From: Quinella sp. 2Q5 | GTDB lineage: Bacteria > Bacillota > Negativicutes > Selenomonadales > Selenomonadaceae | DNA length: 64,000 bases | Assembly: GCA_015206785.1 (NCBI GenBank) | Contig: JADEZQ010000008.1 | Coordinates: forward strand, 1-64,000 | Direction: 5' to 3' | Part shown: piece by piece, positions 1 to 64,000 of the stretch | Layout of the letters: each line of letters starts with the position of its first letter | Position numbering within the stretch: position 1 is the first letter of the stretch | The notes under the pieces: model-generated | Seen by the model: only the letters and a program-made list of their open reading frames with translations | The model's database searches: none | Told to the model about the DNA's origin: nothing | Translations under genes and position numbers: made by a program

Positions 1-51
1 TACTATTTTCCATTCTTCGTCGGTTAATTCATGATAAGATTTGTCTGCCAT
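1..51 (-). CDS. Transposase N-terminus, IS5/DUF4096-like (truncated by window edge)
   Basis: Reverse strand from ATG at 51 reads MADKSYHELTDEEWKIV..., resembling the 'LTDEEW' N-terminus of IS5-type transposases; preceded by an AAAGGAG ribosome-binding site. Confidence 0.6.
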   Translation of the reverse strand, partial: MADKSYHELTDEEWKIV

Positions 52-127
52 GAGAATCTCCTTTAAGGATTTTTGCAAACTTATCTTATCAGATTTTTCA
101 TGGCTTTATTTTTTCAACAGACCCTAG
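1..127 (-). mobile_element. End of an IS5-like insertion sequence (partial)
   Basis: Transposase start plus a terminal sequence GGGTCTGTTGAAAA (reverse strand, 111-124) abutting CTAG (124-127), compatible with the YTAR target of IS5-family elements. Confidence 0.5.
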
Positions 128-244
128 CATCTTAATCAGCATGTACACGAAGAACACCGCGTGAACCGCCGCAACTGCCACCACGAGCCGTATTCCCCAA
201 CGCATCCACTTCAACGCAATCACCCCCGCCGCCGAGTCTAGCAT
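98..244 (-). pseudogene. Remnant of a small membrane protein ORF, 3' end formed by IS sequence
   Basis: ORF MLDSAAGVIALKWMRWGIRLVVAVAAVHAVFFVYMLIKMLG runs into the IS end (SVEKIKP*), suggesting truncation by insertion. Confidence 0.3.
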
Positions 245-318
245 AAAACTTTTTGGTTGCCAATGCGTCGACGAAACGGTATCATACGTCCAAAGCATTG
301 CAAAGGAGTTTTATCGAT

Positions 319-1095
319 ATGAGCAAGATTCAAGAGGCGTTCGCCCGCGGCAAGGCGTTTATCCCGTTCATCACGTGCGGCGACCCCGACCTGGCGACGA
401 CGGCTGCCGTGGTGCGTGAGGCTGTTGCCAACGGCGCGGACTTGGTGGAGCTGGGCATTCCGTTTTCCGACCCGACTGCCGAGGGCGTCGTCATTCAGGC
501 GGCGAATCTGCGTGCCCTGCAAGGCGGCGTGACCACCGACAAAATCTTTGACCTGGTGCGCGACCTTCGACGCGACGTGACCGTTCCTATGGTCTTCATG
601 ACCTATGCCAACGTCGTGTTCAGCTATGGCGCGGAAAAATTTATCTCGACCTGCGCGGCGATTGGCATTGACGGATTGATTTTGCCCGACCTGCCGTTCG
701 AGGAGAAGGACGAGTTCGCGCCGATATGTCGACGTTACGGCGTGGATTTGATTTCGTTGATTGCGCCGACGTCCGAAAACCGAATCGCTTTGATTGCCCG
801 CGAGGCTGAAGGTTTTGTCTACATCGTGTCGAGTTTGGGAGTGACGGGCGTGCGCAGCGAGATCAAGACGGACTTGACGTCAATCGTTGCGGCTGTCCGC
901 GCGAACACGAACATCCCCTGCGCTGTCGGCTTCGGCATCTCCACCCCCGCGCAGGCAAAGGCTATGGCAGGCGTCTCGGACGGCGCGATTGTCGGCTCGG
1001 CGATCATAAAAATTTTGGCTCAACACGGCGTCGAAGCTCCCAAGTTCGTCGGCGAATACGTGCGCACCATGAAAGACGCAGTGAGGGAGGCGTGA
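319..1095 (+). CDS. trpA: Tryptophan synthase alpha subunit
   Basis: MSKIQEAFARGKAFIPFITCGDPDL...LVELGIPFSDPTAEGVVIQAA...GFGIST; RBS AAAGGAG upstream of ATG 319. Confidence 0.95.
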   Translation: MSKIQEAFARGKAFIPFITCGDPDLATTAAVVREAVANGADLVELGIPFSDPTAEGVVIQAANLRALQGGVTTDKIFDLVRDLRRDVTVPMVFMTYANVVFSYGAEKFISTCAAIGIDGLILPDLPFEEKDEFAPICRRYGVDLISLIAPTSENRIALIAREAEGFVYIVSSLGVTGVRSEIKTDLTSIVAAVRANTNIPCAVGFGISTPAQAKAMAGVSDGAIVGSAIIKILAQHGVEAPKFVGEYVRTMKDAVREA

Positions 1096-1098
1096 ACC

Positions 1099-2112
1099 AT
1101 GCGGAAAATTTTTCTGGCGTTACTTATGGTGACGATGTTCATGACGGGTTGCGGCGGCGGCGATAAACCTGCCGACACTTCCAAAAAAAATTCCGCCAAC
1201 AAGCTCGTCATCTACACGTCCATGAAAGAATCGCTCATCGGCGGAATTGTCGAAGGCTTCAAGGCGAAGTACCCCGACATCGAAGTCGATTGGCAGTCGG
1301 CGGGCGCGGGCAAGATTATGGCGAAGCTCGAAGCCGAACGCCAGAGCGGTCACCTTATGGCGGACATCATCTGGACGAGCGAAGTGCCCGACTTCTACCA
1401 CATGAAAGCTGAGGGTCTGCTCGAACAGTATCAGCCCGCGGGCTTTGAAGAGTTGCTCAATCCCTTCGACGACTACGACGGCTCATTCACCGCCGCAAGA
1501 CTCGGCACGCTCGGCATCGTCATCAACACCAACAAAGTTTCCACGCCGCCGACAAGTTGGGAGACCATCGCCACCGACGCGCTGTATAAAAATTCTTTCG
1601 GCATAGCTGACCCCGCTTTGAGCGGCACGGCGTTCATGAGCATTGCGCTGCTCGAAAAACAATTCGGCTGGGATTACATCGTTCGCCTGCACGATAACGG
1701 CGCGTCGAAGAGCAAAGGCTCCGGTCGCGTCGTTGAAGACACAGCCAACGGCACCTTGAACGCGTGCCTCGGCGTCGACTACATCACCGCCAGCCAAATC
1801 GATAAGGGTGCGCCGCTCAAAATGATTTACCCGCACGAACTTCTGATGGTGCCGAGCCCCGTCGCCATCTTCAAGGACGCCGACAACAAGGACAACGCAA
1901 AGAAATTCGTCGACTATCTCTTGACGCAGGAAGCCCAGCAGAAAGTTGCCAACGCAGGGACAGTTCCCGTGCGCCGCGATGTGACCTTGCCCGAACGCTA
2001 TAACCTGCCCACGCCCGAAGACGCCCTCGCCAACGGCATCAAAGTCAACTACACCGACGTGCTCGCCGCCAAAGACGAGACCATCAAAAAATTTTCCAAC
2101 CTGTTCAAATGA
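1099..2112 (+). CDS. Extracellular solute-binding lipoprotein (family 1, Fe3+/FbpA-like)
   Basis: Signal peptide with lipobox (MTGCGGG), LVIYTSMKESLIGGIVEGFKAKYPDIEV typical of FbpA-like binding proteins. Confidence 0.85.
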   Translation: MRKIFLALLMVTMFMTGCGGGDKPADTSKKNSANKLVIYTSMKESLIGGIVEGFKAKYPDIEVDWQSAGAGKIMAKLEAERQSGHLMADIIWTSEVPDFYHMKAEGLLEQYQPAGFEELLNPFDDYDGSFTAARLGTLGIVINTNKVSTPPTSWETIATDALYKNSFGIADPALSGTAFMSIALLEKQFGWDYIVRLHDNGASKSKGSGRVVEDTANGTLNACLGVDYITASQIDKGAPLKMIYPHELLMVPSPVAIFKDADNKDNAKKFVDYLLTQEAQQKVANAGTVPVRRDVTLPERYNLPTPEDALANGIKVNYTDVLAAKDETIKKFSNLFK

Positions 2113-2133
2113 CGCGACGACATACGACAATCG

Positions 2134-2166
2134 AAAACCCCCGTCGAAGGTGGCGGGGGTTTTTTT
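2134..2166 (+). terminator. Rho-independent terminator
   Basis: aaaaCCCCCgtcgaaggtggcGGGGGttttttt hairpin plus T-run. Confidence 0.8.
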
Positions 2167-2178
2167 GTGCGGAAATTT

Positions 2179-2451
2179 TCAACGGGCGTGCCGCATGGAA
2201 TTGACGGGAATATTGGCGACGAGCGCGACAGAGTCAGCGTCGTTCTCCAAGGCAATCTCCATATCGGCGCGGTTAATGTTCATGTACTTGCTCAAGACGG
2301 CGATGATCTCTTCCTTGATGCGCTCCATAATCTCCGGCGAAACGCTGGCGCGGTCATGAATCAGCACCACCTGCAGCCGCTCCTTAGCGACGGTGCCCGA
2401 TTTCTTCTCGCTCATGCCGAAGACTCGTTTCAAAACGTCCAGCATTGGCAA
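2179..2451 (-). CDS. minE: Cell division topological specificity factor MinE
   Basis: KERLQVVLIHDRASVSPEIMERIKEEIIAVLSKYM...; adjacent to minD/minC. Confidence 0.93.
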   Translation of the reverse strand: MPMLDVLKRVFGMSEKKSGTVAKERLQVVLIHDRASVSPEIMERIKEEIIAVLSKYMNINRADMEIALENDADSVALVANIPVNSMRHAR

Positions 2452-2457
2452 ACCTCC

Positions 2458-3249
2458 TTACATCAGCCCGAAAAGTTTTTTCAGCCGAGCGAAGAAGCCT
2501 TCTTTCTGCGGCTTGAGGAAGGGGACGCTCTCGCCGCAGAGCCTGGCGACGATATTTTTGTATGCCTGCCCCGCCATTGAATCGCTCATGGTGATGACGG
2601 GCTCGCCGCGGTTCGTGGCGACGACAACATTTTCGTCGTCGGGAACTTGCCCGATGCACGCGATGGATAAAATTTCGTCGATGTCGCTCATGTCGAGCAT
2701 GTCGCCCTTCTCGACCATCTGCGGGCGAATGCGATTGACGATGAGTTTAACGTCTTCCTTTTCCGCGCGACCGAGTTCGCCGATGATTTTGTCCCCGTCG
2801 CGCACGGCAGAAATTTCCGGTGTCGTCACGATAAGGGCGGTTTCGGCGGGAGCTATCGCGGTTTGGAAGCCCTGTTCAATGCCGGCGGGGCAATCGATGA
2901 TGATGAAGTCAAACTCTTTTTTCATTTCCTCGCAGAGTTTGACGAGCTGTTCGGGGGTGACGGCGGACTTGTCCTTAATCTGCGACGTTGGCAACAGATA
3001 CAGGTTCTCATACTTTTTGTGCCGCACGAGAGCTTTTTTGTATTGCACGCGCCCGCTGGTGACATCAACCAGATCGTAGAGGATGCGATTTTCCAGACCG
3101 AGCAACAGGTCGAGATTGCGAAGCCCCGTGTCCGTGTCGATGAGCGCGACTTTGTTGCCGCGCATGGCAAGCCCGACACCGATATTCGCCGTGGTGGTCG
3201 TCTTGCCGACGCCGCCTTTGCCCGACGTGATAACCAAAACTTGACTCAT
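2458..3249 (-). CDS. minD: Septum site-determining protein MinD
   Basis: MSQVLVITSGKGGVGKTTTTANIGVGLA deviant Walker A; MinD family. Confidence 0.96.
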   Translation of the reverse strand: MSQVLVITSGKGGVGKTTTTANIGVGLAMRGNKVALIDTDTGLRNLDLLLGLENRILYDLVDVTSGRVQYKKALVRHKKYENLYLLPTSQIKDKSAVTPEQLVKLCEEMKKEFDFIIIDCPAGIEQGFQTAIAPAETALIVTTPEISAVRDGDKIIGELGRAEKEDVKLIVNRIRPQMVEKGDMLDMSDIDEILSIACIGQVPDDENVVVATNRGEPVITMSDSMAGQAYKNIVARLCGESVPFLKPQKEGFFARLKKLFGLM

Positions 3250-3273
3250 AGAATTATTCCTTTCGCAAAAATT

Positions 3274-3912
3274 TTACCGCGCCACCGGTTCGAAGATAAT
3301 CATGTTGTCGCGAATCATGGCGCGTTCGGCTTGGCTGACCTGTTCGGGTTCGTCGGGCGCGCGGGCAATGATATCGGCAATGCGAATCTGCGACGGCATC
3401 AACCTGTCCGCCACAACGAAGGCAGTCTTGTCGCCGAAGGCTCCCGCATGCACGAAGCCCCGACACGTCCCGCGAACGTCGATTGAGCCGCCCGCGATGA
3501 TCTGTGCGCCAGGGTTGACGTTGCCGCAGATGAGCACCGAGCAATTGACCTTGACCTCTTGACCGCCGCGCACCGTTCGGTTGATGACCATCATCTTCTG
3601 GGCTTCCTCGACACTCTCGCGGAATTTCTTCGCGGAAGATTTTTCGTCGCGCTGAGGCGGAGCAAGGTTGGGGCGTTTCAGTTCCGTGCTGAAAAGCATT
3701 CCGTGCCGATGGAACATTCGCCGCAAAATTTCGTTCTGCTCCTCGGCGAAGTGATCCTTTGGCACGAAGACCGTCGTCCCGCGCAGAAAGAAACCGTTGC
3801 CCGATTCGAGCTTCTCCAGCAGATTTGCCTGAATGTCCTCGAAACTCGCCCCCTTGGCAAACGTCAGCTGCAAGCCGTACTTGAGCCCCTTAATCGTAAC
3901 TATGTCGTTCAC
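3274..3912 (-). CDS. minC: Septum site-determining protein MinC
   Basis: C-terminal MinC beta-helix motif VNCSVLICGNVNPGAQIIAGGSIDVRGTCRGFVHAGAFGD; operon with minDE. Confidence 0.92.
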   Translation of the reverse strand: MNDIVTIKGLKYGLQLTFAKGASFEDIQANLLEKLESGNGFFLRGTTVFVPKDHFAEEQNEILRRMFHRHGMLFSTELKRPNLAPPQRDEKSSAKKFRESVEEAQKMMVINRTVRGGQEVKVNCSVLICGNVNPGAQIIAGGSIDVRGTCRGFVHAGAFGDKTAFVVADRLMPSQIRIADIIARAPDEPEQVSQAERAMIRDNMIIFEPVAR

Positions 3913-4014
3913 TTTAAATCACCGCCTGTTGAATAGAATGATTCCGCCTGCATTATACATAATCTTGCCGCGCTTGCCAATATTGTTTACAGTTTTTTTT
4001 CAGCGATTCGTCCG

Positions 4015-4048
4015 ACAAAAAATCCCCGACGAGTTGTCGAGGATTCGG
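4015..4048 (-). terminator. Rho-independent terminator downstream of murB
   Basis: Reverse strand hairpin ATCCTCGACAACTCGTCGGGGAT followed by TTTTTT. Confidence 0.65.
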
Positions 4049-4069
4049 TTGCGTTGAGATGTCGTGGTG

Positions 4070-4990
4070 TCATTCTTCGCCGATGATGCGAACTTCGGGG
4101 CTCAAGGTGACGCCGTAGGATTCGTGGACGCGGCGTTTGACCTCTTCGATCAGGTTGAGAACATCTTGAGCGGTGGCGTTGCCGGTGTTGACGACGAAGC
4201 CCGCGTGTTTTTCCGAGACCATTGCCCCGCCGACGCGCAAGCCCTTCAAGCCCGTCTTGTCGATGAGGGTGCCGGCGAAGTGTCCTTTGGGGCGTTTGAA
4301 GGTCGAGCCCGCGCTCGGCATATCGAGCGGCTGACGGCTTTGGCGGCGGAGGGTCAGGTCTTCCATTTTGCGGCGGATGTCGTCGATGTTGCCGCGCTGC
4401 AGAATCAATTCCACCTCGCAGATGGCGCAGCCGTTCTCTTGGAAGATGCTGTGCCTGTAACCGAGCTGAAGACTTGCGCCGCTGAATTCGACTTCCTCCC
4501 CGCCGCGCGTGACTGCCTTGACGAAGGCGACCGCGTTCTTCATCTCGCCGTCGTAGGCACCCGCGTTCATGAAGATTGCGCCGCCGATTGAGCCGGGGAT
4601 TCCGACGGCGAACTCCATGCCCGTCAAGCCGTTGTCCGCCGCGAAGCACGACACGTCCTTGAGCTTGGCACCCGCGCACGCCGTTAATCGCTGACCGTTG
4701 CAACTCATGCCGCCGAAAAATTTTTCGGTGAACTTGATGACTGCGCCGCGAATTCCCTTGTCGCGCACCAGAACGTTCGAGCCATTGCCCAGGACGACGC
4801 AGGGCAGATTGAATTCGTTGACGAGCCGAAAAATTTTCGCCACGTCCGCCGCGCTTGAAGGGAAAATCAGAACGTCCGCCGCGCCACCGATTTTGAACGT
4901 GGTGTGCTCATTCATCGGCGCGTGGAAGATGAACTGCTCCGCCCGCAAAAATTCTCCTAGCCTGTTGCCGAAACTTTCTTCCCAATCCAT
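4070..4990 (-). CDS. murB: UDP-N-acetylenolpyruvoylglucosamine reductase
   Basis: NTTFKIGGAADV, VLGNGSNVLV, GIPGSIGGAIFMNAGAY, PSAGSTFKRP motifs (small sequence variations). Confidence 0.95.
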   Translation of the reverse strand: MDWEESFGNRLGEFLRAEQFIFHAPMNEHTTFKIGGAADVLIFPSSAADVAKIFRLVNEFNLPCVVLGNGSNVLVRDKGIRGAVIKFTEKFFGGMSCNGQRLTACAGAKLKDVSCFAADNGLTGMEFAVGIPGSIGGAIFMNAGAYDGEMKNAVAFVKAVTRGGEEVEFSGASLQLGYRHSIFQENGCAICEVELILQRGNIDDIRRKMEDLTLRRQSRQPLDMPSAGSTFKRPKGHFAGTLIDKTGLKGLRVGGAMVSEKHAGFVVNTGNATAQDVLNLIEEVKRRVHESYGVTLSPEVRIIGEE

Positions 4991-4995
4991 TCGGG

Positions 4996-6651
4996 TCAGC
5001 TCCTCAAGACGGCTCCCGTGGACGCGCTGGTCGTGAGCTTGGCGTAGCGGGCAAGGTAACCGCTCTTGATCTTGGGTTCGGGCTTCGACCAGGCGGCGCG
5101 GCGTTCGGCAAGTTCTTCGTCGTTGATTTCGAGTTCGAGCTTGCGGTTGGGGATGTCGATAAAAATTTTGTCGCCGTCACGAATCAGCGCAATGGGACCG
5201 CCTTCCATAGCTTCGGGGCTGATGTGACCAATGCAAGCACCTTGGCTGGCTCCGCTGAATCGACCGTCGGTGATGAGCCCGACCTTCAAGCCCGCGCCGG
5301 TGATTGCCGCCGTGGGGTTCAACATCTCCTGCATACCGGGACCGCCCTTGGGTCCTTCGTAGCGGATGACGACAACGTCGCCGTCGTGAATGTCGCCGCC
5401 CATGATGGCGTTGATTGCCGCTTCCTCGCTGTCGAAACATTTCGCCGCGCCGCGATAGACGAGCATGTCTTCGCTGACGGCGGAGGCTTTGACAACGGCG
5501 CAATCGGGGCAAAGGTTTCCGTGCAAGATGGCGATGCCGCCCGTGGGACGATAGGGATTGTCCACCGTGCGAATAACGTCGTCGCGTTCGATTCGTGCGT
5601 CGGCAATTCTCTCGCCCATTGTGCCCGTGACAGTCAAAGCGTCCGTGTGAATCAAACCTTTGCGGCTAAGTTCGTGCATGACGGCGCAGATGCCGCCCGC
5701 CTCGTCAAGGTCTTGCATGTGATGATGACCCGCGGGGCTGAGCTTGGTGATATATGGCGTGCGCGCTGAAATGTCGTCGAAGAGCTGCGCGGGGATTTGA
5801 ATGCCGCATTCGTTGGCAATCGCCGTCAAGTGCAGGACCGTGTTCGACGAGCCGCCGATACCCATGTCGACGGTTATGGCGTTCTCGAAAGCCTCGCGCG
5901 TCAAAATATCCCGCGGGCAAATGTTCTTGGCAATCAAATCCATGACGACTTTGCCTGCGCGTTTGGCAAGAATCAGACGTGCTCCGTTGTATGCGGCGGG
6001 AATTGTGCCGTTGCCTGGCAGAGCCATACCCAACGCCTCGCTCAAGCAGTTCATCGTGTTTGCGGTGAAAAGTCCCGCACATGAGCCGCAACCGGGGCAA
6101 GCGTGCGCTTCAAGGTCAGTCATCTCCTCGGCAGACATCTTGCCCGCCGCGAATTTGCCCGCCGCTTCGAAAGCCTGACTGACGCTGATATCTTTGCCGT
6201 GGAAACGCCCCGCGAGCATTGGACCGCCGCTGACAATCACCGACGGAATGTTGAGCCGCGCCGCCGCCATCAGCATGCCCGGGACGACCTTGTCGCAGTT
6301 CGGAATCAGAATCAGCCCGTCGAAGCCCGAAGCCATCGTCACCGCCTCAATCGAATCGGCAATCAGCTCACGGCTTGCCAATGAAAACTTCATGCCCGTG
6401 TGACCCATTGCAATGCCGTCGCACACGCCGATTGCCGGAAACTCGACAGGGGTTCCTCCCGCCGCAGCCACGCCCAACTTCGCCGCCTCGGTTATCGACT
6501 TCAGGTGCATGTGACCGGGAATTATCTCGTTGAAGGAATTGCATATGCCGATGAGCGGTCGGCTCAATTCTTCCGCGCCGAAACCGTTTGCGTGAAACAG
6601 ACTCCTATGCGCACAACGCGTCGCGCCCTTCTTGACTATATCGCTCCTCAT
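4996..6651 (-). CDS. ilvD: Dihydroxy-acid dehydratase
   Basis: [19 protein letters not shown]...[15 protein letters not shown]...[19 protein letters not shown]...[19 protein letters not shown]. Confidence 0.96.
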
Positions 6652-6715
6652 GAATTGACCTCCTTGCGAAAATTTCTAGGGATTGTACAACATTTGCCGC
6701 CGACGTGCAACAAAA

Positions 6716-6750
6716 AATCGGGAGCCCGTCAGCAGACCCCCGATGAAAAT
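6716..6750 (-). terminator. Rho-independent terminator downstream of carB / upstream of ilvD
   Basis: ATCGGG...CCCGAT hairpin flanked by A-run and T-run (possibly bidirectional). Confidence 0.5.
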
Positions 6751-6756
6751 TTTTTG

Positions 6757-9700
6757 TTAGGCTAGAGCATCTCCTCCGCCGACGTAATCTTGCAACGCCA
6801 GCGAATAGACCAATCTCCTGTCGCGCATGAAGCTCAGCACGCGCATGACTTCCCACGCCGTGTCCAAACTAGTCAGGCAGGGAACGCCCAGTTCGACAGT
6901 CGCGCGGCGGATTCGGAAACCGTCCTTGGCGATGTGTTTGCCTGGTGCCTGAGTGTTAACGACCATGTGAATTTTGCCGAGCTTGATCATTTGAATGATG
7001 TCGCTTGAACGCTGATGAACTTTGCCGACGACCTCCGCGTCAATGCCAATCGACTGCAGAGCTTTGGCGGTGCCTTCGGTAGCGACGAGCTTGAAGCCCA
7101 GTTCGTAGAAAGCTTTGGCAAGCTGTTTCATCTCGTCCTTGTCTTTGTCGGCGACGGTGAAGAGTATGCAACCGTGCTTGGGAATGTTCATGCCCGCGCC
7201 GGTGATTGCCTTGTAGAGTGCGCGCGCGTAGTGATAGTCAATGCCCATGACCTCGCCGGTGGATTTCATTTCGGGACCGAGGCTGATGTCGACGTCCTGC
7301 ATCTTCGCGAAGGAGAACACCGGAGCTTTGACGGCGACATAGGGTTTCGGCTCGACCAGACCCGAATAGTAGCCCATGTTCTTCAACGTGGCACCGAGTG
7401 CGCAGCGCGTGGCTACGGCGACCATTTTGATATCGGTGACCTTGCTGAGGAAGGGGACGGTGCGGCTGGAACGGGGGTTGACCTCGATGACGTAGACCTT
7501 GCCCTCCGCCACGACGTACTGAATGTTGAGCAGACCTTTGACGTGCAGAGCGAGTGCCATGCGTTTGGTGTAGTCGGTGATGGTGTAGATGACTTTGCTC
7601 GGCAGAGTCTGCGGCGGATAGACGGCAATGCTGTCGCCGCTGTGAACGCCCGCGCGTTCGACGTGTTCCATTATGCCGGGGATGACGACGTCCTTGCCGT
7701 CGCAGATGGCGTCGACCTCGACCTCGGTGCCCTGCATATATCTATCGACCAGCACGGGATGATCGGGCGTGACCTTGACGGCGCGGCTCATGTAGTCGCG
7801 AAGTTCTTCCTCGTTGTAGACGATTTCCATTGCTCGCCCGCCAAGCACGTAGCTCGGACGAACCATGACGGGATAACCTATTGCCGCCGCGCCAGCGATT
7901 GCGTCGTTCAAGTTGGTGACGCTGATACCTTTCGGTCTGGGAATGTTCAGCTCGGTCAACATCTCGTCGAAGCGTTCGCGGTCTTCGGCTCGGTCAATGT
8001 CGTCGACGCTCGTGCCAAAAATCCTCACGCCCGCCGCCGCCAGAGACGCCGCAAGGTTAATCGCAGTCTGCCCGCCGAACTGAACGATGACGCCGTCGGG
8101 TTTCTCCTTGTCGACGATGTTCAAGACGTCCTCTGTCGTGAGCGGCTCGAAGTAGAGCTTGTCGGAGATGTCGAAGTCCGTCGAAACGGTTTCGGGGTTG
8201 TTGTTGATGATGATGGCTTCGATGCCCGCCTCGCGCAGAGCCCACACGCTGTGCACGGAGCAATAGTCGAACTCGACGCCCTGACCGATACGAATGGGGC
8301 CGGAGCCCAGCACGATGATTTTGTGGCGGTTGCTGACGGAAACCTCGTCGACCTCGCCGCGGAAGGTTGAGTAGTAGTAAGGCGTCGCCGCCTCGAATTC
8401 CGCCGCGCAGGTGTCGACCATCTTGTACACGGGAAGGATTTTGAACTGCTTGCGCATTGCGCGAACGTCGGTGACCTTCATGCCCGCAAGCTCGGCAATC
8501 GACACGTCCGCCAACCCGATGAGTTTAGCCTCGCGCAGAGTTTTGGCAGTGAGCTCGCCCTTGGTGAGGCGCAGTTCCATGTCGGTGATGTTCTTGATCT
8601 TGTCGATGAACCAGCGATCAATCTTGGTGATGTCGGCAACTTCCTCGACGGTGACGATTTTGCGGCGCAGAGCCTCGGCGATGAGGAAGAGCCTTTCGTC
8701 GTCGATGCGGCTCAGGCGTTTGCGAATCTTGTCGTCGTCCCAGTCGTCCATCTTGCTCATGTGCAGACGATTGACGCCGATCTCCAGGCTGCGCACGGCT
8801 TTGAGTATCGCGCCCTCAAAACTGCGGTCGAGGCTCATCACTTCGCCCGTCGCTTTCATCTGCGTGCCCAACGTCGTGTCGGCGTAAACAAATTTATCGA
8901 ACGGCCAGCGCGGGAACTTCACGACGATATAGTCAACGCTCGGCTCGAAGCAAGCTTTGGTCTTCTTGGTGACGGCGTTGGTGATTTCGTCGAGCGTGTA
9001 GCCGATTGCAATCTTGACGCTGACTTTGGCGATGGGGTAGCCTGTTGCCTTCGACGCCAGAGCTGACGAACGGCTGACGCGCGGATTGACTTCGATGACG
9101 TAGTAGCTGTCGCTGTTGGGGTCAAGCGCGAACTGAATGTTGCAACCGCCTTCGATCTCCAGCGCGCGGATAATCTTCAGGCTCGCCGAACGCAACAGCT
9201 GATACTCGTGGTCGTTGAGCGTCTGCGTCGGAGCTACGACAATCGAATCGCCCGTGTGCACGCCGACGGGGTCAAAGTTTTCCATTGAGCAGATGGTTAT
9301 GCAAGTGTCGTTGCCGTCGCGCATGACCTCATACTCGATTTCCTTCCAGCCCGCGATTGAACGTTCGATGAGCACCTGCCCGATCATTGAGTACTTGAGC
9401 CCGCGCAGTGTCGTCTCGATGAGTTCTTCCTCGTTGTTGACGATGCCGCCGCCCGTGCCGCCGAGAGTGTAAGCCGGTCGAACGATGAGCGGGTAGCCGA
9501 TGTCGTGGGCAAAGTCTATCGCGCCGTGGATATCCTCAACGATTGTCGATTCGGGAATGGGTTCGCCGATGCGCTCCATTGTCTCTTTGAAGAGTTCGCG
9601 GTCTTCGGCGCGTTTGATGGCGGTGATGGACGTGCCGAGAAGTTCCACGCCGAATTTTTCCAGCACGCCGCTTTCAGACAGCTGCACCGCGAGATTCAAG

Positions 9701-9990
9701 CCAGCTTGCCCGCCGAGCGTGGCGAGCAAACCGTCGGGGCGTTCCTTCTCGATGATGGCACTTAGGAAGTCCACCGTCAAAGGCTCAATGTAAACGCGGT
9801 CGGCAATGTTCGCGTCGGTCATAATCGTTGCGGGGTTGGAATTGACCAGAACGACTTGCAAGCCCTCTTCCTTGAGCGAACGGCAAGCCTGCGAGCCCGC
9901 GTAGTCGAATTCCGCCGCCTGCCCGATGACAATTGGTCCCGAACCGATGACGATGACTTTGTTGAGATTTTTTTTCTTAGGCAAGGTCAA
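6757..9990 (-). CDS. carB: Carbamoyl-phosphate synthase large subunit
   Basis: 1077 aa; [25 protein letters not shown], duplicated ATP-grasp halves, C-terminal MGS domain. Confidence 0.97.
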
Positions 9991-11078
9991 GCCCCCTTAA
10001 AGTTTCTCATGTGTTCGATGAACTCGTCGAAGAGGCGCACGCTGTCATTGGGACCGGGCGCGGCTTCGGGGTGATATTGCACGCTGGTTATCGGCAAGGA
10101 CGTGTGGCGCACGCCCTCAACGGTGCCGTCGTTCAACGAGACGTGTGTAACTTGAATGGGCAGACCCTTAAGCGAGGCGGCGTCGACAGCGTAGCCGTGA
10201 TTCTGCGCGGTGATGGCGACTTTGCCGTTGAGCAGATTTTTGACGGGCTGATTGCAGCCGCGGTGCCCGAACTTGAGCTTGTAGGTGTTTGCGCCCATTG
10301 CCAGAGCCAGAATCTGATGCCCCAAACAAATTCCGAACAGCGGCCGCTTGTCGAGGAGCTTTTTGACTTCGGCGATGACGGTCGGCACGTCCTTGGGGTC
10401 GCCGGGGCCGTTCGACAGAAAAATTCCGTCGGGATTGAGCGCGAGAATTTCTTCGGCGGAAGTCTTGGCGGGCACCACCGTCACGCGGCAGTTGAGCTTG
10501 CGCAGCGCGTCCAAAATATTTCGCTTGATGCCAAAATCCATCGTCACGACGTAAAGAGAATTCTTGCCCGCGTCCAACGTGTAGCTGACGGGCGTGGTCA
10601 CCATCTCGACGACGTTCTTGCGCACGGGCAGAGCCATCATCTCATCGATTGTCGATTGCGAAGTGTATTCGCTGACGATAACGCCCTTCATCGTGCCGAC
10701 AGAACGAATCTTGCGCGTCAAGGCGCGGGTGTCCACGTCGTAGAGGCAGGGAATTTTCTCCGCCGTCAAAAATTCCGGCAGGGTCTTTTCCATCGACGAG
10801 CTTGACGGTTTGTCGCAAAGTTCACCGACGACGAGCCCGCCGACAAAACTTTTGCGGCTCTGGTTGAATTGTTTCGCCGTGCCGTAGTTGCCGACGATTG
10901 GATAGGTCAGCGTGACGATCTGCCGACAGTAGGACGGGTCGGTCAAAATTTCCTGATAGCCGGTCATGCCCGTGTTGAAGACAACTTCGCCCTCGGTCGT
11001 AGCATTCGAGCCGCCGAACAGTTGCCCGCGAAAGGTCGTGCCGTCTTGCAGTATCAGTTTCCCTTTCAAAGCGTTCAC
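9987..11078 (-). CDS. carA: Carbamoyl-phosphate synthase small subunit
   Basis: GLASE motif [36 protein letters not shown] overlap with carB. Confidence 0.97.
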
Positions 11079-11179
11079 CTACTAAGTCTCAAAAATTTTT
11101 GTTATACTGGCGCGGAAAGTTTATCACACGAAGCGCGGCGTTGTAAACGGTTGACGCTGTATACAAATCGCGGCACGGT

Positions 11180-12043
11180 TTACAGCCGCCCGACACGATA
11201 GCCGACGAACTTGGCCGCATCCCTGAAGATTGCGCCGAAGCAGTCGAGGGGATTTTTTTTTGCCAACGCCGCCAGCTTCATGAGGACGAATTTTTTTCCT
11301 GCGCCCTCCGCTGAACCGAACGTTTGACGAATCCACGGCTCCTGCGCGTGAAATTTTCCGATCTGCACGTAGCGACGAAATTCCTGCGCGGCGGTGAAGT
11401 TGTGCGAATGGAAGACCTGAGCTTGCGCCGCGTAAAAAATTTTCCGACCGCGCATCAACATCTTTGCCGCGACGAACATGTCTTCGCAAAGCGGCACGTT
11501 CTTCGGGAAGCCGCCGACCTCTTGCAACGCCGCGAGCCGATACGCCGCGAACGAGTTGGACGCGAACGCCGTCTTGAGCCCGAAAATTTTTCTGTCGTCG
11601 AACGAACGCAGTTGGCTCGTCGCGGGATAGTTGAACGCCCGAAGAAATTTCGCCTCCTCCGTTGCGTCGGCGTGGGGCAGCTGTCTGCCGTAGCTCATGC
11701 CGACCGTCGAGTCTTCCGCGAAAATTTTTACCAGCATTGCAAGCGCGTCGTCGTCGTGGAGCAAAACGTCCTGCGTCAGAAAAATTGCGACGTCGAGCGG
11801 CGAACGGCTCATCAGCGTTTCCAATGCCAGTTGACGCGTCGCGCCGTGGTTGAAAGTTTTTCGTTCGATGGTCAGCACGTCGAGCCCGAAGCTGCGTGCC
11901 AAATCCGCCGTGCCGTCCGTTGATTGCGAATCGACGATGAGTTTGGAAGTCGGCAACGATTGTGCGGCGAGCTGAACGAGCAGCGTGCGAAATTGTTCGC
12001 CGGCGTTGAGCGTCGGGATAATCAGTCCGAAGTTCATGAGCAC
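11180..12043 (-). CDS. Glycosyltransferase family 2 (rhamnosyltransferase-like)
   Basis: GLIIPTLNAGEQFRTLLVQLAAQSLPTSKLIVDSQSTDGTADLA; GT-A fold signature. Confidence 0.8.
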   Translation of the reverse strand: MLMNFGLIIPTLNAGEQFRTLLVQLAAQSLPTSKLIVDSQSTDGTADLARSFGLDVLTIERKTFNHGATRQLALETLMSRSPLDVAIFLTQDVLLHDDDALAMLVKIFAEDSTVGMSYGRQLPHADATEEAKFLRAFNYPATSQLRSFDDRKIFGLKTAFASNSFAAYRLAALQEVGGFPKNVPLCEDMFVAAKMLMRGRKIFYAAQAQVFHSHNFTAAQEFRRYVQIGKFHAQEPWIRQTFGSAEGAGKKFVLMKLAALAKKNPLDCFGAIFRDAAKFVGYRVGRL

Positions 12044-12044
12044 C

Positions 12045-13178
12045 TCACATCACAAGCGACAGGATAGCCACGATGATTGAGCCGAAGCTGAAGCCGCGGG
12101 GGACGTCCTCTTTGGCGACGAGCGGCACGCGTGCGACGGGCTTGCCGTCATAGCGAAGAACTGCCGTGCCCAAAACTTTGCCGGCCTCAATCTCGGCGTC
12201 GACGATGCGCGGAAGGTCATAGGTCACGCTCAAAAGTTTGGGGTCTTCGCCGGGCATGAGCGGGAAGCTGAAGTCGTCATCAATGCCCACGCGAACAGTC
12301 GCCTGTTTGCCGCCGCGCACGAAGACGTTTTTGTTGGATCGGTCCTTGTGAATGGCGTCGACCATGCGCACGCGTTCAAAGCCGAAGTCGAACATGTTCG
12401 CCGCGTCATCAAAGCGCGTGTCCTGATCCGCCGAACGCATGACGATTGCAATGAGCTCGACGCCGTCGCGTTTGGCAGAGGCAGCAAGACATCCGCCCGC
12501 CGCTTGAGTCCAGCCGGTCTTGATTCCGTTGGCACCCTTGTACTTGCCAAGCAGATGGTTCGTGTTGTTGAGCTCAGCCCATTTGTCTTTGGGCTTGAGC
12601 CAACGAATGGACGTGCGTTGCGTCTCGACCAGCTTGCGGAAGTCGGCGTTCTTCATGCAGCTCACGGCGATGCGTGCCATATCCGCGGCGGTGGAGTAAT
12701 GATTCGGCGCGGGCAATCCGTTCGGGTTGGCGAAGTGCGAATCTTTGCAGCCGATGGACTTTGCGCGCTCGTTCATCATCTCGGCGAAGCCCTGAACGTT
12801 TCCGCCGACAGCCTGAGCCAGAGCAACCGCCCCGCCGTTTTCAGAGACCAACATCACCGCGGTCATCATGTCCCACGCGCTAAGGATGTCGCCTTCGCCC
12901 CAAGCAAGCGTGTTGTCCTCGGTGTAGATTGTCGCGCGACTGACCGGCACCTCGTCCGTCGGCTTGAGATGTTCAAGCGCAAGCAGACACGTCAACATTT
13001 TGGTCATGGACGCGGGCTCACGTCGGGCGTCGGAATTTCTTTCGTAGAGTATGCGCCCCGTCGAAGCCTCAACCAAAACCGCCGCGTCCGCAGAAATTTT
13101 CGGCTCGTCCGCCGCCTGAACGACCGCGTTCAACATCAGCAACGCCGCGCAGATTGTCACCGCGAAAAAATTTTTCAT
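12045..13178 (-). CDS. D-alanyl-D-alanine carboxypeptidase (PBP5/DacF-like)
   Basis: SASMTK-like motif PASMTKMLTCLLALEH, SEN motif, KTG motif GIKTGWTQAAGGCLAASAKRDG; signal peptide. Confidence 0.92.
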   Translation of the reverse strand: MKNFFAVTICAALLMLNAVVQAADEPKISADAAVLVEASTGRILYERNSDARREPASMTKMLTCLLALEHLKPTDEVPVSRATIYTEDNTLAWGEGDILSAWDMMTAVMLVSENGGAVALAQAVGGNVQGFAEMMNERAKSIGCKDSHFANPNGLPAPNHYSTAADMARIAVSCMKNADFRKLVETQRTSIRWLKPKDKWAELNNTNHLLGKYKGANGIKTGWTQAAGGCLAASAKRDGVELIAIVMRSADQDTRFDDAANMFDFGFERVRMVDAIHKDRSNKNVFVRGGKQATVRVGIDDDFSFPLMPGEDPKLLSVTYDLPRIVDAEIEAGKVLGTAVLRYDGKPVARVPLVAKEDVPRGFSFGSIIVAILSLVM

Positions 13179-13198
13179 GTCTCCACCTCGCTACGAAA

Positions 13199-13232
13199 AA
13201 AGCCCCCGCACTCGACGGAGGCTTTGGGGATT
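13199..13232 (-). terminator. Rho-independent terminator downstream of tRNA-Pro
   Basis: Reverse strand CCCCAAAGCCTCCGTCGAGTGCGGGGGC + TTTTTT. Confidence 0.6.
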
Positions 13233-13242
13233 TCGTTATTGG

Positions 13243-13316
13243 TCGGAACGACGAGACTTGAACTCACGACCTCTTCCACCCCAAGGAAGCGCTCTACCAA
13301 ACTGAGCTACGTCCCG
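13243..13316 (-). tRNA. tRNA-Pro (anticodon GGG)
   Basis: Reverse strand CGGGACG TA GCTCAGTTTGGTAGAGC G CTTCC TTGGGGT GGAAG AGGTC GTGAG TTCAAGT CTCGT CGTTCCG A cloverleaf. Confidence 0.93.
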
Positions 13317-13372
13317 AACGGCTGTTACTGTAGCACAGCGGAAAAATTTTTGCAAGCACTTTTTTTCGGCGG

Positions 13373-14266
13373 TCACTGCAGAGCCTTGATGAGCGTGACG
13401 GTATTGTTCAACATGCGGTCGACGTAGTCCAGAAGATTTTCGGGCTTAGCCTCGCCGGTGACGATTGGGTCAAGCTCAAAAATTTTCGCGCCGGTCTCGC
13501 GGGCGATGGTCTCTGCGGCTTTTGGGGAATACTGCGGCTCGGTGAAGATGACTTTATTCGGCAGCGTGTTAAGCTTGTCGATGGTCTCTGCAAGCTCCTG
13601 CGGCGTCGGCTCAGTGCCAGGCTCGCGTTCGATGACGGCGACGATGTTCAAGCCGAATTCTGCCGCAAAATACGGGAACGCCTCGTGGAAGGTGACGATG
13701 TCTTTGTTGGGCAACATCTCCAGCGACATATGCATTTCGTCGCGCAGGGTCGTCAGCTCATCGACGTAGTCCAAGGTGTGGCGTTTGTATTTTTCGGCGC
13801 GGGCAGGATCAAGTTCGCACAACTTGGAGTTGATGTTCTTGACCTGCGCAATCGAATAGGTGATGCTCGTCCAGACGTGGGGATTGGGCTCGCCGTCTTC
13901 CATGATGGGTGTTATGTCGGGCGTGTCGGAAGCGTCGATGATCTTCAGGTTCGGGTTCTCGGCGGTGACTTTGTCGAGGAAGCTCTCCATGCCCAAGCCG
14001 TTGACGACGAGAATGTCCGCGCCCTCAAGGTTCTTCATGTCTTCGGGCGTCAGCTGATAATCGTGCAAGCAACCGGTCTGCGGCGGCGTCAGGTTCACGA
14101 CCTCAACGCCTTCGACGCCGCGGGTGATGTTCATCACGTCCAGATACATCGGGTAGAACGACGTGACAATCTTCAACGTGCCGTCGTCTTTCTTTTCGGA
14201 GCCGCAACCCGTCAGCATGAGCGTCAGCAAAATCAGCGCGACAAAAATTTTTTTCATGTCAATCAC
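13373..14266 (-). CDS. Metal (Zn/Mn) ABC transporter substrate-binding lipoprotein, ZnuA/TroA-like
   Basis: Lipobox LTGCGS; VEVVNLTPPQTGCLHDYQLTPEDMKNLEGADILVVNGLGMESF; conserved His-containing motifs. Confidence 0.88.
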   Translation of the reverse strand: MIDMKKIFVALILLTLMLTGCGSEKKDDGTLKIVTSFYPMYLDVMNITRGVEGVEVVNLTPPQTGCLHDYQLTPEDMKNLEGADILVVNGLGMESFLDKVTAENPNLKIIDASDTPDITPIMEDGEPNPHVWTSITYSIAQVKNINSKLCELDPARAEKYKRHTLDYVDELTTLRDEMHMSLEMLPNKDIVTFHEAFPYFAAEFGLNIVAVIEREPGTEPTPQELAETIDKLNTLPNKVIFTEPQYSPKAAETIARETGAKIFELDPIVTGEAKPENLLDYVDRMLNNTVTLIKALQ

Positions 14267-14269
14267 CTT

Positions 14270-15064
14270 TCAAAAGCCCGCGCCCAAATTAGACAGGTTA
14301 ACATTGACGACGATGTCCTGATAGTATGGGGCAGTGACGGCGACGCCGGCGGGTGTGTCAAAATTTTTCGGGCGGGAATCGTCTTCGGGCACAACGACCC
14401 AAAAGATGGCGTCCACTTCCCCCGACGTGAGAGCCGTCGCACGTGCCGCGCTGTCAAGCTGAATCAGCTCAATGTTCTCGTGAAGTCGTTTGGCAATTTC
14501 GGCGAGGACGGCGGTGTTGAATCCGGCGGGCGTGCCGTCAGCCAAAACCAAATCCAACGGCGGCAAGTCGCCCGTCACGCCAACGCGAATCGTCCTTGCG
14601 CCGTCGAAGGTCGGTATCGGCACGGCCGTCGGCGGCAACTTCAGTTCGCGGATAAATTTTTTCGTGATCTCGTCAAGCGTGCCGTCCGCCTTCATCGCGT
14701 TAATCGCCTCGTCAAGAGAATTTTTCAACGCGACGTCGTCTTCACGCACCGCCAAACAAAAATTGTCCGTCAGAGCGGTCGTGCGCTGTTCGTCGGAAAT
14801 TTTGAAGTCCGCGTCGGTTTCCGACATGTACTTGGCGACGATTCCATAGGTCTGAATGCTGTTGATCTGCTGCGCCTTCAACGCCATCTGCATTGAGTTG
14901 AAGTTGTCGTAGAAACTTATTTCGTCGCCAGAAATTTTTGCGGCTTGTTCGGGCGTGGAATTCAGCTGCGTCAGCGTGCCGACCTTGACGGTCTTATCGT
15001 TCGATGAGCCGCAACCCGTCAGCATAAGCGTCAGCACAATCAGCGCGGTAAAAATTTTTTTCAT
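14270..15064 (-). CDS. Solute-binding lipoprotein (SBP_bac_3-like, lobes apparently in permuted order)
   Basis: Starts MKKIFTALIVLTLMLTGCGSS (ATG 15064); C-lobe-like segment (SLDEAINAMKADGTLDEITKKF) precedes N-lobe-like segment (TIRVGVTGDLPPLDLVLADGTPAGFNTAVLAEIAKRL...SGEVDAIFWV). Confidence 0.75.
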   Translation of the reverse strand: MKKIFTALIVLTLMLTGCGSSNDKTVKVGTLTQLNSTPEQAAKISGDEISFYDNFNSMQMALKAQQINSIQTYGIVAKYMSETDADFKISDEQRTTALTDNFCLAVREDDVALKNSLDEAINAMKADGTLDEITKKFIRELKLPPTAVPIPTFDGARTIRVGVTGDLPPLDLVLADGTPAGFNTAVLAEIAKRLHENIELIQLDSAARATALTSGEVDAIFWVVVPEDDSRPKNFDTPAGVAVTAPYYQDIVVNVNLSNLGAGF

Positions 15065-15068
15065 AAGC

Positions 15069-16253
15069 TCAGCCTCGATACTCAGCCGCCAACTTCTTGA
15101 ACAGCGGCAACGAACGTTGAATGGTGTCGGTCTTGATGCAGTAAGCCGCGCGGAAATATCCCGGCGCACCGAAATCCGCACCCGGCACCAGAAGCAAGTC
15201 GTACTTCTTGGCGCGCTCGCAGAAGGCGTAGTCGTCCTCCTCCAGAGCCTTCGGGAAGAGATAGAACGCACCCTGCGGCTTGACGCATTTGAAGCCCGCG
15301 TCGATAAGCCCGTTATAGAGCAGCATGCCGTTGCGTTCGTAGGGTGTGACGTCGACGGCTTTGCCCGCGCAGCGTGCGATGACCATCTGCCACAGGCTCG
15401 GTGCGTTGACGTGCGTCAAAACTCTGGCGGCACCCGCCACAGCTCCGAAGGTCTCGTTGAAGTTGTCCACGGCGTTGGGAACGACGATGTAACCAATGCG
15501 CTCGCCAGGCAATGAAAAACTTTTGCTGTACGAATAGCAGATGAGCGTGTTGAAGTAGAATTTCGTCAGCCACGGAACTTCCACGCCGTAAGCAAGCTCG
15601 CGATAGGGCTCGTCGCTGATGAGGAAGATTCTTTGCCCGTACTGGGTGAAGCGACGCTTGAGTATGTCAGCCAACTTCGTGAGCGTCTCGCGGGAATAGA
15701 CCGCGCCGCTGGGATTGTTCGGGCTGTTGATGATGACTGCTTTGGTCTTGGGCGAAAGTTTCCGGCTGAAATCGTCGAAGTCAATCTGCCAATCTTGCGG
15801 GCGAGGACGAACGACTTTGAGCTCGGCACCGACGGACTCGACGAAAACTTTGTATTCGGGGAAATACGGCGCGAAGGTTATAAACTCGTCGCCGGGCTCC
15901 GCCAAAGCCTTGAAGCAAATCGTAATAGCCGCCGCCGCGCCGCTCGTGATGAAAATATTTTTCCCGCTGAAGTGCGTGTCGAATCGGCGATTGAGGCTCT
16001 CGGCTATTGCCTCGCGGACGGAAGGCTTGCCCGGCGCGACAGTGTAGCCGTGCACGTCGGCGGACGGATAGCTGCGCAGAATGTCGACGGCGGCGTCGCG
16101 GACGAAGTTTGGCGTCGGAATGTTCGGGTTGCCCAGGCTGAAGTCGAAAATATTTTCTTCGCCGACCTCAGCGGCTCGCATGCGCCCGTACTCGAAAATC
16201 GTGCGAATGGTGGACTTCTTCGTGCCCAGCTCATACATCTTGGCTGATACCAT
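15069..16253 (-). CDS. Pyridoxal phosphate-dependent aminotransferase (class I/II)
   Basis: FSLGNPNIPTP, NSPNNPSGAVYSRE, SYSKSFSLPGERIGY (PLP lysine) motifs. Confidence 0.9.
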   Translation of the reverse strand: MVSAKMYELGTKKSTIRTIFEYGRMRAAEVGEENIFDFSLGNPNIPTPNFVRDAAVDILRSYPSADVHGYTVAPGKPSVREAIAESLNRRFDTHFSGKNIFITSGAAAAITICFKALAEPGDEFITFAPYFPEYKVFVESVGAELKVVRPRPQDWQIDFDDFSRKLSPKTKAVIINSPNNPSGAVYSRETLTKLADILKRRFTQYGQRIFLISDEPYRELAYGVEVPWLTKFYFNTLICYSYSKSFSLPGERIGYIVVPNAVDNFNETFGAVAGAARVLTHVNAPSLWQMVIARCAGKAVDVTPYERNGMLLYNGLIDAGFKCVKPQGAFYLFPKALEEDDYAFCERAKKYDLLLVPGADFGAPGYFRAAYCIKTDTIQRSLPLFKKLAAEYRG

Positions 16254-16258
16254 GAAAA

Positions 16259-17287
16259 TCACTCCTTGCGTGTTAAACGATTGATTGCCGCTTCCAACTC
16301 GGAAAGCTTTGCCTGTTGCGCGTCGATGACGGTGAGGAACAGCGGCACCGTCGCCGAAACGTTGCCCGTGGAAAATTCGCCGTGAAAAATTTCATACATC
16401 TCTTGGGCGGAAAGTTGAGCTCGCGCCGACGCCGTGCGATAGAGGAACGTGTTGAGCAAATATTTCTGCGCGACGAACAACAGGAACGGCTCGGACTGCA
16501 GCAGCGGAATTTTTTTCGACAGCGCGTGCACAGCTTCCATGCCGTTGACGGCGTCTCGTGCGCACGCGGAGATTTGTTTTCGGGCGGAACGTTGCTTGAG
16601 CGTCACCGACTCGGCATTGGCGCGATAGAAGTACAGCGGAATCGGCAGGCGCAAAAATCTTTCGGCGCACCAGGCAACGTGAATCGACCAGAGAAAATCT
16701 TCGCCCGACGTTATCTGCGGGAAGGCGACGGCGTTTTCGGTCAAAAGCTTCCTCGCGACGAACTTCATGTACGCCATGTGGAAGAGGCCGTTGATTTGGC
16801 GGCGGCAAAGTTCCACGTGCTCCCCGACGGTCAAAGTCATCTCGTCGTTCGGATTGTTCGCGGTCTCCTCGTCGGTCATGAAGTCGACGGTGCCGTCAGC
16901 GTTGTACATGTAATATTTCGGCGTGTAGACGACGTCGGCTTTGGCATTGGTCGCGGCGGCGTAGAGAATCTCCAGCGCGGTCTCCACGACGAAATCGTCA
17001 GCGTCGGCGAAGAAAACGTATTCGCCGCGTGCAAGCTCCAGCCCGATGTTCCTGGGCAATGCCGCGCCGCCCGAATTCGTTTCCGTCTGCATGAGCTTGA
17101 GCCGCCCGCCAAACTGTTCGCGAAAACTTTCGGCAACGGCGACGGAGTTGTCAGTCGAGCAATCGTCCACGACAATCAATTCAAAGTCCGTGAACGTCTG
17201 CGTCAAAAAACTCTTCAGGCACGCGCCGATAAATCGTTCGGCGTTGAACACGGGAACGATAACGCTCACAGCGGGAAAATTTTTCAT
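16259..17287 (-). CDS. Glycosyltransferase family 2
   Basis: VSVIVPVFNAERFIGACLKSFLTQTFTDFELIVVDDCSTDNS...FFADADDFV. Confidence 0.88.
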   Translation of the reverse strand: MKNFPAVSVIVPVFNAERFIGACLKSFLTQTFTDFELIVVDDCSTDNSVAVAESFREQFGGRLKLMQTETNSGGAALPRNIGLELARGEYVFFADADDFVVETALEILYAAATNAKADVVYTPKYYMYNADGTVDFMTDEETANNPNDEMTLTVGEHVELCRRQINGLFHMAYMKFVARKLLTENAVAFPQITSGEDFLWSIHVAWCAERFLRLPIPLYFYRANAESVTLKQRSARKQISACARDAVNGMEAVHALSKKIPLLQSEPFLLFVAQKYLLNTFLYRTASARAQLSAQEMYEIFHGEFSTGNVSATVPLFLTVIDAQQAKLSELEAAINRLTRKE

Positions 17288-17291
17288 GAGA

Positions 17292-19148
17292 TCACTCCTC
17301 GTCTTCGGTCAGTTTGTGTTGCCCAAGCATCGTCGTCAAAGTCTCGCGGGTGAAGCTGTATTCGGCGGCGGAAAAATCCTGCGCGGGGTCGTAGCGATTG
17401 GATTTCGCGTTGATGATTCCGCAGAAGGTGTCGTAGAACATGTCGTTGGTGAAGTAGCCGGCGCGGCGGCTCTCAAGCGCGGCGACACGGTCGGGAAAAA
17501 TTTTTTCATACGCCGGCGAAAAATACATGAACATCGGCACGCGCAACATCTCGAAGCGGAAGACGTCGGGGTTGTGAGAAATCTCCAAGTCCTCGCCGTG
17601 GTCAGAGAAGTAGATCATCGCCTGCAGGTTGAGATTCGTCCGCGCGTAATCGAAAATCTTCGACAGGACGTAATCGGTATAGAGGATTGAATTTGCGTAG
17701 CTCGGTGCCGCAAGCATCATGCCGGTGCCGTCGCGGGTCACCCACTTTTTGAAGCGGCGCGGGTAGCGGCTGTTGTAATAGATGTGGCTGCCCATCAGGT
17801 GGAAGACGACGAAATTGTTTTCGTTCGGGTCGATGCGGTCGAAAAATTTCAGCAGAACTTCGTCTTCCAGCTCGCTGAAGTCAAAGGCGTCGTCCGTCCA
17901 ATCGGAAACGTCAGCGGTCTTGGCAACGAGAGTTATCGCGCTGTCGAATTCGCCGTAGCGTCCTTGGTTGCTGAACCAGTAGGTTTTGTAGCCGGCTTTG
18001 CGTGCGGCGTCGACAATCGATACGGACTCGAAAAATTCTTTGGCGTTGTATTGGCTCTGTTCAGTCAGCGCGCGTTGCAAGACGGGCACAGTCTGCGTCC
18101 ACGAGGCGTAAACGTTATCGAAGATGATAAACTTCCCGTCGGTAGCCGTCAAGGCGGGCGTGTTGTCGTCGGCTTGAACGTAGTCGGGATTGATGACGGC
18201 GTCGGCGGGCAACGGCGGCGTCGGAAAATTTTTCGCGAGTTTGCTGTCGAGCCAGGGCGTGTCGTCGAACGGGAAGGCGGGGTTATAGGCGTGCATGTAG
18301 GTCCGGCTCGCACTCTCACCTATGACGAAAATCACCGTGCCGTTCAATTTGGCGGGCAAGGTCTGCGTGGCGTCGATGTCAAGGTCGGCAAGACGCGCGG
18401 CGCGGTCTTCGCTGTAACGTTGGGTCTGCGCGGCGTAGTCGGTCACCGTTTTCCACAAGCCTGCCATAGACGTCTGCGGCGCGTAGAAAATCAGCGCGGC
18501 GAAACTTGCGAACATTGCAATGGCGGCGGCGGCAGTGTGCTCCGTGTCGAAGGTCAGCCGTCGTAAAAATTTTTCGTGAGACTTGTACGTCAGCCGCAAA
18601 AAAAATCCGACGAGCAACACGATCATCAACGCCGTCGGCAATCCAATCATCGCGCGGATAAATTCGCCCGCCTCGTGCCAATTGGTCAGGTACAGAGCCA
18701 TCAGCGACGCCGGCGACAGGCAATGCCACGTCATGCAGTAATAGACGACCTCCACGAGCGGCACCAGCCAGCAGATTAAATTCAGCGCGGCAATCGTCAG
18801 CGGCGCACGGAAAGTTATCAGCGCGGCGGTGAGGAAGACGAACATCGCCGTGCCGACCGCGAAGTCGTAGTATATCAGCGACATGAACCACTGCCTTTGA
18901 TATGTCCACGTGTACAGCAGAGGGAACGTCATCAGCCACGCCAGCCCCGTCAAAAAGTTCGGCAGGTGTTGGCGGTTGAAAAGCTCCGCCCCCGCGGCGA
19001 ACTGAATCAGCCACAGCATTGCAATCGTCGCGGGTATGGGCGGCAGGAAGTATTGTGGCGCGGCGGGCTGCCCGATGTCGATGTAAAACACTTCGCCCAG
19101 GTAATAGTACAGCGCGGCGCACAGCAAAAATTTTTTCGTGTCAGTCAT
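17292..19148 (-). CDS. Phosphoethanolamine transferase / sulfatase-family membrane protein (EptA/CptA-like)
   Basis: N-terminal hydrophobic segments; GTVIFVIGESASRTYMHAYNP, HLMGSHIYYNSRYP, YFSDHGED motifs. Confidence 0.82.
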   Translation of the reverse strand: MTDTKKFLLCAALYYYLGEVFYIDIGQPAAPQYFLPPIPATIAMLWLIQFAAGAELFNRQHLPNFLTGLAWLMTFPLLYTWTYQRQWFMSLIYYDFAVGTAMFVFLTAALITFRAPLTIAALNLICWLVPLVEVVYYCMTWHCLSPASLMALYLTNWHEAGEFIRAMIGLPTALMIVLLVGFFLRLTYKSHEKFLRRLTFDTEHTAAAAIAMFASFAALIFYAPQTSMAGLWKTVTDYAAQTQRYSEDRAARLADLDIDATQTLPAKLNGTVIFVIGESASRTYMHAYNPAFPFDDTPWLDSKLAKNFPTPPLPADAVINPDYVQADDNTPALTATDGKFIIFDNVYASWTQTVPVLQRALTEQSQYNAKEFFESVSIVDAARKAGYKTYWFSNQGRYGEFDSAITLVAKTADVSDWTDDAFDFSELEDEVLLKFFDRIDPNENNFVVFHLMGSHIYYNSRYPRRFKKWVTRDGTGMMLAAPSYANSILYTDYVLSKIFDYARTNLNLQAMIYFSDHGEDLEISHNPDVFRFEMLRVPMFMYFSPAYEKIFPDRVAALESRRAGYFTNDMFYDTFCGIINAKSNRYDPAQDFSAAEYSFTRETLTTMLGQHKLTEDEE

Positions 19149-19152
19149 TTTC

Positions 19153-20691
19153 TCACGAGACAATCATAGTGACGAGCCAGACGGCAAGCGGAATGGTCAC
19201 GCAGGCGATGCCGATGAAGTCGATGTAAACGCCCGTGGCAATCATCTTGGTTATCGGGACGTATCCACTGGCATAGACGATAGCATTCGGCGGCGTGGAA
19301 ACCGGCAACATGAATCCGAGCGACGCGCTCAACGCAATGCCGACCGACACGGGCACGGGACTCAGGTTCGCGGAAACGGCTATCGTTATCGCCAAAGGAC
19401 CAATCATGTTAGTCGCCGCCGTGTGTGATGTCAGCTCCGACAGCAACAGAGCCAGCACCGAGAATATCCCGACCAAGAAGAACTGCGTTGCCGAGCCGCC
19501 TATCTCGTCGACAATCAAGTCACCGATCCACAGCGACAGCCCCGTCTTGTACATCATGCCGCCCATTGCCAAGCCGCCGCCGAACAGAATCAGCGTGCCC
19601 CACTCAATGCCCGCGGACGCTTCCTTCCACGTGATGGTGAATTCGCGTTTGGCAAAGTTCACGGGCAACAGGAACAACATCATCGCGCCGACGAGTGCCG
19701 CAATCGCTTCGGGGAAGAGCGTTTCATACATTTTCATCACGGGGCTGGTTTCGCCGAGGAAGATGTTCAGAAAGCCGGGGATTATCCACAGCACCACCGC
19801 CGTCACGAACGCAGCCATAGTGTTCTTCTGCGCACGAGTCCAGTCACCCAGCTCAGCCACTCGCGCACGAATGAATTCTTCCGCGCCGTCGATTTTCTCC
19901 ACGTCCGCGGGGAAAAGTTTCGACAGCACCACATAGGCTATTGCGAAGTAACAGACCATCGCGATAGAGCCCCAGATCATCCACTCAAAGAACGAGACGT
20001 GAATGTTTTCCATCGAATCCAAGAAGCCGAGCATGATTAAGTTCGGCGGCGTGCCAATCGGCGTCAACACCCCGCCAATCGACGCGCTGTAGGCAGTCAT
20101 CAGCATCAGACCCGTGGCGTATTTGTATTCCGACAGATTTATTTCGCGACCGTTCGCCGCCATCATCTCCTTGATTGAATTGAGCAGCCCAAGGCAAATC
20201 GGGAACATCATCGCCGCCGTGGCAGTGTTGCTCACCCAGCCGGAGCACAGTGCCGTTGCCAGACCGATTGCCAGAAAAATTCTGCGCGGGTTTGATCCGA
20301 CCCATTTCCTGGACAGCAACCAGTAAGCAAAGCGTTTGTCCAGCCCGTGCATCATCATCGCCTTCGCCAAAATGAAGCCGCCCATGAACAGGAAAATCAT
20401 CGAGTTGGCGAACGAGGCGAACGCTCCCGAAACCGGCACAGCCCCCGTCATCACGGTCAGCGTGGGACCGAGCAACGACGTCACGGGAATGGGCACGGGT
20501 TCGGTTATCCACCACAGAGCCACGAGCGTCATTATCGCCAGCAATTTGTGCGCCTCCAACGTCAGCCCATCAATCGGCGTCAACATCACCGCCAACGCGG
20601 CGAGCGGTCCGACAATCAAGCCAAACGTCCGCCGCCTTCGGTCGAATGCCTGCTCAGCATCCTTGATCCTTTGCGCCTGCGAGGCTTGCAT
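19153..20691 (-). CDS. DASS-family anion:sodium symporter (SLC13/CitT-like)
   Basis: Multiple TM segments; MLPVSTPPNAIVYASGYVPITKMI and LTPIGTPPNLIMLGF signatures. Confidence 0.88.
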   Translation of the reverse strand: MQASQAQRIKDAEQAFDRRRRTFGLIVGPLAALAVMLTPIDGLTLEAHKLLAIMTLVALWWITEPVPIPVTSLLGPTLTVMTGAVPVSGAFASFANSMIFLFMGGFILAKAMMMHGLDKRFAYWLLSRKWVGSNPRRIFLAIGLATALCSGWVSNTATAAMMFPICLGLLNSIKEMMAANGREINLSEYKYATGLMLMTAYSASIGGVLTPIGTPPNLIMLGFLDSMENIHVSFFEWMIWGSIAMVCYFAIAYVVLSKLFPADVEKIDGAEEFIRARVAELGDWTRAQKNTMAAFVTAVVLWIIPGFLNIFLGETSPVMKMYETLFPEAIAALVGAMMLFLLPVNFAKREFTITWKEASAGIEWGTLILFGGGLAMGGMMYKTGLSLWIGDLIVDEIGGSATQFFLVGIFSVLALLLSELTSHTAATNMIGPLAITIAVSANLSPVPVSVGIALSASLGFMLPVSTPPNAIVYASGYVPITKMIATGVYIDFIGIACVTIPLAVWLVTMIVS

Positions 20692-20748
20692 TTTGAATCG
20701 TCTCCTTTTACTATGGTTGCAAAATTTATAGTGAGGTGCCCGCCAATG

Positions 20749-20958
20749 ACTACAGCGGAATTAATCGACCGATTGGAAAAAGTTCACGCGGAACGGAAGA
20801 TGGAATCTCATCACGACATGCTGTTCCAAAGCTACCCCGACATCGAGGCACTCGACGCCGTCATCAACCTGGTGAAATTTTTGGACGGGAAGAGACCTTC
20901 CGATACCGTGACCGTCGCCGAACTTCTGGTTCAGCTCACCGCGCCGCGCATGCCGTAA
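20749..20958 (+). CDS. Small hypothetical protein (69 aa)
   Basis: ATG 20749 with GAGGTG upstream; MTTAELIDRLEKVHAERKMESHHDMLFQSYPDIEALDAVINLVKFLDGKRP. Confidence 0.5.
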   Translation, partial: TTAELIDRLEKVHAERKMESHHDMLFQSYPDIEALDAVINLVKFLDGKRPSDTVTVAELLVQLTAPRMP

Positions 20959-20962
20959 CTTT

Positions 20963-22231
20963 TCACGGCGCGACGACGAAGTCAATCGTCAAGAGCACGG
21001 GACGCGCCGCCATGAACGCCGAATCTTTCAGCGAGCCGAGCAATCGCGATAGGTTCAAAGTCTTCGAGCCGTCGAAATTTTTTGCCGCACCGTCGACCGT
21101 CACGCTCCAAAGCTCAACCCACGGCGGCAACTTGTAACCCAGAGCCGTCGGCATCACCCGCGCGCGCACGAAATTCATCTTGCCTTCTGCCAGCGAACGA
21201 GTGGGTGTCAGCGCGACCTTGACGAAGAGATTTTCCGGACGCTTGTCGATCTTCATCAGACTAACGCGCACGTCGTTTGATTCGCGAGCAAGCCACTCGT
21301 CGCCGTTCACCGTGAAGATTTCCACGTCCGTATCGACCGCAGACAAATCCAGCGGGCAAGCTCCGAGCGGCGGCTCATACTTCCAGCTGAAGATGAACGA
21401 GGCGGGCGCGTTGAAGTCGTCCACGCCGAACTGTTTGACGCGGCTGTCGAGCCCCAACGTATCGTCCGAATAAAAATTTTCCTGCTCCTCAACGGTGAAG
21501 TTCGAGAAGTCCGCGGCGGTCTCCGTCAGGTTCCCCGACAGCAACAGATAGCCCGTGTCGTTGGGCAGAACTCTTTCGTTGAAGCGGCGCAGAAAATTTT
21601 TGACGACGGCGTCGCGACCCATGACCAGCAGATAGAACGGGCGGAAGCGTTCGGGGTTGTCCCACGAGTTGTAGCGGAACTTGGCGGCGTTCAAGCCCAC
21701 GTCAAAAATTTCGCCGTGGAACGAATTGCGAATGCCGATGACCGCGACGGCGAGCCGGTTGGCGAAAAATTTTTCGCGCAGGTTCTGCGTGACGTTGCTC
21801 CAATCCGAATCGCTCTCAAACAAATCCGTGACGATTATCGACAGATGATTCGTGTCGGCGGCGGCGACGACATTGGCGACGGCGGTAATCGGTTCGACAT
21901 AGACATCGGGCGTGGCGAATCGGCGGTGGTCTCTGCCTTCGAGCGCGTGAATCGTTTCGCCGAAGCTGAAGAACTTCACCGTGCCGAGCGCACCGCACAT
22001 GTCGCCGAGCATGTCGGGCAACGTGATGTAGACATTGCCCGCCGCGAGAGACGTGAAGCCTTTCATTGAAACCGTCGCGTCGAAGTAAACGTCGGTGTCG
22101 ATTTGTTCAGGCGCAGTCAAAGTGTTGGGCAACGTCCCCGGCAACGGCGGCACCTGCTGAACTTGTTGACCGCAACCGCAAACGATGAGCGTCGCCGCCA
22201 GCACGAGCATCAGAAAAATTTTCCGCATCAC
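20963..22231 (-). CDS. Hypothetical lipoprotein with von Willebrand A-like features
   Basis: Lipobox VCGC; DTDVYFDATVSMKGF (MIDAS-like DxTxS) and LSIIVTDLFESD; 4-nt overlap with ilvH. Confidence 0.65.
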   Translation of the reverse strand: MMRKIFLMLVLAATLIVCGCGQQVQQVPPLPGTLPNTLTAPEQIDTDVYFDATVSMKGFTSLAAGNVYITLPDMLGDMCGALGTVKFFSFGETIHALEGRDHRRFATPDVYVEPITAVANVVAAADTNHLSIIVTDLFESDSDWSNVTQNLREKFFANRLAVAVIGIRNSFHGEIFDVGLNAAKFRYNSWDNPERFRPFYLLVMGRDAVVKNFLRRFNERVLPNDTGYLLLSGNLTETAADFSNFTVEEQENFYSDDTLGLDSRVKQFGVDDFNAPASFIFSWKYEPPLGACPLDLSAVDTDVEIFTVNGDEWLARESNDVRVSLMKIDKRPENLFVKVALTPTRSLAEGKMNFVRARVMPTALGYKLPPWVELWSVTVDGAAKNFDGSKTLNLSRLLGSLKDSAFMAARPVLLTIDFVVAP

Positions 22232-22728
22232 ATTTGCTTGACGGGGATCGGTCCGCGCGAAAGAGCAATCGTCCCCGTGCGTGCAATCTCGACGATCTCG
22301 TAGTCGCTCAAGACTTCGCAGATGGCGTCGATTTTGTTTTGGCTGCCCGTCAACTCGATGACGACGTTCTCGCTGGTGATGTCGACGATTTGTGCGCGGA
22401 AGATATCCACGACGCTCACCAGGTCTGCGCGGGTCTGTTTATTGGCACGGACTTTGATCATAACCAGTTCGCGTTCAATCGACGGCGACTTGCTTAGGTT
22501 GACGATTTTAATCACGTCGATGAGTTTGCTCAGCTGATTGACGACCTGGTCAAGCTCGTTCTCCGATTCGACGCTCACGACGATATTGATTCGCGTGACG
22601 GACGGCTCCTCGGTGTAGCCCGCAGAGATGGATTCGATGTTGAAGGCGCGGCGGCTGATGAGACCCGAAACGTGCGCCAAGACGCCTGGTTTGTTTTCGA
22701 CCAGCACCGCCAGAAAATATTTCTGCAC
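22228..22728 (-). CDS. ilvH: Acetolactate synthase small subunit
   Basis: ACT domain MQKYFLAVLVENKPGVLAHVSGLISRRAFNIESISAGYTEEPSVTRINIVV. Confidence 0.94.
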   Translation of the reverse strand: MQKYFLAVLVENKPGVLAHVSGLISRRAFNIESISAGYTEEPSVTRINIVVSVESENELDQVVNQLSKLIDVIKIVNLSKSPSIERELVMIKVRANKQTRADLVSVVDIFRAQIVDITSENVVIELTGSQNKIDAICEVLSDYEIVEIARTGTIALSRGPIPVKQM

Positions 22729-22831
22729 AGAAATTCCTCCTCAAGTTCGTATTGAAAATTCGGCTTCCGCCCTGTATAATGCAAGCGTCATTTATTGACG
22801 AGCAGTAAACATCTTTCACAGGAGGTTCGCC

Positions 22832-23704
22832 ATGAAACGTTTATTCGGAGCATTATTTGCACTCATCGTCCTGTTGACCTGCGCAGGTTGCGGCGGCGGC
22901 GACAAGCCCGCTGACAAACCCGACAAACCCGCGGCTTCCGAGCAAAAGTCCGACAAGGTCGGTGCGCTCATGCCAATCGGTTTGGACGAGGCGGGCTACA
23001 AGCGTTGGACGGAGAACATCGCCGAGAGCCAGGGGCAACCCGCCGGCTACGTCAACCCGCACAAGGTGATTTTCTTCAATAGCCTCAACGATTTGGTGAT
23101 GGCACTCAAGAACCAGCAGATTGACCGCTTCGCGACGTGCAAGACCGTCGGCAACTACATCGTGGCACGCAACGACGATCTCAAGATCATCGACGACAAC
23201 TACAAACCAATCCTCGGCTTCTCTATGGCAATGGAAGAAAAGTCCGCCGCGCAGATCGAAGAGATCAACGCCGCCATCAAAGCCATGCGTGAAGACGGCA
23301 CGCTCAAAAAGCTCGTGCAGGAGAACATCGCTGACTTGGCAGGAAAAGACCCCGTCGCCAAACCCATTCCCGTCATTGAAGGCGCGGACACCCTCAAGGT
23401 TGCCGTGACCGGCGACATGCCCGCAATGGACGTCATCCTTGCTGACGGCACGCCCGCCGGCTTCAACGTCGCGTTCCTCGGTGAACTGGGCAAACGCATC
23501 AACAAGAACTTCGAACTCGTTCCCATCACCGCCGAAGCCCGCGCCGCCGCATTGTCTTCGGGGCAAGTCGACGCGCTGTTCTGGGTTATCGGCACCTACG
23601 ACCAGCAAGGCAAAGCTCTTCCCTACCCGCTCGACAACATGAGGGGCGTCGCGATTTCCACGCCGTACCTCATGGACAGCCGCATCGGTGTTGAACGCAA
23701 GTAA
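22832..23704 (+). CDS. Solute-binding lipoprotein (SBP_bac_3-like, lobes apparently in permuted order)
   Basis: Lipobox CAGCGGG; C-lobe-like NDLVMALKNQQIDRF...AINAAIKAMREDGTLKKLVQE precedes N-lobe-like TLKVAVTGDMPAMDVILADGTPAGFNVAFLGELGKRINKNFELVPITAEARAAALSSGQVDALF. Confidence 0.8.
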   Translation: MKRLFGALFALIVLLTCAGCGGGDKPADKPDKPAASEQKSDKVGALMPIGLDEAGYKRWTENIAESQGQPAGYVNPHKVIFFNSLNDLVMALKNQQIDRFATCKTVGNYIVARNDDLKIIDDNYKPILGFSMAMEEKSAAQIEEINAAIKAMREDGTLKKLVQENIADLAGKDPVAKPIPVIEGADTLKVAVTGDMPAMDVILADGTPAGFNVAFLGELGKRINKNFELVPITAEARAAALSSGQVDALFWVIGTYDQQGKALPYPLDNMRGVAISTPYLMDSRIGVERK

Positions 23705-23721
23705 CCTCGGCAAATCAGTCG

Positions 23722-23755
23722 AACCAAGCACCTCGCAAGGGGTGCTTTTTTCGTG
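23722..23755 (+). terminator. Rho-independent terminator
   Basis: AAGCACCtcgcaaGGGGTGCTTTTTT. Confidence 0.75.
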
Positions 23756-23765
23756 TCGTCAATAG

Positions 23766-25457
23766 TCACGCGTCGCCCAGAACCATTTGATCGAGCCGCT
23801 TGCCGCCCGGCACCATTGGCAGAACGTTTTCCTCTTCGGGGACGTAGACGTCGATGACAGCCGCGCCCTTCGAGAACATGATTTCGACCAGCTCGTCTTC
23901 AAGCTCTTGCGCCTTTGTCAGCCGATAGCCGCGCACGCCCATTGCGTTGGCAATCTTGACGAAGTCGCGCTTATACTTGAGCTCCGACGCCGAGTAGTGA
24001 TGATTGTAGAACAGCCGCTGCCATTGCCCGACCATGCCGAGAATGAAGTTGTGGACGATGACGATCTTTATGTCGATGTCGTGGTCAGCAATCGTGGCGA
24101 GTTCCTGAATGTTCATCATGATTGAGCCGTCGCCCGTGAAGAGCACGACGTTTTTGTCGGGGCAAGCGAGTTTGGCACCCATTGCCGCGGGCAGACCGAA
24201 ACCCATTGTGCCGAGCCCGCCGCTAGTGAGGAATTGACGGGGCTTGCGTGCTTTGAAGAACTGCGCCGCCCACATCTGGTGTTGCCCGACGTCGGTGACG
24301 GCGATGGTGTTTTCGTCGCAAATGCTGCTGATCTTGCTGATGAGTGCGCCGGGCTTAATGGCGTCTTCGGCGTCCGTCCACGTGAAGGGGTGTTCGTTGC
24401 CTTTGGCGATGGCGTCGGCTTTCCACGCGGCGAACTTTTCGGCGAAGTCCGTCGCGGAGGCGTCGAGCTTGCCTTTGAATGTCGGCAGGGAGTAACGCAG
24501 GTCACCGATGACTTTCAAATCCGCGGCGACGTTCTTGTTGACTTCGGCGGGATCAATCTCGAAGTGGACGATCTTTGCGTTGGGCGCGAAATCTTTCACG
24601 CGGCCGGTAACTCTGTCGCTGAAGCGCATGCCGATACACAAGAGCAGGTCGCAAGATTGAATCGCCATGTTCGCGCCGAAGGAGCCGTGCATTCCCGCAA
24701 AGCCCAGGTAGCCGTCGGTGTCGGGGTCAATGCAACCCAAACCCATCAGCGTGGACGTGGACGGGCAACCCAAACGTCTGATGACGTCGCGCAGTTCGTC
24801 GGTTGTGTCGGAGCTCACGACGCCGCCGCCGCAGAAAATCAGCGGGCGTTGACAATTTTCCACCGCCGCAACGACTTCGTCCACCTCAGAAACTTCGACG
24901 GGGTTCTTGCCGCTGTAGCCGCGCAGATTAATTTCGTCGGGGTAAACAAAATCAATCTCGGTGTTGAAGACGTCTGCGGCAATGTCAATCGACACGGGAC
25001 CGGGTCTGCCCGTGCGCGCGATAAAGAACGCTTCCTTCACGACGCGCGGCAGTTCGTTGGCGTCTTTGACGAGATAATTGTGTTTGGTGATGGGCGTGGT
25101 GATTCCGTAGACATCGACTTCTTGGAACGAGTCCTTGCCGATTGCGGGGTTAGCGACTTGCCCCGTGATGCAAACCAGCGGAATGGAATCCATGTTCGCC
25201 GTGGCAATGCCCGTAATCAAATTCGCCGCGCCCGGTCCTGATGTAGCGAAGACCACGCCGACCTTGCCGCTTGCTCGCGCATAACCGTCCGCCGCGTGAA
25301 CTGCGCCCTGTTCGTGCCCCGTCAGTATGTTGGGGAAGTTCATCTTGTAGACTTCGTCGTAAAGCTTCAGCACCACGCCGCCGGGGTAGCCGAAAACCAA
25401 ATCGACGCCCTCTCTCTTGAGGCTCTCCAGCAGAGCCCGCGCTCCGTTCATCTTCAA
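23766..25457 (-). CDS. ilvB: Acetolactate synthase large subunit
   Basis: ThDP-binding GDGSIMMNIQELATIADHDIDIKIVIVHN; VFGYPGGVVLKLYDEVY; 563 aa. Confidence 0.95.
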   Translation of the reverse strand: MKMNGARALLESLKREGVDLVFGYPGGVVLKLYDEVYKMNFPNILTGHEQGAVHAADGYARASGKVGVVFATSGPGAANLITGIATANMDSIPLVCITGQVANPAIGKDSFQEVDVYGITTPITKHNYLVKDANELPRVVKEAFFIARTGRPGPVSIDIAADVFNTEIDFVYPDEINLRGYSGKNPVEVSEVDEVVAAVENCQRPLIFCGGGVVSSDTTDELRDVIRRLGCPSTSTLMGLGCIDPDTDGYLGFAGMHGSFGANMAIQSCDLLLCIGMRFSDRVTGRVKDFAPNAKIVHFEIDPAEVNKNVAADLKVIGDLRYSLPTFKGKLDASATDFAEKFAAWKADAIAKGNEHPFTWTDAEDAIKPGALISKISSICDENTIAVTDVGQHQMWAAQFFKARKPRQFLTSGGLGTMGFGLPAAMGAKLACPDKNVVLFTGDGSIMMNIQELATIADHDIDIKIVIVHNFILGMVGQWQRLFYNHHYSASELKYKRDFVKIANAMGVRGYRLTKAQELEDELVEIMFSKGAAVIDVYVPEEENVLPMVPGGKRLDQMVLGDA

Positions 25458-25574
25458 ATCGGTTGCCTCCTAACAATAAAACTGCGCCGATTATACAACG
25501 AACGCCGCGCTTTGGAAATATCTTGAGCCGCCAAAATTTCTCTGCTATAATCTCGCGAACGTAAGGAGGCTCTC

Positions 25575-26300
25575 ATGAAGCACCATCAATCCAAACTGTG
25601 CACCACCAGCGTCGAAAGTTTCGGCGTGAAGGTCGGTGCGCTCACCATCTTCGAAGACGTGAACTTTACGATTCATTGCGGGGAACTCACCGCGCTCATC
25701 GGTCCCAACGGCGCGGGCAAGTCCACGTTGCTCAAGTCCATCCTCGGCGAAGTTGATCACACCGGCTCGCTGAATTATTTCGACGCCAAAGGCGAACACC
25801 TGCGCCCCATCATCGGCTACGTGCCCCAGACGCTCAAGTTCGACGCGACCAGCCCGACCACCGTGCTCGATTTGTTCATGGCGTGTCTATCTGCGCGACC
25901 CGTCTGGCTTTGCAGTTCCAAATTCATTCGCGGGCGCGTGACGAAAAATCTTCGCCGCGTTAAAGCCGAACACCTAATCGACCGAAGGCTCGGAGCTTTG
26001 AGCGGCGGCGAACTGCAACGCGTCCTGCTCGCCCTGGCACTCGACCCCTTGCCCGATCTGCTGCTGTTGGACGAACCCGTCAGCGGCGTCGACAGAATCG
26101 GTCTGCGCATCTTCTACGAACTCGTCGCTGAACTCAAATCCGCCGAGGACATGGCAATCCTGCTCATCTCGCACGATTTGGACATGCTCGAACGTTTTGC
26201 CGACAAAGTCATCCTGCTCAACAAGCGCGTGCTAAAATTCGGCACCGTCCGCGAAGTTTTCGGCTCAGCGGAAATGCAAGAGGTCTTCCGAAACAGGTGA
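25575..26300 (+). CDS. Metal ABC transporter ATP-binding protein (ZnuC-like)
   Basis: Walker A GPNGAGKS, LSGGELQRVLLALAL, Walker B LLLLDEPVSGVD. Confidence 0.88.
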   Translation: MKHHQSKLCTTSVESFGVKVGALTIFEDVNFTIHCGELTALIGPNGAGKSTLLKSILGEVDHTGSLNYFDAKGEHLRPIIGYVPQTLKFDATSPTTVLDLFMACLSARPVWLCSSKFIRGRVTKNLRRVKAEHLIDRRLGALSGGELQRVLLALALDPLPDLLLLDEPVSGVDRIGLRIFYELVAELKSAEDMAILLISHDLDMLERFADKVILLNKRVLKFGTVREVFGSAEMQEVFRNR

Positions 26301-26380
26301 CCGCTCCCTGAAGACCGCGACGTTGCGAAAAATTTTTGCGCCGTGTATAATCTGCCCAAAATTCAAGGAGGCGAACGAAC

Positions 26381-27145
26381 TTGAAGTTGGCGAGCGTCAT
26401 CAGCGGTCAAATCGCGAACCTTTTCCAGAAGCGCGGCGAAGTCCGGCCGAACGAACTGATTAAGGCACTCGAACGCGAAGTTGCCAAACGCAAGACCAAG
26501 GGAAATCTCGTCCCGAACGCCTACACGATTTTTTTGTGCGAGGACGACTGCCACCGATTGAGCGCGGCGCGGCTGATGAAGGCTCTGCACGAAGCCGCCC
26601 TGCGCAAAGTCATCCGCGAAGATTGTTTCATGGACGGCGCGTTGACGATCCGAATCGAAAAAAATTCCGCCGACGACGCCATCACAATCGCCGCCGATTA
26701 TGTCGACGAGCCCGCGCCCGAAGAAGACACAATCGACCTGGCAAACGACGTCTTGAGCCCCACGCTCATTGAGGACAAAAGCTCCACCGACGAGGACGAG
26801 ACCATCGTTGCCGAGCGGGAAAAAATTTTGGAGACCATGCGCACTTCCACGCGGCGTGTCGACTACGACCTGGCAGTCATCACTGACCACACGGCGCGCG
26901 AAATTGTCTTCGGCGAACGGCAAATTTATCTCGGCCGCAAAAACACCAACGACTTCGTGCTGGACGACGACAGTGCCTCGCGCATTCATGCTTACGTTGC
27001 CTACGAACGCCACCGCCACGTTCTCTACGACGCGGGCAGCCTCAACGGCACGTTCGTCAACAAAAAGCCCGTCAGCCGCCACGAACTCAAGGACGGCGAC
27101 AAAATTCTCATCGGCGCGACGACTTTGACCTACAAAGTTCTTTGA
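26381..27145 (+). CDS. FHA domain protein with FhaA/DUF3662-like N-terminus
   Basis: N-term SGQIANLFQKRGEVRPNELIKALEREVAKRK...; C-term FHA motif IYLGRKNTNDFVLDDDSASRIHAYV...GSLNGTFVN; TTG start after AAGGAGG. Confidence 0.82.
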   Translation: MKLASVISGQIANLFQKRGEVRPNELIKALEREVAKRKTKGNLVPNAYTIFLCEDDCHRLSAARLMKALHEAALRKVIREDCFMDGALTIRIEKNSADDAITIAADYVDEPAPEEDTIDLANDVLSPTLIEDKSSTDEDETIVAEREKILETMRTSTRRVDYDLAVITDHTAREIVFGERQIYLGRKNTNDFVLDDDSASRIHAYVAYERHRHVLYDAGSLNGTFVNKKPVSRHELKDGDKILIGATTLTYKVL

Positions 27146-27161
27146 CGGAGGAAAATTTTTT

Positions 27162-28337
27162 ATGATCAGCGTGACGAAGTTGCTCTTTGCCGATAATTAC
27201 TTCGGCGACAGCCTGCGCTACACCAAGGACGCTCACCTCATGACCAACGGCGCGGCGCAAGGCGTCGGTCCCGTCGTCGTGTGGAATTCAACGCGCACGT
27301 GCAATCTCAAATGCCGGCACTGCTACATGAATTCCGACAGCCGCAAGTATCGCGACGAACTCACCACCGACGAGGCGAAACGTTTCATCGACGACCTTGC
27401 CGAATTCAAAGTTCCCGTGCTTTTGTTCAGCGGCGGAGAACCTCTGATTCGCCCCGACTTCTTTGAGCTGGCTGCCCATGCCGCGGCGAAGAATGTCCGC
27501 CCGACGCTCTCGACCAACGGCACGCTCATCACCCGCGACGTCGCCCGCGAAATCAAAGCCATCGGCGTCGGCTACGTCGGCATTTCGTTGGACGGTCTGC
27601 GCTCCGTCAACGACAAGTTCCGCGGCATGGAAGGTGCCTTCAACCTGGCAATGGCGGGCATTGAAAACTGCGTCGCTGTCGGTCAACGCGTGGGGCTTCG
27701 CTTCACAATCAACCGCCACAACTTCACCGAGCTCGACAAAATTTTTGACTTCATCGAGGCTGAACGGATCAACCGCGTGTGCTTCTATCATCTGGTCTAC
27801 AGCGGCAGAGGTTCGCAGATGTTGGACGAGGACGTCACGCCCGCCGAGTCCCGCCAGGCAATGGACACGATTATCCGCCGCGCCAAAGACTTTGCTCGCC
27901 GCGGGCTCGCCGTGGAGATTTTGACGGTCGACAATCACTGCGACGGCGTCTACATGTATCTGAAGGCCCTTGCCGACGGCGACGACGCCACTGCCGCGCA
28001 GATTCGCAAATTCATCGGCATGAACGGCGGCAATCGTTCGGGCATCGCTTTCGGCGAAGTTGATCCGCTCGGCTACGTCCACCCCGACCAATTCACCCAG
28101 CACATCACCTTCGGCAACGTCCGCGAAAAAAAATTCGCCGACATCTGGACGGACACGAGCCATCCGATTTTGGCGGGGCTGAAGAATCGCAAGCCGCTGC
28201 TCAAAGGACGCTGCGCACGCTGCAAATTTCTCGACAACTGCAACGGAAACTTCCGCACGCGTGCCGAGGCAGTCACCGGAGATTTTTGGGCGAGCGACCC
28301 TTCGTGCTACCTGACCGACGCGGAAATCGGTCTGTGA
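27162..28337 (+). CDS. Radical SAM/SPASM protein, AhbC/NirJ1-like (alternative heme/heme d1 pathway family)
   Basis: CNLKCRHCYMNSDS (CxxxCxxC), LLFSGGEPLIRPDF, GNRSGIAFGEVDPLGYVHPDQF, C-terminal CARCKFLDNCNGN cluster motif. Confidence 0.75.
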   Translation: MISVTKLLFADNYFGDSLRYTKDAHLMTNGAAQGVGPVVVWNSTRTCNLKCRHCYMNSDSRKYRDELTTDEAKRFIDDLAEFKVPVLLFSGGEPLIRPDFFELAAHAAAKNVRPTLSTNGTLITRDVAREIKAIGVGYVGISLDGLRSVNDKFRGMEGAFNLAMAGIENCVAVGQRVGLRFTINRHNFTELDKIFDFIEAERINRVCFYHLVYSGRGSQMLDEDVTPAESRQAMDTIIRRAKDFARRGLAVEILTVDNHCDGVYMYLKALADGDDATAAQIRKFIGMNGGNRSGIAFGEVDPLGYVHPDQFTQHITFGNVREKKFADIWTDTSHPILAGLKNRKPLLKGRCARCKFLDNCNGNFRTRAEAVTGDFWASDPSCYLTDAEIGL

Positions 28338-28339
28338 AA

Positions 28340-28385
28340 AAAAATTTTCCCCCAACGTCGCGTTGACGTCGGGGGATTTTTTTAT
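28340..28385 (+). terminator. Rho-independent terminator (possibly bidirectional)
   Basis: CCCCCAACGTCgcgttGACGTCGGGGG + TTTTTTT. Confidence 0.75.
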
Positions 28386-28388
28386 TGC

Positions 28389-30338
28389 TCAGTCTCGACG
28401 AACCGCCTTCATCGCCAACTTGTTCTTGTACATGTCGGCATCGGCGCGCTTGAAAACTTCTTCGACGCTGTTGTCGTCGTTCGTGCAGTAAGCGACACCG
28501 ACCGCGGCTGAAACTTTTTCCCAGGGCTGGAGTTTGTCGTTGACGCGGAAAAGTTCAATGGCGGCTCTGATGTTGGCGACGCACTTGTCGCAACGAGCAA
28601 CGTCTTCGCCGCCGAGCACCGCGACAAATTCATCACCGCCGACGCGATAGACATTCTCCGTGCCGAAAATTTTGCAGGCGAGCTTTGCGGCGTTGATGAG
28701 GTACTCGTTGCCGCGCTCGTGACCGTAAGTGTCGTTGACGCGTTTAAGATAGTTCACGTCAATCATCACGATGGCGAAGGCGGCGTTCCCCGCGGCAATG
28801 TCGGCGTCGAGGCTGGCGGTGTCTTTGTTGTAGGCGGTCTTGTTCTTGAGACCGGTCAACGCGTCCTTGTGAGCGAGTTCATCCATCACGGCGAGCTGAA
28901 TCTTCGACCGCTTGAGATTCTCGAAGTAATTCATGCTGTCGGACGTCGTCTTCAAGAACGCGGAATACAAGTTCTCAATCTCGTCGTGCGTTCGGATATC
29001 CAACTTGCGCATGCGGTCGATGTTGCTTGCGCGAGCCTCCTCGCTGTCGTAGGCAAAGTTTCGCGCGCAGTATGCCATTGTGTTGACGGGCAGGATAATG
29101 TTGTTCTCGATGAACGTCAGGCTCAGCACGAAGATCAGAATCAGCGTGCCCGCGAACATTGCCACGACCTCGGCGATGAACATTCTGCCATAATCGTTGA
29201 GCTGATCCATTGAGAAGTCTATGCCCGCATAGCAGACGCAACGCCCTTCGCTGTCGTAGACGGGCTTGTAAATCGTCAGCAGGTAGCCGTATTCGCCCGT
29301 GCCGATGATGGGCGCAATGGGTCTGCCCGCGAGCAAATCGTCCTTGCGTTCCAAAAAGTAGCCGTCAAAATCTTCCACGGAGCCGGGCTCAGAGGCTTCG
29401 ATTGCCGCCGTGTCCAAGTCGAAGACGACATGACAGCCGTCGTCCAAAATTTTGTAGACGTAGAGAAACTTTATGTCGCTGTTGCAGGCGCGAATCTTGT
29501 AAAGCGTCCGTTCCACGTCGTGATAGCCTTCGGCGTCGCGTCCGCGGGCAAGGAAGTCGTCCACGCGCCGCGGATTGATCTCGTTGACGACCATGGTGAT
29601 TATCCCGTCGGCTATGCGGATTCGTTCCCTGATGGCGAAGTCGCGGTAGATGTTGTAGCTTATCAGCGAAATCATTCCCGCGATGACAATGGTGACGAAC
29701 AGCAACTGCGAGACCATCTTCGTGCGAAGCGAGGCGATGAACTTGTTGCCGGTGTTGATGGCGCGGCGCATCTCGTCGGGGACGGGGGCTTGCATCTTGC
29801 CGAGCGTGTGGAAGTTTTCTTTGACGGTTGGCGGAATGATTTTCAGCGCGAAGAACACAATCAGTATGGCGACACTTTTGTCGGGCAGCTCGTTGGAAAA
29901 GTTGTCGCACATGTGGCGGAAGAGTTTGGCCAGCGAGGCGAACGAGTCGAACGAATTGGACAGGCTCATCAGCTCTTCAATCAGTGCGCCCGAAAAGCTC
30001 GTAACCAGAATCAACAACGGGATCGTCATCAAAACTTTGGGTAGCGTCTTATAGTAGCCCCTGTGCGCGAAGAACGCCGTCAACACTGCGACGAGGACAT
30101 TGACCAGCCCGAAGTAGATGTTGCGGCTGTCGAAGGCGGTAGCGAACAGGTTGGTGAAGAAACCGACCGCGATGCCCGGCATGTAGCCGCCGAGTGCCGC
30201 GATGAAGATTGTGCCAAGGGTATCCAGATAGACTTCCAGGTGTAGCGTGACTGCCACGAACGCGCCCAACACGTTCAGCGCGATGCCCGCCGCGCAGATT
30301 ATCGCCAGCCTGATTGTCATTTCTTCGAATTTGAACAT
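28389..30338 (-). CDS. Membrane diguanylate cyclase (N-terminal TM module, Cache-like sensor, GGDEF)
   Basis: VYRVGGDEFVAVLGG; KDALTGLKNKTAYN; hydrophobic N-terminus; central extracytoplasmic domain. Confidence 0.88.
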   Translation of the reverse strand: MFKFEEMTIRLAIICAAGIALNVLGAFVAVTLHLEVYLDTLGTIFIAALGGYMPGIAVGFFTNLFATAFDSRNIYFGLVNVLVAVLTAFFAHRGYYKTLPKVLMTIPLLILVTSFSGALIEELMSLSNSFDSFASLAKLFRHMCDNFSNELPDKSVAILIVFFALKIIPPTVKENFHTLGKMQAPVPDEMRRAINTGNKFIASLRTKMVSQLLFVTIVIAGMISLISYNIYRDFAIRERIRIADGIITMVVNEINPRRVDDFLARGRDAEGYHDVERTLYKIRACNSDIKFLYVYKILDDGCHVVFDLDTAAIEASEPGSVEDFDGYFLERKDDLLAGRPIAPIIGTGEYGYLLTIYKPVYDSEGRCVCYAGIDFSMDQLNDYGRMFIAEVVAMFAGTLILIFVLSLTFIENNIILPVNTMAYCARNFAYDSEEARASNIDRMRKLDIRTHDEIENLYSAFLKTTSDSMNYFENLKRSKIQLAVMDELAHKDALTGLKNKTAYNKDTASLDADIAAGNAAFAIVMIDVNYLKRVNDTYGHERGNEYLINAAKLACKIFGTENVYRVGGDEFVAVLGGEDVARCDKCVANIRAAIELFRVNDKLQPWEKVSAAVGVAYCTNDDNSVEEVFKRADADMYKNKLAMKAVRRD

Positions 30339-30459
30339 ACAGCATTGACCTCAAAAAATTTTTGCGCAGATTATACCACGAACTTTTTCCCGCGAACAAG
30401 CGGCGGCGTTGCAAAAAATTTTCCGCGGTGTTAGATTATCGCGGAAAGGAGAATGGCTC

Positions 30460-31092
30460 ATGAAGAAAATTATTGCGGTGGACGGACCTGCCGGCGCGGG
30501 CAAGAGCACCATCAGCAAAATCTGCGCGGCACGTCTCGGTTACACTTACATTGACACGGGCGCGATGTATCGGGCGGTGGCTCTGAAGGTTTTGCAGAGC
30601 GGCAAGGACGCCGTCGACGTGGCTAGCGATATCCAAATCGAACTCGACGAGGCGGCTCGTGTCTTTGTGGACGGGCGCGACGTCACCAACCAAATCCGCA
30701 CGCCCGAAGTCAGCCGCGCGGCTTCCGACGTGGCAAAGATCGGCTTCGTTCGCAAAAGATTGACGGAGCTTCAGCGGCAGATGGCAGCGCGTGGCTCGGT
30801 CATCATGGACGGGCGCGACATCGGCACGCAGGTCTTGCCCAACGCGGACTTGAAAATTTTTTTGACGGCTTCGGCTGATGAACGGGCACGCAGACGTTTC
30901 GAGGAGCTCAAGGCTAAGGGCATCGCCGCGGACATCGACAACATTCGCGAAGAAATCATTGCCCGCGACAAACAGGACTCGGAACGGGAAATCGCGCCGC
31001 TCGCTCAGGCTGCGGACGCCGTGCCGGTGGATTCGACGCGCATGACCATTGACGAGGTCGTCGCGGAAATTTTGCGGCTGGCGGCGTGCTGA
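30460..31092 (+). CDS. cmk: Cytidylate kinase
   Basis: MKKIIAVDGPAGAGKSTISKICAARLGYTYIDTGAMYRA; GSVIMDGRDIGTQVLPNADLKIFLTASADERARRR. Confidence 0.95.
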   Translation: MKKIIAVDGPAGAGKSTISKICAARLGYTYIDTGAMYRAVALKVLQSGKDAVDVASDIQIELDEAARVFVDGRDVTNQIRTPEVSRAASDVAKIGFVRKRLTELQRQMAARGSVIMDGRDIGTQVLPNADLKIFLTASADERARRRFEELKAKGIAADIDNIREEIIARDKQDSEREIAPLAQAADAVPVDSTRMTIDEVVAEILRLAAC

Positions 31093-33308
31093 ACGTCAAA
31101 GTCTTCGGCATCGTCCAAGGCGTCGGCTTTCGTCCGTTCGTCAGCAGAATCGCCGTCGCCAACAAAATCGCGGGCACCGTCGCCAACCGCGGTTCCTACG
31201 TCGAGATCATTGCTCAAGGTTCGGACGTCGCGCTGAAAAATTTTTTGCGTGAACTGCGCGAGGCGGCTCCTGCTCGTTCGACGATACTCGACATCACGAC
31301 GCGAGAGGTGCCCGACGAAAATTTTGACGGCTTCCAAATCGTCGACAGCTTGCACGAGGCGGGAGACATCTTCGTTTCGCCGGACATCGCCACCTGCGAC
31401 CAATGCGCCGCCGAACTCTTCGACCCCGACGACCGACGCTATCTGCACCCGTTCATAAATTGCACCGCCTGCGGTCCGCGGCTGACCATCTTGCAGAACA
31501 TGCCCTACGACCGCGAACGCACGAGCATGGGCGCGTTCCCGATGTGCGACGAATGCGCCGAAGAGTATCACAATCCCGACAGCCGACGCTTCGACGCGCA
31601 ACCCGTCTGTTGCAACGACTGCGGTCCCGAAATTTTTCTGCTCGGTGAAAATCTGCGCGGGCTTGAGGCTCTGCGTCGTGTGCGGGAAATTTTGTCGAAG
31701 GGCGGTGTCGTCGCGGTCAAGGGCATTGGCGGTTTTCATCTGGCGTGCGACGCTCGAAACTTCGCCGCGGTGGAACGTCTGCGCCAATCGAAGACGCGCC
31801 CGACCAAACCGTTCGCCGTGATGTTCAGGGACGTGGACGCCGTGCGCCGCGAATGCCGACTGAACGCCGCCGCCGAAAAATTTTTGACGAGCCCGCAACG
31901 ACCAATCGTCCTGTTGCCGAAAGTTCCGACGGGATCAATCGCCGCCAACGTCGCGCCGAACATCAATCGCCTCGGCGCAATGCTACCCTACACGCCGCTT
32001 CACATGTTGCTGTTCGATTTGCCTGACGCGCTGAAAAATTTCCCCGACGCGTTGATTATGACGAGCGGCAATCCGTCCGGCGTGCCAATCACAATCGACG
32101 ACGCCGACGCGAAAAATTTTGACGTGGACGCGATATTGACGCACGACAGAAAAATTTTGCTCCGCGCGGACGATTCGGTTATCGATCTCGTTGACGACGG
32201 CCCGTTGATGATTCGACGCAGCCGCGGATATGCGCCGCTCCCAATTTTCTGCGACGCCCCGTCCGCGACGAAAGTCCTTGCCATCGGCGGCGAACTCAAG
32301 AACACGTTTTGCCTGACGAAGAACAATTTGCTTTACGCCTCGCCATACATCGGCGACGTCGGCGACCTGCGCACGGCTGAAGTTCTTCGCGCGTCGATTG
32401 CCCGAATGTGTGACCTGCTGGAGATTTCTCCTGACGTCATCGCCTGCGACTTGCACCCGCGATATCAGACGACCGCTCTTGCCGCGCAGATTGCCCGCGA
32501 ATTCGGCGCACCGCTCGTCAAGGTTCAACATCACTTCGCGCACGTGCTGAGCTGTTTGGCGGAAAACAATTTCCCCGACGCGGCGATTGGCGTGGCGTTC
32601 GACGGCACGGGCTTCGGCTCCGACGGCACGGTTTGGGGCGGAGAATTTTTTATCTGCGACGCGAATCACTTCACACGCGCGGCGACGATCAGCCCCTTCA
32701 AGCAGGCGGGCGGCGACAAATCTTCGCGGGAGGGCTGGCGAATCGCGGCAGCTTTGATTGACGACGACACTGCCCGCGAACTCAATATCGCCACCGACAT
32801 CGAGCTTGCCGCGCAAAAATTTTTGCTCACGAGCGGCTTGAATTGCGTCGAGTCCACGAGCGCGGGCAGATTGTTCGACGCGGTTGCCGCGGTGCTCAAT
32901 GTCTGTCGCGTGTCGAGCTACGAAGGCGAGGCGGCGATGAGGTTGCAAGCTTTGGCTGAGCGTTCGACAAAAATTTTCCGAACGAACTTCGCAACGACCG
33001 CCGAGATTTTTTCCGAAGTGGTGAATCGTCGGCTGAACGGTGAGGACGTTTGCGACGTGGCGAAATTTTTTCACGCGGCTCTTGCCGAATGGATTGCCGA
33101 CACCTGCCGCGAGCTGAGCTTGTCGGCGGGAATTGCGACCGTTGCGTTGAGCGGCGGCGTCTTCCAAAATTCCCTGCTGACATCTTTGACGGCGGACAGT
33201 CTTTGCAAGCGCGGGCTCAACGTCCTGCGCCACGCGATGATTCCACCAAACGACGGCGGCATTTGCATGGGTCAGGCACTTCACGCGCGGGCAGTTGCGG
33301 TGTTATAA
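31086..33308 (+). CDS. hypF: Carbamoyltransferase HypF (hydrogenase maturation)
   Basis: Acylphosphatase domain FGIVQGVGFRPFV, zinc fingers CDQC...CTAC / CDEC...CNDC, YrdC and Kae1-like domains (VAFDGTGFGSDGTVWGGEF); GTG start overlapping cmk stop. Confidence 0.95.
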   Translation: MLNVKVFGIVQGVGFRPFVSRIAVANKIAGTVANRGSYVEIIAQGSDVALKNFLRELREAAPARSTILDITTREVPDENFDGFQIVDSLHEAGDIFVSPDIATCDQCAAELFDPDDRRYLHPFINCTACGPRLTILQNMPYDRERTSMGAFPMCDECAEEYHNPDSRRFDAQPVCCNDCGPEIFLLGENLRGLEALRRVREILSKGGVVAVKGIGGFHLACDARNFAAVERLRQSKTRPTKPFAVMFRDVDAVRRECRLNAAAEKFLTSPQRPIVLLPKVPTGSIAANVAPNINRLGAMLPYTPLHMLLFDLPDALKNFPDALIMTSGNPSGVPITIDDADAKNFDVDAILTHDRKILLRADDSVIDLVDDGPLMIRRSRGYAPLPIFCDAPSATKVLAIGGELKNTFCLTKNNLLYASPYIGDVGDLRTAEVLRASIARMCDLLEISPDVIACDLHPRYQTTALAAQIAREFGAPLVKVQHHFAHVLSCLAENNFPDAAIGVAFDGTGFGSDGTVWGGEFFICDANHFTRAATISPFKQAGGDKSSREGWRIAAALIDDDTARELNIATDIELAAQKFLLTSGLNCVESTSAGRLFDAVAAVLNVCRVSSYEGEAAMRLQALAERSTKIFRTNFATTAEIFSEVVNRRLNGEDVCDVAKFFHAALAEWIADTCRELSLSAGIATVALSGGVFQNSLLTSLTADSLCKRGLNVLRHAMIPPNDGGICMGQALHARAVAVL

Positions 33309-33332
33309 TGGCGGAAAAAATTTTTTGGAGCA

Positions 33333-35573
33333 GTGCAGATGAAACTCAACATCCACAAAAAAGTTTTGTTACTGGTGCTGGGCGCGGGCTTGGCGGCGTT
33401 CATTGCACTTCTTGTAGTTTCCTATGTCGGCTACGGCGTTGCCAAAAACGAGATACGAAACATGAGCGTGGAGCTTGGCGAAAAGAGCGCGAGCTACACC
33501 ACCGAGCTTTTGCTGGAACAGCTCAAGTACACCTTCGGCGAGCTGGCCGAGGCGCGGGCGCAGTTCATCGATAGGGAAATGTCTATCATGCGCGAGGACG
33601 CGGAAATTTTGGCGGACACGATGACAAAAATTTTTTCGCAACCCGAAAACTTTCAGCCGAAGACCCTGCCGGACCCGCGCAACGGTCCTGTGAAGATGGG
33701 CGAACCTTACATCATTTACGCGCCCGACCTGCGCAACAACCTGACGCCAAAAATCCAAAACGATATCGCCATTGCCGCGAACATCAGGGAAATCCTGTTC
33801 GAAATTCTGATCACGTACGAAGACAACAACGCCACTGCCTTCGTCGCCTCGGAGGACGGCTGGCATATTTGCGGGCGGCTCGTGGTCAATGAAAACGGCA
33901 AGGTTGACTTCAACCAAATGGTCACGCTGTCTAACGAACGCATCTATGAATTTGATCCGCGCCTGCGCCCGTGGTTTATCGCCGCCCAAAACGCCGGTGC
34001 GCCTGTCATTTCCAACCTGTACCGCACGATTGAAACCGAAGGCAACCATTCCTACCTGCAAATCGGCGCGTCTGCCCCGTTCTATGACGCGGCGGGCAAC
34101 ATTATTGGCGTGGCGGGCGTGGACGTATCGAACAACGATCTTTACGATTGGGTAAACGATGTGAATCAGAACAGCGGGCTTGCGAATTTCGTCTTGAACG
34201 ACGACGGGGAAATTCTGTTCTCGTCGCAGACCGAGGGAATCTTTGCCGTTAAGAAATCCGACACCGACCTGGTCAGCCGCAAAGATAGCAACGACTTGCG
34301 CAAGAGCTCGAATCAATCTTTGGCGGCGGCGGCAGAGAAGATGGTCAAGGGCGAAGAGGGCACGGTTCTTGTCGACATCGGCGGCGAAAATTTTTATCTG
34401 GCATTCGCGCCTATGGAAGAGACCGGCTGGTCATACGCCATGATCATTTCCGAAGAGGAAGTCCTGAAAAATTCCGAGAACACCCGCGAATATTTCCTGG
34501 AGCAAGTCGCCAGTCTTCAAAACAAGATAGGCAACGAGTATTCCTACGTCAACAATATCGTCGTGATGGTTCTTGCGTTCCTGCTGATAACTTTGTTCCT
34601 GATGAGCACGTACCTTTCGCGGCGTTTCGTCAGACCGATTCACGACCTGTCTGACGGCGTGCGCGAAATTTCCAGCGGCAACCTCGACAAGAAGCTGGAT
34701 ATCCTAACCGAAGACGAGATTGGACATTTGGCGAAGAGTTTCAACGCTATGACCGACGACCTGAAAGGTTACATGGCGAACTTGACGAAGGTCACCGCCG
34801 AGAAGGAACGCATTGCCACCGAACTCGATGTCGCCGCGGAAATTCAGAGCGGAATGTTGCCGAAGGATTTCCCGACGCGCGACGATTTCGAGCTGTTCGC
34901 GACGATGACGCCCGCCAAAGAAGTCGGCGGCGATTTCTACGATTTCTACATGCTGGACGAGACGCACCTGGCGATAACGGTCGCGGACGTCTCCGGCAAG
35001 GGCATTCCTGCCGCGCTGTTCATGGTTATCACGAAGACCGTGTTGCAGAACTTTGCCGCGAGCTTCTATCGGCAGAACGGCTTGGCGAACGTCGTTGCCG
35101 CCGCAAACGAAAAGCTCTGCGCACAGAACGAGGCGATGATGTTCGTGACGGCATTCGTGGGCGTGCTGGATTTGGAGACGGGCGAGTTCGTCTACGTCAA
35201 CGCGGGTCACAATCCTCCCGTGCTGTATCGTGCGGCGGAGAATCACTGCGAATTCCTGGACGTCAAGAAAAATTTCGTGCTCGGTCCGATGGACGGCATT
35301 CCCTTCGTCGAACAACACGTCACGTTCAAGCGCGGCGATTTGCTGTTCCTGTACACCGACGGCGTCACCGAAGCTTTGAACACGTCCGACGAGGAGTATC
35401 TGCCCGAACGACTGATCAACTTCATGAACTCAACTGATTGCCGCGTCGACCTGCACGAGCTGTTGAAAAATGTCCGCGGCGATGTCGCTGACCACGTGGG
35501 CGAGGCTGAGCAGTCCGACGATATCACGATGTTCGCGCTGAGATTCGTTGGGAGGGCACGCGATGGAGATTGA
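33333..35573 (+). CDS. Sensor phosphatase: dCache-like extracytoplasmic domain, HAMP, PP2C/SpoIIE (RsbU-like)
   Basis: SRRFVRPIHDLSDGVREISSGNLDKKLD (HAMP), AAEIQSGMLPKDFP..., DFYMLDETHLAITVADVSGKGIPAALFM, LFLYTDGVTEALN. Confidence 0.88.
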   Translation: MQMKLNIHKKVLLLVLGAGLAAFIALLVVSYVGYGVAKNEIRNMSVELGEKSASYTTELLLEQLKYTFGELAEARAQFIDREMSIMREDAEILADTMTKIFSQPENFQPKTLPDPRNGPVKMGEPYIIYAPDLRNNLTPKIQNDIAIAANIREILFEILITYEDNNATAFVASEDGWHICGRLVVNENGKVDFNQMVTLSNERIYEFDPRLRPWFIAAQNAGAPVISNLYRTIETEGNHSYLQIGASAPFYDAAGNIIGVAGVDVSNNDLYDWVNDVNQNSGLANFVLNDDGEILFSSQTEGIFAVKKSDTDLVSRKDSNDLRKSSNQSLAAAAEKMVKGEEGTVLVDIGGENFYLAFAPMEETGWSYAMIISEEEVLKNSENTREYFLEQVASLQNKIGNEYSYVNNIVVMVLAFLLITLFLMSTYLSRRFVRPIHDLSDGVREISSGNLDKKLDILTEDEIGHLAKSFNAMTDDLKGYMANLTKVTAEKERIATELDVAAEIQSGMLPKDFPTRDDFELFATMTPAKEVGGDFYDFYMLDETHLAITVADVSGKGIPAALFMVITKTVLQNFAASFYRQNGLANVVAAANEKLCAQNEAMMFVTAFVGVLDLETGEFVYVNAGHNPPVLYRAAENHCEFLDVKKNFVLGPMDGIPFVEQHVTFKRGDLLFLYTDGVTEALNTSDEEYLPERLINFMNSTDCRVDLHELLKNVRGDVADHVGEAEQSDDITMFALRFVGRARDGD

Positions 35574-36375
35574 GATTCGTGACGACTTCGACCTGAAGAA
35601 AATCGTTGACAGCGGGCAATGTTTTCGTCCGCGAGATATCGGCGGCGGAGTCTTCCGTTTCATCTGCGGCGAAAAAATTTTGCACATCAGCGCACGCGGC
35701 GACGTCCTCGATGTCGATTGCACGGCGGAAGATTGGGCGACGGTCTGGGGAAATTATTTCGACCTGGGCACCGATTACGCGGCGGTTCGTCGCGACGTGG
35801 AGACTTTCGCGGCGGGCAAGCCGTACGAAAAAATTCTGCGCGGCGCGGCGGATTTCGGCAGGGGCATTCGCATTCTGCGGCAGGAGCCGTTCGAGATGCT
35901 CATCAGCTTCATCATCAGCCAACGGAAAAATATTCCCGCCATCCGCAGTTCCGTCGAGCGCATCTGTCAACGCTTCGGGCGGCGCGTGGGAGATGTGCAC
36001 CTGTTCCCGAAGTTCGACGAGATTTGCGGCGCGACTGTCGACGACTTGACGGGGCTGGGGCTGGCGTATCGCAAGGATTACATTTTGGACGCGCTGGCAA
36101 AAATTTCCGACGGCACCGTTGACTTCGACGCGCTGAAAAATTTTTCGGACGACGCGCTTGTCGACAGGCTCAAGACGATTCGCGGCGTCGGCGACAAGGT
36201 TGCCAACTGCGTCGCGCTGTTCGCCTATCACCGCGTGGATCGTGCGCCCGTGGACGTTTGGATCAAACGCGCCATTGACGAGGACTTCGGCGGGGAAAAT
36301 ATCTTCGACGCCTTCGGACGAAACGCGGGAATTCTGCAACAGTACGTCTTCTATCACAAGCGTTCGCGCAAATGA
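35563..36375 (+). CDS. 8-oxoguanine DNA glycosylase (Ogg/AlkA-like HhH-GPD)
   Basis: DSGQCFRPRDIGGGVFRF; ISFIISQRKNIPAIRSSVERICQRFG; HhH-GPD LKTIRGVGDKVANCVALFAYHRVDRAPVDVWIKRA. Confidence 0.88.
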   Translation: MEIEIRDDFDLKKIVDSGQCFRPRDIGGGVFRFICGEKILHISARGDVLDVDCTAEDWATVWGNYFDLGTDYAAVRRDVETFAAGKPYEKILRGAADFGRGIRILRQEPFEMLISFIISQRKNIPAIRSSVERICQRFGRRVGDVHLFPKFDEICGATVDDLTGLGLAYRKDYILDALAKISDGTVDFDALKNFSDDALVDRLKTIRGVGDKVANCVALFAYHRVDRAPVDVWIKRAIDEDFGGENIFDAFGRNAGILQQYVFYHKRSRK

Positions 36376-36377
36376 AA

Positions 36378-36412
36378 AGAGCGGGCAACACGAGTTGCTC
36401 GCTCTTTAAATT
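36378..36412 (+). terminator. Terminator between convergent genes
   Basis: AAGAGCGGGCAACacgagTTGCTCGCTCTTT. Confidence 0.6.
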
Positions 36413-36429
36413 TTCGGGAGTCTTGTGGA

Positions 36430-37611
36430 TTATTCTTCGGTCGCCTCCGCAACTTCTTCGGCGGGCTCTTCAACCGGCGGCTGCCAGCGTTTGACGGGGG
36501 CGTTGGGATTTTCGCGGCGGGCGCGGTTAATCGACAGGGAAATCCGTTTGCGCTTGAGGTCGATTCGCATGACCTTGACCCTGCAGATATCGCCGACGGC
36601 AACTGCCTCGTCCGCGTTCTCAATGCGCCGATCACTGAGCTCGCCCATAGGAATCAGACCGTCGAAGCCGGGCTCAATCTCCATGAACGCGCCGAACTTG
36701 GTGAGCTTGACGATTTTGCCTTCGATGAGGTCGCCTTCGCGATAATTTTCCGCACGATCAAGCCACGGGTCGCGCTGAGTCTGCTTGACGGAAAGGGAAA
36801 TTCTGTGCGCGTCGGGGTCAACGTTCTTGACGTAAACATCGACTTCCTGACCAACCTTGAGCACGTCGGAGGGATGGCTGACGCGTTCCCAAGACAGATC
36901 CGAAATGTGCGCCAAGCCGTCCACGCCGCCCACGTCAATGAACGCGCCGTAATCGACCAGGCGTTTGACGGTGCCGGTGAGGACGTCGCCTTCGTGCAGC
37001 TTGCCGAAAACTTCCTGTTGCTTGAGTTCGCGTTCGCGTTCCAAAAGCTGACGGCGGCTCAAGACCAGGCGGCGTTTGTGCGATTCGATTTCAATCGGCA
37101 GAGCCTGCACCGTTTGCCCGACGTAATTGCTCAAATCCTTGACGAAGTGCAGTTCCATTTGCGAGGCGGGAATGAAGCCGCGCAGGCCGTTGACGGTGGC
37201 AGTGAGCCCGCCCTTGACGACGTTGGTGATGTGCGCGTCCACGGTCTTAAGGTCGTTGGTTTCGGGGTCTTCGTTGTGCAATTTGATAGCGCGCAGTTCG
37301 TCCCAAATGACCTCGTTGTCCGCCTTGACCTTGCTGAGCACGCCGCCGTTTTCGCCGCCGAGGGATTGGATGTAAACTTTGATCCTGTCGCCCTGTTTGA
37401 CGACGTCTTCTGCCGAATCGGGTTCAGGGTACGCCAGCTCCTTCTTCGGTATGGCAATTTCCTGCTTGTAACCTATGTCGACGTAGGCCTCATCGCGATT
37501 GACCAAAACGACGGTGCCTTCAACTACTTCGTGTTCGCGAATGTCCTTTAAGCTTTCGGACTCATCAAGCCAATTACCCATGTCTTCCACGTTTTTCAAA
37601 TCATCTGACAC
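36430..37611 (-). CDS. rpsA: 30S ribosomal protein S1
   Basis: Four S1 repeats, e.g. EGDVLTGTVKRLVDYGAFIDVGGVDGLAHISDLSWERVSHPSDVLKVGQEVDVYV. Confidence 0.93.
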   Translation of the reverse strand: MSDDLKNVEDMGNWLDESESLKDIREHEVVEGTVVLVNRDEAYVDIGYKQEIAIPKKELAYPEPDSAEDVVKQGDRIKVYIQSLGGENGGVLSKVKADNEVIWDELRAIKLHNEDPETNDLKTVDAHITNVVKGGLTATVNGLRGFIPASQMELHFVKDLSNYVGQTVQALPIEIESHKRRLVLSRRQLLERERELKQQEVFGKLHEGDVLTGTVKRLVDYGAFIDVGGVDGLAHISDLSWERVSHPSDVLKVGQEVDVYVKNVDPDAHRISLSVKQTQRDPWLDRAENYREGDLIEGKIVKLTKFGAFMEIEPGFDGLIPMGELSDRRIENADEAVAVGDICRVKVMRIDLKRKRISLSINRARRENPNAPVKRWQPPVEEPAEEVAEATEE

Positions 37612-38417
37612 TGTTTATAAACCTCCCCGATAATCCAGTCCGGCGTTGAGGCTCCGGCTGTGATACCGACTTTGTCGGCTTCGTCTAACCAAACGGGCTT
37701 AAGTTCCGCGGCGGTTTCGATGTGGTGTGTTGTGCAACGCTCGGCGCAAAGTTGAGCGAGCCGCGTGGTGTTTGCGCTGTTTCTGCCGCCGATAACGAGC
37801 ATGACGTCGACTTTGGACGCGAGCTCAAGGGCTGCCTTTTGCCGCTGATCGGTGGCGGTGCAGATGGTGCGCAAGATGCGGATGTCGGGTGACTTTGCCA
37901 AAAGATGCGCCACGATTCGGACGAAGTTTTCGCCGCTGACCGTCGTTTGGGAAACGATGCCGAGTTTGGCGCACGGCGGAAAGTTTTGCGCGTCCGTCTC
38001 CGTTTCCAAGATGACTGCGCGCTTTTGGGACCACTCGAAGATACTTTTGACTTCGGGGTGATTTTTTTCGCCGACGATGATAACCTGCCGTCCGTCTTCA
38101 ACCAGCTCTTCGGCGGAAAGCTGCGCCTTCTTCACGTGCGGGCAAGTGGCGTCCACCAGATTCAGACCGCGTTCGCGTGCCTGTTGGTAGATTTGCGGAC
38201 CCACGCCGTGTGAGCGAATAATTATCGTGCCCTCCTCCATCGCCGACAAATCTTCGACCGTGCCGACGCCTTCGGCCTTGAGTCGTTCGACCATTTGCGG
38301 ATTGTGGATTATTGGACCCAACGTGCAGCTTTTCCCATCCGCGTGCTCCTCGGCAATTTTGATCGCCCGCTTGACGCCGTAGCAGAAACCCAAACATTCC
38401 GACAAGATTACTTCCAT
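37596..38417 (-). CDS. ispH: 4-hydroxy-3-methylbut-2-enyl diphosphate reductase
   Basis: MEVILSECLGFCYGVKRAIKIAEE...IIHNPQMVERL...IIRSHGV...DATCPHVKK...TAGASTPDWII. Confidence 0.95.
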   Translation of the reverse strand: MEVILSECLGFCYGVKRAIKIAEEHADGKSCTLGPIIHNPQMVERLKAEGVGTVEDLSAMEEGTIIIRSHGVGPQIYQQARERGLNLVDATCPHVKKAQLSAEELVEDGRQVIIVGEKNHPEVKSIFEWSQKRAVILETETDAQNFPPCAKLGIVSQTTVSGENFVRIVAHLLAKSPDIRILRTICTATDQRQKAALELASKVDVMLVIGGRNSANTTRLAQLCAERCTTHHIETAAELKPVWLDEADKVGITAGASTPDWIIGEVYKQCQMI

Positions 38418-38543
38418 TGCCACCACCCGTTCGGTTGGTATCGACAAATAAAAAATCCTCAACCTGTCGATAACTGCCAGTTAGTTTAGCATAATCGCAA
38501 AACGCAAGCAATAACCCTGCGAAAATTTTTTCACAAGGGAGAA

Positions 38544-39395
38544 TTATTCGGCGGCGGACAAAGTTTTCATCACGTAGGTCGGCAGGGCGAAGGCTCCGAC
38601 GTGAATGCGCGTGTTGTAGTAATTCGTTTGCAGGGCGAGTGAATTCCAACGGGCGAGGTCGACGTCGCGGGTCGGGTGAAATTTTTTCGACGCGAAACCG
38701 AAGAGCCATTGCCCCGCGGGATAGGTGGGAATGTGAATTTGGTAGGCACGCACGATTGGGAACGACGCCGTCAGACGTTTATGAGCGCGTTGCATTGCGG
38801 CGATGTCCGACGAATAGAACGGGTTCTCGTGCTGATTGACCATGATGCCGCCGACGGTGAGCGCGGCAAAGCAGTTGCCGTAGAATTCGCGTGTGAAAAG
38901 CCCTTCGCCCGCGCCGAGCGGATCGGTGTAGTCCACGATGATCAGGTCGTAGAAATTTTCTTTGCGGCGAATGAACTTCAAGCCGTCGGCGAAAAAAATT
39001 TCCACGCGCGGATTGTCGAGGCAAGCGGCGGTTTTGGGAATGAACTTTCTGCAAGCACGCACAACCGCTTCGTCAACTTCCACCAGATCAATCTTGTCGA
39101 TGGTGTCGTACTTGAGCAGCTCGCGCACGGAGCCGCCGTCCCCGCCGCCGACCAAGAGCACGCGTCGCACGTCGGGATTGACGCACAGCGGCACGTGCGT
39201 GATCATCTCGTGATAGATGAATTCGTCGCGCTCGGTCATCATTATGCGCCCGTCAATGACGAGTATCCGCCCGAACTCCGTCGATTCAAAGATATCCACG
39301 CGCTGAAATTCCGTCGTCTCGCTGAAAAGCTGTCGGTCGACTTTAATCGACAGGCGGACGTTTGGCGTGTGTTGTTCGCTGAACCAAAGCTCCAT
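38544..39395 (-). CDS. speE: Spermidine synthase
   Basis: MELWFSEQHTPNVRLSIKVDRQLFSETTEFQRVDIFESTEFGRILVIDGRIMMTERDEFIYHEMITHVP; VLLVGGGDGGSVRELLKY. Confidence 0.95.
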   Translation of the reverse strand: MELWFSEQHTPNVRLSIKVDRQLFSETTEFQRVDIFESTEFGRILVIDGRIMMTERDEFIYHEMITHVPLCVNPDVRRVLLVGGGDGGSVRELLKYDTIDKIDLVEVDEAVVRACRKFIPKTAACLDNPRVEIFFADGLKFIRRKENFYDLIIVDYTDPLGAGEGLFTREFYGNCFAALTVGGIMVNQHENPFYSSDIAAMQRAHKRLTASFPIVRAYQIHIPTYPAGQWLFGFASKKFHPTRDVDLARWNSLALQTNYYNTRIHVGAFALPTYVMKTLSAAE

Positions 39396-39405
39396 AAGTT
39401 TCCTC

Positions 39406-40866
39406 CTAAACCATAACTTGCAGGCGGCGAATCGTCATGTCTTCGGGGCCGGTGATTTGGCAACCCTTGCGTTTGGCGTAGCGCACGTAGTCCAAAATCT
39501 CGCGGGTGATGCGTTCGCCAGGTGCCAATATCGGAATGCCGGGCGGGTAGCACATCAGGAATTCGGCGGCGGTCTTGCCGACGGTCTGTTCAATCGGCAG
39601 AGAAATTTTTTCGGCGTAGAAGGCGTCCTTGGGTGCGGCGTCGACGATGGGGTCAATGTATTCGACTTTCATCAGCCGCGAAGGATCCTTGCGATAAATT
39701 CTCTTGATGTCCGCCAGAGCACTGACGAGCCGTTCGATGTCCTTGACGCGGTCGCCGACGCTAACGTAAGCCAGAATGTTTGCGATGTCTCCGAACTCAA
39801 GCTGAATGTCGTATTCGTCGCGCAGAATGTCGTAGACTTCCACGCCCGCCAATCCGACGGCACGCGTGAACACCGACAGCTTCGTCACGTCGAAATCGAA
39901 GACAGAATCTCCGTCGACAAGTTCCTTGCCGTAAGCGTACCAGCCGCCGAGGGAATTGATTTCGTCGCGGGCATACTCGACCAGCTCAATCACGCCGTCA
40001 AAAATTTCTTCGCCGCGCAGAGCCAGGTTTCGCCGCGAAATGTCCAGACTCGCCATCAGCAGATACGAACCGCTTGTCGATTGCGTGAGGTTGATGATCT
40101 GGTGGACGTAGCCAGCGTTGACAGCCGCGCCCGTCAACAGCAGGGAGCTCTGCGTCAATGAGCCGCCGCTCTTGTGCATGGAGACCGCCGCCATATCCGC
40201 GCCGACCGACATTGCCGAAGGCGGAAGCTTGTCGCTGAAGTAGAAATGCGTGCCGTGAGCTTCGTCCGCCAAAACTTTCATGCCGTGTTCATGAGCGACG
40301 CGGGTTATCGTGGCGATATCCGAGCAGATGCCGTAATACGTCGGGTTGTTGACGAGGACTGCCTTGGCGTCGGGGTTGGATTCGATTGCCGCGACGACTT
40401 CGGCAACCTTCATGCCCAGCGAGATGCCGAGACGCTCATCGACCTGCGGATTGACGTAGACGGGTGTCGCTCCGCAAAGGATCAGCGCGTTGATTGCCGA
40501 GCGATGGACATTGCGCGGCAGAATTATTTTGTCGTCGGGCTTGCACGTGGAAAGAATCATCGCTTGCACCGCCGAGGTCGTGCCGCCGACCATAAGGAAC
40601 GAGTGCGCCGCGCCGAACGCTTGAGCCGCCAAAATCTCCGCGTCGCGAATGACGCTCACCGGATGGCAAAGGTTGTCCAGCGGCTTCATGGAGTTGACGT
40701 CCACGTCCAAACACGCCTGACCTAAAAATTCCGCCAGCTCACGGTTCCCGCGCCCGCGTTTATGTCCTGGCACATCGAACGGCACGAGCCGCGTCGCCTT
40801 CATCTTCGTCAACGCCTCAAGAATCGGCGCACGTTCCTGCGTCAAATAGTCGTCTCGCAAAATCAT
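39406..40866 (-). CDS. Orn/Lys/Arg decarboxylase (fold type I PLP)
   Basis: RLVPFDVPGHKRGRGNRELAEFLG..., VLADEAHGTHFYFSDKLPPSAMSVGADMAAVSMHKSGGSLTQSSLLL (PLP Lys). Confidence 0.92.
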   Translation of the reverse strand: MILRDDYLTQERAPILEALTKMKATRLVPFDVPGHKRGRGNRELAEFLGQACLDVDVNSMKPLDNLCHPVSVIRDAEILAAQAFGAAHSFLMVGGTTSAVQAMILSTCKPDDKIILPRNVHRSAINALILCGATPVYVNPQVDERLGISLGMKVAEVVAAIESNPDAKAVLVNNPTYYGICSDIATITRVAHEHGMKVLADEAHGTHFYFSDKLPPSAMSVGADMAAVSMHKSGGSLTQSSLLLTGAAVNAGYVHQIINLTQSTSGSYLLMASLDISRRNLALRGEEIFDGVIELVEYARDEINSLGGWYAYGKELVDGDSVFDFDVTKLSVFTRAVGLAGVEVYDILRDEYDIQLEFGDIANILAYVSVGDRVKDIERLVSALADIKRIYRKDPSRLMKVEYIDPIVDAAPKDAFYAEKISLPIEQTVGKTAAEFLMCYPPGIPILAPGERITREILDYVRYAKRKGCQITGPEDMTIRRLQVMV

Positions 40867-40951
40867 CACCTGCCGAAAAATTTTCGCCGCGATTATCGCA
40901 AAAAAAAATACGCCCCGCAATATACGAGGCGGCAAAATTTTTGTGAGCGAT

Positions 40952-41629
40952 TCAATCGTCGTCGTCGTGGTGAACGATTTCCTTGCCGCGAATGTCTTTG
41001 ATTGCCTGAGCGATGTCCGCCGCGCCATAAACAGCCGAGCCCGCGACAAGAACGTTGGCACCCGCCTCGCGCACGAGCACTGACGTTTCGGGATTGATGC
41101 CGCCGTCGACTTCGATGTCGCATTCGGTTTCCATCTCGTCGATCATGTGATAGAGCATGTGAATTTTTCCGAGCATGGACTCGATGAACTTCTGCCCGCC
41201 GTAGCCGGGATTGACCGTCATAATCAGCACCATGTCGGCGAATTCGATGAGCTCTTCGATTGCGCTGAGCGACGTGCCGGGGCAGACCGCCACGCCCGCC
41301 TTGCAACCGAGCTCGTGGATTTTTTGGATGACGCGGTGCGCGTGATTGGTCGCCTCCACGTGAAAGGTGATGATGTCCGCGCCGGCCTTGGCAATGCTTT
41401 CGAGCTGCGTCTCCGGATGCTCAACCATCAGGTGCACGTCAAGCACGGCGTCGGTGACTTTGCGCAGATCCTTGATGACGCAGGCACCGAGCGTGATTTC
41501 GGGCACGAAGCTGCCGTCCATAACGTCGACGTGAATGTATTCCGCGCCGGCGTCGGTGACCTTCTTAACGTCGTCGGCGAGGTGAGCGAAGTTCGCCGAC
41601 AGAATTGACGGGGCGATGATCGTTGCCAT
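40952..41629 (-). CDS. rpe: Ribulose-phosphate 3-epimerase
   Basis: IIAPSILSANFAHLADDVKKVTDAGAEYIHVDVMDGSFVPEITLG; MTVNPGYGGQKFIESML; EVDGGINPET. Confidence 0.96.
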   Translation of the reverse strand: MATIIAPSILSANFAHLADDVKKVTDAGAEYIHVDVMDGSFVPEITLGACVIKDLRKVTDAVLDVHLMVEHPETQLESIAKAGADIITFHVEATNHAHRVIQKIHELGCKAGVAVCPGTSLSAIEELIEFADMVLIMTVNPGYGGQKFIESMLGKIHMLYHMIDEMETECDIEVDGGINPETSVLVREAGANVLVAGSAVYGAADIAQAIKDIRGKEIVHHDDDD

Positions 41630-41791
41630 GAAAAAATTCCTCCTCGTGTGTTGATAATTCATTATAGCCCGCCGCCCGTGAAAATTCAATCGCCGCCAAT
41701 CGACAGCCGCGTTCCCGAAAAAAAATTTTTAGCCGCGACGACTTTCCGACGAAATATTATCCGAGAAAACTTTTTGACGGAGGTGCCGACG

Positions 41792-42613
41792 ATGAAAAAA
41801 TTTTTGCTCGCCGCGACGATTGCGCTGTGCCTGATGAGCGCGGGCTGTTTTCAGGCGAAATACGACCTTATCATAACCGACGACGGCGCAGTCGTACGGA
41901 ATTGGAAAATGCTCGGCACTGCCCCGTTCAGCCGACAAATCGAACAGATGAAGGCGAACAACGAACGCCTCTTCCCCAACCTGAAGCTCAAGCCCATTGC
42001 CGAAGGCGACATGCTCGGCTATGCCTTCTCGCTCGAATATCCTGACCTGGAGTCTTTCGCGAAGTCGTACAGCGAATTGTATAACGCGCACGCAGGAAAG
42101 AGCACCGGCGTTTCTCGCCGCGAAGGTTGGTTCTTCGATGCATATGCCTTCGATTTCTACTGCACGGTCACTCGCGAAAATCTTCCGCCCGAAGTCGATC
42201 ACGTCACTCAAGCGGCACTAACAAGCCTCGTTTACGAACTGACGGTTCAGCTGCCATACGCCGCGGACTTTCACGACGCCGACGAAGTTTCAGCCGACGG
42301 AAAAGTTTTGACGTGGAAGCTGGCACCGTTGCTGATAAAAGGCGGCGAACGAAACTTGCGCGCGCAGTTCAAAATCTGGCACCGCGAAAAAATTTTCTTG
42401 ACGGCGGCGATTGGCGTGCTCATGTTGGCGGGGACGATTTTCTTTGGCGTGAAGGCTCGCCGCGAAGAATCTGTCAGCGTTGCCGACGATTTCCGATTCA
42501 AGCGCAACGTCTTCGGTTGGCTGTTCATTTCGCTGGCTTTGGTTGCGGCGTACGTGCTCCTGACGCCCATCGTCTTCACCGAAGCGGACATAATCTCCGC
42601 GGTCGTGCCGTAA
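41792..42613 (+). CDS. LppM/DUF3153-like membrane-anchored lipoprotein
   Basis: Lipobox MSAGCFQAKYDLIITDDGAVVRNWKML; two C-terminal TM segments. Confidence 0.5.
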   Translation: MKKFLLAATIALCLMSAGCFQAKYDLIITDDGAVVRNWKMLGTAPFSRQIEQMKANNERLFPNLKLKPIAEGDMLGYAFSLEYPDLESFAKSYSELYNAHAGKSTGVSRREGWFFDAYAFDFYCTVTRENLPPEVDHVTQAALTSLVYELTVQLPYAADFHDADEVSADGKVLTWKLAPLLIKGGERNLRAQFKIWHREKIFLTAAIGVLMLAGTIFFGVKARREESVSVADDFRFKRNVFGWLFISLALVAAYVLLTPIVFTEADIISAVVP

Positions 42614-42650
42614 AAAAAATTTCCCGTCGCGTTGACGGGATTTTTTATTT
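42614..42650 (+). terminator. Rho-independent terminator
   Basis: TTTCCCGTCgcgttGACGGGATTTTTT. Confidence 0.65.
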
Positions 42651-43559
42651 GCGGGTCTTGGAGACGTAGCGTTGAATCTTCGGTTGCTCCGCCAGGTTGA
42701 ATTGCAAATCGATGAGTGCGCGGCGGATAATTGCCGGCGTCAATTTTTCGGGCGGCAGACGTTTGGCGAGCATGACCAATTTCATCACGTCGGGTGATTC
42801 TTCGTCGCCGAAGGTCACGCGGCTTGCCACCTTCTGAATCAGCGACGTTCGCGCCGATTCCACAACGTCGGGCGAACATTCGCGGCGCATGTGCGGCATT
42901 CGTTCCAGCAAAAGTTTCCGAGCTTCGTGCGTCTTGAGTTGCGGCGCGTCGTAAAAAATTTTGAACAGCTCCTCGACCATTGCCTCACGTTCGCGGATTT
43001 TGCACGGCTCGCAAAAAATTTCTTCGGGCGGACAAAGCGTCTCGCACGTTCGGCACGAATGCCAACCCGTCGCCAAACGGAAGCGTTGAACCCGCGCCTG
43101 CGTCAGCAATGTCTGCAGAACCGTGCGCCGAATTTTCTCGTCGGAAAATTTTTCGGCACGTGCCTCGCAACGCGCAACCTCCTCGTCCGTCAGCGTGATG
43201 TCTTCGAGCGTGACGGGCGGTTGAATCTGCGCGGGCGGCGAAATTTTTTCCGGCGGGCGTTCAGGAACTTGAAAGGCGCGGGCGATTCGGACTTGGCTCA
43301 CGGGCGCAGCGTCTTGCGGAAAATTTTCGTTGACGGCGTCGATGATGTCTTCGGCGAAAAATTTGAGCTGATCCTTGAACGCCGAGTTGGGCACGTCGAC
43401 GAAAAGCACGCCGTGTTCAAGCGCGACGGGTCGAACTTGTGCGGCGATGTCCGCGCCGACGATTTTGCTCCAGTCGTGAATCAGTTCGTTGAGCAAAAAC
43501 TTTCGATAGGTCTCCGTGCCGAACGAACGCATTTGATTGCGCAGGGCGTCGATGTTCAT
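42645..43559 (-). CDS. DUF721/DciA-like protein with long C-terminal extension
   Basis: LNELIHDWSKIVGADIAAQVRPVALEHGVLFVDVPNSAFKDQLKFFAEDII; C-terminal CRTCETLCPPEEIFCEPC zinc-ribbon-like; adjacent to recF. Confidence 0.8.
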   Translation of the reverse strand: MNIDALRNQMRSFGTETYRKFLLNELIHDWSKIVGADIAAQVRPVALEHGVLFVDVPNSAFKDQLKFFAEDIIDAVNENFPQDAAPVSQVRIARAFQVPERPPEKISPPAQIQPPVTLEDITLTDEEVARCEARAEKFSDEKIRRTVLQTLLTQARVQRFRLATGWHSCRTCETLCPPEEIFCEPCKIREREAMVEELFKIFYDAPQLKTHEARKLLLERMPHMRRECSPDVVESARTSLIQKVASRVTFGDEESPDVMKLVMLAKRLPPEKLTPAIIRRALIDLQFNLAEQPKIQRYVSKTRK

Positions 43560-44650
43560 CAGCCAACAAGCCTCCCCGATTCGACGAAAAAAAATTTGCC
43601 GAAACTCTGCGGCGGGAAGTACGCGCGGTCGGTGGCGGTGATGAACGTTTGAATCCGTTCGCGGCGCAGGAATTCCGTCAACAGTTCGCGGCGAGCGGCG
43701 TCCAGTTCGCTCATTACGTCGTCGAGCATGAGCAGGGGGTATTCGCCGGTCACGGAACGGATGAACTGCAGTTCGGACAGCTTCAGAGCCAACGCCGCCG
43801 TGCGCAGCTGCCCCTGCGAGCCGAAAAGTTTCAGCTCCCGCCCGTTGACGAGGAACTTCAAATCGTCCAGGTGCGGTCCGAAACTCGTCGCGCCCTGCTG
43901 AATGTCGCGGAGTCTGCGCGTCCTCAAAAGTTGCAGGAAATTTTCCGTGATGTCCTGCGACGAATCAAGCGCACGCATTTCGTAGGCGACGGACAGACTT
44001 TCCGCCCGCGACGAAATTTCCCGCTGCATGGCGTCCGCCAGACGATTGAGCTTGTCGACGGCGGTCAACCTCCTGCCGACGACTTTGCCCGCGAGAATTG
44101 CCAGCTGCTCGTCCCAAAGATCCAGTTCGCCTTCGTGAGCCGTACCTTCGCGGATTTTTTTGAGCAGGGCGTTGCGAATCTCGACCAGCCGCGTGTAACG
44201 AGTCAGCTCCAGAAAAAAAATCGGCACCGCCTGCGAAATCTGCGCGTCCAGAAATTTTCTGCGAGTGGACGGCGAACCTTTGAACATGAACAGATCTTCG
44301 GGCGAGAACAGCACGGAGTTGAGCTTGCCCAAAAGTTCACGCGGGCGGATGGGGTTGGCGTCGAGCAGGATACGACGGCGGCGGTCTGTGGAAATTTCTA
44401 TCGCCAGCTCGTGAGTGATGCCCGCTTTGGAAAAATTTATTCGGATGAGCGCGGCGGTCTGCCCCCAACGAATCAGCTCGGACTCTTTGCTCGCCCGCGA
44501 CCTCAAAAGCGACGCGAAGTTGATTGCCTCCAAGATGTTGGTCTTGCCCTGCGCATTCCGTCCAAGGAAAACGTTTATCGCCGCGTCGGGTTGAACAGTC
44601 AGCTCGGCGATGTTGCGCCAGTCCCTGAAAAAAATTTCGGCGACAGACAT
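43559..44650 (-). CDS. recF: DNA replication/repair protein RecF
   Basis: FLGRNAQGKTNILEAINFAS Walker A; LFGSQGQLRTAALALKLSELQFI; PLLMLDDVMSELDAARR. Confidence 0.96.
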   Translation of the reverse strand: MSVAEIFFRDWRNIAELTVQPDAAINVFLGRNAQGKTNILEAINFASLLRSRASKESELIRWGQTAALIRINFSKAGITHELAIEISTDRRRRILLDANPIRPRELLGKLNSVLFSPEDLFMFKGSPSTRRKFLDAQISQAVPIFFLELTRYTRLVEIRNALLKKIREGTAHEGELDLWDEQLAILAGKVVGRRLTAVDKLNRLADAMQREISSRAESLSVAYEMRALDSSQDITENFLQLLRTRRLRDIQQGATSFGPHLDDLKFLVNGRELKLFGSQGQLRTAALALKLSELQFIRSVTGEYPLLMLDDVMSELDAARRELLTEFLRRERIQTFITATDRAYFPPQSFGKFFFVESGRLVG

Positions 44651-45760
44651 TCAAGCGCGCACGGGCGTGGCGACGTAAACATAGCCGTCGTTGTCGGGCT
44701 CGGTGAAGACCGCGGGGCTAAGGCGGTTAGTCAGACCAATGTTCACCTTCTGCGAATCAATCACGCGCATGACGTCGGCGATGTAGTTGACGTTGAAGGA
44801 AATTTCCAGATCTTCGCCTTCGATTTCGGCTTTGACGTGTTTGACTGCGCCGCCAATTTCCGGCGAAGCGGAAGAGACTTCGATGTTGTTGTCGCCGAAG
44901 GTGAACTTGACCGTGTTGTATTCGGTCTCCTTGGACATGAGCGCGACGAAGTCTACGGCGGCTTTGAATTCCGCGGTGTCCACCGTGACAAGCGTAGTGT
45001 TGGTGGAAGGGATAACTCTGTCGTAGGGCGGGAACATTCCTTCAATCAGCCGCGACGACACGAAGACGTTATCGAACGAGAACATCAGGTAGCGCGTGGA
45101 ATAGCTCACCGTCACTTGATTGTCGACGTCGTCGGGGGATATTCGCGCCAAGAGCCCGCGCAAACTTTCGGCAGGCACGACGAACGAACAACTCGGATAA
45201 GTTTCGGGCAACAGTTCGCTTGCAAGGGCAAGGCGGTGCGTGTTGGTTGCCACCATCAAAATCCGATCCTTGGCGAGCTCGAAAGAACAGCCGGTGAACA
45301 CGGGTCGCGAGTCTTCCTTAGCGACGGCAAAGACTGTCTTGCGAATCAGGTCGCGCAAAGTTTTCGTGCGGATTTGGAAGGAGTTTTCGCCTTCAGAGTA
45401 TTTGACCTTTGGGAAATCGCTGCAAGACATCGTCAACAGCTCGACGCCGGCAGAGCTCGCGTCAATCTTCAAAACGCTGCTGTCAATCTCGTCGGACAGG
45501 ACAAGCGTTTCACCGGGAATGCTGCGAACGAATTCATGGAGCTTCTTGCCGTTGACGACGACCTCGCCGGGGATTTCCGTGTTCACGGGGATTCGCACGA
45601 TTATGCCCGTGGCAAAATTGTTGGAATGGATTTCCAGCACGGAGCCTTCCGCGCGCATATAGATGCCCGTCAAAATCGGCGTCATGGGCTTGACTGCCAC
45701 CGCCCGCACCGCGAATTGCAACGCCTCGTTCAAGTCGCTCTTGTAACAGGTGAATTTCAT
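44651..45760 (-). CDS. dnaN: DNA polymerase III beta subunit (sliding clamp)
   Basis: MKFTCYKSDLNEALQFAVRAVAVKPMTPILTGIYMRAEGSVLEIHSNNFATGI; 369 aa clamp. Confidence 0.95.
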   Translation of the reverse strand: MKFTCYKSDLNEALQFAVRAVAVKPMTPILTGIYMRAEGSVLEIHSNNFATGIIVRIPVNTEIPGEVVVNGKKLHEFVRSIPGETLVLSDEIDSSVLKIDASSAGVELLTMSCSDFPKVKYSEGENSFQIRTKTLRDLIRKTVFAVAKEDSRPVFTGCSFELAKDRILMVATNTHRLALASELLPETYPSCSFVVPAESLRGLLARISPDDVDNQVTVSYSTRYLMFSFDNVFVSSRLIEGMFPPYDRVIPSTNTTLVTVDTAEFKAAVDFVALMSKETEYNTVKFTFGDNNIEVSSASPEIGGAVKHVKAEIEGEDLEISFNVNYIADVMRVIDSQKVNIGLTNRLSPAVFTEPDNDGYVYVATPVRA

Positions 45761-45803
45761 TGTTCTTCCTCCTTAAAAAAGTGCTTTGTGTAATTCAAGA
45801 TGT

Positions 45804-45831
45804 TTGACAAATTTCCTGCATGTGGTAGGAT
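45804..45831 (+). promoter_or_regulatory. Putative sigma70-type promoter for exported CbiK gene
   Basis: TTGACA (45804-45809), 16-nt spacer, TAGGAT (45826-45831). Confidence 0.45.
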
Positions 45832-45896
45832 AGTTGCGGGATTCCTCTGCCAGAGAGATGTATGAGCGTGCGAAAAAAATTTTGGGAGGAATTCCG

Positions 45897-46880
45897 ATGA
45901 AGAACTGGAAAAAATTTTTGGCGGTGAGCGTGGCGGCTTCGAGTCTGTTTATCTCCGCGCCCGCCGACGCCGCTTACCAACTCAACGACGAGGTTGCCAA
46001 CCCGCCCGCCGCGTTGCAGATGGCGACGCAAATCGGTGTGCTCAAGTACGAGAACCCGTCAATGATGAACGCCGCCGACAAGGACGCAATCGTCGTCCTC
46101 AGCTTCGGCACGACCTTCCCTGACCAGCGCACCAAATCCATCGACGCCACCGCCAAAGCAATTCAATCCGCGCACCCCAATGCCAAAGTCGTCACCGCCT
46201 TCACCAGCCACATCGTCCTTAAGCACATCGCCGAGAACGAAGGCAAATGCGATTACCTGACGCCCGAGGAGACGCTTGAACAGCTCAAGCGCGAAGGCTA
46301 CACGCGCATTGCGCTCGTCTCGTTGGACGTTATCCCCGGCATGGAATACAAGTATGACGTCGCCCTCTTCCACGAGTACAAAACGCAGTTCAAGAAGATG
46401 ACGCTCGGCGAGCCGCTGATGTATTGGCAGGGGCAGGAAAATCAGCGCGACGACGTCACGCAGGTTATGCAAGCTCTGCACTTGCCGTCGTATAAGAAAG
46501 GCACCGCGATTCTGTTGATGGCGCACGGCACGCCCGATCCTTCCAACGCATACTATTCCGTCATGCAAAACAAGCTCAGCGCAATGAAACGCCCCGACGT
46601 CCACGTCTACACCGTCGAAGGTTGGCCGCGGCTGGAAGATTGGGCGGGCAAGCTCAAAATGCGCAAGGTCGAACGAATTATCCTCGTGCCGCTGATGATG
46701 GTTGCAGGTGACCACGCCAACAACGATATGGCAGGCGACGAGGAAGACTCGCACAAAATGATTCTGCAGAAGATGGGCTTCACGGTCGAAACCAAGCTTC
46801 AGGGGCTCGGCGAAAACAAACGCATCCGCGATATCTTCGTCGAACGCGCCAACGAGGCATTTGACGCCCTAACGAAATAA
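45897..46880 (+). CDS. cbiK: Sirohydrochlorin cobaltochelatase CbiK-like, with N-terminal signal peptide
   Basis: Signal peptide MKNWKKFLAVSVAASSLFISAPADAA; AIVVLSFGTTFPDQRTKSIDATAKAI; LMAHGTPDPSNAYYSVM; VPLMMVAGDHANNDMAG. Confidence 0.88.
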   Translation: MKNWKKFLAVSVAASSLFISAPADAAYQLNDEVANPPAALQMATQIGVLKYENPSMMNAADKDAIVVLSFGTTFPDQRTKSIDATAKAIQSAHPNAKVVTAFTSHIVLKHIAENEGKCDYLTPEETLEQLKREGYTRIALVSLDVIPGMEYKYDVALFHEYKTQFKKMTLGEPLMYWQGQENQRDDVTQVMQALHLPSYKKGTAILLMAHGTPDPSNAYYSVMQNKLSAMKRPDVHVYTVEGWPRLEDWAGKLKMRKVERIILVPLMMVAGDHANNDMAGDEEDSHKMILQKMGFTVETKLQGLGENKRIRDIFVERANEAFDALTK

Positions 46881-46889
46881 CCGACAACA

Positions 46890-46928
46890 CCTCAGACGCT
46901 CGAAACTCTTCGGGCGTCATTTTTTTTC
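46890..46928 (+). terminator. Rho-independent terminator
   Basis: GACGCtcgaaactcttcggGCGTC + TTTTTTTT. Confidence 0.65.
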
Positions 46929-46984
46929 GCTAACGTGTAGACTGCCGCCGCCGCTTATGCTATCATTAACGACGATTGGTTACA

Positions 46985-47013
46985 TTGACTTTCCTTTCGC
47001 GTTAAACTACAAT
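46985..47013 (+). promoter_or_regulatory. Putative sigma70-type promoter upstream of MCP leader
   Basis: TTGACT (46985-46990), 17-nt spacer, TACAAT (47008-47013). Confidence 0.6.
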
Positions 47014-47019
47014 CGGAAG

Positions 47020-47240
47020 GCTTAAAACACCACGGCGGGAAGGAACGCTTGCGGGAGGGGGCAGCCTATAGAAAATTTTCGGCAGGTTTTTGCTACCGCA
47101 CCGAACGGCGGAAGGTCACGCCCAATTTTCGGGAATCGTTCGCAGTTGAGATTGGCGGTTGACAGGACGAAGAGCTCCTGCCGTAAAATCTCAGGCGCAA
47201 AAAATTTTTCAGTCCGCCAAGCAAAGGAGGAAGTGTTTCT
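47020..47240 (+). ncRNA. Candidate structured 5' leader / riboswitch-like element of MCP gene
   Basis: ~220-nt leader with nested complementary segments: GAGATT/AATCTC (47148-47153/47187-47192), CAGGA/TCCTG, and TTGGCGG/CCGCCAA (47152-47158/47214-47220) ending next to the AAAGGAGG SD. Family not identified. Confidence 0.4.
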
Positions 47241-48986
47241 ATGTCATGGTTAAACAACATGCGAGTTGCGTACAAGCTGTTGCTTCTTAACGTTATCGCA
47301 CTCATCGGCATGATCGTCATCGGGCTCGTCGGCTACAGCGCGGTTATGACGGCGCAAAACGATTTGAACACAATCAGCCAGACGTACTTGAAGGGCATTT
47401 TTGAGATTGGTCGTTGCCGCCACGCCGTCCGCTATGCGCAGGTTCAGGCAGTCCTCGCGCCGTTGACGGTTGACCCCGCGCTCTATCAGTCCCGCCTGGA
47501 TAAATACAACGGCGGCGTCAAAGAGTTGGAAGAGTCCTTGGCACTCTACGAAGAGATCATCAAAGACGACGCGCAGGCTCGTGCCCAGGTCGACGCCGCT
47601 AAACGCGAATGGGCTAAATTTAAAGCCGGCGCGGACAAAATGTTCACGATGAAATCGCCGGTCGGTGATACCAGTGCCATTGCCGCGCACCGCAACGCTT
47701 CGCTCGAATTCTATCAGAACGAAGTTATGCCCTACGCGGTTTCCTGCGGCGAAGCAATTTTGGCAATCCAGCAGAAAGCTTACGAAGACTCCGACAAGAC
47801 CATCGAACGCAGCAACGAAGGCATCGCCTCTTCCGTTCGCAACCTGTTCATCGCGCTCGGTGCCACTTTCGTCCTGTTGATTTTCATCAGCTTGTCCATC
47901 ACCAAAGCAATCACCAATCCGCTCAGCAACATGGTTCAGGCACTTCACCTGCTCAAAGAAGGCGACTTCCGCCGCACCGATTTGCTTGACGCCGACCGCG
48001 GCGACGAATTCGGAGCAATGGCTCTTGCAGTTCGTGAAATGCGCCAGGCAATCAGCAAACTGATTCACCAGACCAGCGACTCCTCCAGCCAGTTCGCCGC
48101 TTCTTCCGAAGAATTGACCGCCTCCGCACATCAAAGCGCACAGGCTTCCGAACAGGTTGCCCAGTCCGTCACCAACAGCGCGGGTGCCGTCGTCGAACAG
48201 CAGAGCTACGTCAACGACGCTATGGACGCCATCAACAACGCGCTTGAATCCATCGACAACCTCGCCAAGACCGCCGACAAAGTCGCCGAGCACGTCGCCT
48301 CCGCAAACGACGAGGCAGCCGCCGGTACCGAAGCTGTCGAAACCGCAGTTAACCAGATTATCAGCGTCGAGAAGATCGTCAACGACTCCGCGCTCACCGT
48401 CGACAAGCTCGGCAAACGTTCTCAGGAAATCGGTCAGATCGTCGAAGCCATCAGCGGCATCGCCGAACAGACCAACCTGCTCGCACTGAACGCCGCTATC
48501 GAAGCTGCACGCGCCGGTGAACACGGTCGCGGATTCGCGGTCGTTTCCGAAGAAGTCCGCAAGCTCGCCGAAGAATCGCAGGAAGCCGCCCAGAAGATCG
48601 GCACGCTCATCGGCGACATTCAATCCGACACCACCGACGCCGTCGACTCCATGCAGAAGGGCAACGCCGCTGTCCGCACGGGCACCCAGTCCGTCGAGAA
48701 ACTGCGCTCCACCTTCGACAGCATCCGCGACGCCTCCAACAACGTCCAGAAGGAAGCCAACAACATGGTCAAGGAACTCAAGGAAGTCGAAAAGCTCACC
48801 TACACAATCCGCGACCGCTCCGAAAAAATTCTCGACAAGGGCACGCAGGTCTCCCGTGAAATGGAAAGCGTCTCTGCCGCCGCCGAGCAACAGTCCGCTT
48901 CCGCCGAGGAAATCTCCTCCGCCGCAGACGAACTCGCCCGCTTGGCGCAAGACCTGCAGAACTCCCTGCAACGCTTCCAGTATTAA
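47241..48986 (+). CDS. Methyl-accepting chemotaxis protein
   Basis: Two TM segments, HAMP, signalling tip [44 protein letters not shown]. Confidence 0.95.
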
Positions 48987-49009
48987 TCCACGACTTACAA
49001 CGCCAAATT

Positions 49010-49040
49010 CAGCCCCCGACTCACGTTGGGGGTTTTTTCG
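49010..49040 (+). terminator. Rho-independent terminator
   Basis: CCCCCGACTCACGTTGGGGG + TTTTTT. Confidence 0.7.
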
Positions 49041-49084
49041 TGCAGTCGCGTGTTTGCAGAAAATTCGTGGCATATGCGGCGCGG

Positions 49085-49113
49085 TTTACTTTTTTATAGC
49101 CGCGTGATATAAT
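49085..49113 (+). promoter_or_regulatory. Putative sigma70-type promoter for nifJ
   Basis: TTTACT (49085-49090), 17-nt spacer, TATAAT (49108-49113). Confidence 0.6.
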
Positions 49114-49161
49114 CGCCCGCAAAATTATTTCCAGCAAATGAGAGGAGAGCTTTGATAGCTA

Positions 49162-52100
49162 ATGGCAAGAAAAATGAAGACGATGGACGGCAATCAGGCG
49201 GCGGCGTATGTATCCTACGCATTCACGGACGTAGCCGCGATTTACCCGATAACGCCGTCGTCGCCGATGGCTGAAGACGTTGACGTCATGGCGGCACGCG
49301 GCGTCAAAAATATTTTCGGGCAGAAGGTTCGGCTGGTTGAACTGCAATCCGAAGGCGGCGCGGCCGGCACGGTTCACGGCTCGTTGCAGGCGGGCGCATT
49401 GACCACGACATACACGGCGTCGCAGGGATTTTTGCTGATGATTCCCAACCTGTACAAGATTGCGGGCGAAATGCTCCCAGGCGTCTTCCACGTCTCCGCC
49501 AGAGCATTGGCGACGTCCACGCTGTCAATCTTCGGCGACCATCAAGACGTTATGGCGGCGCGACAGACCGGTTGCGCGATGTTCGCCGAATCGAGCGTGC
49601 AGGAAGTTATGGACTTGTCGGCGGTGGCTCATCTGGCGGCGATTAAGGGGCGCATTCCGTTCATCAATTTCTTTGACGGCTTCCGCACGTCGCACGAGAT
49701 CCAGAAGATTGAGCTGATCGATTACGCGGACCTTGCGAAGCTCACGGACTTCGACGCGGTCAATGAATTCCGCCACAGAGCATTGAACCCCGACCACCCC
49801 GTCATGCGCGGCACTGCGACCAACCCCGACGTCTACTTCCAAATTCGCGAGACCGTCAACAACAATTACGAGAACCTTCCCGACATCGTCGAAGAGATTA
49901 TGGCGGACGTCGCCAAAGTCACCGGCCGCGTGCATCACGTCTTCGATTACAGCGGCGCACCCGACGCCGAACGCGTTATCATTGCCATCGGCTCCGCTTG
50001 CCAGACGATTGAAGAGGCAGTCAACTATCTCAACGCCCGCGGCGAAAAAGTCGGCTGCGTCAGCGTGCACCTGTATCGCCCGTTCAGCGTCAAACACTTC
50101 CTCAACGCCATTCCCGCCACCGTCAAGAAAATCGCCGTCCTCGACCGCACGAAGGAGAGCGGTGCCGTCGGCGAACCGTTGTATCTGGACGTGAAGGCGG
50201 CGTTCTACGACCGTGACAACAAGCCCGTCATCGTCGGCGGACGTTACGGTCTGGGCGGCAAAGACACCACTCCCGACCAAATCCTTGCCGTGTTCGACGA
50301 GCTCACCAAGGACGTCCCCGCCAACGGATTCACCATCGGCATCAACGACGACGTCTCCAATAAATCACTCGCCGCCGCGCACCACGACGTTGACCTCACG
50401 CCCGAAGGCACCACCGCTTGCAAATTCTGGGGGCTCGGCTCGGACGGCACCGTCGGCGCGAACAAATCCGCCATCAAAATCATCGGCGACAACACCGACC
50501 TTTACGCGCAAGCTTACTTCGCATACGACAGCAAAAAATCCGGCGGCATCACCATGAGCCATCTGCGCTTCGGTGAAAAACCGATTACCTCGCCGTATCT
50601 CATCACCAAGCCCGACTTCGTCAGCTGCTCGCAGAAAAGTTACGTGCACCACTACAACTTGATTGCGGGCATGAAACGCGGCGGCACCTTCCTGCTCAAC
50701 ACCGACTGGAGCGACGAGAAGCTCGGCAAAAAGCTCAAGCCGTCAATGAAACGCTACATCGTCGACAACGACATTCAGGTCTACACCGTCAACGCCGTCA
50801 AGATCGCCGGCGAACTCGGTCTCGGCGGACGCTTCAACATGGTCATGCAAGCCGCGTTCTTCAAGCTCGCCAACATCATTCCGATTGACGACGCCGTTCG
50901 CTACCTCAAAGACGCCGTGGAAAAATCTTATGGCTCGAAGGGGCAGAACGTCGTCGACATGAACTGCGGGGCGATTGACCAAGGTATCGCCGCGTTGCAC
51001 AAGGTCGATATCAGCGCGTGGGACGTCGACGATACGAGCATGAATCAGCAGACGCAACAGGTTGACCCGCCCGAATTCATCACCGACATTCAGAACGTCA
51101 TCAACCGTCAGGAAGGCGACATCCTGCCCGTGAGCAAGTTCGTCAAGCTCGCGGACGGCACGTTCCCCGTCGGCGGCACTGCCTACGAGAAGCGCGGCAC
51201 CGCCATCAAAGTTCCCGCGTGGGACAAATCCAAATGCATCGGCTGCAACCAATGTTCATTCGTCTGCCCGCACGCGGCGATTCGTCCCGTGCTCACGACC
51301 AACGACGAGCTTGCCAACGCGCCCGAAGGTTTTGAGTCCATTCCGTCAAAAATTTCTCGCGGCGCATACAATCTCACAATCGCCGTGTCGACGTATGACT
51401 GCCTCGGTTGCGGCAACTGTGCGCAGGTCTGTCCGAAGCAAGCGTTGACTATGGTCAAGTTCGACGACGCGGCTAAGGCTCGGCAGAAAATTTTCGACTA
51501 CGGCTTGAAGGTCACGCCCAAGACAAATCCCACGAAGAAGACCACCGTCATCGGCAGCCAGTTCGAGAAGCCGCTGTTCGAGTTCAGCGGAGCTTGCGCG
51601 GGTTGCGGCGAGACTCCCTACGCGAAACTTTTGACGCAACTGTTCGGCGACCGCATGATGATTGCCAACGCGACGGGTTGTTCGTCAATCTGGGGCGCGT
51701 CGGCTCCGGCAATGCCCTACACCGTCAACGCCAAAGGTCACGGTCCCGCCTGGGGCAACTCGCTTTTCGAAGACAACGCCGAATACGGTCTGGGCATGTT
51801 CCTCGGCGTCAAGGCGGTGCGCGAAGCTCTTGCTGCCGACGTCGAACAGGCAATCGCCTCGGATATCAGCGACGAACTCAAAGCCGCGCTCACCGATTGG
51901 AAAGACAACCGCGACGTCAGCGACGGCACCCGCGAACGCGCTGACAAGTTGACGGCATTGCTCGAAGCTCAACGCGGCGACAACGAATTGCTCAACAAAA
52001 TTTTCGCCAACAAAGATTTCTTCGTGAAGCGTTCGCAATGGATTCTCGGCGGCGACGGTTGGGCTTACGATATCGGCTACGGCGGATTGGATCACGTCCT

Positions 52101-52680
52101 TGCCAGCGGCGAAGATGTCAACGTCTTCGTCTTCGACACGGAAGTCTATTCCAACACCGGCGGTCAGGCGTCCAAGGCGACTCCCGCGGCGGCGATTGCG
52201 CAGTTCGCGGCGACCGGCAAGCGCACGAAGAAAAAAGACCTCGGCAAGATGGCGATGAGCTACGGTTACGTTTACGTCGCGCAGGTGTCGATGGGTGCCG
52301 ACCAAAATCAGTTGCTCAAGGCTATCACCGAAGCCGAAGCTTATCCGGGGCCGTCGCTGATTGTCGCCTATGCTCCCTGCATCAATCACGGCATCCGCAA
52401 AGGCATGGGCTCCAGCCAGTTGGAAGGCAAGCTCGCCGTTCAATGCGGCTACTGGGCGAACTGGAGATACAATCCGCAACTCGTCGCCGCGGGCAAAAAT
52501 CCCTTCACGCTCGACAGCAAGGATCCCGACTTCAGCAAGTTCCAAGAGTTCCTCATGGGCGAAGTCCGTTACTCGTCGCTCAAACGCAATTACCCCGACG
52601 CCGCGCAGGCTCTGTTCGAAAAGACTCAACACGACGCCGAAGAACGCATCGCAGGTTACAAAATCCTCGCGGGCAAGTAA
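49162..52680 (+). CDS. nifJ: Pyruvate:ferredoxin (flavodoxin) oxidoreductase
   Basis: 1172 aa; MKTMDGNQAAAYVSYAFTDVAAIYPITPSSPMAE; 2x[4Fe-4S] CIGCNQCSFVCPHAAI / CLGCGNCAQVCPKQAL; ThDP domain GDGWAYDIGYGGLDHVLASGEDVNVFVFDTEVYSNTGGQ. Confidence 0.97.
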   Translation: MARKMKTMDGNQAAAYVSYAFTDVAAIYPITPSSPMAEDVDVMAARGVKNIFGQKVRLVELQSEGGAAGTVHGSLQAGALTTTYTASQGFLLMIPNLYKIAGEMLPGVFHVSARALATSTLSIFGDHQDVMAARQTGCAMFAESSVQEVMDLSAVAHLAAIKGRIPFINFFDGFRTSHEIQKIELIDYADLAKLTDFDAVNEFRHRALNPDHPVMRGTATNPDVYFQIRETVNNNYENLPDIVEEIMADVAKVTGRVHHVFDYSGAPDAERVIIAIGSACQTIEEAVNYLNARGEKVGCVSVHLYRPFSVKHFLNAIPATVKKIAVLDRTKESGAVGEPLYLDVKAAFYDRDNKPVIVGGRYGLGGKDTTPDQILAVFDELTKDVPANGFTIGINDDVSNKSLAAAHHDVDLTPEGTTACKFWGLGSDGTVGANKSAIKIIGDNTDLYAQAYFAYDSKKSGGITMSHLRFGEKPITSPYLITKPDFVSCSQKSYVHHYNLIAGMKRGGTFLLNTDWSDEKLGKKLKPSMKRYIVDNDIQVYTVNAVKIAGELGLGGRFNMVMQAAFFKLANIIPIDDAVRYLKDAVEKSYGSKGQNVVDMNCGAIDQGIAALHKVDISAWDVDDTSMNQQTQQVDPPEFITDIQNVINRQEGDILPVSKFVKLADGTFPVGGTAYEKRGTAIKVPAWDKSKCIGCNQCSFVCPHAAIRPVLTTNDELANAPEGFESIPSKISRGAYNLTIAVSTYDCLGCGNCAQVCPKQALTMVKFDDAAKARQKIFDYGLKVTPKTNPTKKTTVIGSQFEKPLFEFSGACAGCGETPYAKLLTQLFGDRMMIANATGCSSIWGASAPAMPYTVNAKGHGPAWGNSLFEDNAEYGLGMFLGVKAVREALAADVEQAIASDISDELKAALTDWKDNRDVSDGTRERADKLTALLEAQRGDNELLNKIFANKDFFVKRSQWILGGDGWAYDIGYGGLDHVLASGEDVNVFVFDTEVYSNTGGQASKATPAAAIAQFAATGKRTKKKDLGKMAMSYGYVYVAQVSMGADQNQLLKAITEAEAYPGPSLIVAYAPCINHGIRKGMGSSQLEGKLAVQCGYWANWRYNPQLVAAGKNPFTLDSKDPDFSKFQEFLMGEVRYSSLKRNYPDAAQALFEKTQHDAEERIAGYKILAGK

Positions 52681-52692
52681 GGAGCACACGTC

Positions 52693-53757
52693 ATGAAAAA
52701 AATCATCGTCATTCCCGGCGACGGCATCGGGCAGGAGATTACAGCCTCCGCCGTCAAAGTTCTGCGCAAGGTCGACGCGAAGTTCAACATCGGCATGGAA
52801 TTCGATTACCGCGACGCGGGCGGCACCAGCTACGAAAAATTCGGCACGCCGCTCACCGACGAAGCCTTGGACGCTTGCAAGAAAGCTGACGGCGTTCTCT
52901 TCGGCGCGGTCGGCGGCAAGAAGTGGGATTCGCTCCCCGTGCACCTGCGCCCCGAAAAAGCCATCTTCGGCTTGCGCAAAGGTCTCGGTCTTTTCGCGAA
53001 TCTTCGCCCGACGAAAGTTTATCCTGAGCTGGTGAATTCGTCGCCGCTCAAGCCTGAACTCGTCGGCGGCAGCGATTTGCTCATCGTGCGCGAATTGGTC
53101 GGCGGAATTTATTTCGGTCCGCGCTGTGAATCCGAAACTAAAGACGGCGTCGAGCAAGCGTGGGATACCGAAATTTATTCCGTGCCCGAAATCGAACGGA
53201 TAACCCGCCTCGCCTTCGAGACTGCCCGTCTTCGCCGCGGCAAAGTCACGTCCGTCGACAAGGCGAACGTTTTGGCGGCAAGCAGATTGTGGCGCAAGGT
53301 TGTCGTCGACGTGGCGAAGAACTTCCCCGACGTCGAGCTCAATCATCTGTACGTTGACAACGCCGCAATGCAACTCGTCCTCAACCCCGCGCAGTTCGAC
53401 GTCATCGTCACCAACAACATCTTCGGCGACATCCTCAGCGACGAGGCGGCGGTCATCGGCGGATCAATCGGGCTCATGCCTTCGGCGTCGATTGGTGAGC
53501 TAACCAGCCTGTACGAACCGATTCACGGCTCCGCGCCCGACATCGCCGGCAAAGGCATCGCCAACCCAATGGGCACGATCTTGAGCGCGGCAATGCTCCT
53601 GCGCTACAGTCTGAATCGTTCCGCCGCCGCCGCCGTAATCGAAACCGCAATCGAACGCACGCTTGCCGACGGATACAGAACCGCCGACATCTTCACCGAC
53701 GGATTCAAACGCATCGGCACCGACGAGGCGACCGAAATCATCTGCAACAACATCTGA
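52693..53757 (+). CDS. leuB: 3-isopropylmalate dehydrogenase
   Basis: [24 protein letters not shown]...[74 protein letters not shown]. Confidence 0.93.
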
Positions 53758-53765
53758 CATCAATC

Positions 53766-53808
53766 GACGAGCACTGTCTTCCGCAAAGGTTGACGGTGCT
53801 TTTTTTGT
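53766..53808 (+). terminator. Rho-independent terminator
   Basis: AGCACtgtcttccgcaaaggttgacgGTGCT + TTTTTTT. Confidence 0.65.
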
Positions 53809-53858
53809 GCTATCATCAACGGAGCAGTTCAACCATCACGAACGGAGAGTGACTTTCT

Positions 53859-54422
53859 ATGAGCAGGAAGATTGTCGTGTTGAACGGGAGCCCGCGCGCT
53901 AAGGGCAACACTTCCGCGCTGGTCGAGGAGTTTGCACGCGGCGCACGCGAAGCGGGTTGCGACGTCGAAATTTTTTTCTTGGATCGCATGAACATTCACG
54001 GTTGCAAAGGTTGCTTCGGCGGCGGAAAAAATCCTGAGCACCCCTGCGTTCAGCGCGACGACATGGAAAAAATTTATCCCGCCTACGTCGCGGCGGATGT
54101 GGTCGCCCTTGCCTCGCCGCTGTACTATTGGAACTTGAGCGGGCAGTTGCGCACGGCGTTCGACAGATTGTTTGCCGTGGCGGAATGCGATCCCAACTAC
54201 GCCAACCCGAAGAAGGAATCCGTGCTGTTGATGGCGGCGGAGGGCTACGGCTTCGACGACGCGCTGACTTACTATCAGAACCTGATGAAGCACTTGGGCT
54301 GGACGGAGCGCGGTCATGTGTTGGCGGGCGGCGTGATGAAAGTCGGCGACATCAAAGGACACGCGGAGCTTGCCGCGGCGTACGAGCTGGGCAAAGCTGT
54401 CGCGGCGGGCAACGGTCTCTGA
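53859..54422 (+). CDS. NADPH-dependent FMN reductase / iron-sulfur flavoprotein-like
   Basis: KIVVLNGSPRAKGNTSALVEEFARGAREAGCDVEIFFLDRMNIHGCKGCFGG. Confidence 0.88.
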   Translation: MSRKIVVLNGSPRAKGNTSALVEEFARGAREAGCDVEIFFLDRMNIHGCKGCFGGGKNPEHPCVQRDDMEKIYPAYVAADVVALASPLYYWNLSGQLRTAFDRLFAVAECDPNYANPKKESVLLMAAEGYGFDDALTYYQNLMKHLGWTERGHVLAGGVMKVGDIKGHAELAAAYELGKAVAAGNGL

Positions 54423-54508
54423 AGAGATCTGGCGTCGTTGGTCGGGCGTTACAAATTTCTGGCGGGCTACGCTTTCAATTCATTGCGACGAAAATTTTTC
54501 GTCACCGT

Positions 54509-54537
54509 TTGACAAAACCCGCGCAGACAAATATAAT
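54509..54537 (+). promoter_or_regulatory. Consensus sigma70 promoter for tRNA-Arg
   Basis: TTGACA (54509-54514), 17-nt spacer, TATAAT (54532-54537). Confidence 0.8.
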
Positions 54538-54553
54538 CAAACCGCTTGTTTGA

Positions 54554-54630
<77 letters not shown>

Positions 54631-54738
54631 TATGAAATCAACAAAGTTTCGACTTCGGTCGGGGCTTTTTTCGTTTTGCGGGTCCACTGTCAAAATCGAC
54701 GGACGGAACGGACAAACGGACTTTTTTGATTTGCAACA

Positions 54739-54827
54739 GTACATACAGGTAATCGGCAACGGCAAGTGATGTTATCGGTCAACCGGTGCCGATTTTGGCT
54801 TTTAGTAACCATCGTACATATAGGTAA
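54739..54827 (+). repeat. Direct repeat pair GTACATAYAGGTAA upstream of xis-like gene
   Basis: GTACATACAGGTAA (54739-54752) and GTACATATAGGTAA (54814-54827), 75 nt apart; inverted repeat ATCGGCA/TGCCGAT (54752-54758/54787-54793) in between. Confidence 0.6.
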
Positions 54828-54843
54828 AGGAAGGTGATGTCCT

Positions 54844-55041
54844 ATGGACACAGGTAAAAGCAGTTTCTTGACGGTCGACGAGTTATGCGAATTCCTTAGA
54901 ATCGGTCGCACTTCAGCTTATCGGCTGTTGAAGTCGAACCAAATCGAGGCTGTGCATCTCAATCGCAAGTGGCTCGTCTCGGAACAAGCAGTTCAGGATT
55001 ATCTGCAGAAGCAGAGCAATAAACGGAGGAATTACAAATGA
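54844..55041 (+). CDS. Excisionase-family helix-turn-helix DNA-binding protein
   Basis: SSFLTVDELCEFLRIGRTSAYRLLKSNQIEAVHLNRKWLVSEQAVQDYLQKQ (MerR-like/excisionase HTH_17). Confidence 0.88.
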   Translation: MDTGKSSFLTVDELCEFLRIGRTSAYRLLKSNQIEAVHLNRKWLVSEQAVQDYLQKQSNKRRNYK

Positions 55042-55706
55042 GGTACTTTAGCATGATTTTCGACGGCGGTTTCAAACTGGCAAATTCGGCACGCGAGCTT
55101 CTTGACATTATGCCGACAGTCGAAAGAGTTCATATCATGGAGTTCGCCACTCCTGTCGACGCATATGTCCGGGCTTACAACGAGTATCAGGCTCGTTCGG
55201 GTGGCGCAACGGTTCCGACCTACGAAGAGATGATGAAGAATTCGCTTTTCTTTAAGCCGAATTACGTGCCGCCCGTTATCGATTATCGTTGTATCTACGC
55301 GGTGATGCACCCGTGGTACGTCGGGATATTCATCGATGAGGAAAAGTTGGTAGACGTTCTTGAGAGGCTCCCCTTCCCCGAAGTCATCGAAGCCGTGAGC
55401 ATAGACGACGCCAAAGCAATAATCGGATATTGGTATGTGCGCCAACACCCCATGGAAGTCACCACCTATCAGCGTGCGCCGATTTGCCCTGACTGGCCGT
55501 TAGATTTGATGATGCCCGTGGCAACCATTAAATGGTTTGAATATCTGCTACGAGAGCAGTACGGAATGCTTTTCGCCCCGCAAGCAACGGTGACGTTGAA
55601 GTTAGAGACGCCGAGGGACAAAGAACTCTTTGAGGATTTGGAGGAATACGAGTTGCCAGTAACGACAAAGCTCATCGTTTACCAAAATGGAAAGCCGGTA
55701 ATCTGA
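55038..55706 (+). CDS. Hypothetical protein (222 aa), translationally coupled to xis-like gene
   Basis: ATGA overlap with upstream ORF; RBS AAACGGAGG; no recognised family. Confidence 0.6.
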   Translation: MRYFSMIFDGGFKLANSARELLDIMPTVERVHIMEFATPVDAYVRAYNEYQARSGGATVPTYEEMMKNSLFFKPNYVPPVIDYRCIYAVMHPWYVGIFIDEEKLVDVLERLPFPEVIEAVSIDDAKAIIGYWYVRQHPMEVTTYQRAPICPDWPLDLMMPVATIKWFEYLLREQYGMLFAPQATVTLKLETPRDKELFEDLEEYELPVTTKLIVYQNGKPVI

Positions 55707-55861
55707 ACCAACAAGTGATAATCAGCAGAACAGGGGTTGTCGTAATGACAGCCCCTGTTTTATTGGCAGTATCAAATTTTTTGTGTTTTTGAGTTGCTCG
55801 TGGCGTTGTGGCGCGATTCCTTTCCGCAATTACACAGAATTTATGACACAGTCGTTTTATT

Positions 55862-57523
55862 TCAGCTTATCGCTTCGGATATTATCGCTTGCCGTTGTGG
55901 TATAGGCAGGATTTTCTCTATCAAAGATTCCAGCTGGATCTCGTCGTCGGAAGGTATCAATAATGGAATTGTTCTGCGCCAATACTTCAGCAATGCCGAT
56001 TTCATCGTCTCTCGTAGCGTTTGTAACTCTACCGTGCGACAATTCATGAGCATATACATTTGCTCGGTCAACCATTGGCAAGACAAGAAGTATTCTTCCT
56101 CCGATAACGGCGAATCGATTTCCGTTTTCTCAAACCTTGCGCGAAGTTGTTTGACTAGAGCTTTAATCTTCAAATCGCGTCTCTTTTGGTCATCTTCGCG
56201 AGTGCTTATGTAGCCGCTGTGCAAAGGAATATCCGTGCCGTTATCCGACAGATACTCGTACAGATAGACAATCGCAACGACTTCGAGTCCGCTGAGACTG
56301 GAAAATTCATCTCGATTGATTCCCGAATTGTAAACACGTCCGACAATGGCATAATCGTCCTTGTGCCTTTCAATGCGAACGAAAAGTTTCCTAAGCTCGG
56401 TATCATCAGCTACATCTGCGTGAACAACTTTCGCCAAGCCTTTCTTATGCTTCCCGACAAAATCGGAAAGCTCGTCTAATGTAACGGAGGCAATATCGTT
56501 CGTCGTCAAAAAGGCTTCTGCTCGGTCGTAGAATCCTTCTTCAGCTTCCACAACGAAAATTTCCGAATAGAACTTGCTGTATTCTTCGTCGATAATGTCC
56601 GCCATCAAGAAATGCTCGTAGGCATATCGCTGAATGTAATCAGCATCATTATCCCTTGCCAATTCGGAAAGTGGCGTTGCATTGAGATTATCTATTACTC
56701 TTTCGTAGACTTTGCCGCAAATGAATCGTTTGATTCGGGGATTTGGAGATTCTATCTGCCGGAGCATGTGGTCGACGATTCCTTCGCTAAAGGCATTTAT
56801 GAAACTTCGGACGGCGTTGTTGTAACATTCCAACTTCATTACCAATTTGAAGTAGTCGATGTCTCTGGCTATTATTCGCGCCTTTATGAAATCCAGTGCT
56901 TTGCTGTACGATGTCGGAATCTTTGAGGTTTGCTTTAGGAACGAGAACCGCAAGAGGTACGCCAAATCTACTTCGCATTCGTAGATGCAGTCATGCAAGA
57001 TTTTGAGCAAACGCAACGTCTCATATTTCGCGCCTTGGTCACCGGATTTGTCGTCGTATTTTATACCGAAAAATTTGCCGAGGTAATTTTGGTTTAGCTT
57101 CCAGAGCTCGTTTCGTTTGCTGTCCTTGTCGAGAGGGTCAGCGTCTTTACCAAGAATCACTTCCGACAAATCGGCGATAGAAAATGCTCCGTCGGGATAA
57201 TTCGTGTGCGGGGTGAAATAAGCGTACTTTCCTTCCGCCGGTTCTTCATACCCAAGCGGATTGAGAGTCTTTCCAAAGTACAGCGTCGCTAGCTCGCCCA
57301 AAATATCTGGCGGGATATTCTTAGCCGCTTTGCCGTAGCGAAATTCGCTGAGCTCAAAAATCTCGTGGCAGGTTCTGATACAATGATTGAACAGAGCAAT
57401 GTGATCAATCTTTACGTCTTGCAGTTCGGCATTTACATCGCTGTATATATCCAAGTAAGGGTCATCGGCATTTAAATCGATATCATTTTTTCTTTTGCCG
57501 CTTCCTGAAACTTCGCCCTGCAC
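55862..57523 (-). CDS. Hypothetical protein (553 aa or longer), N-terminus possibly frameshifted
   Basis: Long ORF of unknown family; GTG start lacks a good SD, whereas an ATG at 57564 in another frame has AAAGGAGAGG. Confidence 0.6.
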   Translation of the reverse strand: MQGEVSGSGKRKNDIDLNADDPYLDIYSDVNAELQDVKIDHIALFNHCIRTCHEIFELSEFRYGKAAKNIPPDILGELATLYFGKTLNPLGYEEPAEGKYAYFTPHTNYPDGAFSIADLSEVILGKDADPLDKDSKRNELWKLNQNYLGKFFGIKYDDKSGDQGAKYETLRLLKILHDCIYECEVDLAYLLRFSFLKQTSKIPTSYSKALDFIKARIIARDIDYFKLVMKLECYNNAVRSFINAFSEGIVDHMLRQIESPNPRIKRFICGKVYERVIDNLNATPLSELARDNDADYIQRYAYEHFLMADIIDEEYSKFYSEIFVVEAEEGFYDRAEAFLTTNDIASVTLDELSDFVGKHKKGLAKVVHADVADDTELRKLFVRIERHKDDYAIVGRVYNSGINRDEFSSLSGLEVVAIVYLYEYLSDNGTDIPLHSGYISTREDDQKRRDLKIKALVKQLRARFEKTEIDSPLSEEEYFLSCQWLTEQMYMLMNCRTVELQTLRETMKSALLKYWRRTIPLLIPSDDEIQLESLIEKILPIPQRQAIISEAIS

Positions 57524-57748
57524 GCTTCCAAGTCCAAGTTTTTAAAGAAGTCGCTACGGAACATAAGTTACCTCTCCTTTCTTTGATAGCGAATTATATC
57601 CCGCCGTTTGCCGCGTTGTAAATCCGTTTCGCCACTTTCACCGATTTCACCACCTCTGCAAAATGATATGGGTATACGTTTGATTGGACAGTTACTCATT
57701 TCAAGCAATGGTGAAATTGGCGAATTTGGTGAAATGGTTTTGTAATCG

Positions 57749-57780
57749 AAAAAAAAGCCTCGGTCAAACCGACCAAGGCA
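57749..57780 (-). terminator. Rho-independent terminator
   Basis: Reverse strand GCCTTGGTCGgtttGACCGAGGC + TTTTTTTT. Confidence 0.75.
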
Positions 57781-57798
57781 ATCGTTTATTCAATAATC

Positions 57799-58704
57799 TC
57801 AACGGAAGTAAAAGGGCGCAACTTCGTCGTTGTAGATTTGCCAAAGGATGCAATCGCCAAATTCGGCGCGGAAGGATTCAAGCTCGTTGACCGAATAGAA
57901 GTCCAGCAATAATTCGTAGATGTCGCGGAGGTCGGCAGGAACCCTGCACGGCAAGTAAATTGAATCATCACGTCGAATAAGCTTGCACGGTTCGGATATT
58001 GGCTGAATGTGCTCGATGTACTCAAAGCGCGGCAACTTTGCGGCGTCGTTGATGATGTCAACTACCTTGCCGATAGTGCCGTCAAGTTCTTTGCGGTTGA
58101 TGAACTCGTGGAGCGTGTGCGCGTTATGGTAACCGCTGGACAGATTTACAGCAGCTATTCCGAGCTCAGGAGCTACAAGAGAAATGTCAGAAAAGGAACC
58201 CCGCGCAGTATTGAAGTCCTTGCCGGTTATGTAAGCCTCGAAGTCAGTATTGGCACAATGGTAGAACACGGCGTCATTGGCTCCGCGACGATCTATCTCA
58301 ACGATAAACTTGAGCAAATCGAGTTCTTTGGGCAGTTGATTTTGCTTGTGAGCGAGGCAGAAAGCTTTAGCCCCGATTCCACCAATTTCCTCGTCGCATG
58401 TAAAGAGCAACCATGGTTTGACTTGAGCGGACTTGTAAATTTTGACGAGAGCGAAGCAACCGCAACGATCATCTCCGCCTATGCCCTGCGGGCTCATGAG
58501 GATATTGCCGTCAGCCGTTTTGCATATTTCTCGAACGGGTTCATCGTGAACTGTGTCCAAATGTGCGACCAACATCACAGGCACAATCCCGCGAACGAGA
58601 ATGAAGTTACCCTTGTTGATGAGCGTCTTGCCTTTGAATTTCTTGCAGAGTCGTTTGAAGAGTTGTTTTTGAGTGGGTCGGAGGAAGTCTTCAAGAATTT
58701 TCAT
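57799..58704 (-). CDS. Zinc-dependent metallopeptidase-like protein (M20/M28/M42 clan)
   Basis: MLVAHLDTVHDEP, PQGIGGDDRCGCFAL, LLFTCDEEIGGIGAKAF, VEIDRRGANDAVFY, SGYHNAHTLHEFIN: candidate metal ligands in the expected order. Confidence 0.75.
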   Translation of the reverse strand: MKILEDFLRPTQKQLFKRLCKKFKGKTLINKGNFILVRGIVPVMLVAHLDTVHDEPVREICKTADGNILMSPQGIGGDDRCGCFALVKIYKSAQVKPWLLFTCDEEIGGIGAKAFCLAHKQNQLPKELDLLKFIVEIDRRGANDAVFYHCANTDFEAYITGKDFNTARGSFSDISLVAPELGIAAVNLSSGYHNAHTLHEFINRKELDGTIGKVVDIINDAAKLPRFEYIEHIQPISEPCKLIRRDDSIYLPCRVPADLRDIYELLLDFYSVNELESFRAEFGDCILWQIYNDEVAPFYFR

Positions 58705-60053
58705 GCGGAGACCTCCTCAAGTTCATGGCAGTGACGACAAACGCTGTCAACAAATTCGTCTTTCGGACGATATTCCTCGCACCGTTCGCAGAAGCGGTAG
58801 TGCTCGTCCAAACAGGCGGCGCAGACGTGAATGCGTTCGCCGTAGCTGTTGATAACGTCGAAAGTCTCGCGGCAACGTTCCTCGCACTCCTGACAGAATT
58901 CGTGTTCGTCAGAGTCGCAACCGGAACAGTAGAGCCCTTCGGAAGTTTCGTCGCCGCAGGAAATGCACAAACCGTAAGTGCCTATCTCGAACGTTTGGAA
59001 ATCGTGAGCGTGGTCGGCGCGTATGGAAATCTTGGCATTGAAATCGCGATGACTCCAATCGCAATAACCGCCGAAGCCCTCGCCCTTGCGAAAATAGACG
59101 CCGTGTTTGTTGCCGCAATATCTCTCGGTTTGCCAGAGATTGGGAACGCCTTCAAGTTCGGACAGTTCACGCTGAATTAAATCGCGATACAATTTGGACT
59201 CAGCTTGATTGCCGCAAGTTCCGCCGTTGGTATTGTAAAGGCGACTTTGCAAAAGTAGACCGTTGTAAGGTTTATAGGCGAAAATTTGGCGTGAAGTCTT
59301 GCGATTATTAAGCGTTTCAGGATTGTCGGGATCAGCCGCCGTGAAGACGATGAAAGTGTACTTGTCACGGGCATAACCGCTACAGCCGCAGTTATATTGA
59401 AGGTCAGTATAATTGAAGCTGTGGCAACTGGTGAGCATGGTGCCTCGCTCATCGTCTTTCGGGTTCGACATCGTGAGGAAATGGGCAGGATTAATTGACA
59501 CGAACAATTTGAAATCAATTTTGCGTGTGGAAAGTTCGTCAGCAAATTTCGCGAAAAGTTTCTGGAAATCACTGCCGGCAGAATTATCAGTGACGCCGAG
59601 AGAATCGCAAATCGCCTTGAAAATCCTACTGCGCTTTTTGCGCGGTGCGTAGGCATGAGGCGCAAGCTCATTGATAGCGTCGATATAGCTGTCGGGCTGA
59701 TTGTTGGGACGTGAGAAGAACGAAATAGCGCGGTCAATCAAATCGATTTTCCGCCAGTCTGCGTCATGCTTTGCAGGCGTGAGAATGGAGTTGGCGAGAT
59801 TGTGAACGAGAATGTAGTCGGGATTGTGCGTTTTCGTTCCGTTGATGATGATAGCTTGAAGATTTTCGTTCCAACCGCTTGACTGGCGGAAGAGGTCGCG
59901 AAGTTCGCGTTTGCTTTCGATAGTGTCGTCAGCAAGGCGGTCGACGAAAGCGGCGGAAATGTCGTCGCGCACTTCGGTCGAGTAGGTGTGACGGAAATAG
60001 TCGTCGACGGCGTTCCAAATGTTGTTGCGCGTGAGCGTTTGCAGATTGTTCAT
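58701..60053 (-). CDS. Hypothetical phage-type protein with C-terminal zinc-ribbon array
   Basis: 450 aa; C-term CISCGDETSEGLYCSGCDSDEHEFCQECEERC...CAACLDEHYRFCERCEEYRPKDEFVDSVCRHC; 4-nt overlap with downstream peptidase gene. Confidence 0.65.
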   Translation of the reverse strand: MNNLQTLTRNNIWNAVDDYFRHTYSTEVRDDISAAFVDRLADDTIESKRELRDLFRQSSGWNENLQAIIINGTKTHNPDYILVHNLANSILTPAKHDADWRKIDLIDRAISFFSRPNNQPDSYIDAINELAPHAYAPRKKRSRIFKAICDSLGVTDNSAGSDFQKLFAKFADELSTRKIDFKLFVSINPAHFLTMSNPKDDERGTMLTSCHSFNYTDLQYNCGCSGYARDKYTFIVFTAADPDNPETLNNRKTSRQIFAYKPYNGLLLQSRLYNTNGGTCGNQAESKLYRDLIQRELSELEGVPNLWQTERYCGNKHGVYFRKGEGFGGYCDWSHRDFNAKISIRADHAHDFQTFEIGTYGLCISCGDETSEGLYCSGCDSDEHEFCQECEERCRETFDVINSYGERIHVCAACLDEHYRFCERCEEYRPKDEFVDSVCRHCHELEEVSA

Positions 60054-60073
60054 GTTTAATACCTCCGGAAATA

Positions 60074-60102
60074 GAAAAAGCCCCGAACCGAAGTTCGAGG
60101 CT
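60074..60102 (-). terminator. Rho-independent terminator
   Basis: AGCCTCGAACttcgGTTCGGGGCT + TTTTT on reverse strand. Confidence 0.7.
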
Positions 60103-60111
60103 GATTAACGT

Positions 60112-60675
60112 TTAAGCGACGGATTGTTGAGAGCGTTGACAATCGTAGCAAAGGAATCTGCCGAATTTGCCTTTGGAATAATCAGCGACGCGTTGAGTGA
60201 TATTCGCGCCGCAGTCATGGCAGGTCGGATTGTTAGCAGTCTTAGGTTGCATGACTTCATCAGTGTGGCGATCAGCTTCAGGGTCGTCATTGGTGGCAAT
60301 GGCAAGACTATTGAGATAGCAATATTTCAGCCCCATAGTTTGAGCTTTGGCGACGCTTTTATCCCCTGAATCTTGCCCAGAGCCGAGTCCCTTGAGCGTG
60401 AGAGTTTCGCCCGATTCGCTGTCAATAAGCGTGATGACTACTTCAACGGTGGCAAGCTGTTCGACGTTTCCTTTGGCGGTGGTGACTTGTTGCATGCTCA
60501 GCAAGTTCGGGGTGACGACGGAAGCAATTCCGTGCTTTGTGAGCGAGGCATTTACCTTTTCAAGCACGTCAGCTGCCGTGGCGTATTTGTAGCGGTGAAA
60601 CTCGTTAGTCCCATTTTTTGCGACGTGAGAGCAATCGCGCATAACCTCAACAAATTTCTTGGCGATTTTCTGCAT
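60112..60675 (-). CDS. ERF-family single-strand annealing recombinase
   Basis: MQKIAKKFVEVMRDCSHVAKNGTNEFHRYKYATAADVLEKVNASLTKHGIASVV...GSGQDSGDKSVAKAQTMGLKYCYLNSLAIATNDDPEAD; C-term zinc ribbon. Confidence 0.85.
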   Translation of the reverse strand: MQKIAKKFVEVMRDCSHVAKNGTNEFHRYKYATAADVLEKVNASLTKHGIASVVTPNLLSMQQVTTAKGNVEQLATVEVVITLIDSESGETLTLKGLGSGQDSGDKSVAKAQTMGLKYCYLNSLAIATNDDPEADRHTDEVMQPKTANNPTCHDCGANITQRVADYSKGKFGRFLCYDCQRSQQSVA

Positions 60676-60686
60676 AAGCAATCACC

Positions 60687-61265
60687 TCAACGAATTTCAA
60701 TGAATCTGATGTCAATTTTGCTGAAGTCGTCGGGCGGCTTGTCCTCAATGGAAATGAGTTGCCACGCCCAGATACCGACGTTTTCAAAGCCGGTGTTGCC
60801 TTCGTGGAAATCGCCGCCACCACGATCGTTCCCGACAGCAGTGATCAAGGGCAAAGGATGAATGCACCAGCCGTGCTTGTCGATTGAATTTGCTTTGTAC
60901 TCATTCAAATCGATATATTCTTTCGTGTCGTAGTTGACGAGAAATTTATCGTCGAGAGTGAAGTCGGTGGAAGAAACGCCAACAGCCGAAACGCTGTCGC
61001 CCCAAACTTCGCCGTAGTACGGAACATAGAACGCCGAGCAGTTCGGGAAGTCGAAATCGTCAGGCTCGTCGGCATAGTCGCCAACCCAAGCCACGCGGCT
61101 CGGTTCGTTGTACAGAAACTCGGAAAAAGCATTGACGAACGAATTTTTCCACCACGAATGCTCAAGCAATTTGGCGAAGGTGTATTCGCCATCGACTGAA
61201 CGGTCAAAGACTTTACAGTTAAGCCCGAAAGCGTCACCAAGAATCGGGCGAAAATATTGCCCCAT
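60687..61265 (-). CDS. Hypothetical protein
   Basis: MGQYFRPILGDAFGLNCKVFDRSVDGEYTFAKLLEHSWWKNSFVNAF; part of compact minus-strand block. Confidence 0.6.
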   Translation of the reverse strand: MGQYFRPILGDAFGLNCKVFDRSVDGEYTFAKLLEHSWWKNSFVNAFSEFLYNEPSRVAWVGDYADEPDDFDFPNCSAFYVPYYGEVWGDSVSAVGVSSTDFTLDDKFLVNYDTKEYIDLNEYKANSIDKHGWCIHPLPLITAVGNDRGGGDFHEGNTGFENVGIWAWQLISIEDKPPDDFSKIDIRFIEIR

Positions 61266-61270
61266 GAAAA

Positions 61271-61657
61271 TCATCTCCTGTTCTTGAGAAAATTGAGCAA
61301 TTTGGGAAATTGAGATTGAGCGAAATTCCAAAGTAAGTGAACTTCCTCGCGCTCAAGCTCGACAAAACCGCCGTCCTCGTCAGACTTAGCAAAGACAACA
61401 GAGCCGAAGATAATCAAGTCGTCGTCGATGTAAAGATTGGGCGTGGGCTTGTCTTTAAGCAAAGCTTCATCGTCCGACCACACGTCGAAAAACTTGCCGT
61501 TGACTTCAATTTGGGTGCAGGTAACGCAGTCGCAGTTGATGATTTTGTAGAGGTCATTGAGCACGTTGGCGGGCGAAATATATCTGACGTGGGGAGAAAT
61601 TGTTCTGCTTTCGTCATCACATTCAAGTGCAAAAACCCTAAGCAATGAGCCGTTCAT
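61271..61657 (-). CDS. Hypothetical protein, DUF3846-like
   Basis: NVLNDLYKIINCDCVTCTQIEVNGKFFDVWSDDEALLKDKPTPNLYIDDDLIIFGSVVFAK; GGAGG upstream of ATG. Confidence 0.55.
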   Translation of the reverse strand: MNGSLLRVFALECDDESRTISPHVRYISPANVLNDLYKIINCDCVTCTQIEVNGKFFDVWSDDEALLKDKPTPNLYIDDDLIIFGSVVFAKSDEDGGFVELEREEVHLLWNFAQSQFPKLLNFLKNRR

Positions 61658-62534
61658 CGTCGTTCGCCTCCTTTATCAGACTTTGAGCGTGCGGACAATT
61701 CTCACGCGCCGCGCAGTAGCCGAAGCATTTTTTGTCATTCCAACGTTCACGGAAAGAGCAGACAGGCGGCAGAGTGTTGGATTCAATGGCGTCGCGCAGT
61801 GCTTTTGCTTTATGCTGAAAGTAGCGCGTGAGCCAATGGTCGCTGATTTTGTTTATCGGGATTATGTAAACTGATTTAGTGATTCCACGTTCTGCGGCAA
61901 TGCGTAATCCCGAATCGCGGCACAAAGCTTGAATATACATTCGATTGACTTTGAAACCAGCTCGTTCAAGCAACATGCGATAATAGTTCAGCTGAATAGC
62001 CCAATCGAGCAAATCACGCACGCCATCGAAGCGAAGTTCTGACCTGAATTTGGGCAATCCCTTCTTCACGCCTGATTTGTAAACTTCGCCGGTATCGACT
62101 TTGGCTTTGTAAATGCCCAGAGCTTTCATCAGCTTGAAAGAACTCGTGACTTTCAAATCGCCGAGAACGCCGTCATCAGCGTCAAGGATTTTTCCGAACA
62201 AATCGAATTGACCGGACGTAATGTCATCTTTGAGGCGTTCTTCGGAGAGAATGTTGCCTTGAGTGTGTCGCTCGTTGATAGAGTGGACAGCTTGCCCGTG
62301 AAGCGCGTAAAGCACCGACGCAGGGTCGACAGCGTAATCAGTCGTTTTCTTCAAGTAAGTTTCGCGAGTTCCAGCAATCAGTTCGGTGACGGTTGGTTCA
62401 GAAAGCTTACGATCGAGAGAGTTGGCGACGGCTCGGAGCGTTGGCAGGAACATGCACCGTTGCGGGCAGGAGCGCAGACAATCTGTGATCCCAACGCGCT
62501 GACCGTCGGGGCAGATAAATTTAGCAGCGGGCAT
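61638..62534 (-). CDS. PD-(D/E)XK nuclease-like protein (RecB/Cas4-type, cysteine-rich)
   Basis: MPAAKFICPDGQRVGITDCLRSCPQRC; LHGQAVHSINE; FGKILDADDGVLGDLKVTSS; C-terminal CFGYCAARENCPH. Start at 62534 after GGAGG. Confidence 0.7.
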   Translation of the reverse strand: MPAAKFICPDGQRVGITDCLRSCPQRCMFLPTLRAVANSLDRKLSEPTVTELIAGTRETYLKKTTDYAVDPASVLYALHGQAVHSINERHTQGNILSEERLKDDITSGQFDLFGKILDADDGVLGDLKVTSSFKLMKALGIYKAKVDTGEVYKSGVKKGLPKFRSELRFDGVRDLLDWAIQLNYYRMLLERAGFKVNRMYIQALCRDSGLRIAAERGITKSVYIIPINKISDHWLTRYFQHKAKALRDAIESNTLPPVCSFRERWNDKKCFGYCAARENCPHAQSLIKEANDDERLIA

Positions 62535-62550
62535 AATTGAACCTCCAATC

Positions 62551-62582
62551 AAAAAGCCCCGACCACAAAAGCAGTCGGGGCT
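62551..62582 (-). terminator. Rho-independent terminator
   Basis: AGCCCCGACtgcttttgtgGTCGGGGCT + TTTTTGATT on reverse strand. Confidence 0.75.
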
Positions 62583-62589
62583 GATTCGT

Positions 62590-62856
62590 TCATGACGCGG
62601 CGGAAAGTTCTTCGCTGTCGTCCTGTTCAATTTTGACGGTAAAGTTGCCAAAGTATTTTTCGTCGCACAGGTTGGCGAAGTCGATTTGCGTAAGCGCAAG
62701 CTCCAGATACTTCGCCAGAATGCGAACTTGCAACGGATTCAACGTGACGTGAACTGACGTGTTTGCGTCGTCGAGCGCGATGAAAATGACACTCCCGTCA
62801 AGGCGAATTGTTGCGTTAATGTCCGAATAAGCCGCGCAGTTGAAGAATGAGCACAT
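62590..62856 (-). CDS. Small hypothetical protein (88 aa)
   Basis: MCSFFNCAAYSDINATIRLDGSVIFIALDDANTSVHVTLNPLQVRILAKYLELALTQIDF; compact gene block. Confidence 0.55.
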   Translation of the reverse strand: MCSFFNCAAYSDINATIRLDGSVIFIALDDANTSVHVTLNPLQVRILAKYLELALTQIDFANLCDEKYFGNFTVKIEQDDSEELSAAS

Positions 62857-62868
62857 GCGAAAGCCTCC

Positions 62869-63975
62869 TCAAGCTGAAATGGATTCGTATTCGGGCAACG
62901 ACTGATAGGCGACGAGGGTCGGCGGAGGCAACAGGTTTTGCGGGACGGGCAAGGAGAGAATTTCTCCGCCAATGCGTTCCAAGTCTGTTGCTCTTTCGTA
63001 GGATTTGGCAATTTTGCTTGCGGCAGTAACGGCGTTGATTAAGCCATAGCGCGAATTGTCGGCACCCATGAAGAGTTGGCGCAGAATATCGCCGCGTTCG
63101 TTTTCGGTGAGCTGAAATTTGTCGGCAAGAAGTTCGACGGCTTTAACAGGGTCGTGCTTGAGTGGAATTTGACTAGCTTCGCGCAGTTTGTCGACGGTGA
63201 GCATAAATTTTGTTTCATCAACAGCACAACGAACAACGTCTTGCACCTTCATGAAAAACGCCTTGTCGTCCTGTGCAAGCGTTTCATCGCTGTACAATTC
63301 GTAAGCCGAATCGTCAGAGGCATTAACCTGCCGCCCGACGTGATATTTCTTCTGCGCAAGGTCTTTGCAAATCAAGCCGTTCTTGCACACGAGGCGGAAG
63401 ACCAACGGTTCAACGCGCAGACTGCCCAGACCGACTTCGCTGTTAGAGACGACAAAACCGGCTTGCACCACGTCTCCGATTTTGACTTCAGCCTTGAGCC
63501 GACGGTTGACAACCTTCAAGTAGAGATGAGTGGAAGTGACTTCGCAGGATTCGATTGCCGCGCCTTTCATCTCGTTGATGACGGGTAAGACTGCCGCGCA
63601 CAATTCCAGATTATCCAATCGACGATAGCGGTCGGACAGGAACGCCCTGACATTGCCGTCGAGCACACGAATCATGCGGCGTTCGGGCGTTTGATTGAAC
63701 CAGCGATTAACATTTTGGTCGAGCAAGTCGGGTGCAGTCGCTTGCATTTTCTGATAGTAGCGGAAGGGAATGTTGAGCCGCGAAGCAATTTGCTGATGAG
63801 CGTTATCTCCAACTGTAAAGCTGTAGTCGTGTCTGTTGAGTGACATGCGCAGTGTCGAGCCGCAGGAATCCGACTGCATTTCCAGCGAGCGCGTGTCGGC
63901 AAGGAAATCCTGTCGATTTTGTCTTTGGCGTTGCAACTCTCTGCCGAGCTGAGCCAATGTCTTGCCTTGTTTCAA
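62869..63975 (-). CDS. DUF932-like phage/plasmid protein
   Basis: LNIPFRYYQKMQATAPDLLDQNVNRWFN...MIRVLDGNVRAFLSDRYRRLDNLEL; TTG 63975 with GGAGGAG SD. Confidence 0.75.
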   Translation of the reverse strand: MKQGKTLAQLGRELQRQRQNRQDFLADTRSLEMQSDSCGSTLRMSLNRHDYSFTVGDNAHQQIASRLNIPFRYYQKMQATAPDLLDQNVNRWFNQTPERRMIRVLDGNVRAFLSDRYRRLDNLELCAAVLPVINEMKGAAIESCEVTSTHLYLKVVNRRLKAEVKIGDVVQAGFVVSNSEVGLGSLRVEPLVFRLVCKNGLICKDLAQKKYHVGRQVNASDDSAYELYSDETLAQDDKAFFMKVQDVVRCAVDETKFMLTVDKLREASQIPLKHDPVKAVELLADKFQLTENERGDILRQLFMGADNSRYGLINAVTAASKIAKSYERATDLERIGGEILSLPVPQNLLPPPTLVAYQSLPEYESISA

Positions 63976-64000
63976 AGCTATCTCCTCCAATCAAAAAACG

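Follow-up and report, generated by a model that had tools for sequence, protein, structure and literature searches.

Is the lipoprotein gene at positions 22832-23704 of the 64,000-nucleotide stretch of Quinella DNA analysed here (the window) a solute-binding protein (SBP) gene of the SBP_bac_3 family with its two halves in reverse order and, if so, how did this order arise and what does the protein do? An earlier note on this DNA, made from the sequence alone, had described a 290-residue lipoprotein with inverted SBP_bac_3 halves; its reading frame and coordinates were recovered unchanged, with the lipobox in place, and we refer to the product as P0001. In sequence order, the lipobox LTCAGC is followed by NDLVMALKNQQIDRF ... 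INAAIKAMREDGTLKKLVQENI and then by TLKVAVTGDMPAMDVILADGTPAGFN ... SSGQVDALFWV. P0001 thus carries the lipoprotein signal of ABC-importer SBPs, with Cys20 as the lipobox cysteine, and G19, C20 and G21 do not vary across an alignment of 41 relatives. The gene appears to have its own promoter-like site, ribosome-binding site and terminator-like hairpin. These elements and the parts of the protein are located as follows.

22752..22780, plus strand: sigma-70-like promoter, TTGAAA-17-TATAAT, 11 of 12 matches (consensus scan; sequence only)
22820..22825, plus strand: ribosome-binding site AGGAGG, 6 nt 5' of the ATG (sequence)
22832..23704, plus strand: permuted SBP_bac_3 lipoprotein gene P0001, 290 aa (ORF, profiles, phmmer, model)
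22832..22891, plus strand: signal peptide and lipobox, residues 1-20, with Cys20 predicted to be acylated (sequence)
22892..22951, plus strand: flexible tether, residues 21-40, of low pLDDT (AlphaFold2 model)
22952..23209, plus strand: lobe 2 core, residues 41-126, which comes after lobe 1 in ordinary SBPs (phmmer, model, profile)
23210..23332, plus strand: crossover strand and two "C-terminal" helices of lobe 1, residues 127-167 (predicted structure)
23333..23389, plus strand: linker between the old C- and N-termini, residues 168-186 (model, profile)
23390..23656, plus strand: lobe 1 core, residues 187-275, N-terminal in ordinary SBPs (Pfam, phmmer, alignment, model)
23669..23698, plus strand: crossover strand back to lobe 2, residues 280-289; the new C-terminus is the old lobe 1/lobe 2 junction (model)
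23726..23747, plus strand: terminator-like intrinsic hairpin followed by a T run (sequence only)

The Pfam profile SBP_bac_3 (PF00497) matches P0001 in two stretches with 51.3 bits, against a gathering score of 26.4, and the top stretch aligns residues 188-250 with profile positions 1-63. A phmmer comparison with the PDB places residues 183-259 on positions 7-83, and residues 77-163 on positions 139-224, of the canonical structure 6svf; 4zv1 and 4prs align to the two halves in like manner. Since the two halves map to the end and the start, respectively, of one canonical structure, the order in P0001 is swapped. With a profile built from 11 canonical SBPs, the swapped order was found in 41 of 41 aligned family members and the canonical succession of lobe 1, lobe 2 and C-terminal helices in none. 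When members were un-permuted in silico, the two profile matches fused into one in many cases, for example from 58.2 + 34.6 to 94.0 bits. Exchanging the halves of P0001 itself gave no single match with the small 11-SBP profile; the merger was seen with Pfam only, where one stretch then extends over residues 1-227 on profile positions 2-128 of 132. The inversion is therefore upheld by Pfam, by the PDB comparison and by the canonical profile, and the profile check that the earlier note had proposed returned match coordinates that are swapped and never canonical, in the phmmer alignments, in the in-silico exchange and in the relatives alike. A tandem fusion of two complete SBPs was also considered and was discarded, since each lipoprotein ORF holds one lobe 2 and one lobe 1.

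AlphaFold2, run on the 41-sequence alignment, produced a model of P0001 with a pLDDT of 84 and a pTM of 0.79, to be compared with 87 and 0.79 for a control, a canonical SBP paralogue from the same genome. Disorder in the model is confined to the signal peptide and tether (residues 1-39). Two separate incomplete domains had been named in the earlier note as the outcome that would speak against permutation; the prediction is instead one confident fold that contains all the core strands and helices, and on this model P0001 very probably has an intact bilobed structure. In the predicted structures, a cyclic shift by eight elements turns the order of strands and helices of the canonical in-genome paralogue exactly into that of P0001, in a comparison that omits two 4-residue helices found in the canonical model alone. 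Every other rotation fails to give an exact fit, and the element lengths are correlated with r = 0.89. Because of this exact rotation, together with the swapped order throughout the aligned family, P0001 is to be classed as a permuted variant rather than as an ordinary SBP_bac_3 member, and we regard it as practically certain that it is a circular permutation of an SBP_bac_3 protein. With Foldseek, the canonical control reached E 2e-26 against SBPs in the PDB, at a TM of up to 0.92, while the permuted model went no further than E 4e-7 and TM 0.3-0.5; since Foldseek aligns in sequence order, this poor placing is expected of a permutant. The new termini are found in the loop that, in the canonical order, connects the strand crossing out of lobe 1 to the initial strand of lobe 2. 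The former, PYLMDSRIGVERK, forms the present C-terminus of P0001; the latter, KVGALMPIG, now stands behind the tether. Judging from sequence and prediction, both interlobe crossovers are kept and a linker of ~20 residues joins the old termini. We infer that lobe 1 is now continuous and lobe 2 split, with the lipid anchor on lobe 2.

P0001 does not stand alone. There are eight permuted SBPs in this genome (G000): P0001, a second one in the window, a single copy on contig 2 and a tandem array of five on contig 32, the seven others being colinear paralogues of P0001 with E 3e-46 or better. The second copy in the window is the following.

14270..15064, minus strand: second permuted SBP lipoprotein, 264 aa, 37% identical (homology, profile order)

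Directly downstream of it lies a ZnuA-type metal-binding lipoprotein gene (window 13373-14266), and a lone Zn/Mn-type ABC ATPase gene is found 11 kb away from this pair (window 25575-26300); both were assigned by eye. The permuted family is present in 51 of 65 sampled genomes of the same genus and in another genus of the same family, and its named relatives come from rumen or uncultured Selenomonadales genomes. Within the family P0001 forms a separate branch, with orthologues about 65-76% identical and array copies only about 38%; the orthologues are intact in about 21 genomes. The dN/dS of P0001 against six orthologues is 0.10-0.20, and the gene is under purifying selection. The seven colinear paralogues, the spread through the genus and these dN/dS values argue that the swapped order is not due to chance. 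One might still suspect an artefact of gene models or assembly, or an accidental fusion of two half genes, given that this Selenomonadaceae genome, of rumen type, is a draft in 42 contigs that is 79% complete. However, the order is the same in all eight copies, in 51 genomes of the genus and on a complete Selenomonas ruminantium plasmid, and every case read is a single uninterrupted ORF. The agreement of independent assemblies refutes such an artefact, to which we give almost no credence. Nor is the permutation an oddity restricted to this genus, since permuted SBP-permease fusions and free permuted SBPs occur in other Bacillota families. Ordinary SBPs exist alongside the permuted ones: contig 11 has one, and contig 14 has a tandem of four canonical SBP_bac_3 genes (L065:6186-9544) that precedes a permease of their own. 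SBP multiplication next to one permease is thus seen twice in this genome.

What, then, might P0001 do? The gene lies between the two subunit genes of acetolactate synthase.

22228..22728, minus strand: ilvN/ilvH, acetolactate synthase small subunit, divergent neighbour (sequence; conserved synteny)
23766..25457, minus strand: ilvB, acetolactate synthase large subunit, convergent neighbour (sequence; synteny)

A lipoprotein gene of unassigned function (window 20963-22231, minus strand) sits directly 3' of ilvN and is kept with it in most orthologous loci. The earlier note had stated that no permease or ATPase gene is adjacent. This is correct for the P0001 copy, next to which no amino-acid-type permease or ATPase was found at the window locus, but not for its paralogues, which adjoin both elsewhere in the genome. 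On contig 32 the operon runs mreB, permuted SBPs (five or six), a GlnP/HisM-type permease and a GlnQ-type ATPase, an order kept in the five genomes examined, as far as the stretches extend, and permuted SBPs adjoin the same permease/ATPase on S. ruminantium plasmid pSRC1 and in a second genus. On pSRC1 the permuted SBP is WP_014431151.1 and the permease WP_158645841.1. The mreB gene (L063:13801-14862; L114-L117) was at the head of the array in every genome examined. Because the locus of P0001 is without a permease of its own, the contig-32 pair is its likely partner. P0001 would be acylated at Cys20 and tethered to the outer face of the inner membrane through lobe 2 rather than lobe 1; it would close on a small ligand in the manner of an ordinary SBP and pass it to an amino-acid-type ABC importer, namely the single permease/ATPase pair that ends the five-copy array. 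We consider it fairly likely that P0001 is the binding component of an ABC importer, probably that with the shared contig-32 permease; the homology of its paralogues is all that points to this partner.

The ligand site bears on this proposal. In canonical SBP_bac_3 proteins, the Arg after "TxE" holds the carboxylate of the ligand and an Asp in lobe 2 holds its amino group. P0001 has lost both: the alignment of its relatives contains no conserved Arg column between W251 and P278, and the position of the Asp is occupied by Ser, Pro, Cys or Ala in the P0001 orthologues and by Tyr in the array copies. Elsewhere the permuted fusions mostly keep the Arg, one group of free permuted lipoproteins (f36, described below) keeps both residues, and the Asp varies among permuted relatives. 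With both residues gone, the ligand of P0001 is not predictable, and the protein need not bind an alpha-amino acid, or anything. The same loss would fit a decayed, non-binding SBP, such as a scaffold or decoy lipoprotein remaining from expansion of the array, but the dN/dS values given above, the intact orthologues and the invariance of T193, G194, D195 and P197 (the TGDxP of the lobe 1 core), F250, W251, D268 and Y279 make decay improbable. A different possibility is that P0001 is a true permuted SBP that acts as a receptor or regulator, an orphan sensor of a metabolite tied to branched-chain amino-acid synthesis. Its orthologues are divergent from ilvN in 16 of 20 loci and convergent with ilvB where the flank extends, the gene has no adjacent permease, and the protein belongs to a branch of its own with distinct binding-site residues. 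Synteny by itself, however, is no proof of function, P0001 lacks any signalling domain, and to signal from outside the membrane it would require a partner, of which none was found; we therefore consider a sensor role unlikely and favor that of an importer binding protein.

The earlier note had offered two readings, natural circular permutation and the trimming of a tandem duplication at its two ends. Both descriptions are supported and refer to one event, since the trimming of a tandem copy is the standard path to a circular permutation. In this scenario an SBP gene or domain would have been duplicated in tandem, and the leading lobe 1 and the trailing lobe 2 would then have been lost. Weak matches beyond the genus are SBP-permease fusions, from several Bacillota families, in which the SBP part also runs lobe 2 then lobe 1; most adjoin the same long ATPase. 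Three fusions (L092:565-2901, L088:5694-8066 and L094:1366-2952) have the appearance of steps along a route to permutation: L092 has the lobe order 2-1-2-1-permease, that is two permuted units, L088 has a permuted SBP on either side of the permease, and in L094 part of a lobe 2 is still present where lobe 1 adjoins the permease. Further, the permuted unit is colinear across the SBD1/SBD2 boundary of GlnP (query 32-259 on 6h30 97-322). The structure 6h30 is the GlnP of Lactococcus, in which tandem SBD1-SBD2 domains are fused to the permease; it belongs to the same importer family as the permuted systems, and the segment from SBD1 lobe 2 to SBD2 lobe 1 corresponds to the permuted unit, but both of its SBDs are complete and in canonical order. 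Because duplication with trimming at both ends fits the 2-1-2-1 fusion, the lobe 2 remnant and this colinearity, it is the most likely route. A further chain of 921 residues (L107:1612-4374, minus strand) joins a permuted SBP, a permease, a GlnQ-type ATPase and a C-terminal extension.

Free permuted lipoproteins came to light in further Bacillota families through a second search. One group of them, f36 (L118-L122, L135), retains the canonical ligand residues, and its close canonical relatives (L123, L125, L133, L136) provide a clean pair for the study of permutation. Compared with canonical SBPs of other families, f36 is up to 68% identical in lobe 1 and about 50% in lobe 2. In two lipoproteins (L132:2035-2898 and L134:2296-3117, minus strand) a second cut point lies inside lobe 2; their match to the profile begins at position 173-174 and finishes at 158-159. 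In most other permuted SBPs the cut falls near 132-148. A tree of the un-permuted SBPs, in which the bootstrap values are not fully settled and some branches are long, requires five changes of order, at least three of them forced by well-supported branches. A single origin for all permuted SBPs is rejected, with AU p values for a single clade of 0.0023 on the un-permuted SBPs and 0.0008 on the permeases. Without the f36 group the permease result is borderline (p 0.052), and with a smaller, earlier SBP set a single clade was not rejected (p 0.197). The distribution outside Bacillota was covered by one plasmid collection only; the fusion query also matched plasmids of Aeromonas caviae and Agrobacterium vitis, where the genes proved to be an ordinary SBP and permease.

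The ATPases of these systems differ as well. The contig-32 GlnQ-type ATPase (L063:7692-8813, minus strand) has a C-terminal extension of about 120 residues that matches HATPase_c_2 with 30.1 bits, against a cut-off of 27.4. Extended ATPases are also seen in L084, where the HATPase_c_2 match is weak, and in L088, L089, L091-L094, L103 and L108. The extension co-occurs with permuted SBPs and GlnP-type permeases; the canonical systems and those of f36, whose ATPase is without a long extension, do not have it. A regulatory domain is possible, and no description of an ATPase-HATPase fusion was found in a literature search outside of which most subscription papers fell. We tentatively suggest, at somewhat short of even chances, that permutation has recurred in SBP_bac_3, with at least three origins in Bacillota and two cut points, and that an old lineage has become associated with an importer of distinct type, with a HATPase_c-like ATPase, its SBP being anchored or fused through the "wrong" lobe. 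If this is true, lobe order would be functional and not neutral.

The earlier note knew of no described family with this order, which needs qualification: none was found for SBP_bac_3, but permuted SBPs have been published in other families (PMC4990184, PMC2395249). One precedent is TpMglB-2 (Tp0684) of Treponema, a permuted sugar-binding lipoprotein of type I that has been crystallised. It binds glucose with a change of conformation, is classed as a "Type Ic / Cluster Bc" SBP and is encoded among clustered ABC genes; its authors proposed that membrane tethering might favor the permuted topology (PMC4990184). Like P0001 it is a naturally permuted, membrane-tethered SBP lipoprotein, and the array paralogues of P0001 are clustered too. 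Unlike P0001 it belongs to another sequence family, and in it only N-lobe strands 1-3 have moved to the C-terminus and a fourth crossover has been added; P0001 is not of this type I class, both its halves matching the type II SBP_bac_3. The CPSARST work described a circular permutation relationship within the glycine-betaine-binding proteins, to which 2B4L (OpuAC, B. subtilis) and 1R9L (ProX, E. coli) belong (PMC2395249). These are type II SBPs linked to each other through permutation, but they form another SBP family, and a published link to SBP_bac_3 was not found. In the literature on circular permutation and SBP_bac_3, in which subscription papers were mostly outside the search, titles and abstracts yielded nothing relevant; permuted SBPs were thus known before, and within these sources we found no earlier account of a permuted SBP_bac_3.

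P0001 resembles the PF00497 proteins GlnH, HisJ and ArtJ in that both halves are homologous, the secondary-structure elements are the same, it is a lipoprotein and the GlnP/GlnQ-type operon partners are related. It differs in the rotation by eight elements, in the loss of the carboxylate Arg and amino-group Asp, and in the anchor on lobe 2. SBPs rank with the most common proteins of bacteria and are routinely used as biosensor scaffolds, of which permutants are engineered manually. In the amino-acid family nature itself supplies permutants, with canonical relatives that share up to 68% identity in the corresponding lobe; they are natural experiments on the origin of permutation, and they bear on closing, anchoring and docking and on how well the scaffold tolerates new termini. 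Permuted SBPs appear as two partial matches in domain searches, a warning for annotation; the copy on pSRC1 is annotated merely as "transporter substrate-binding domain-containing protein".
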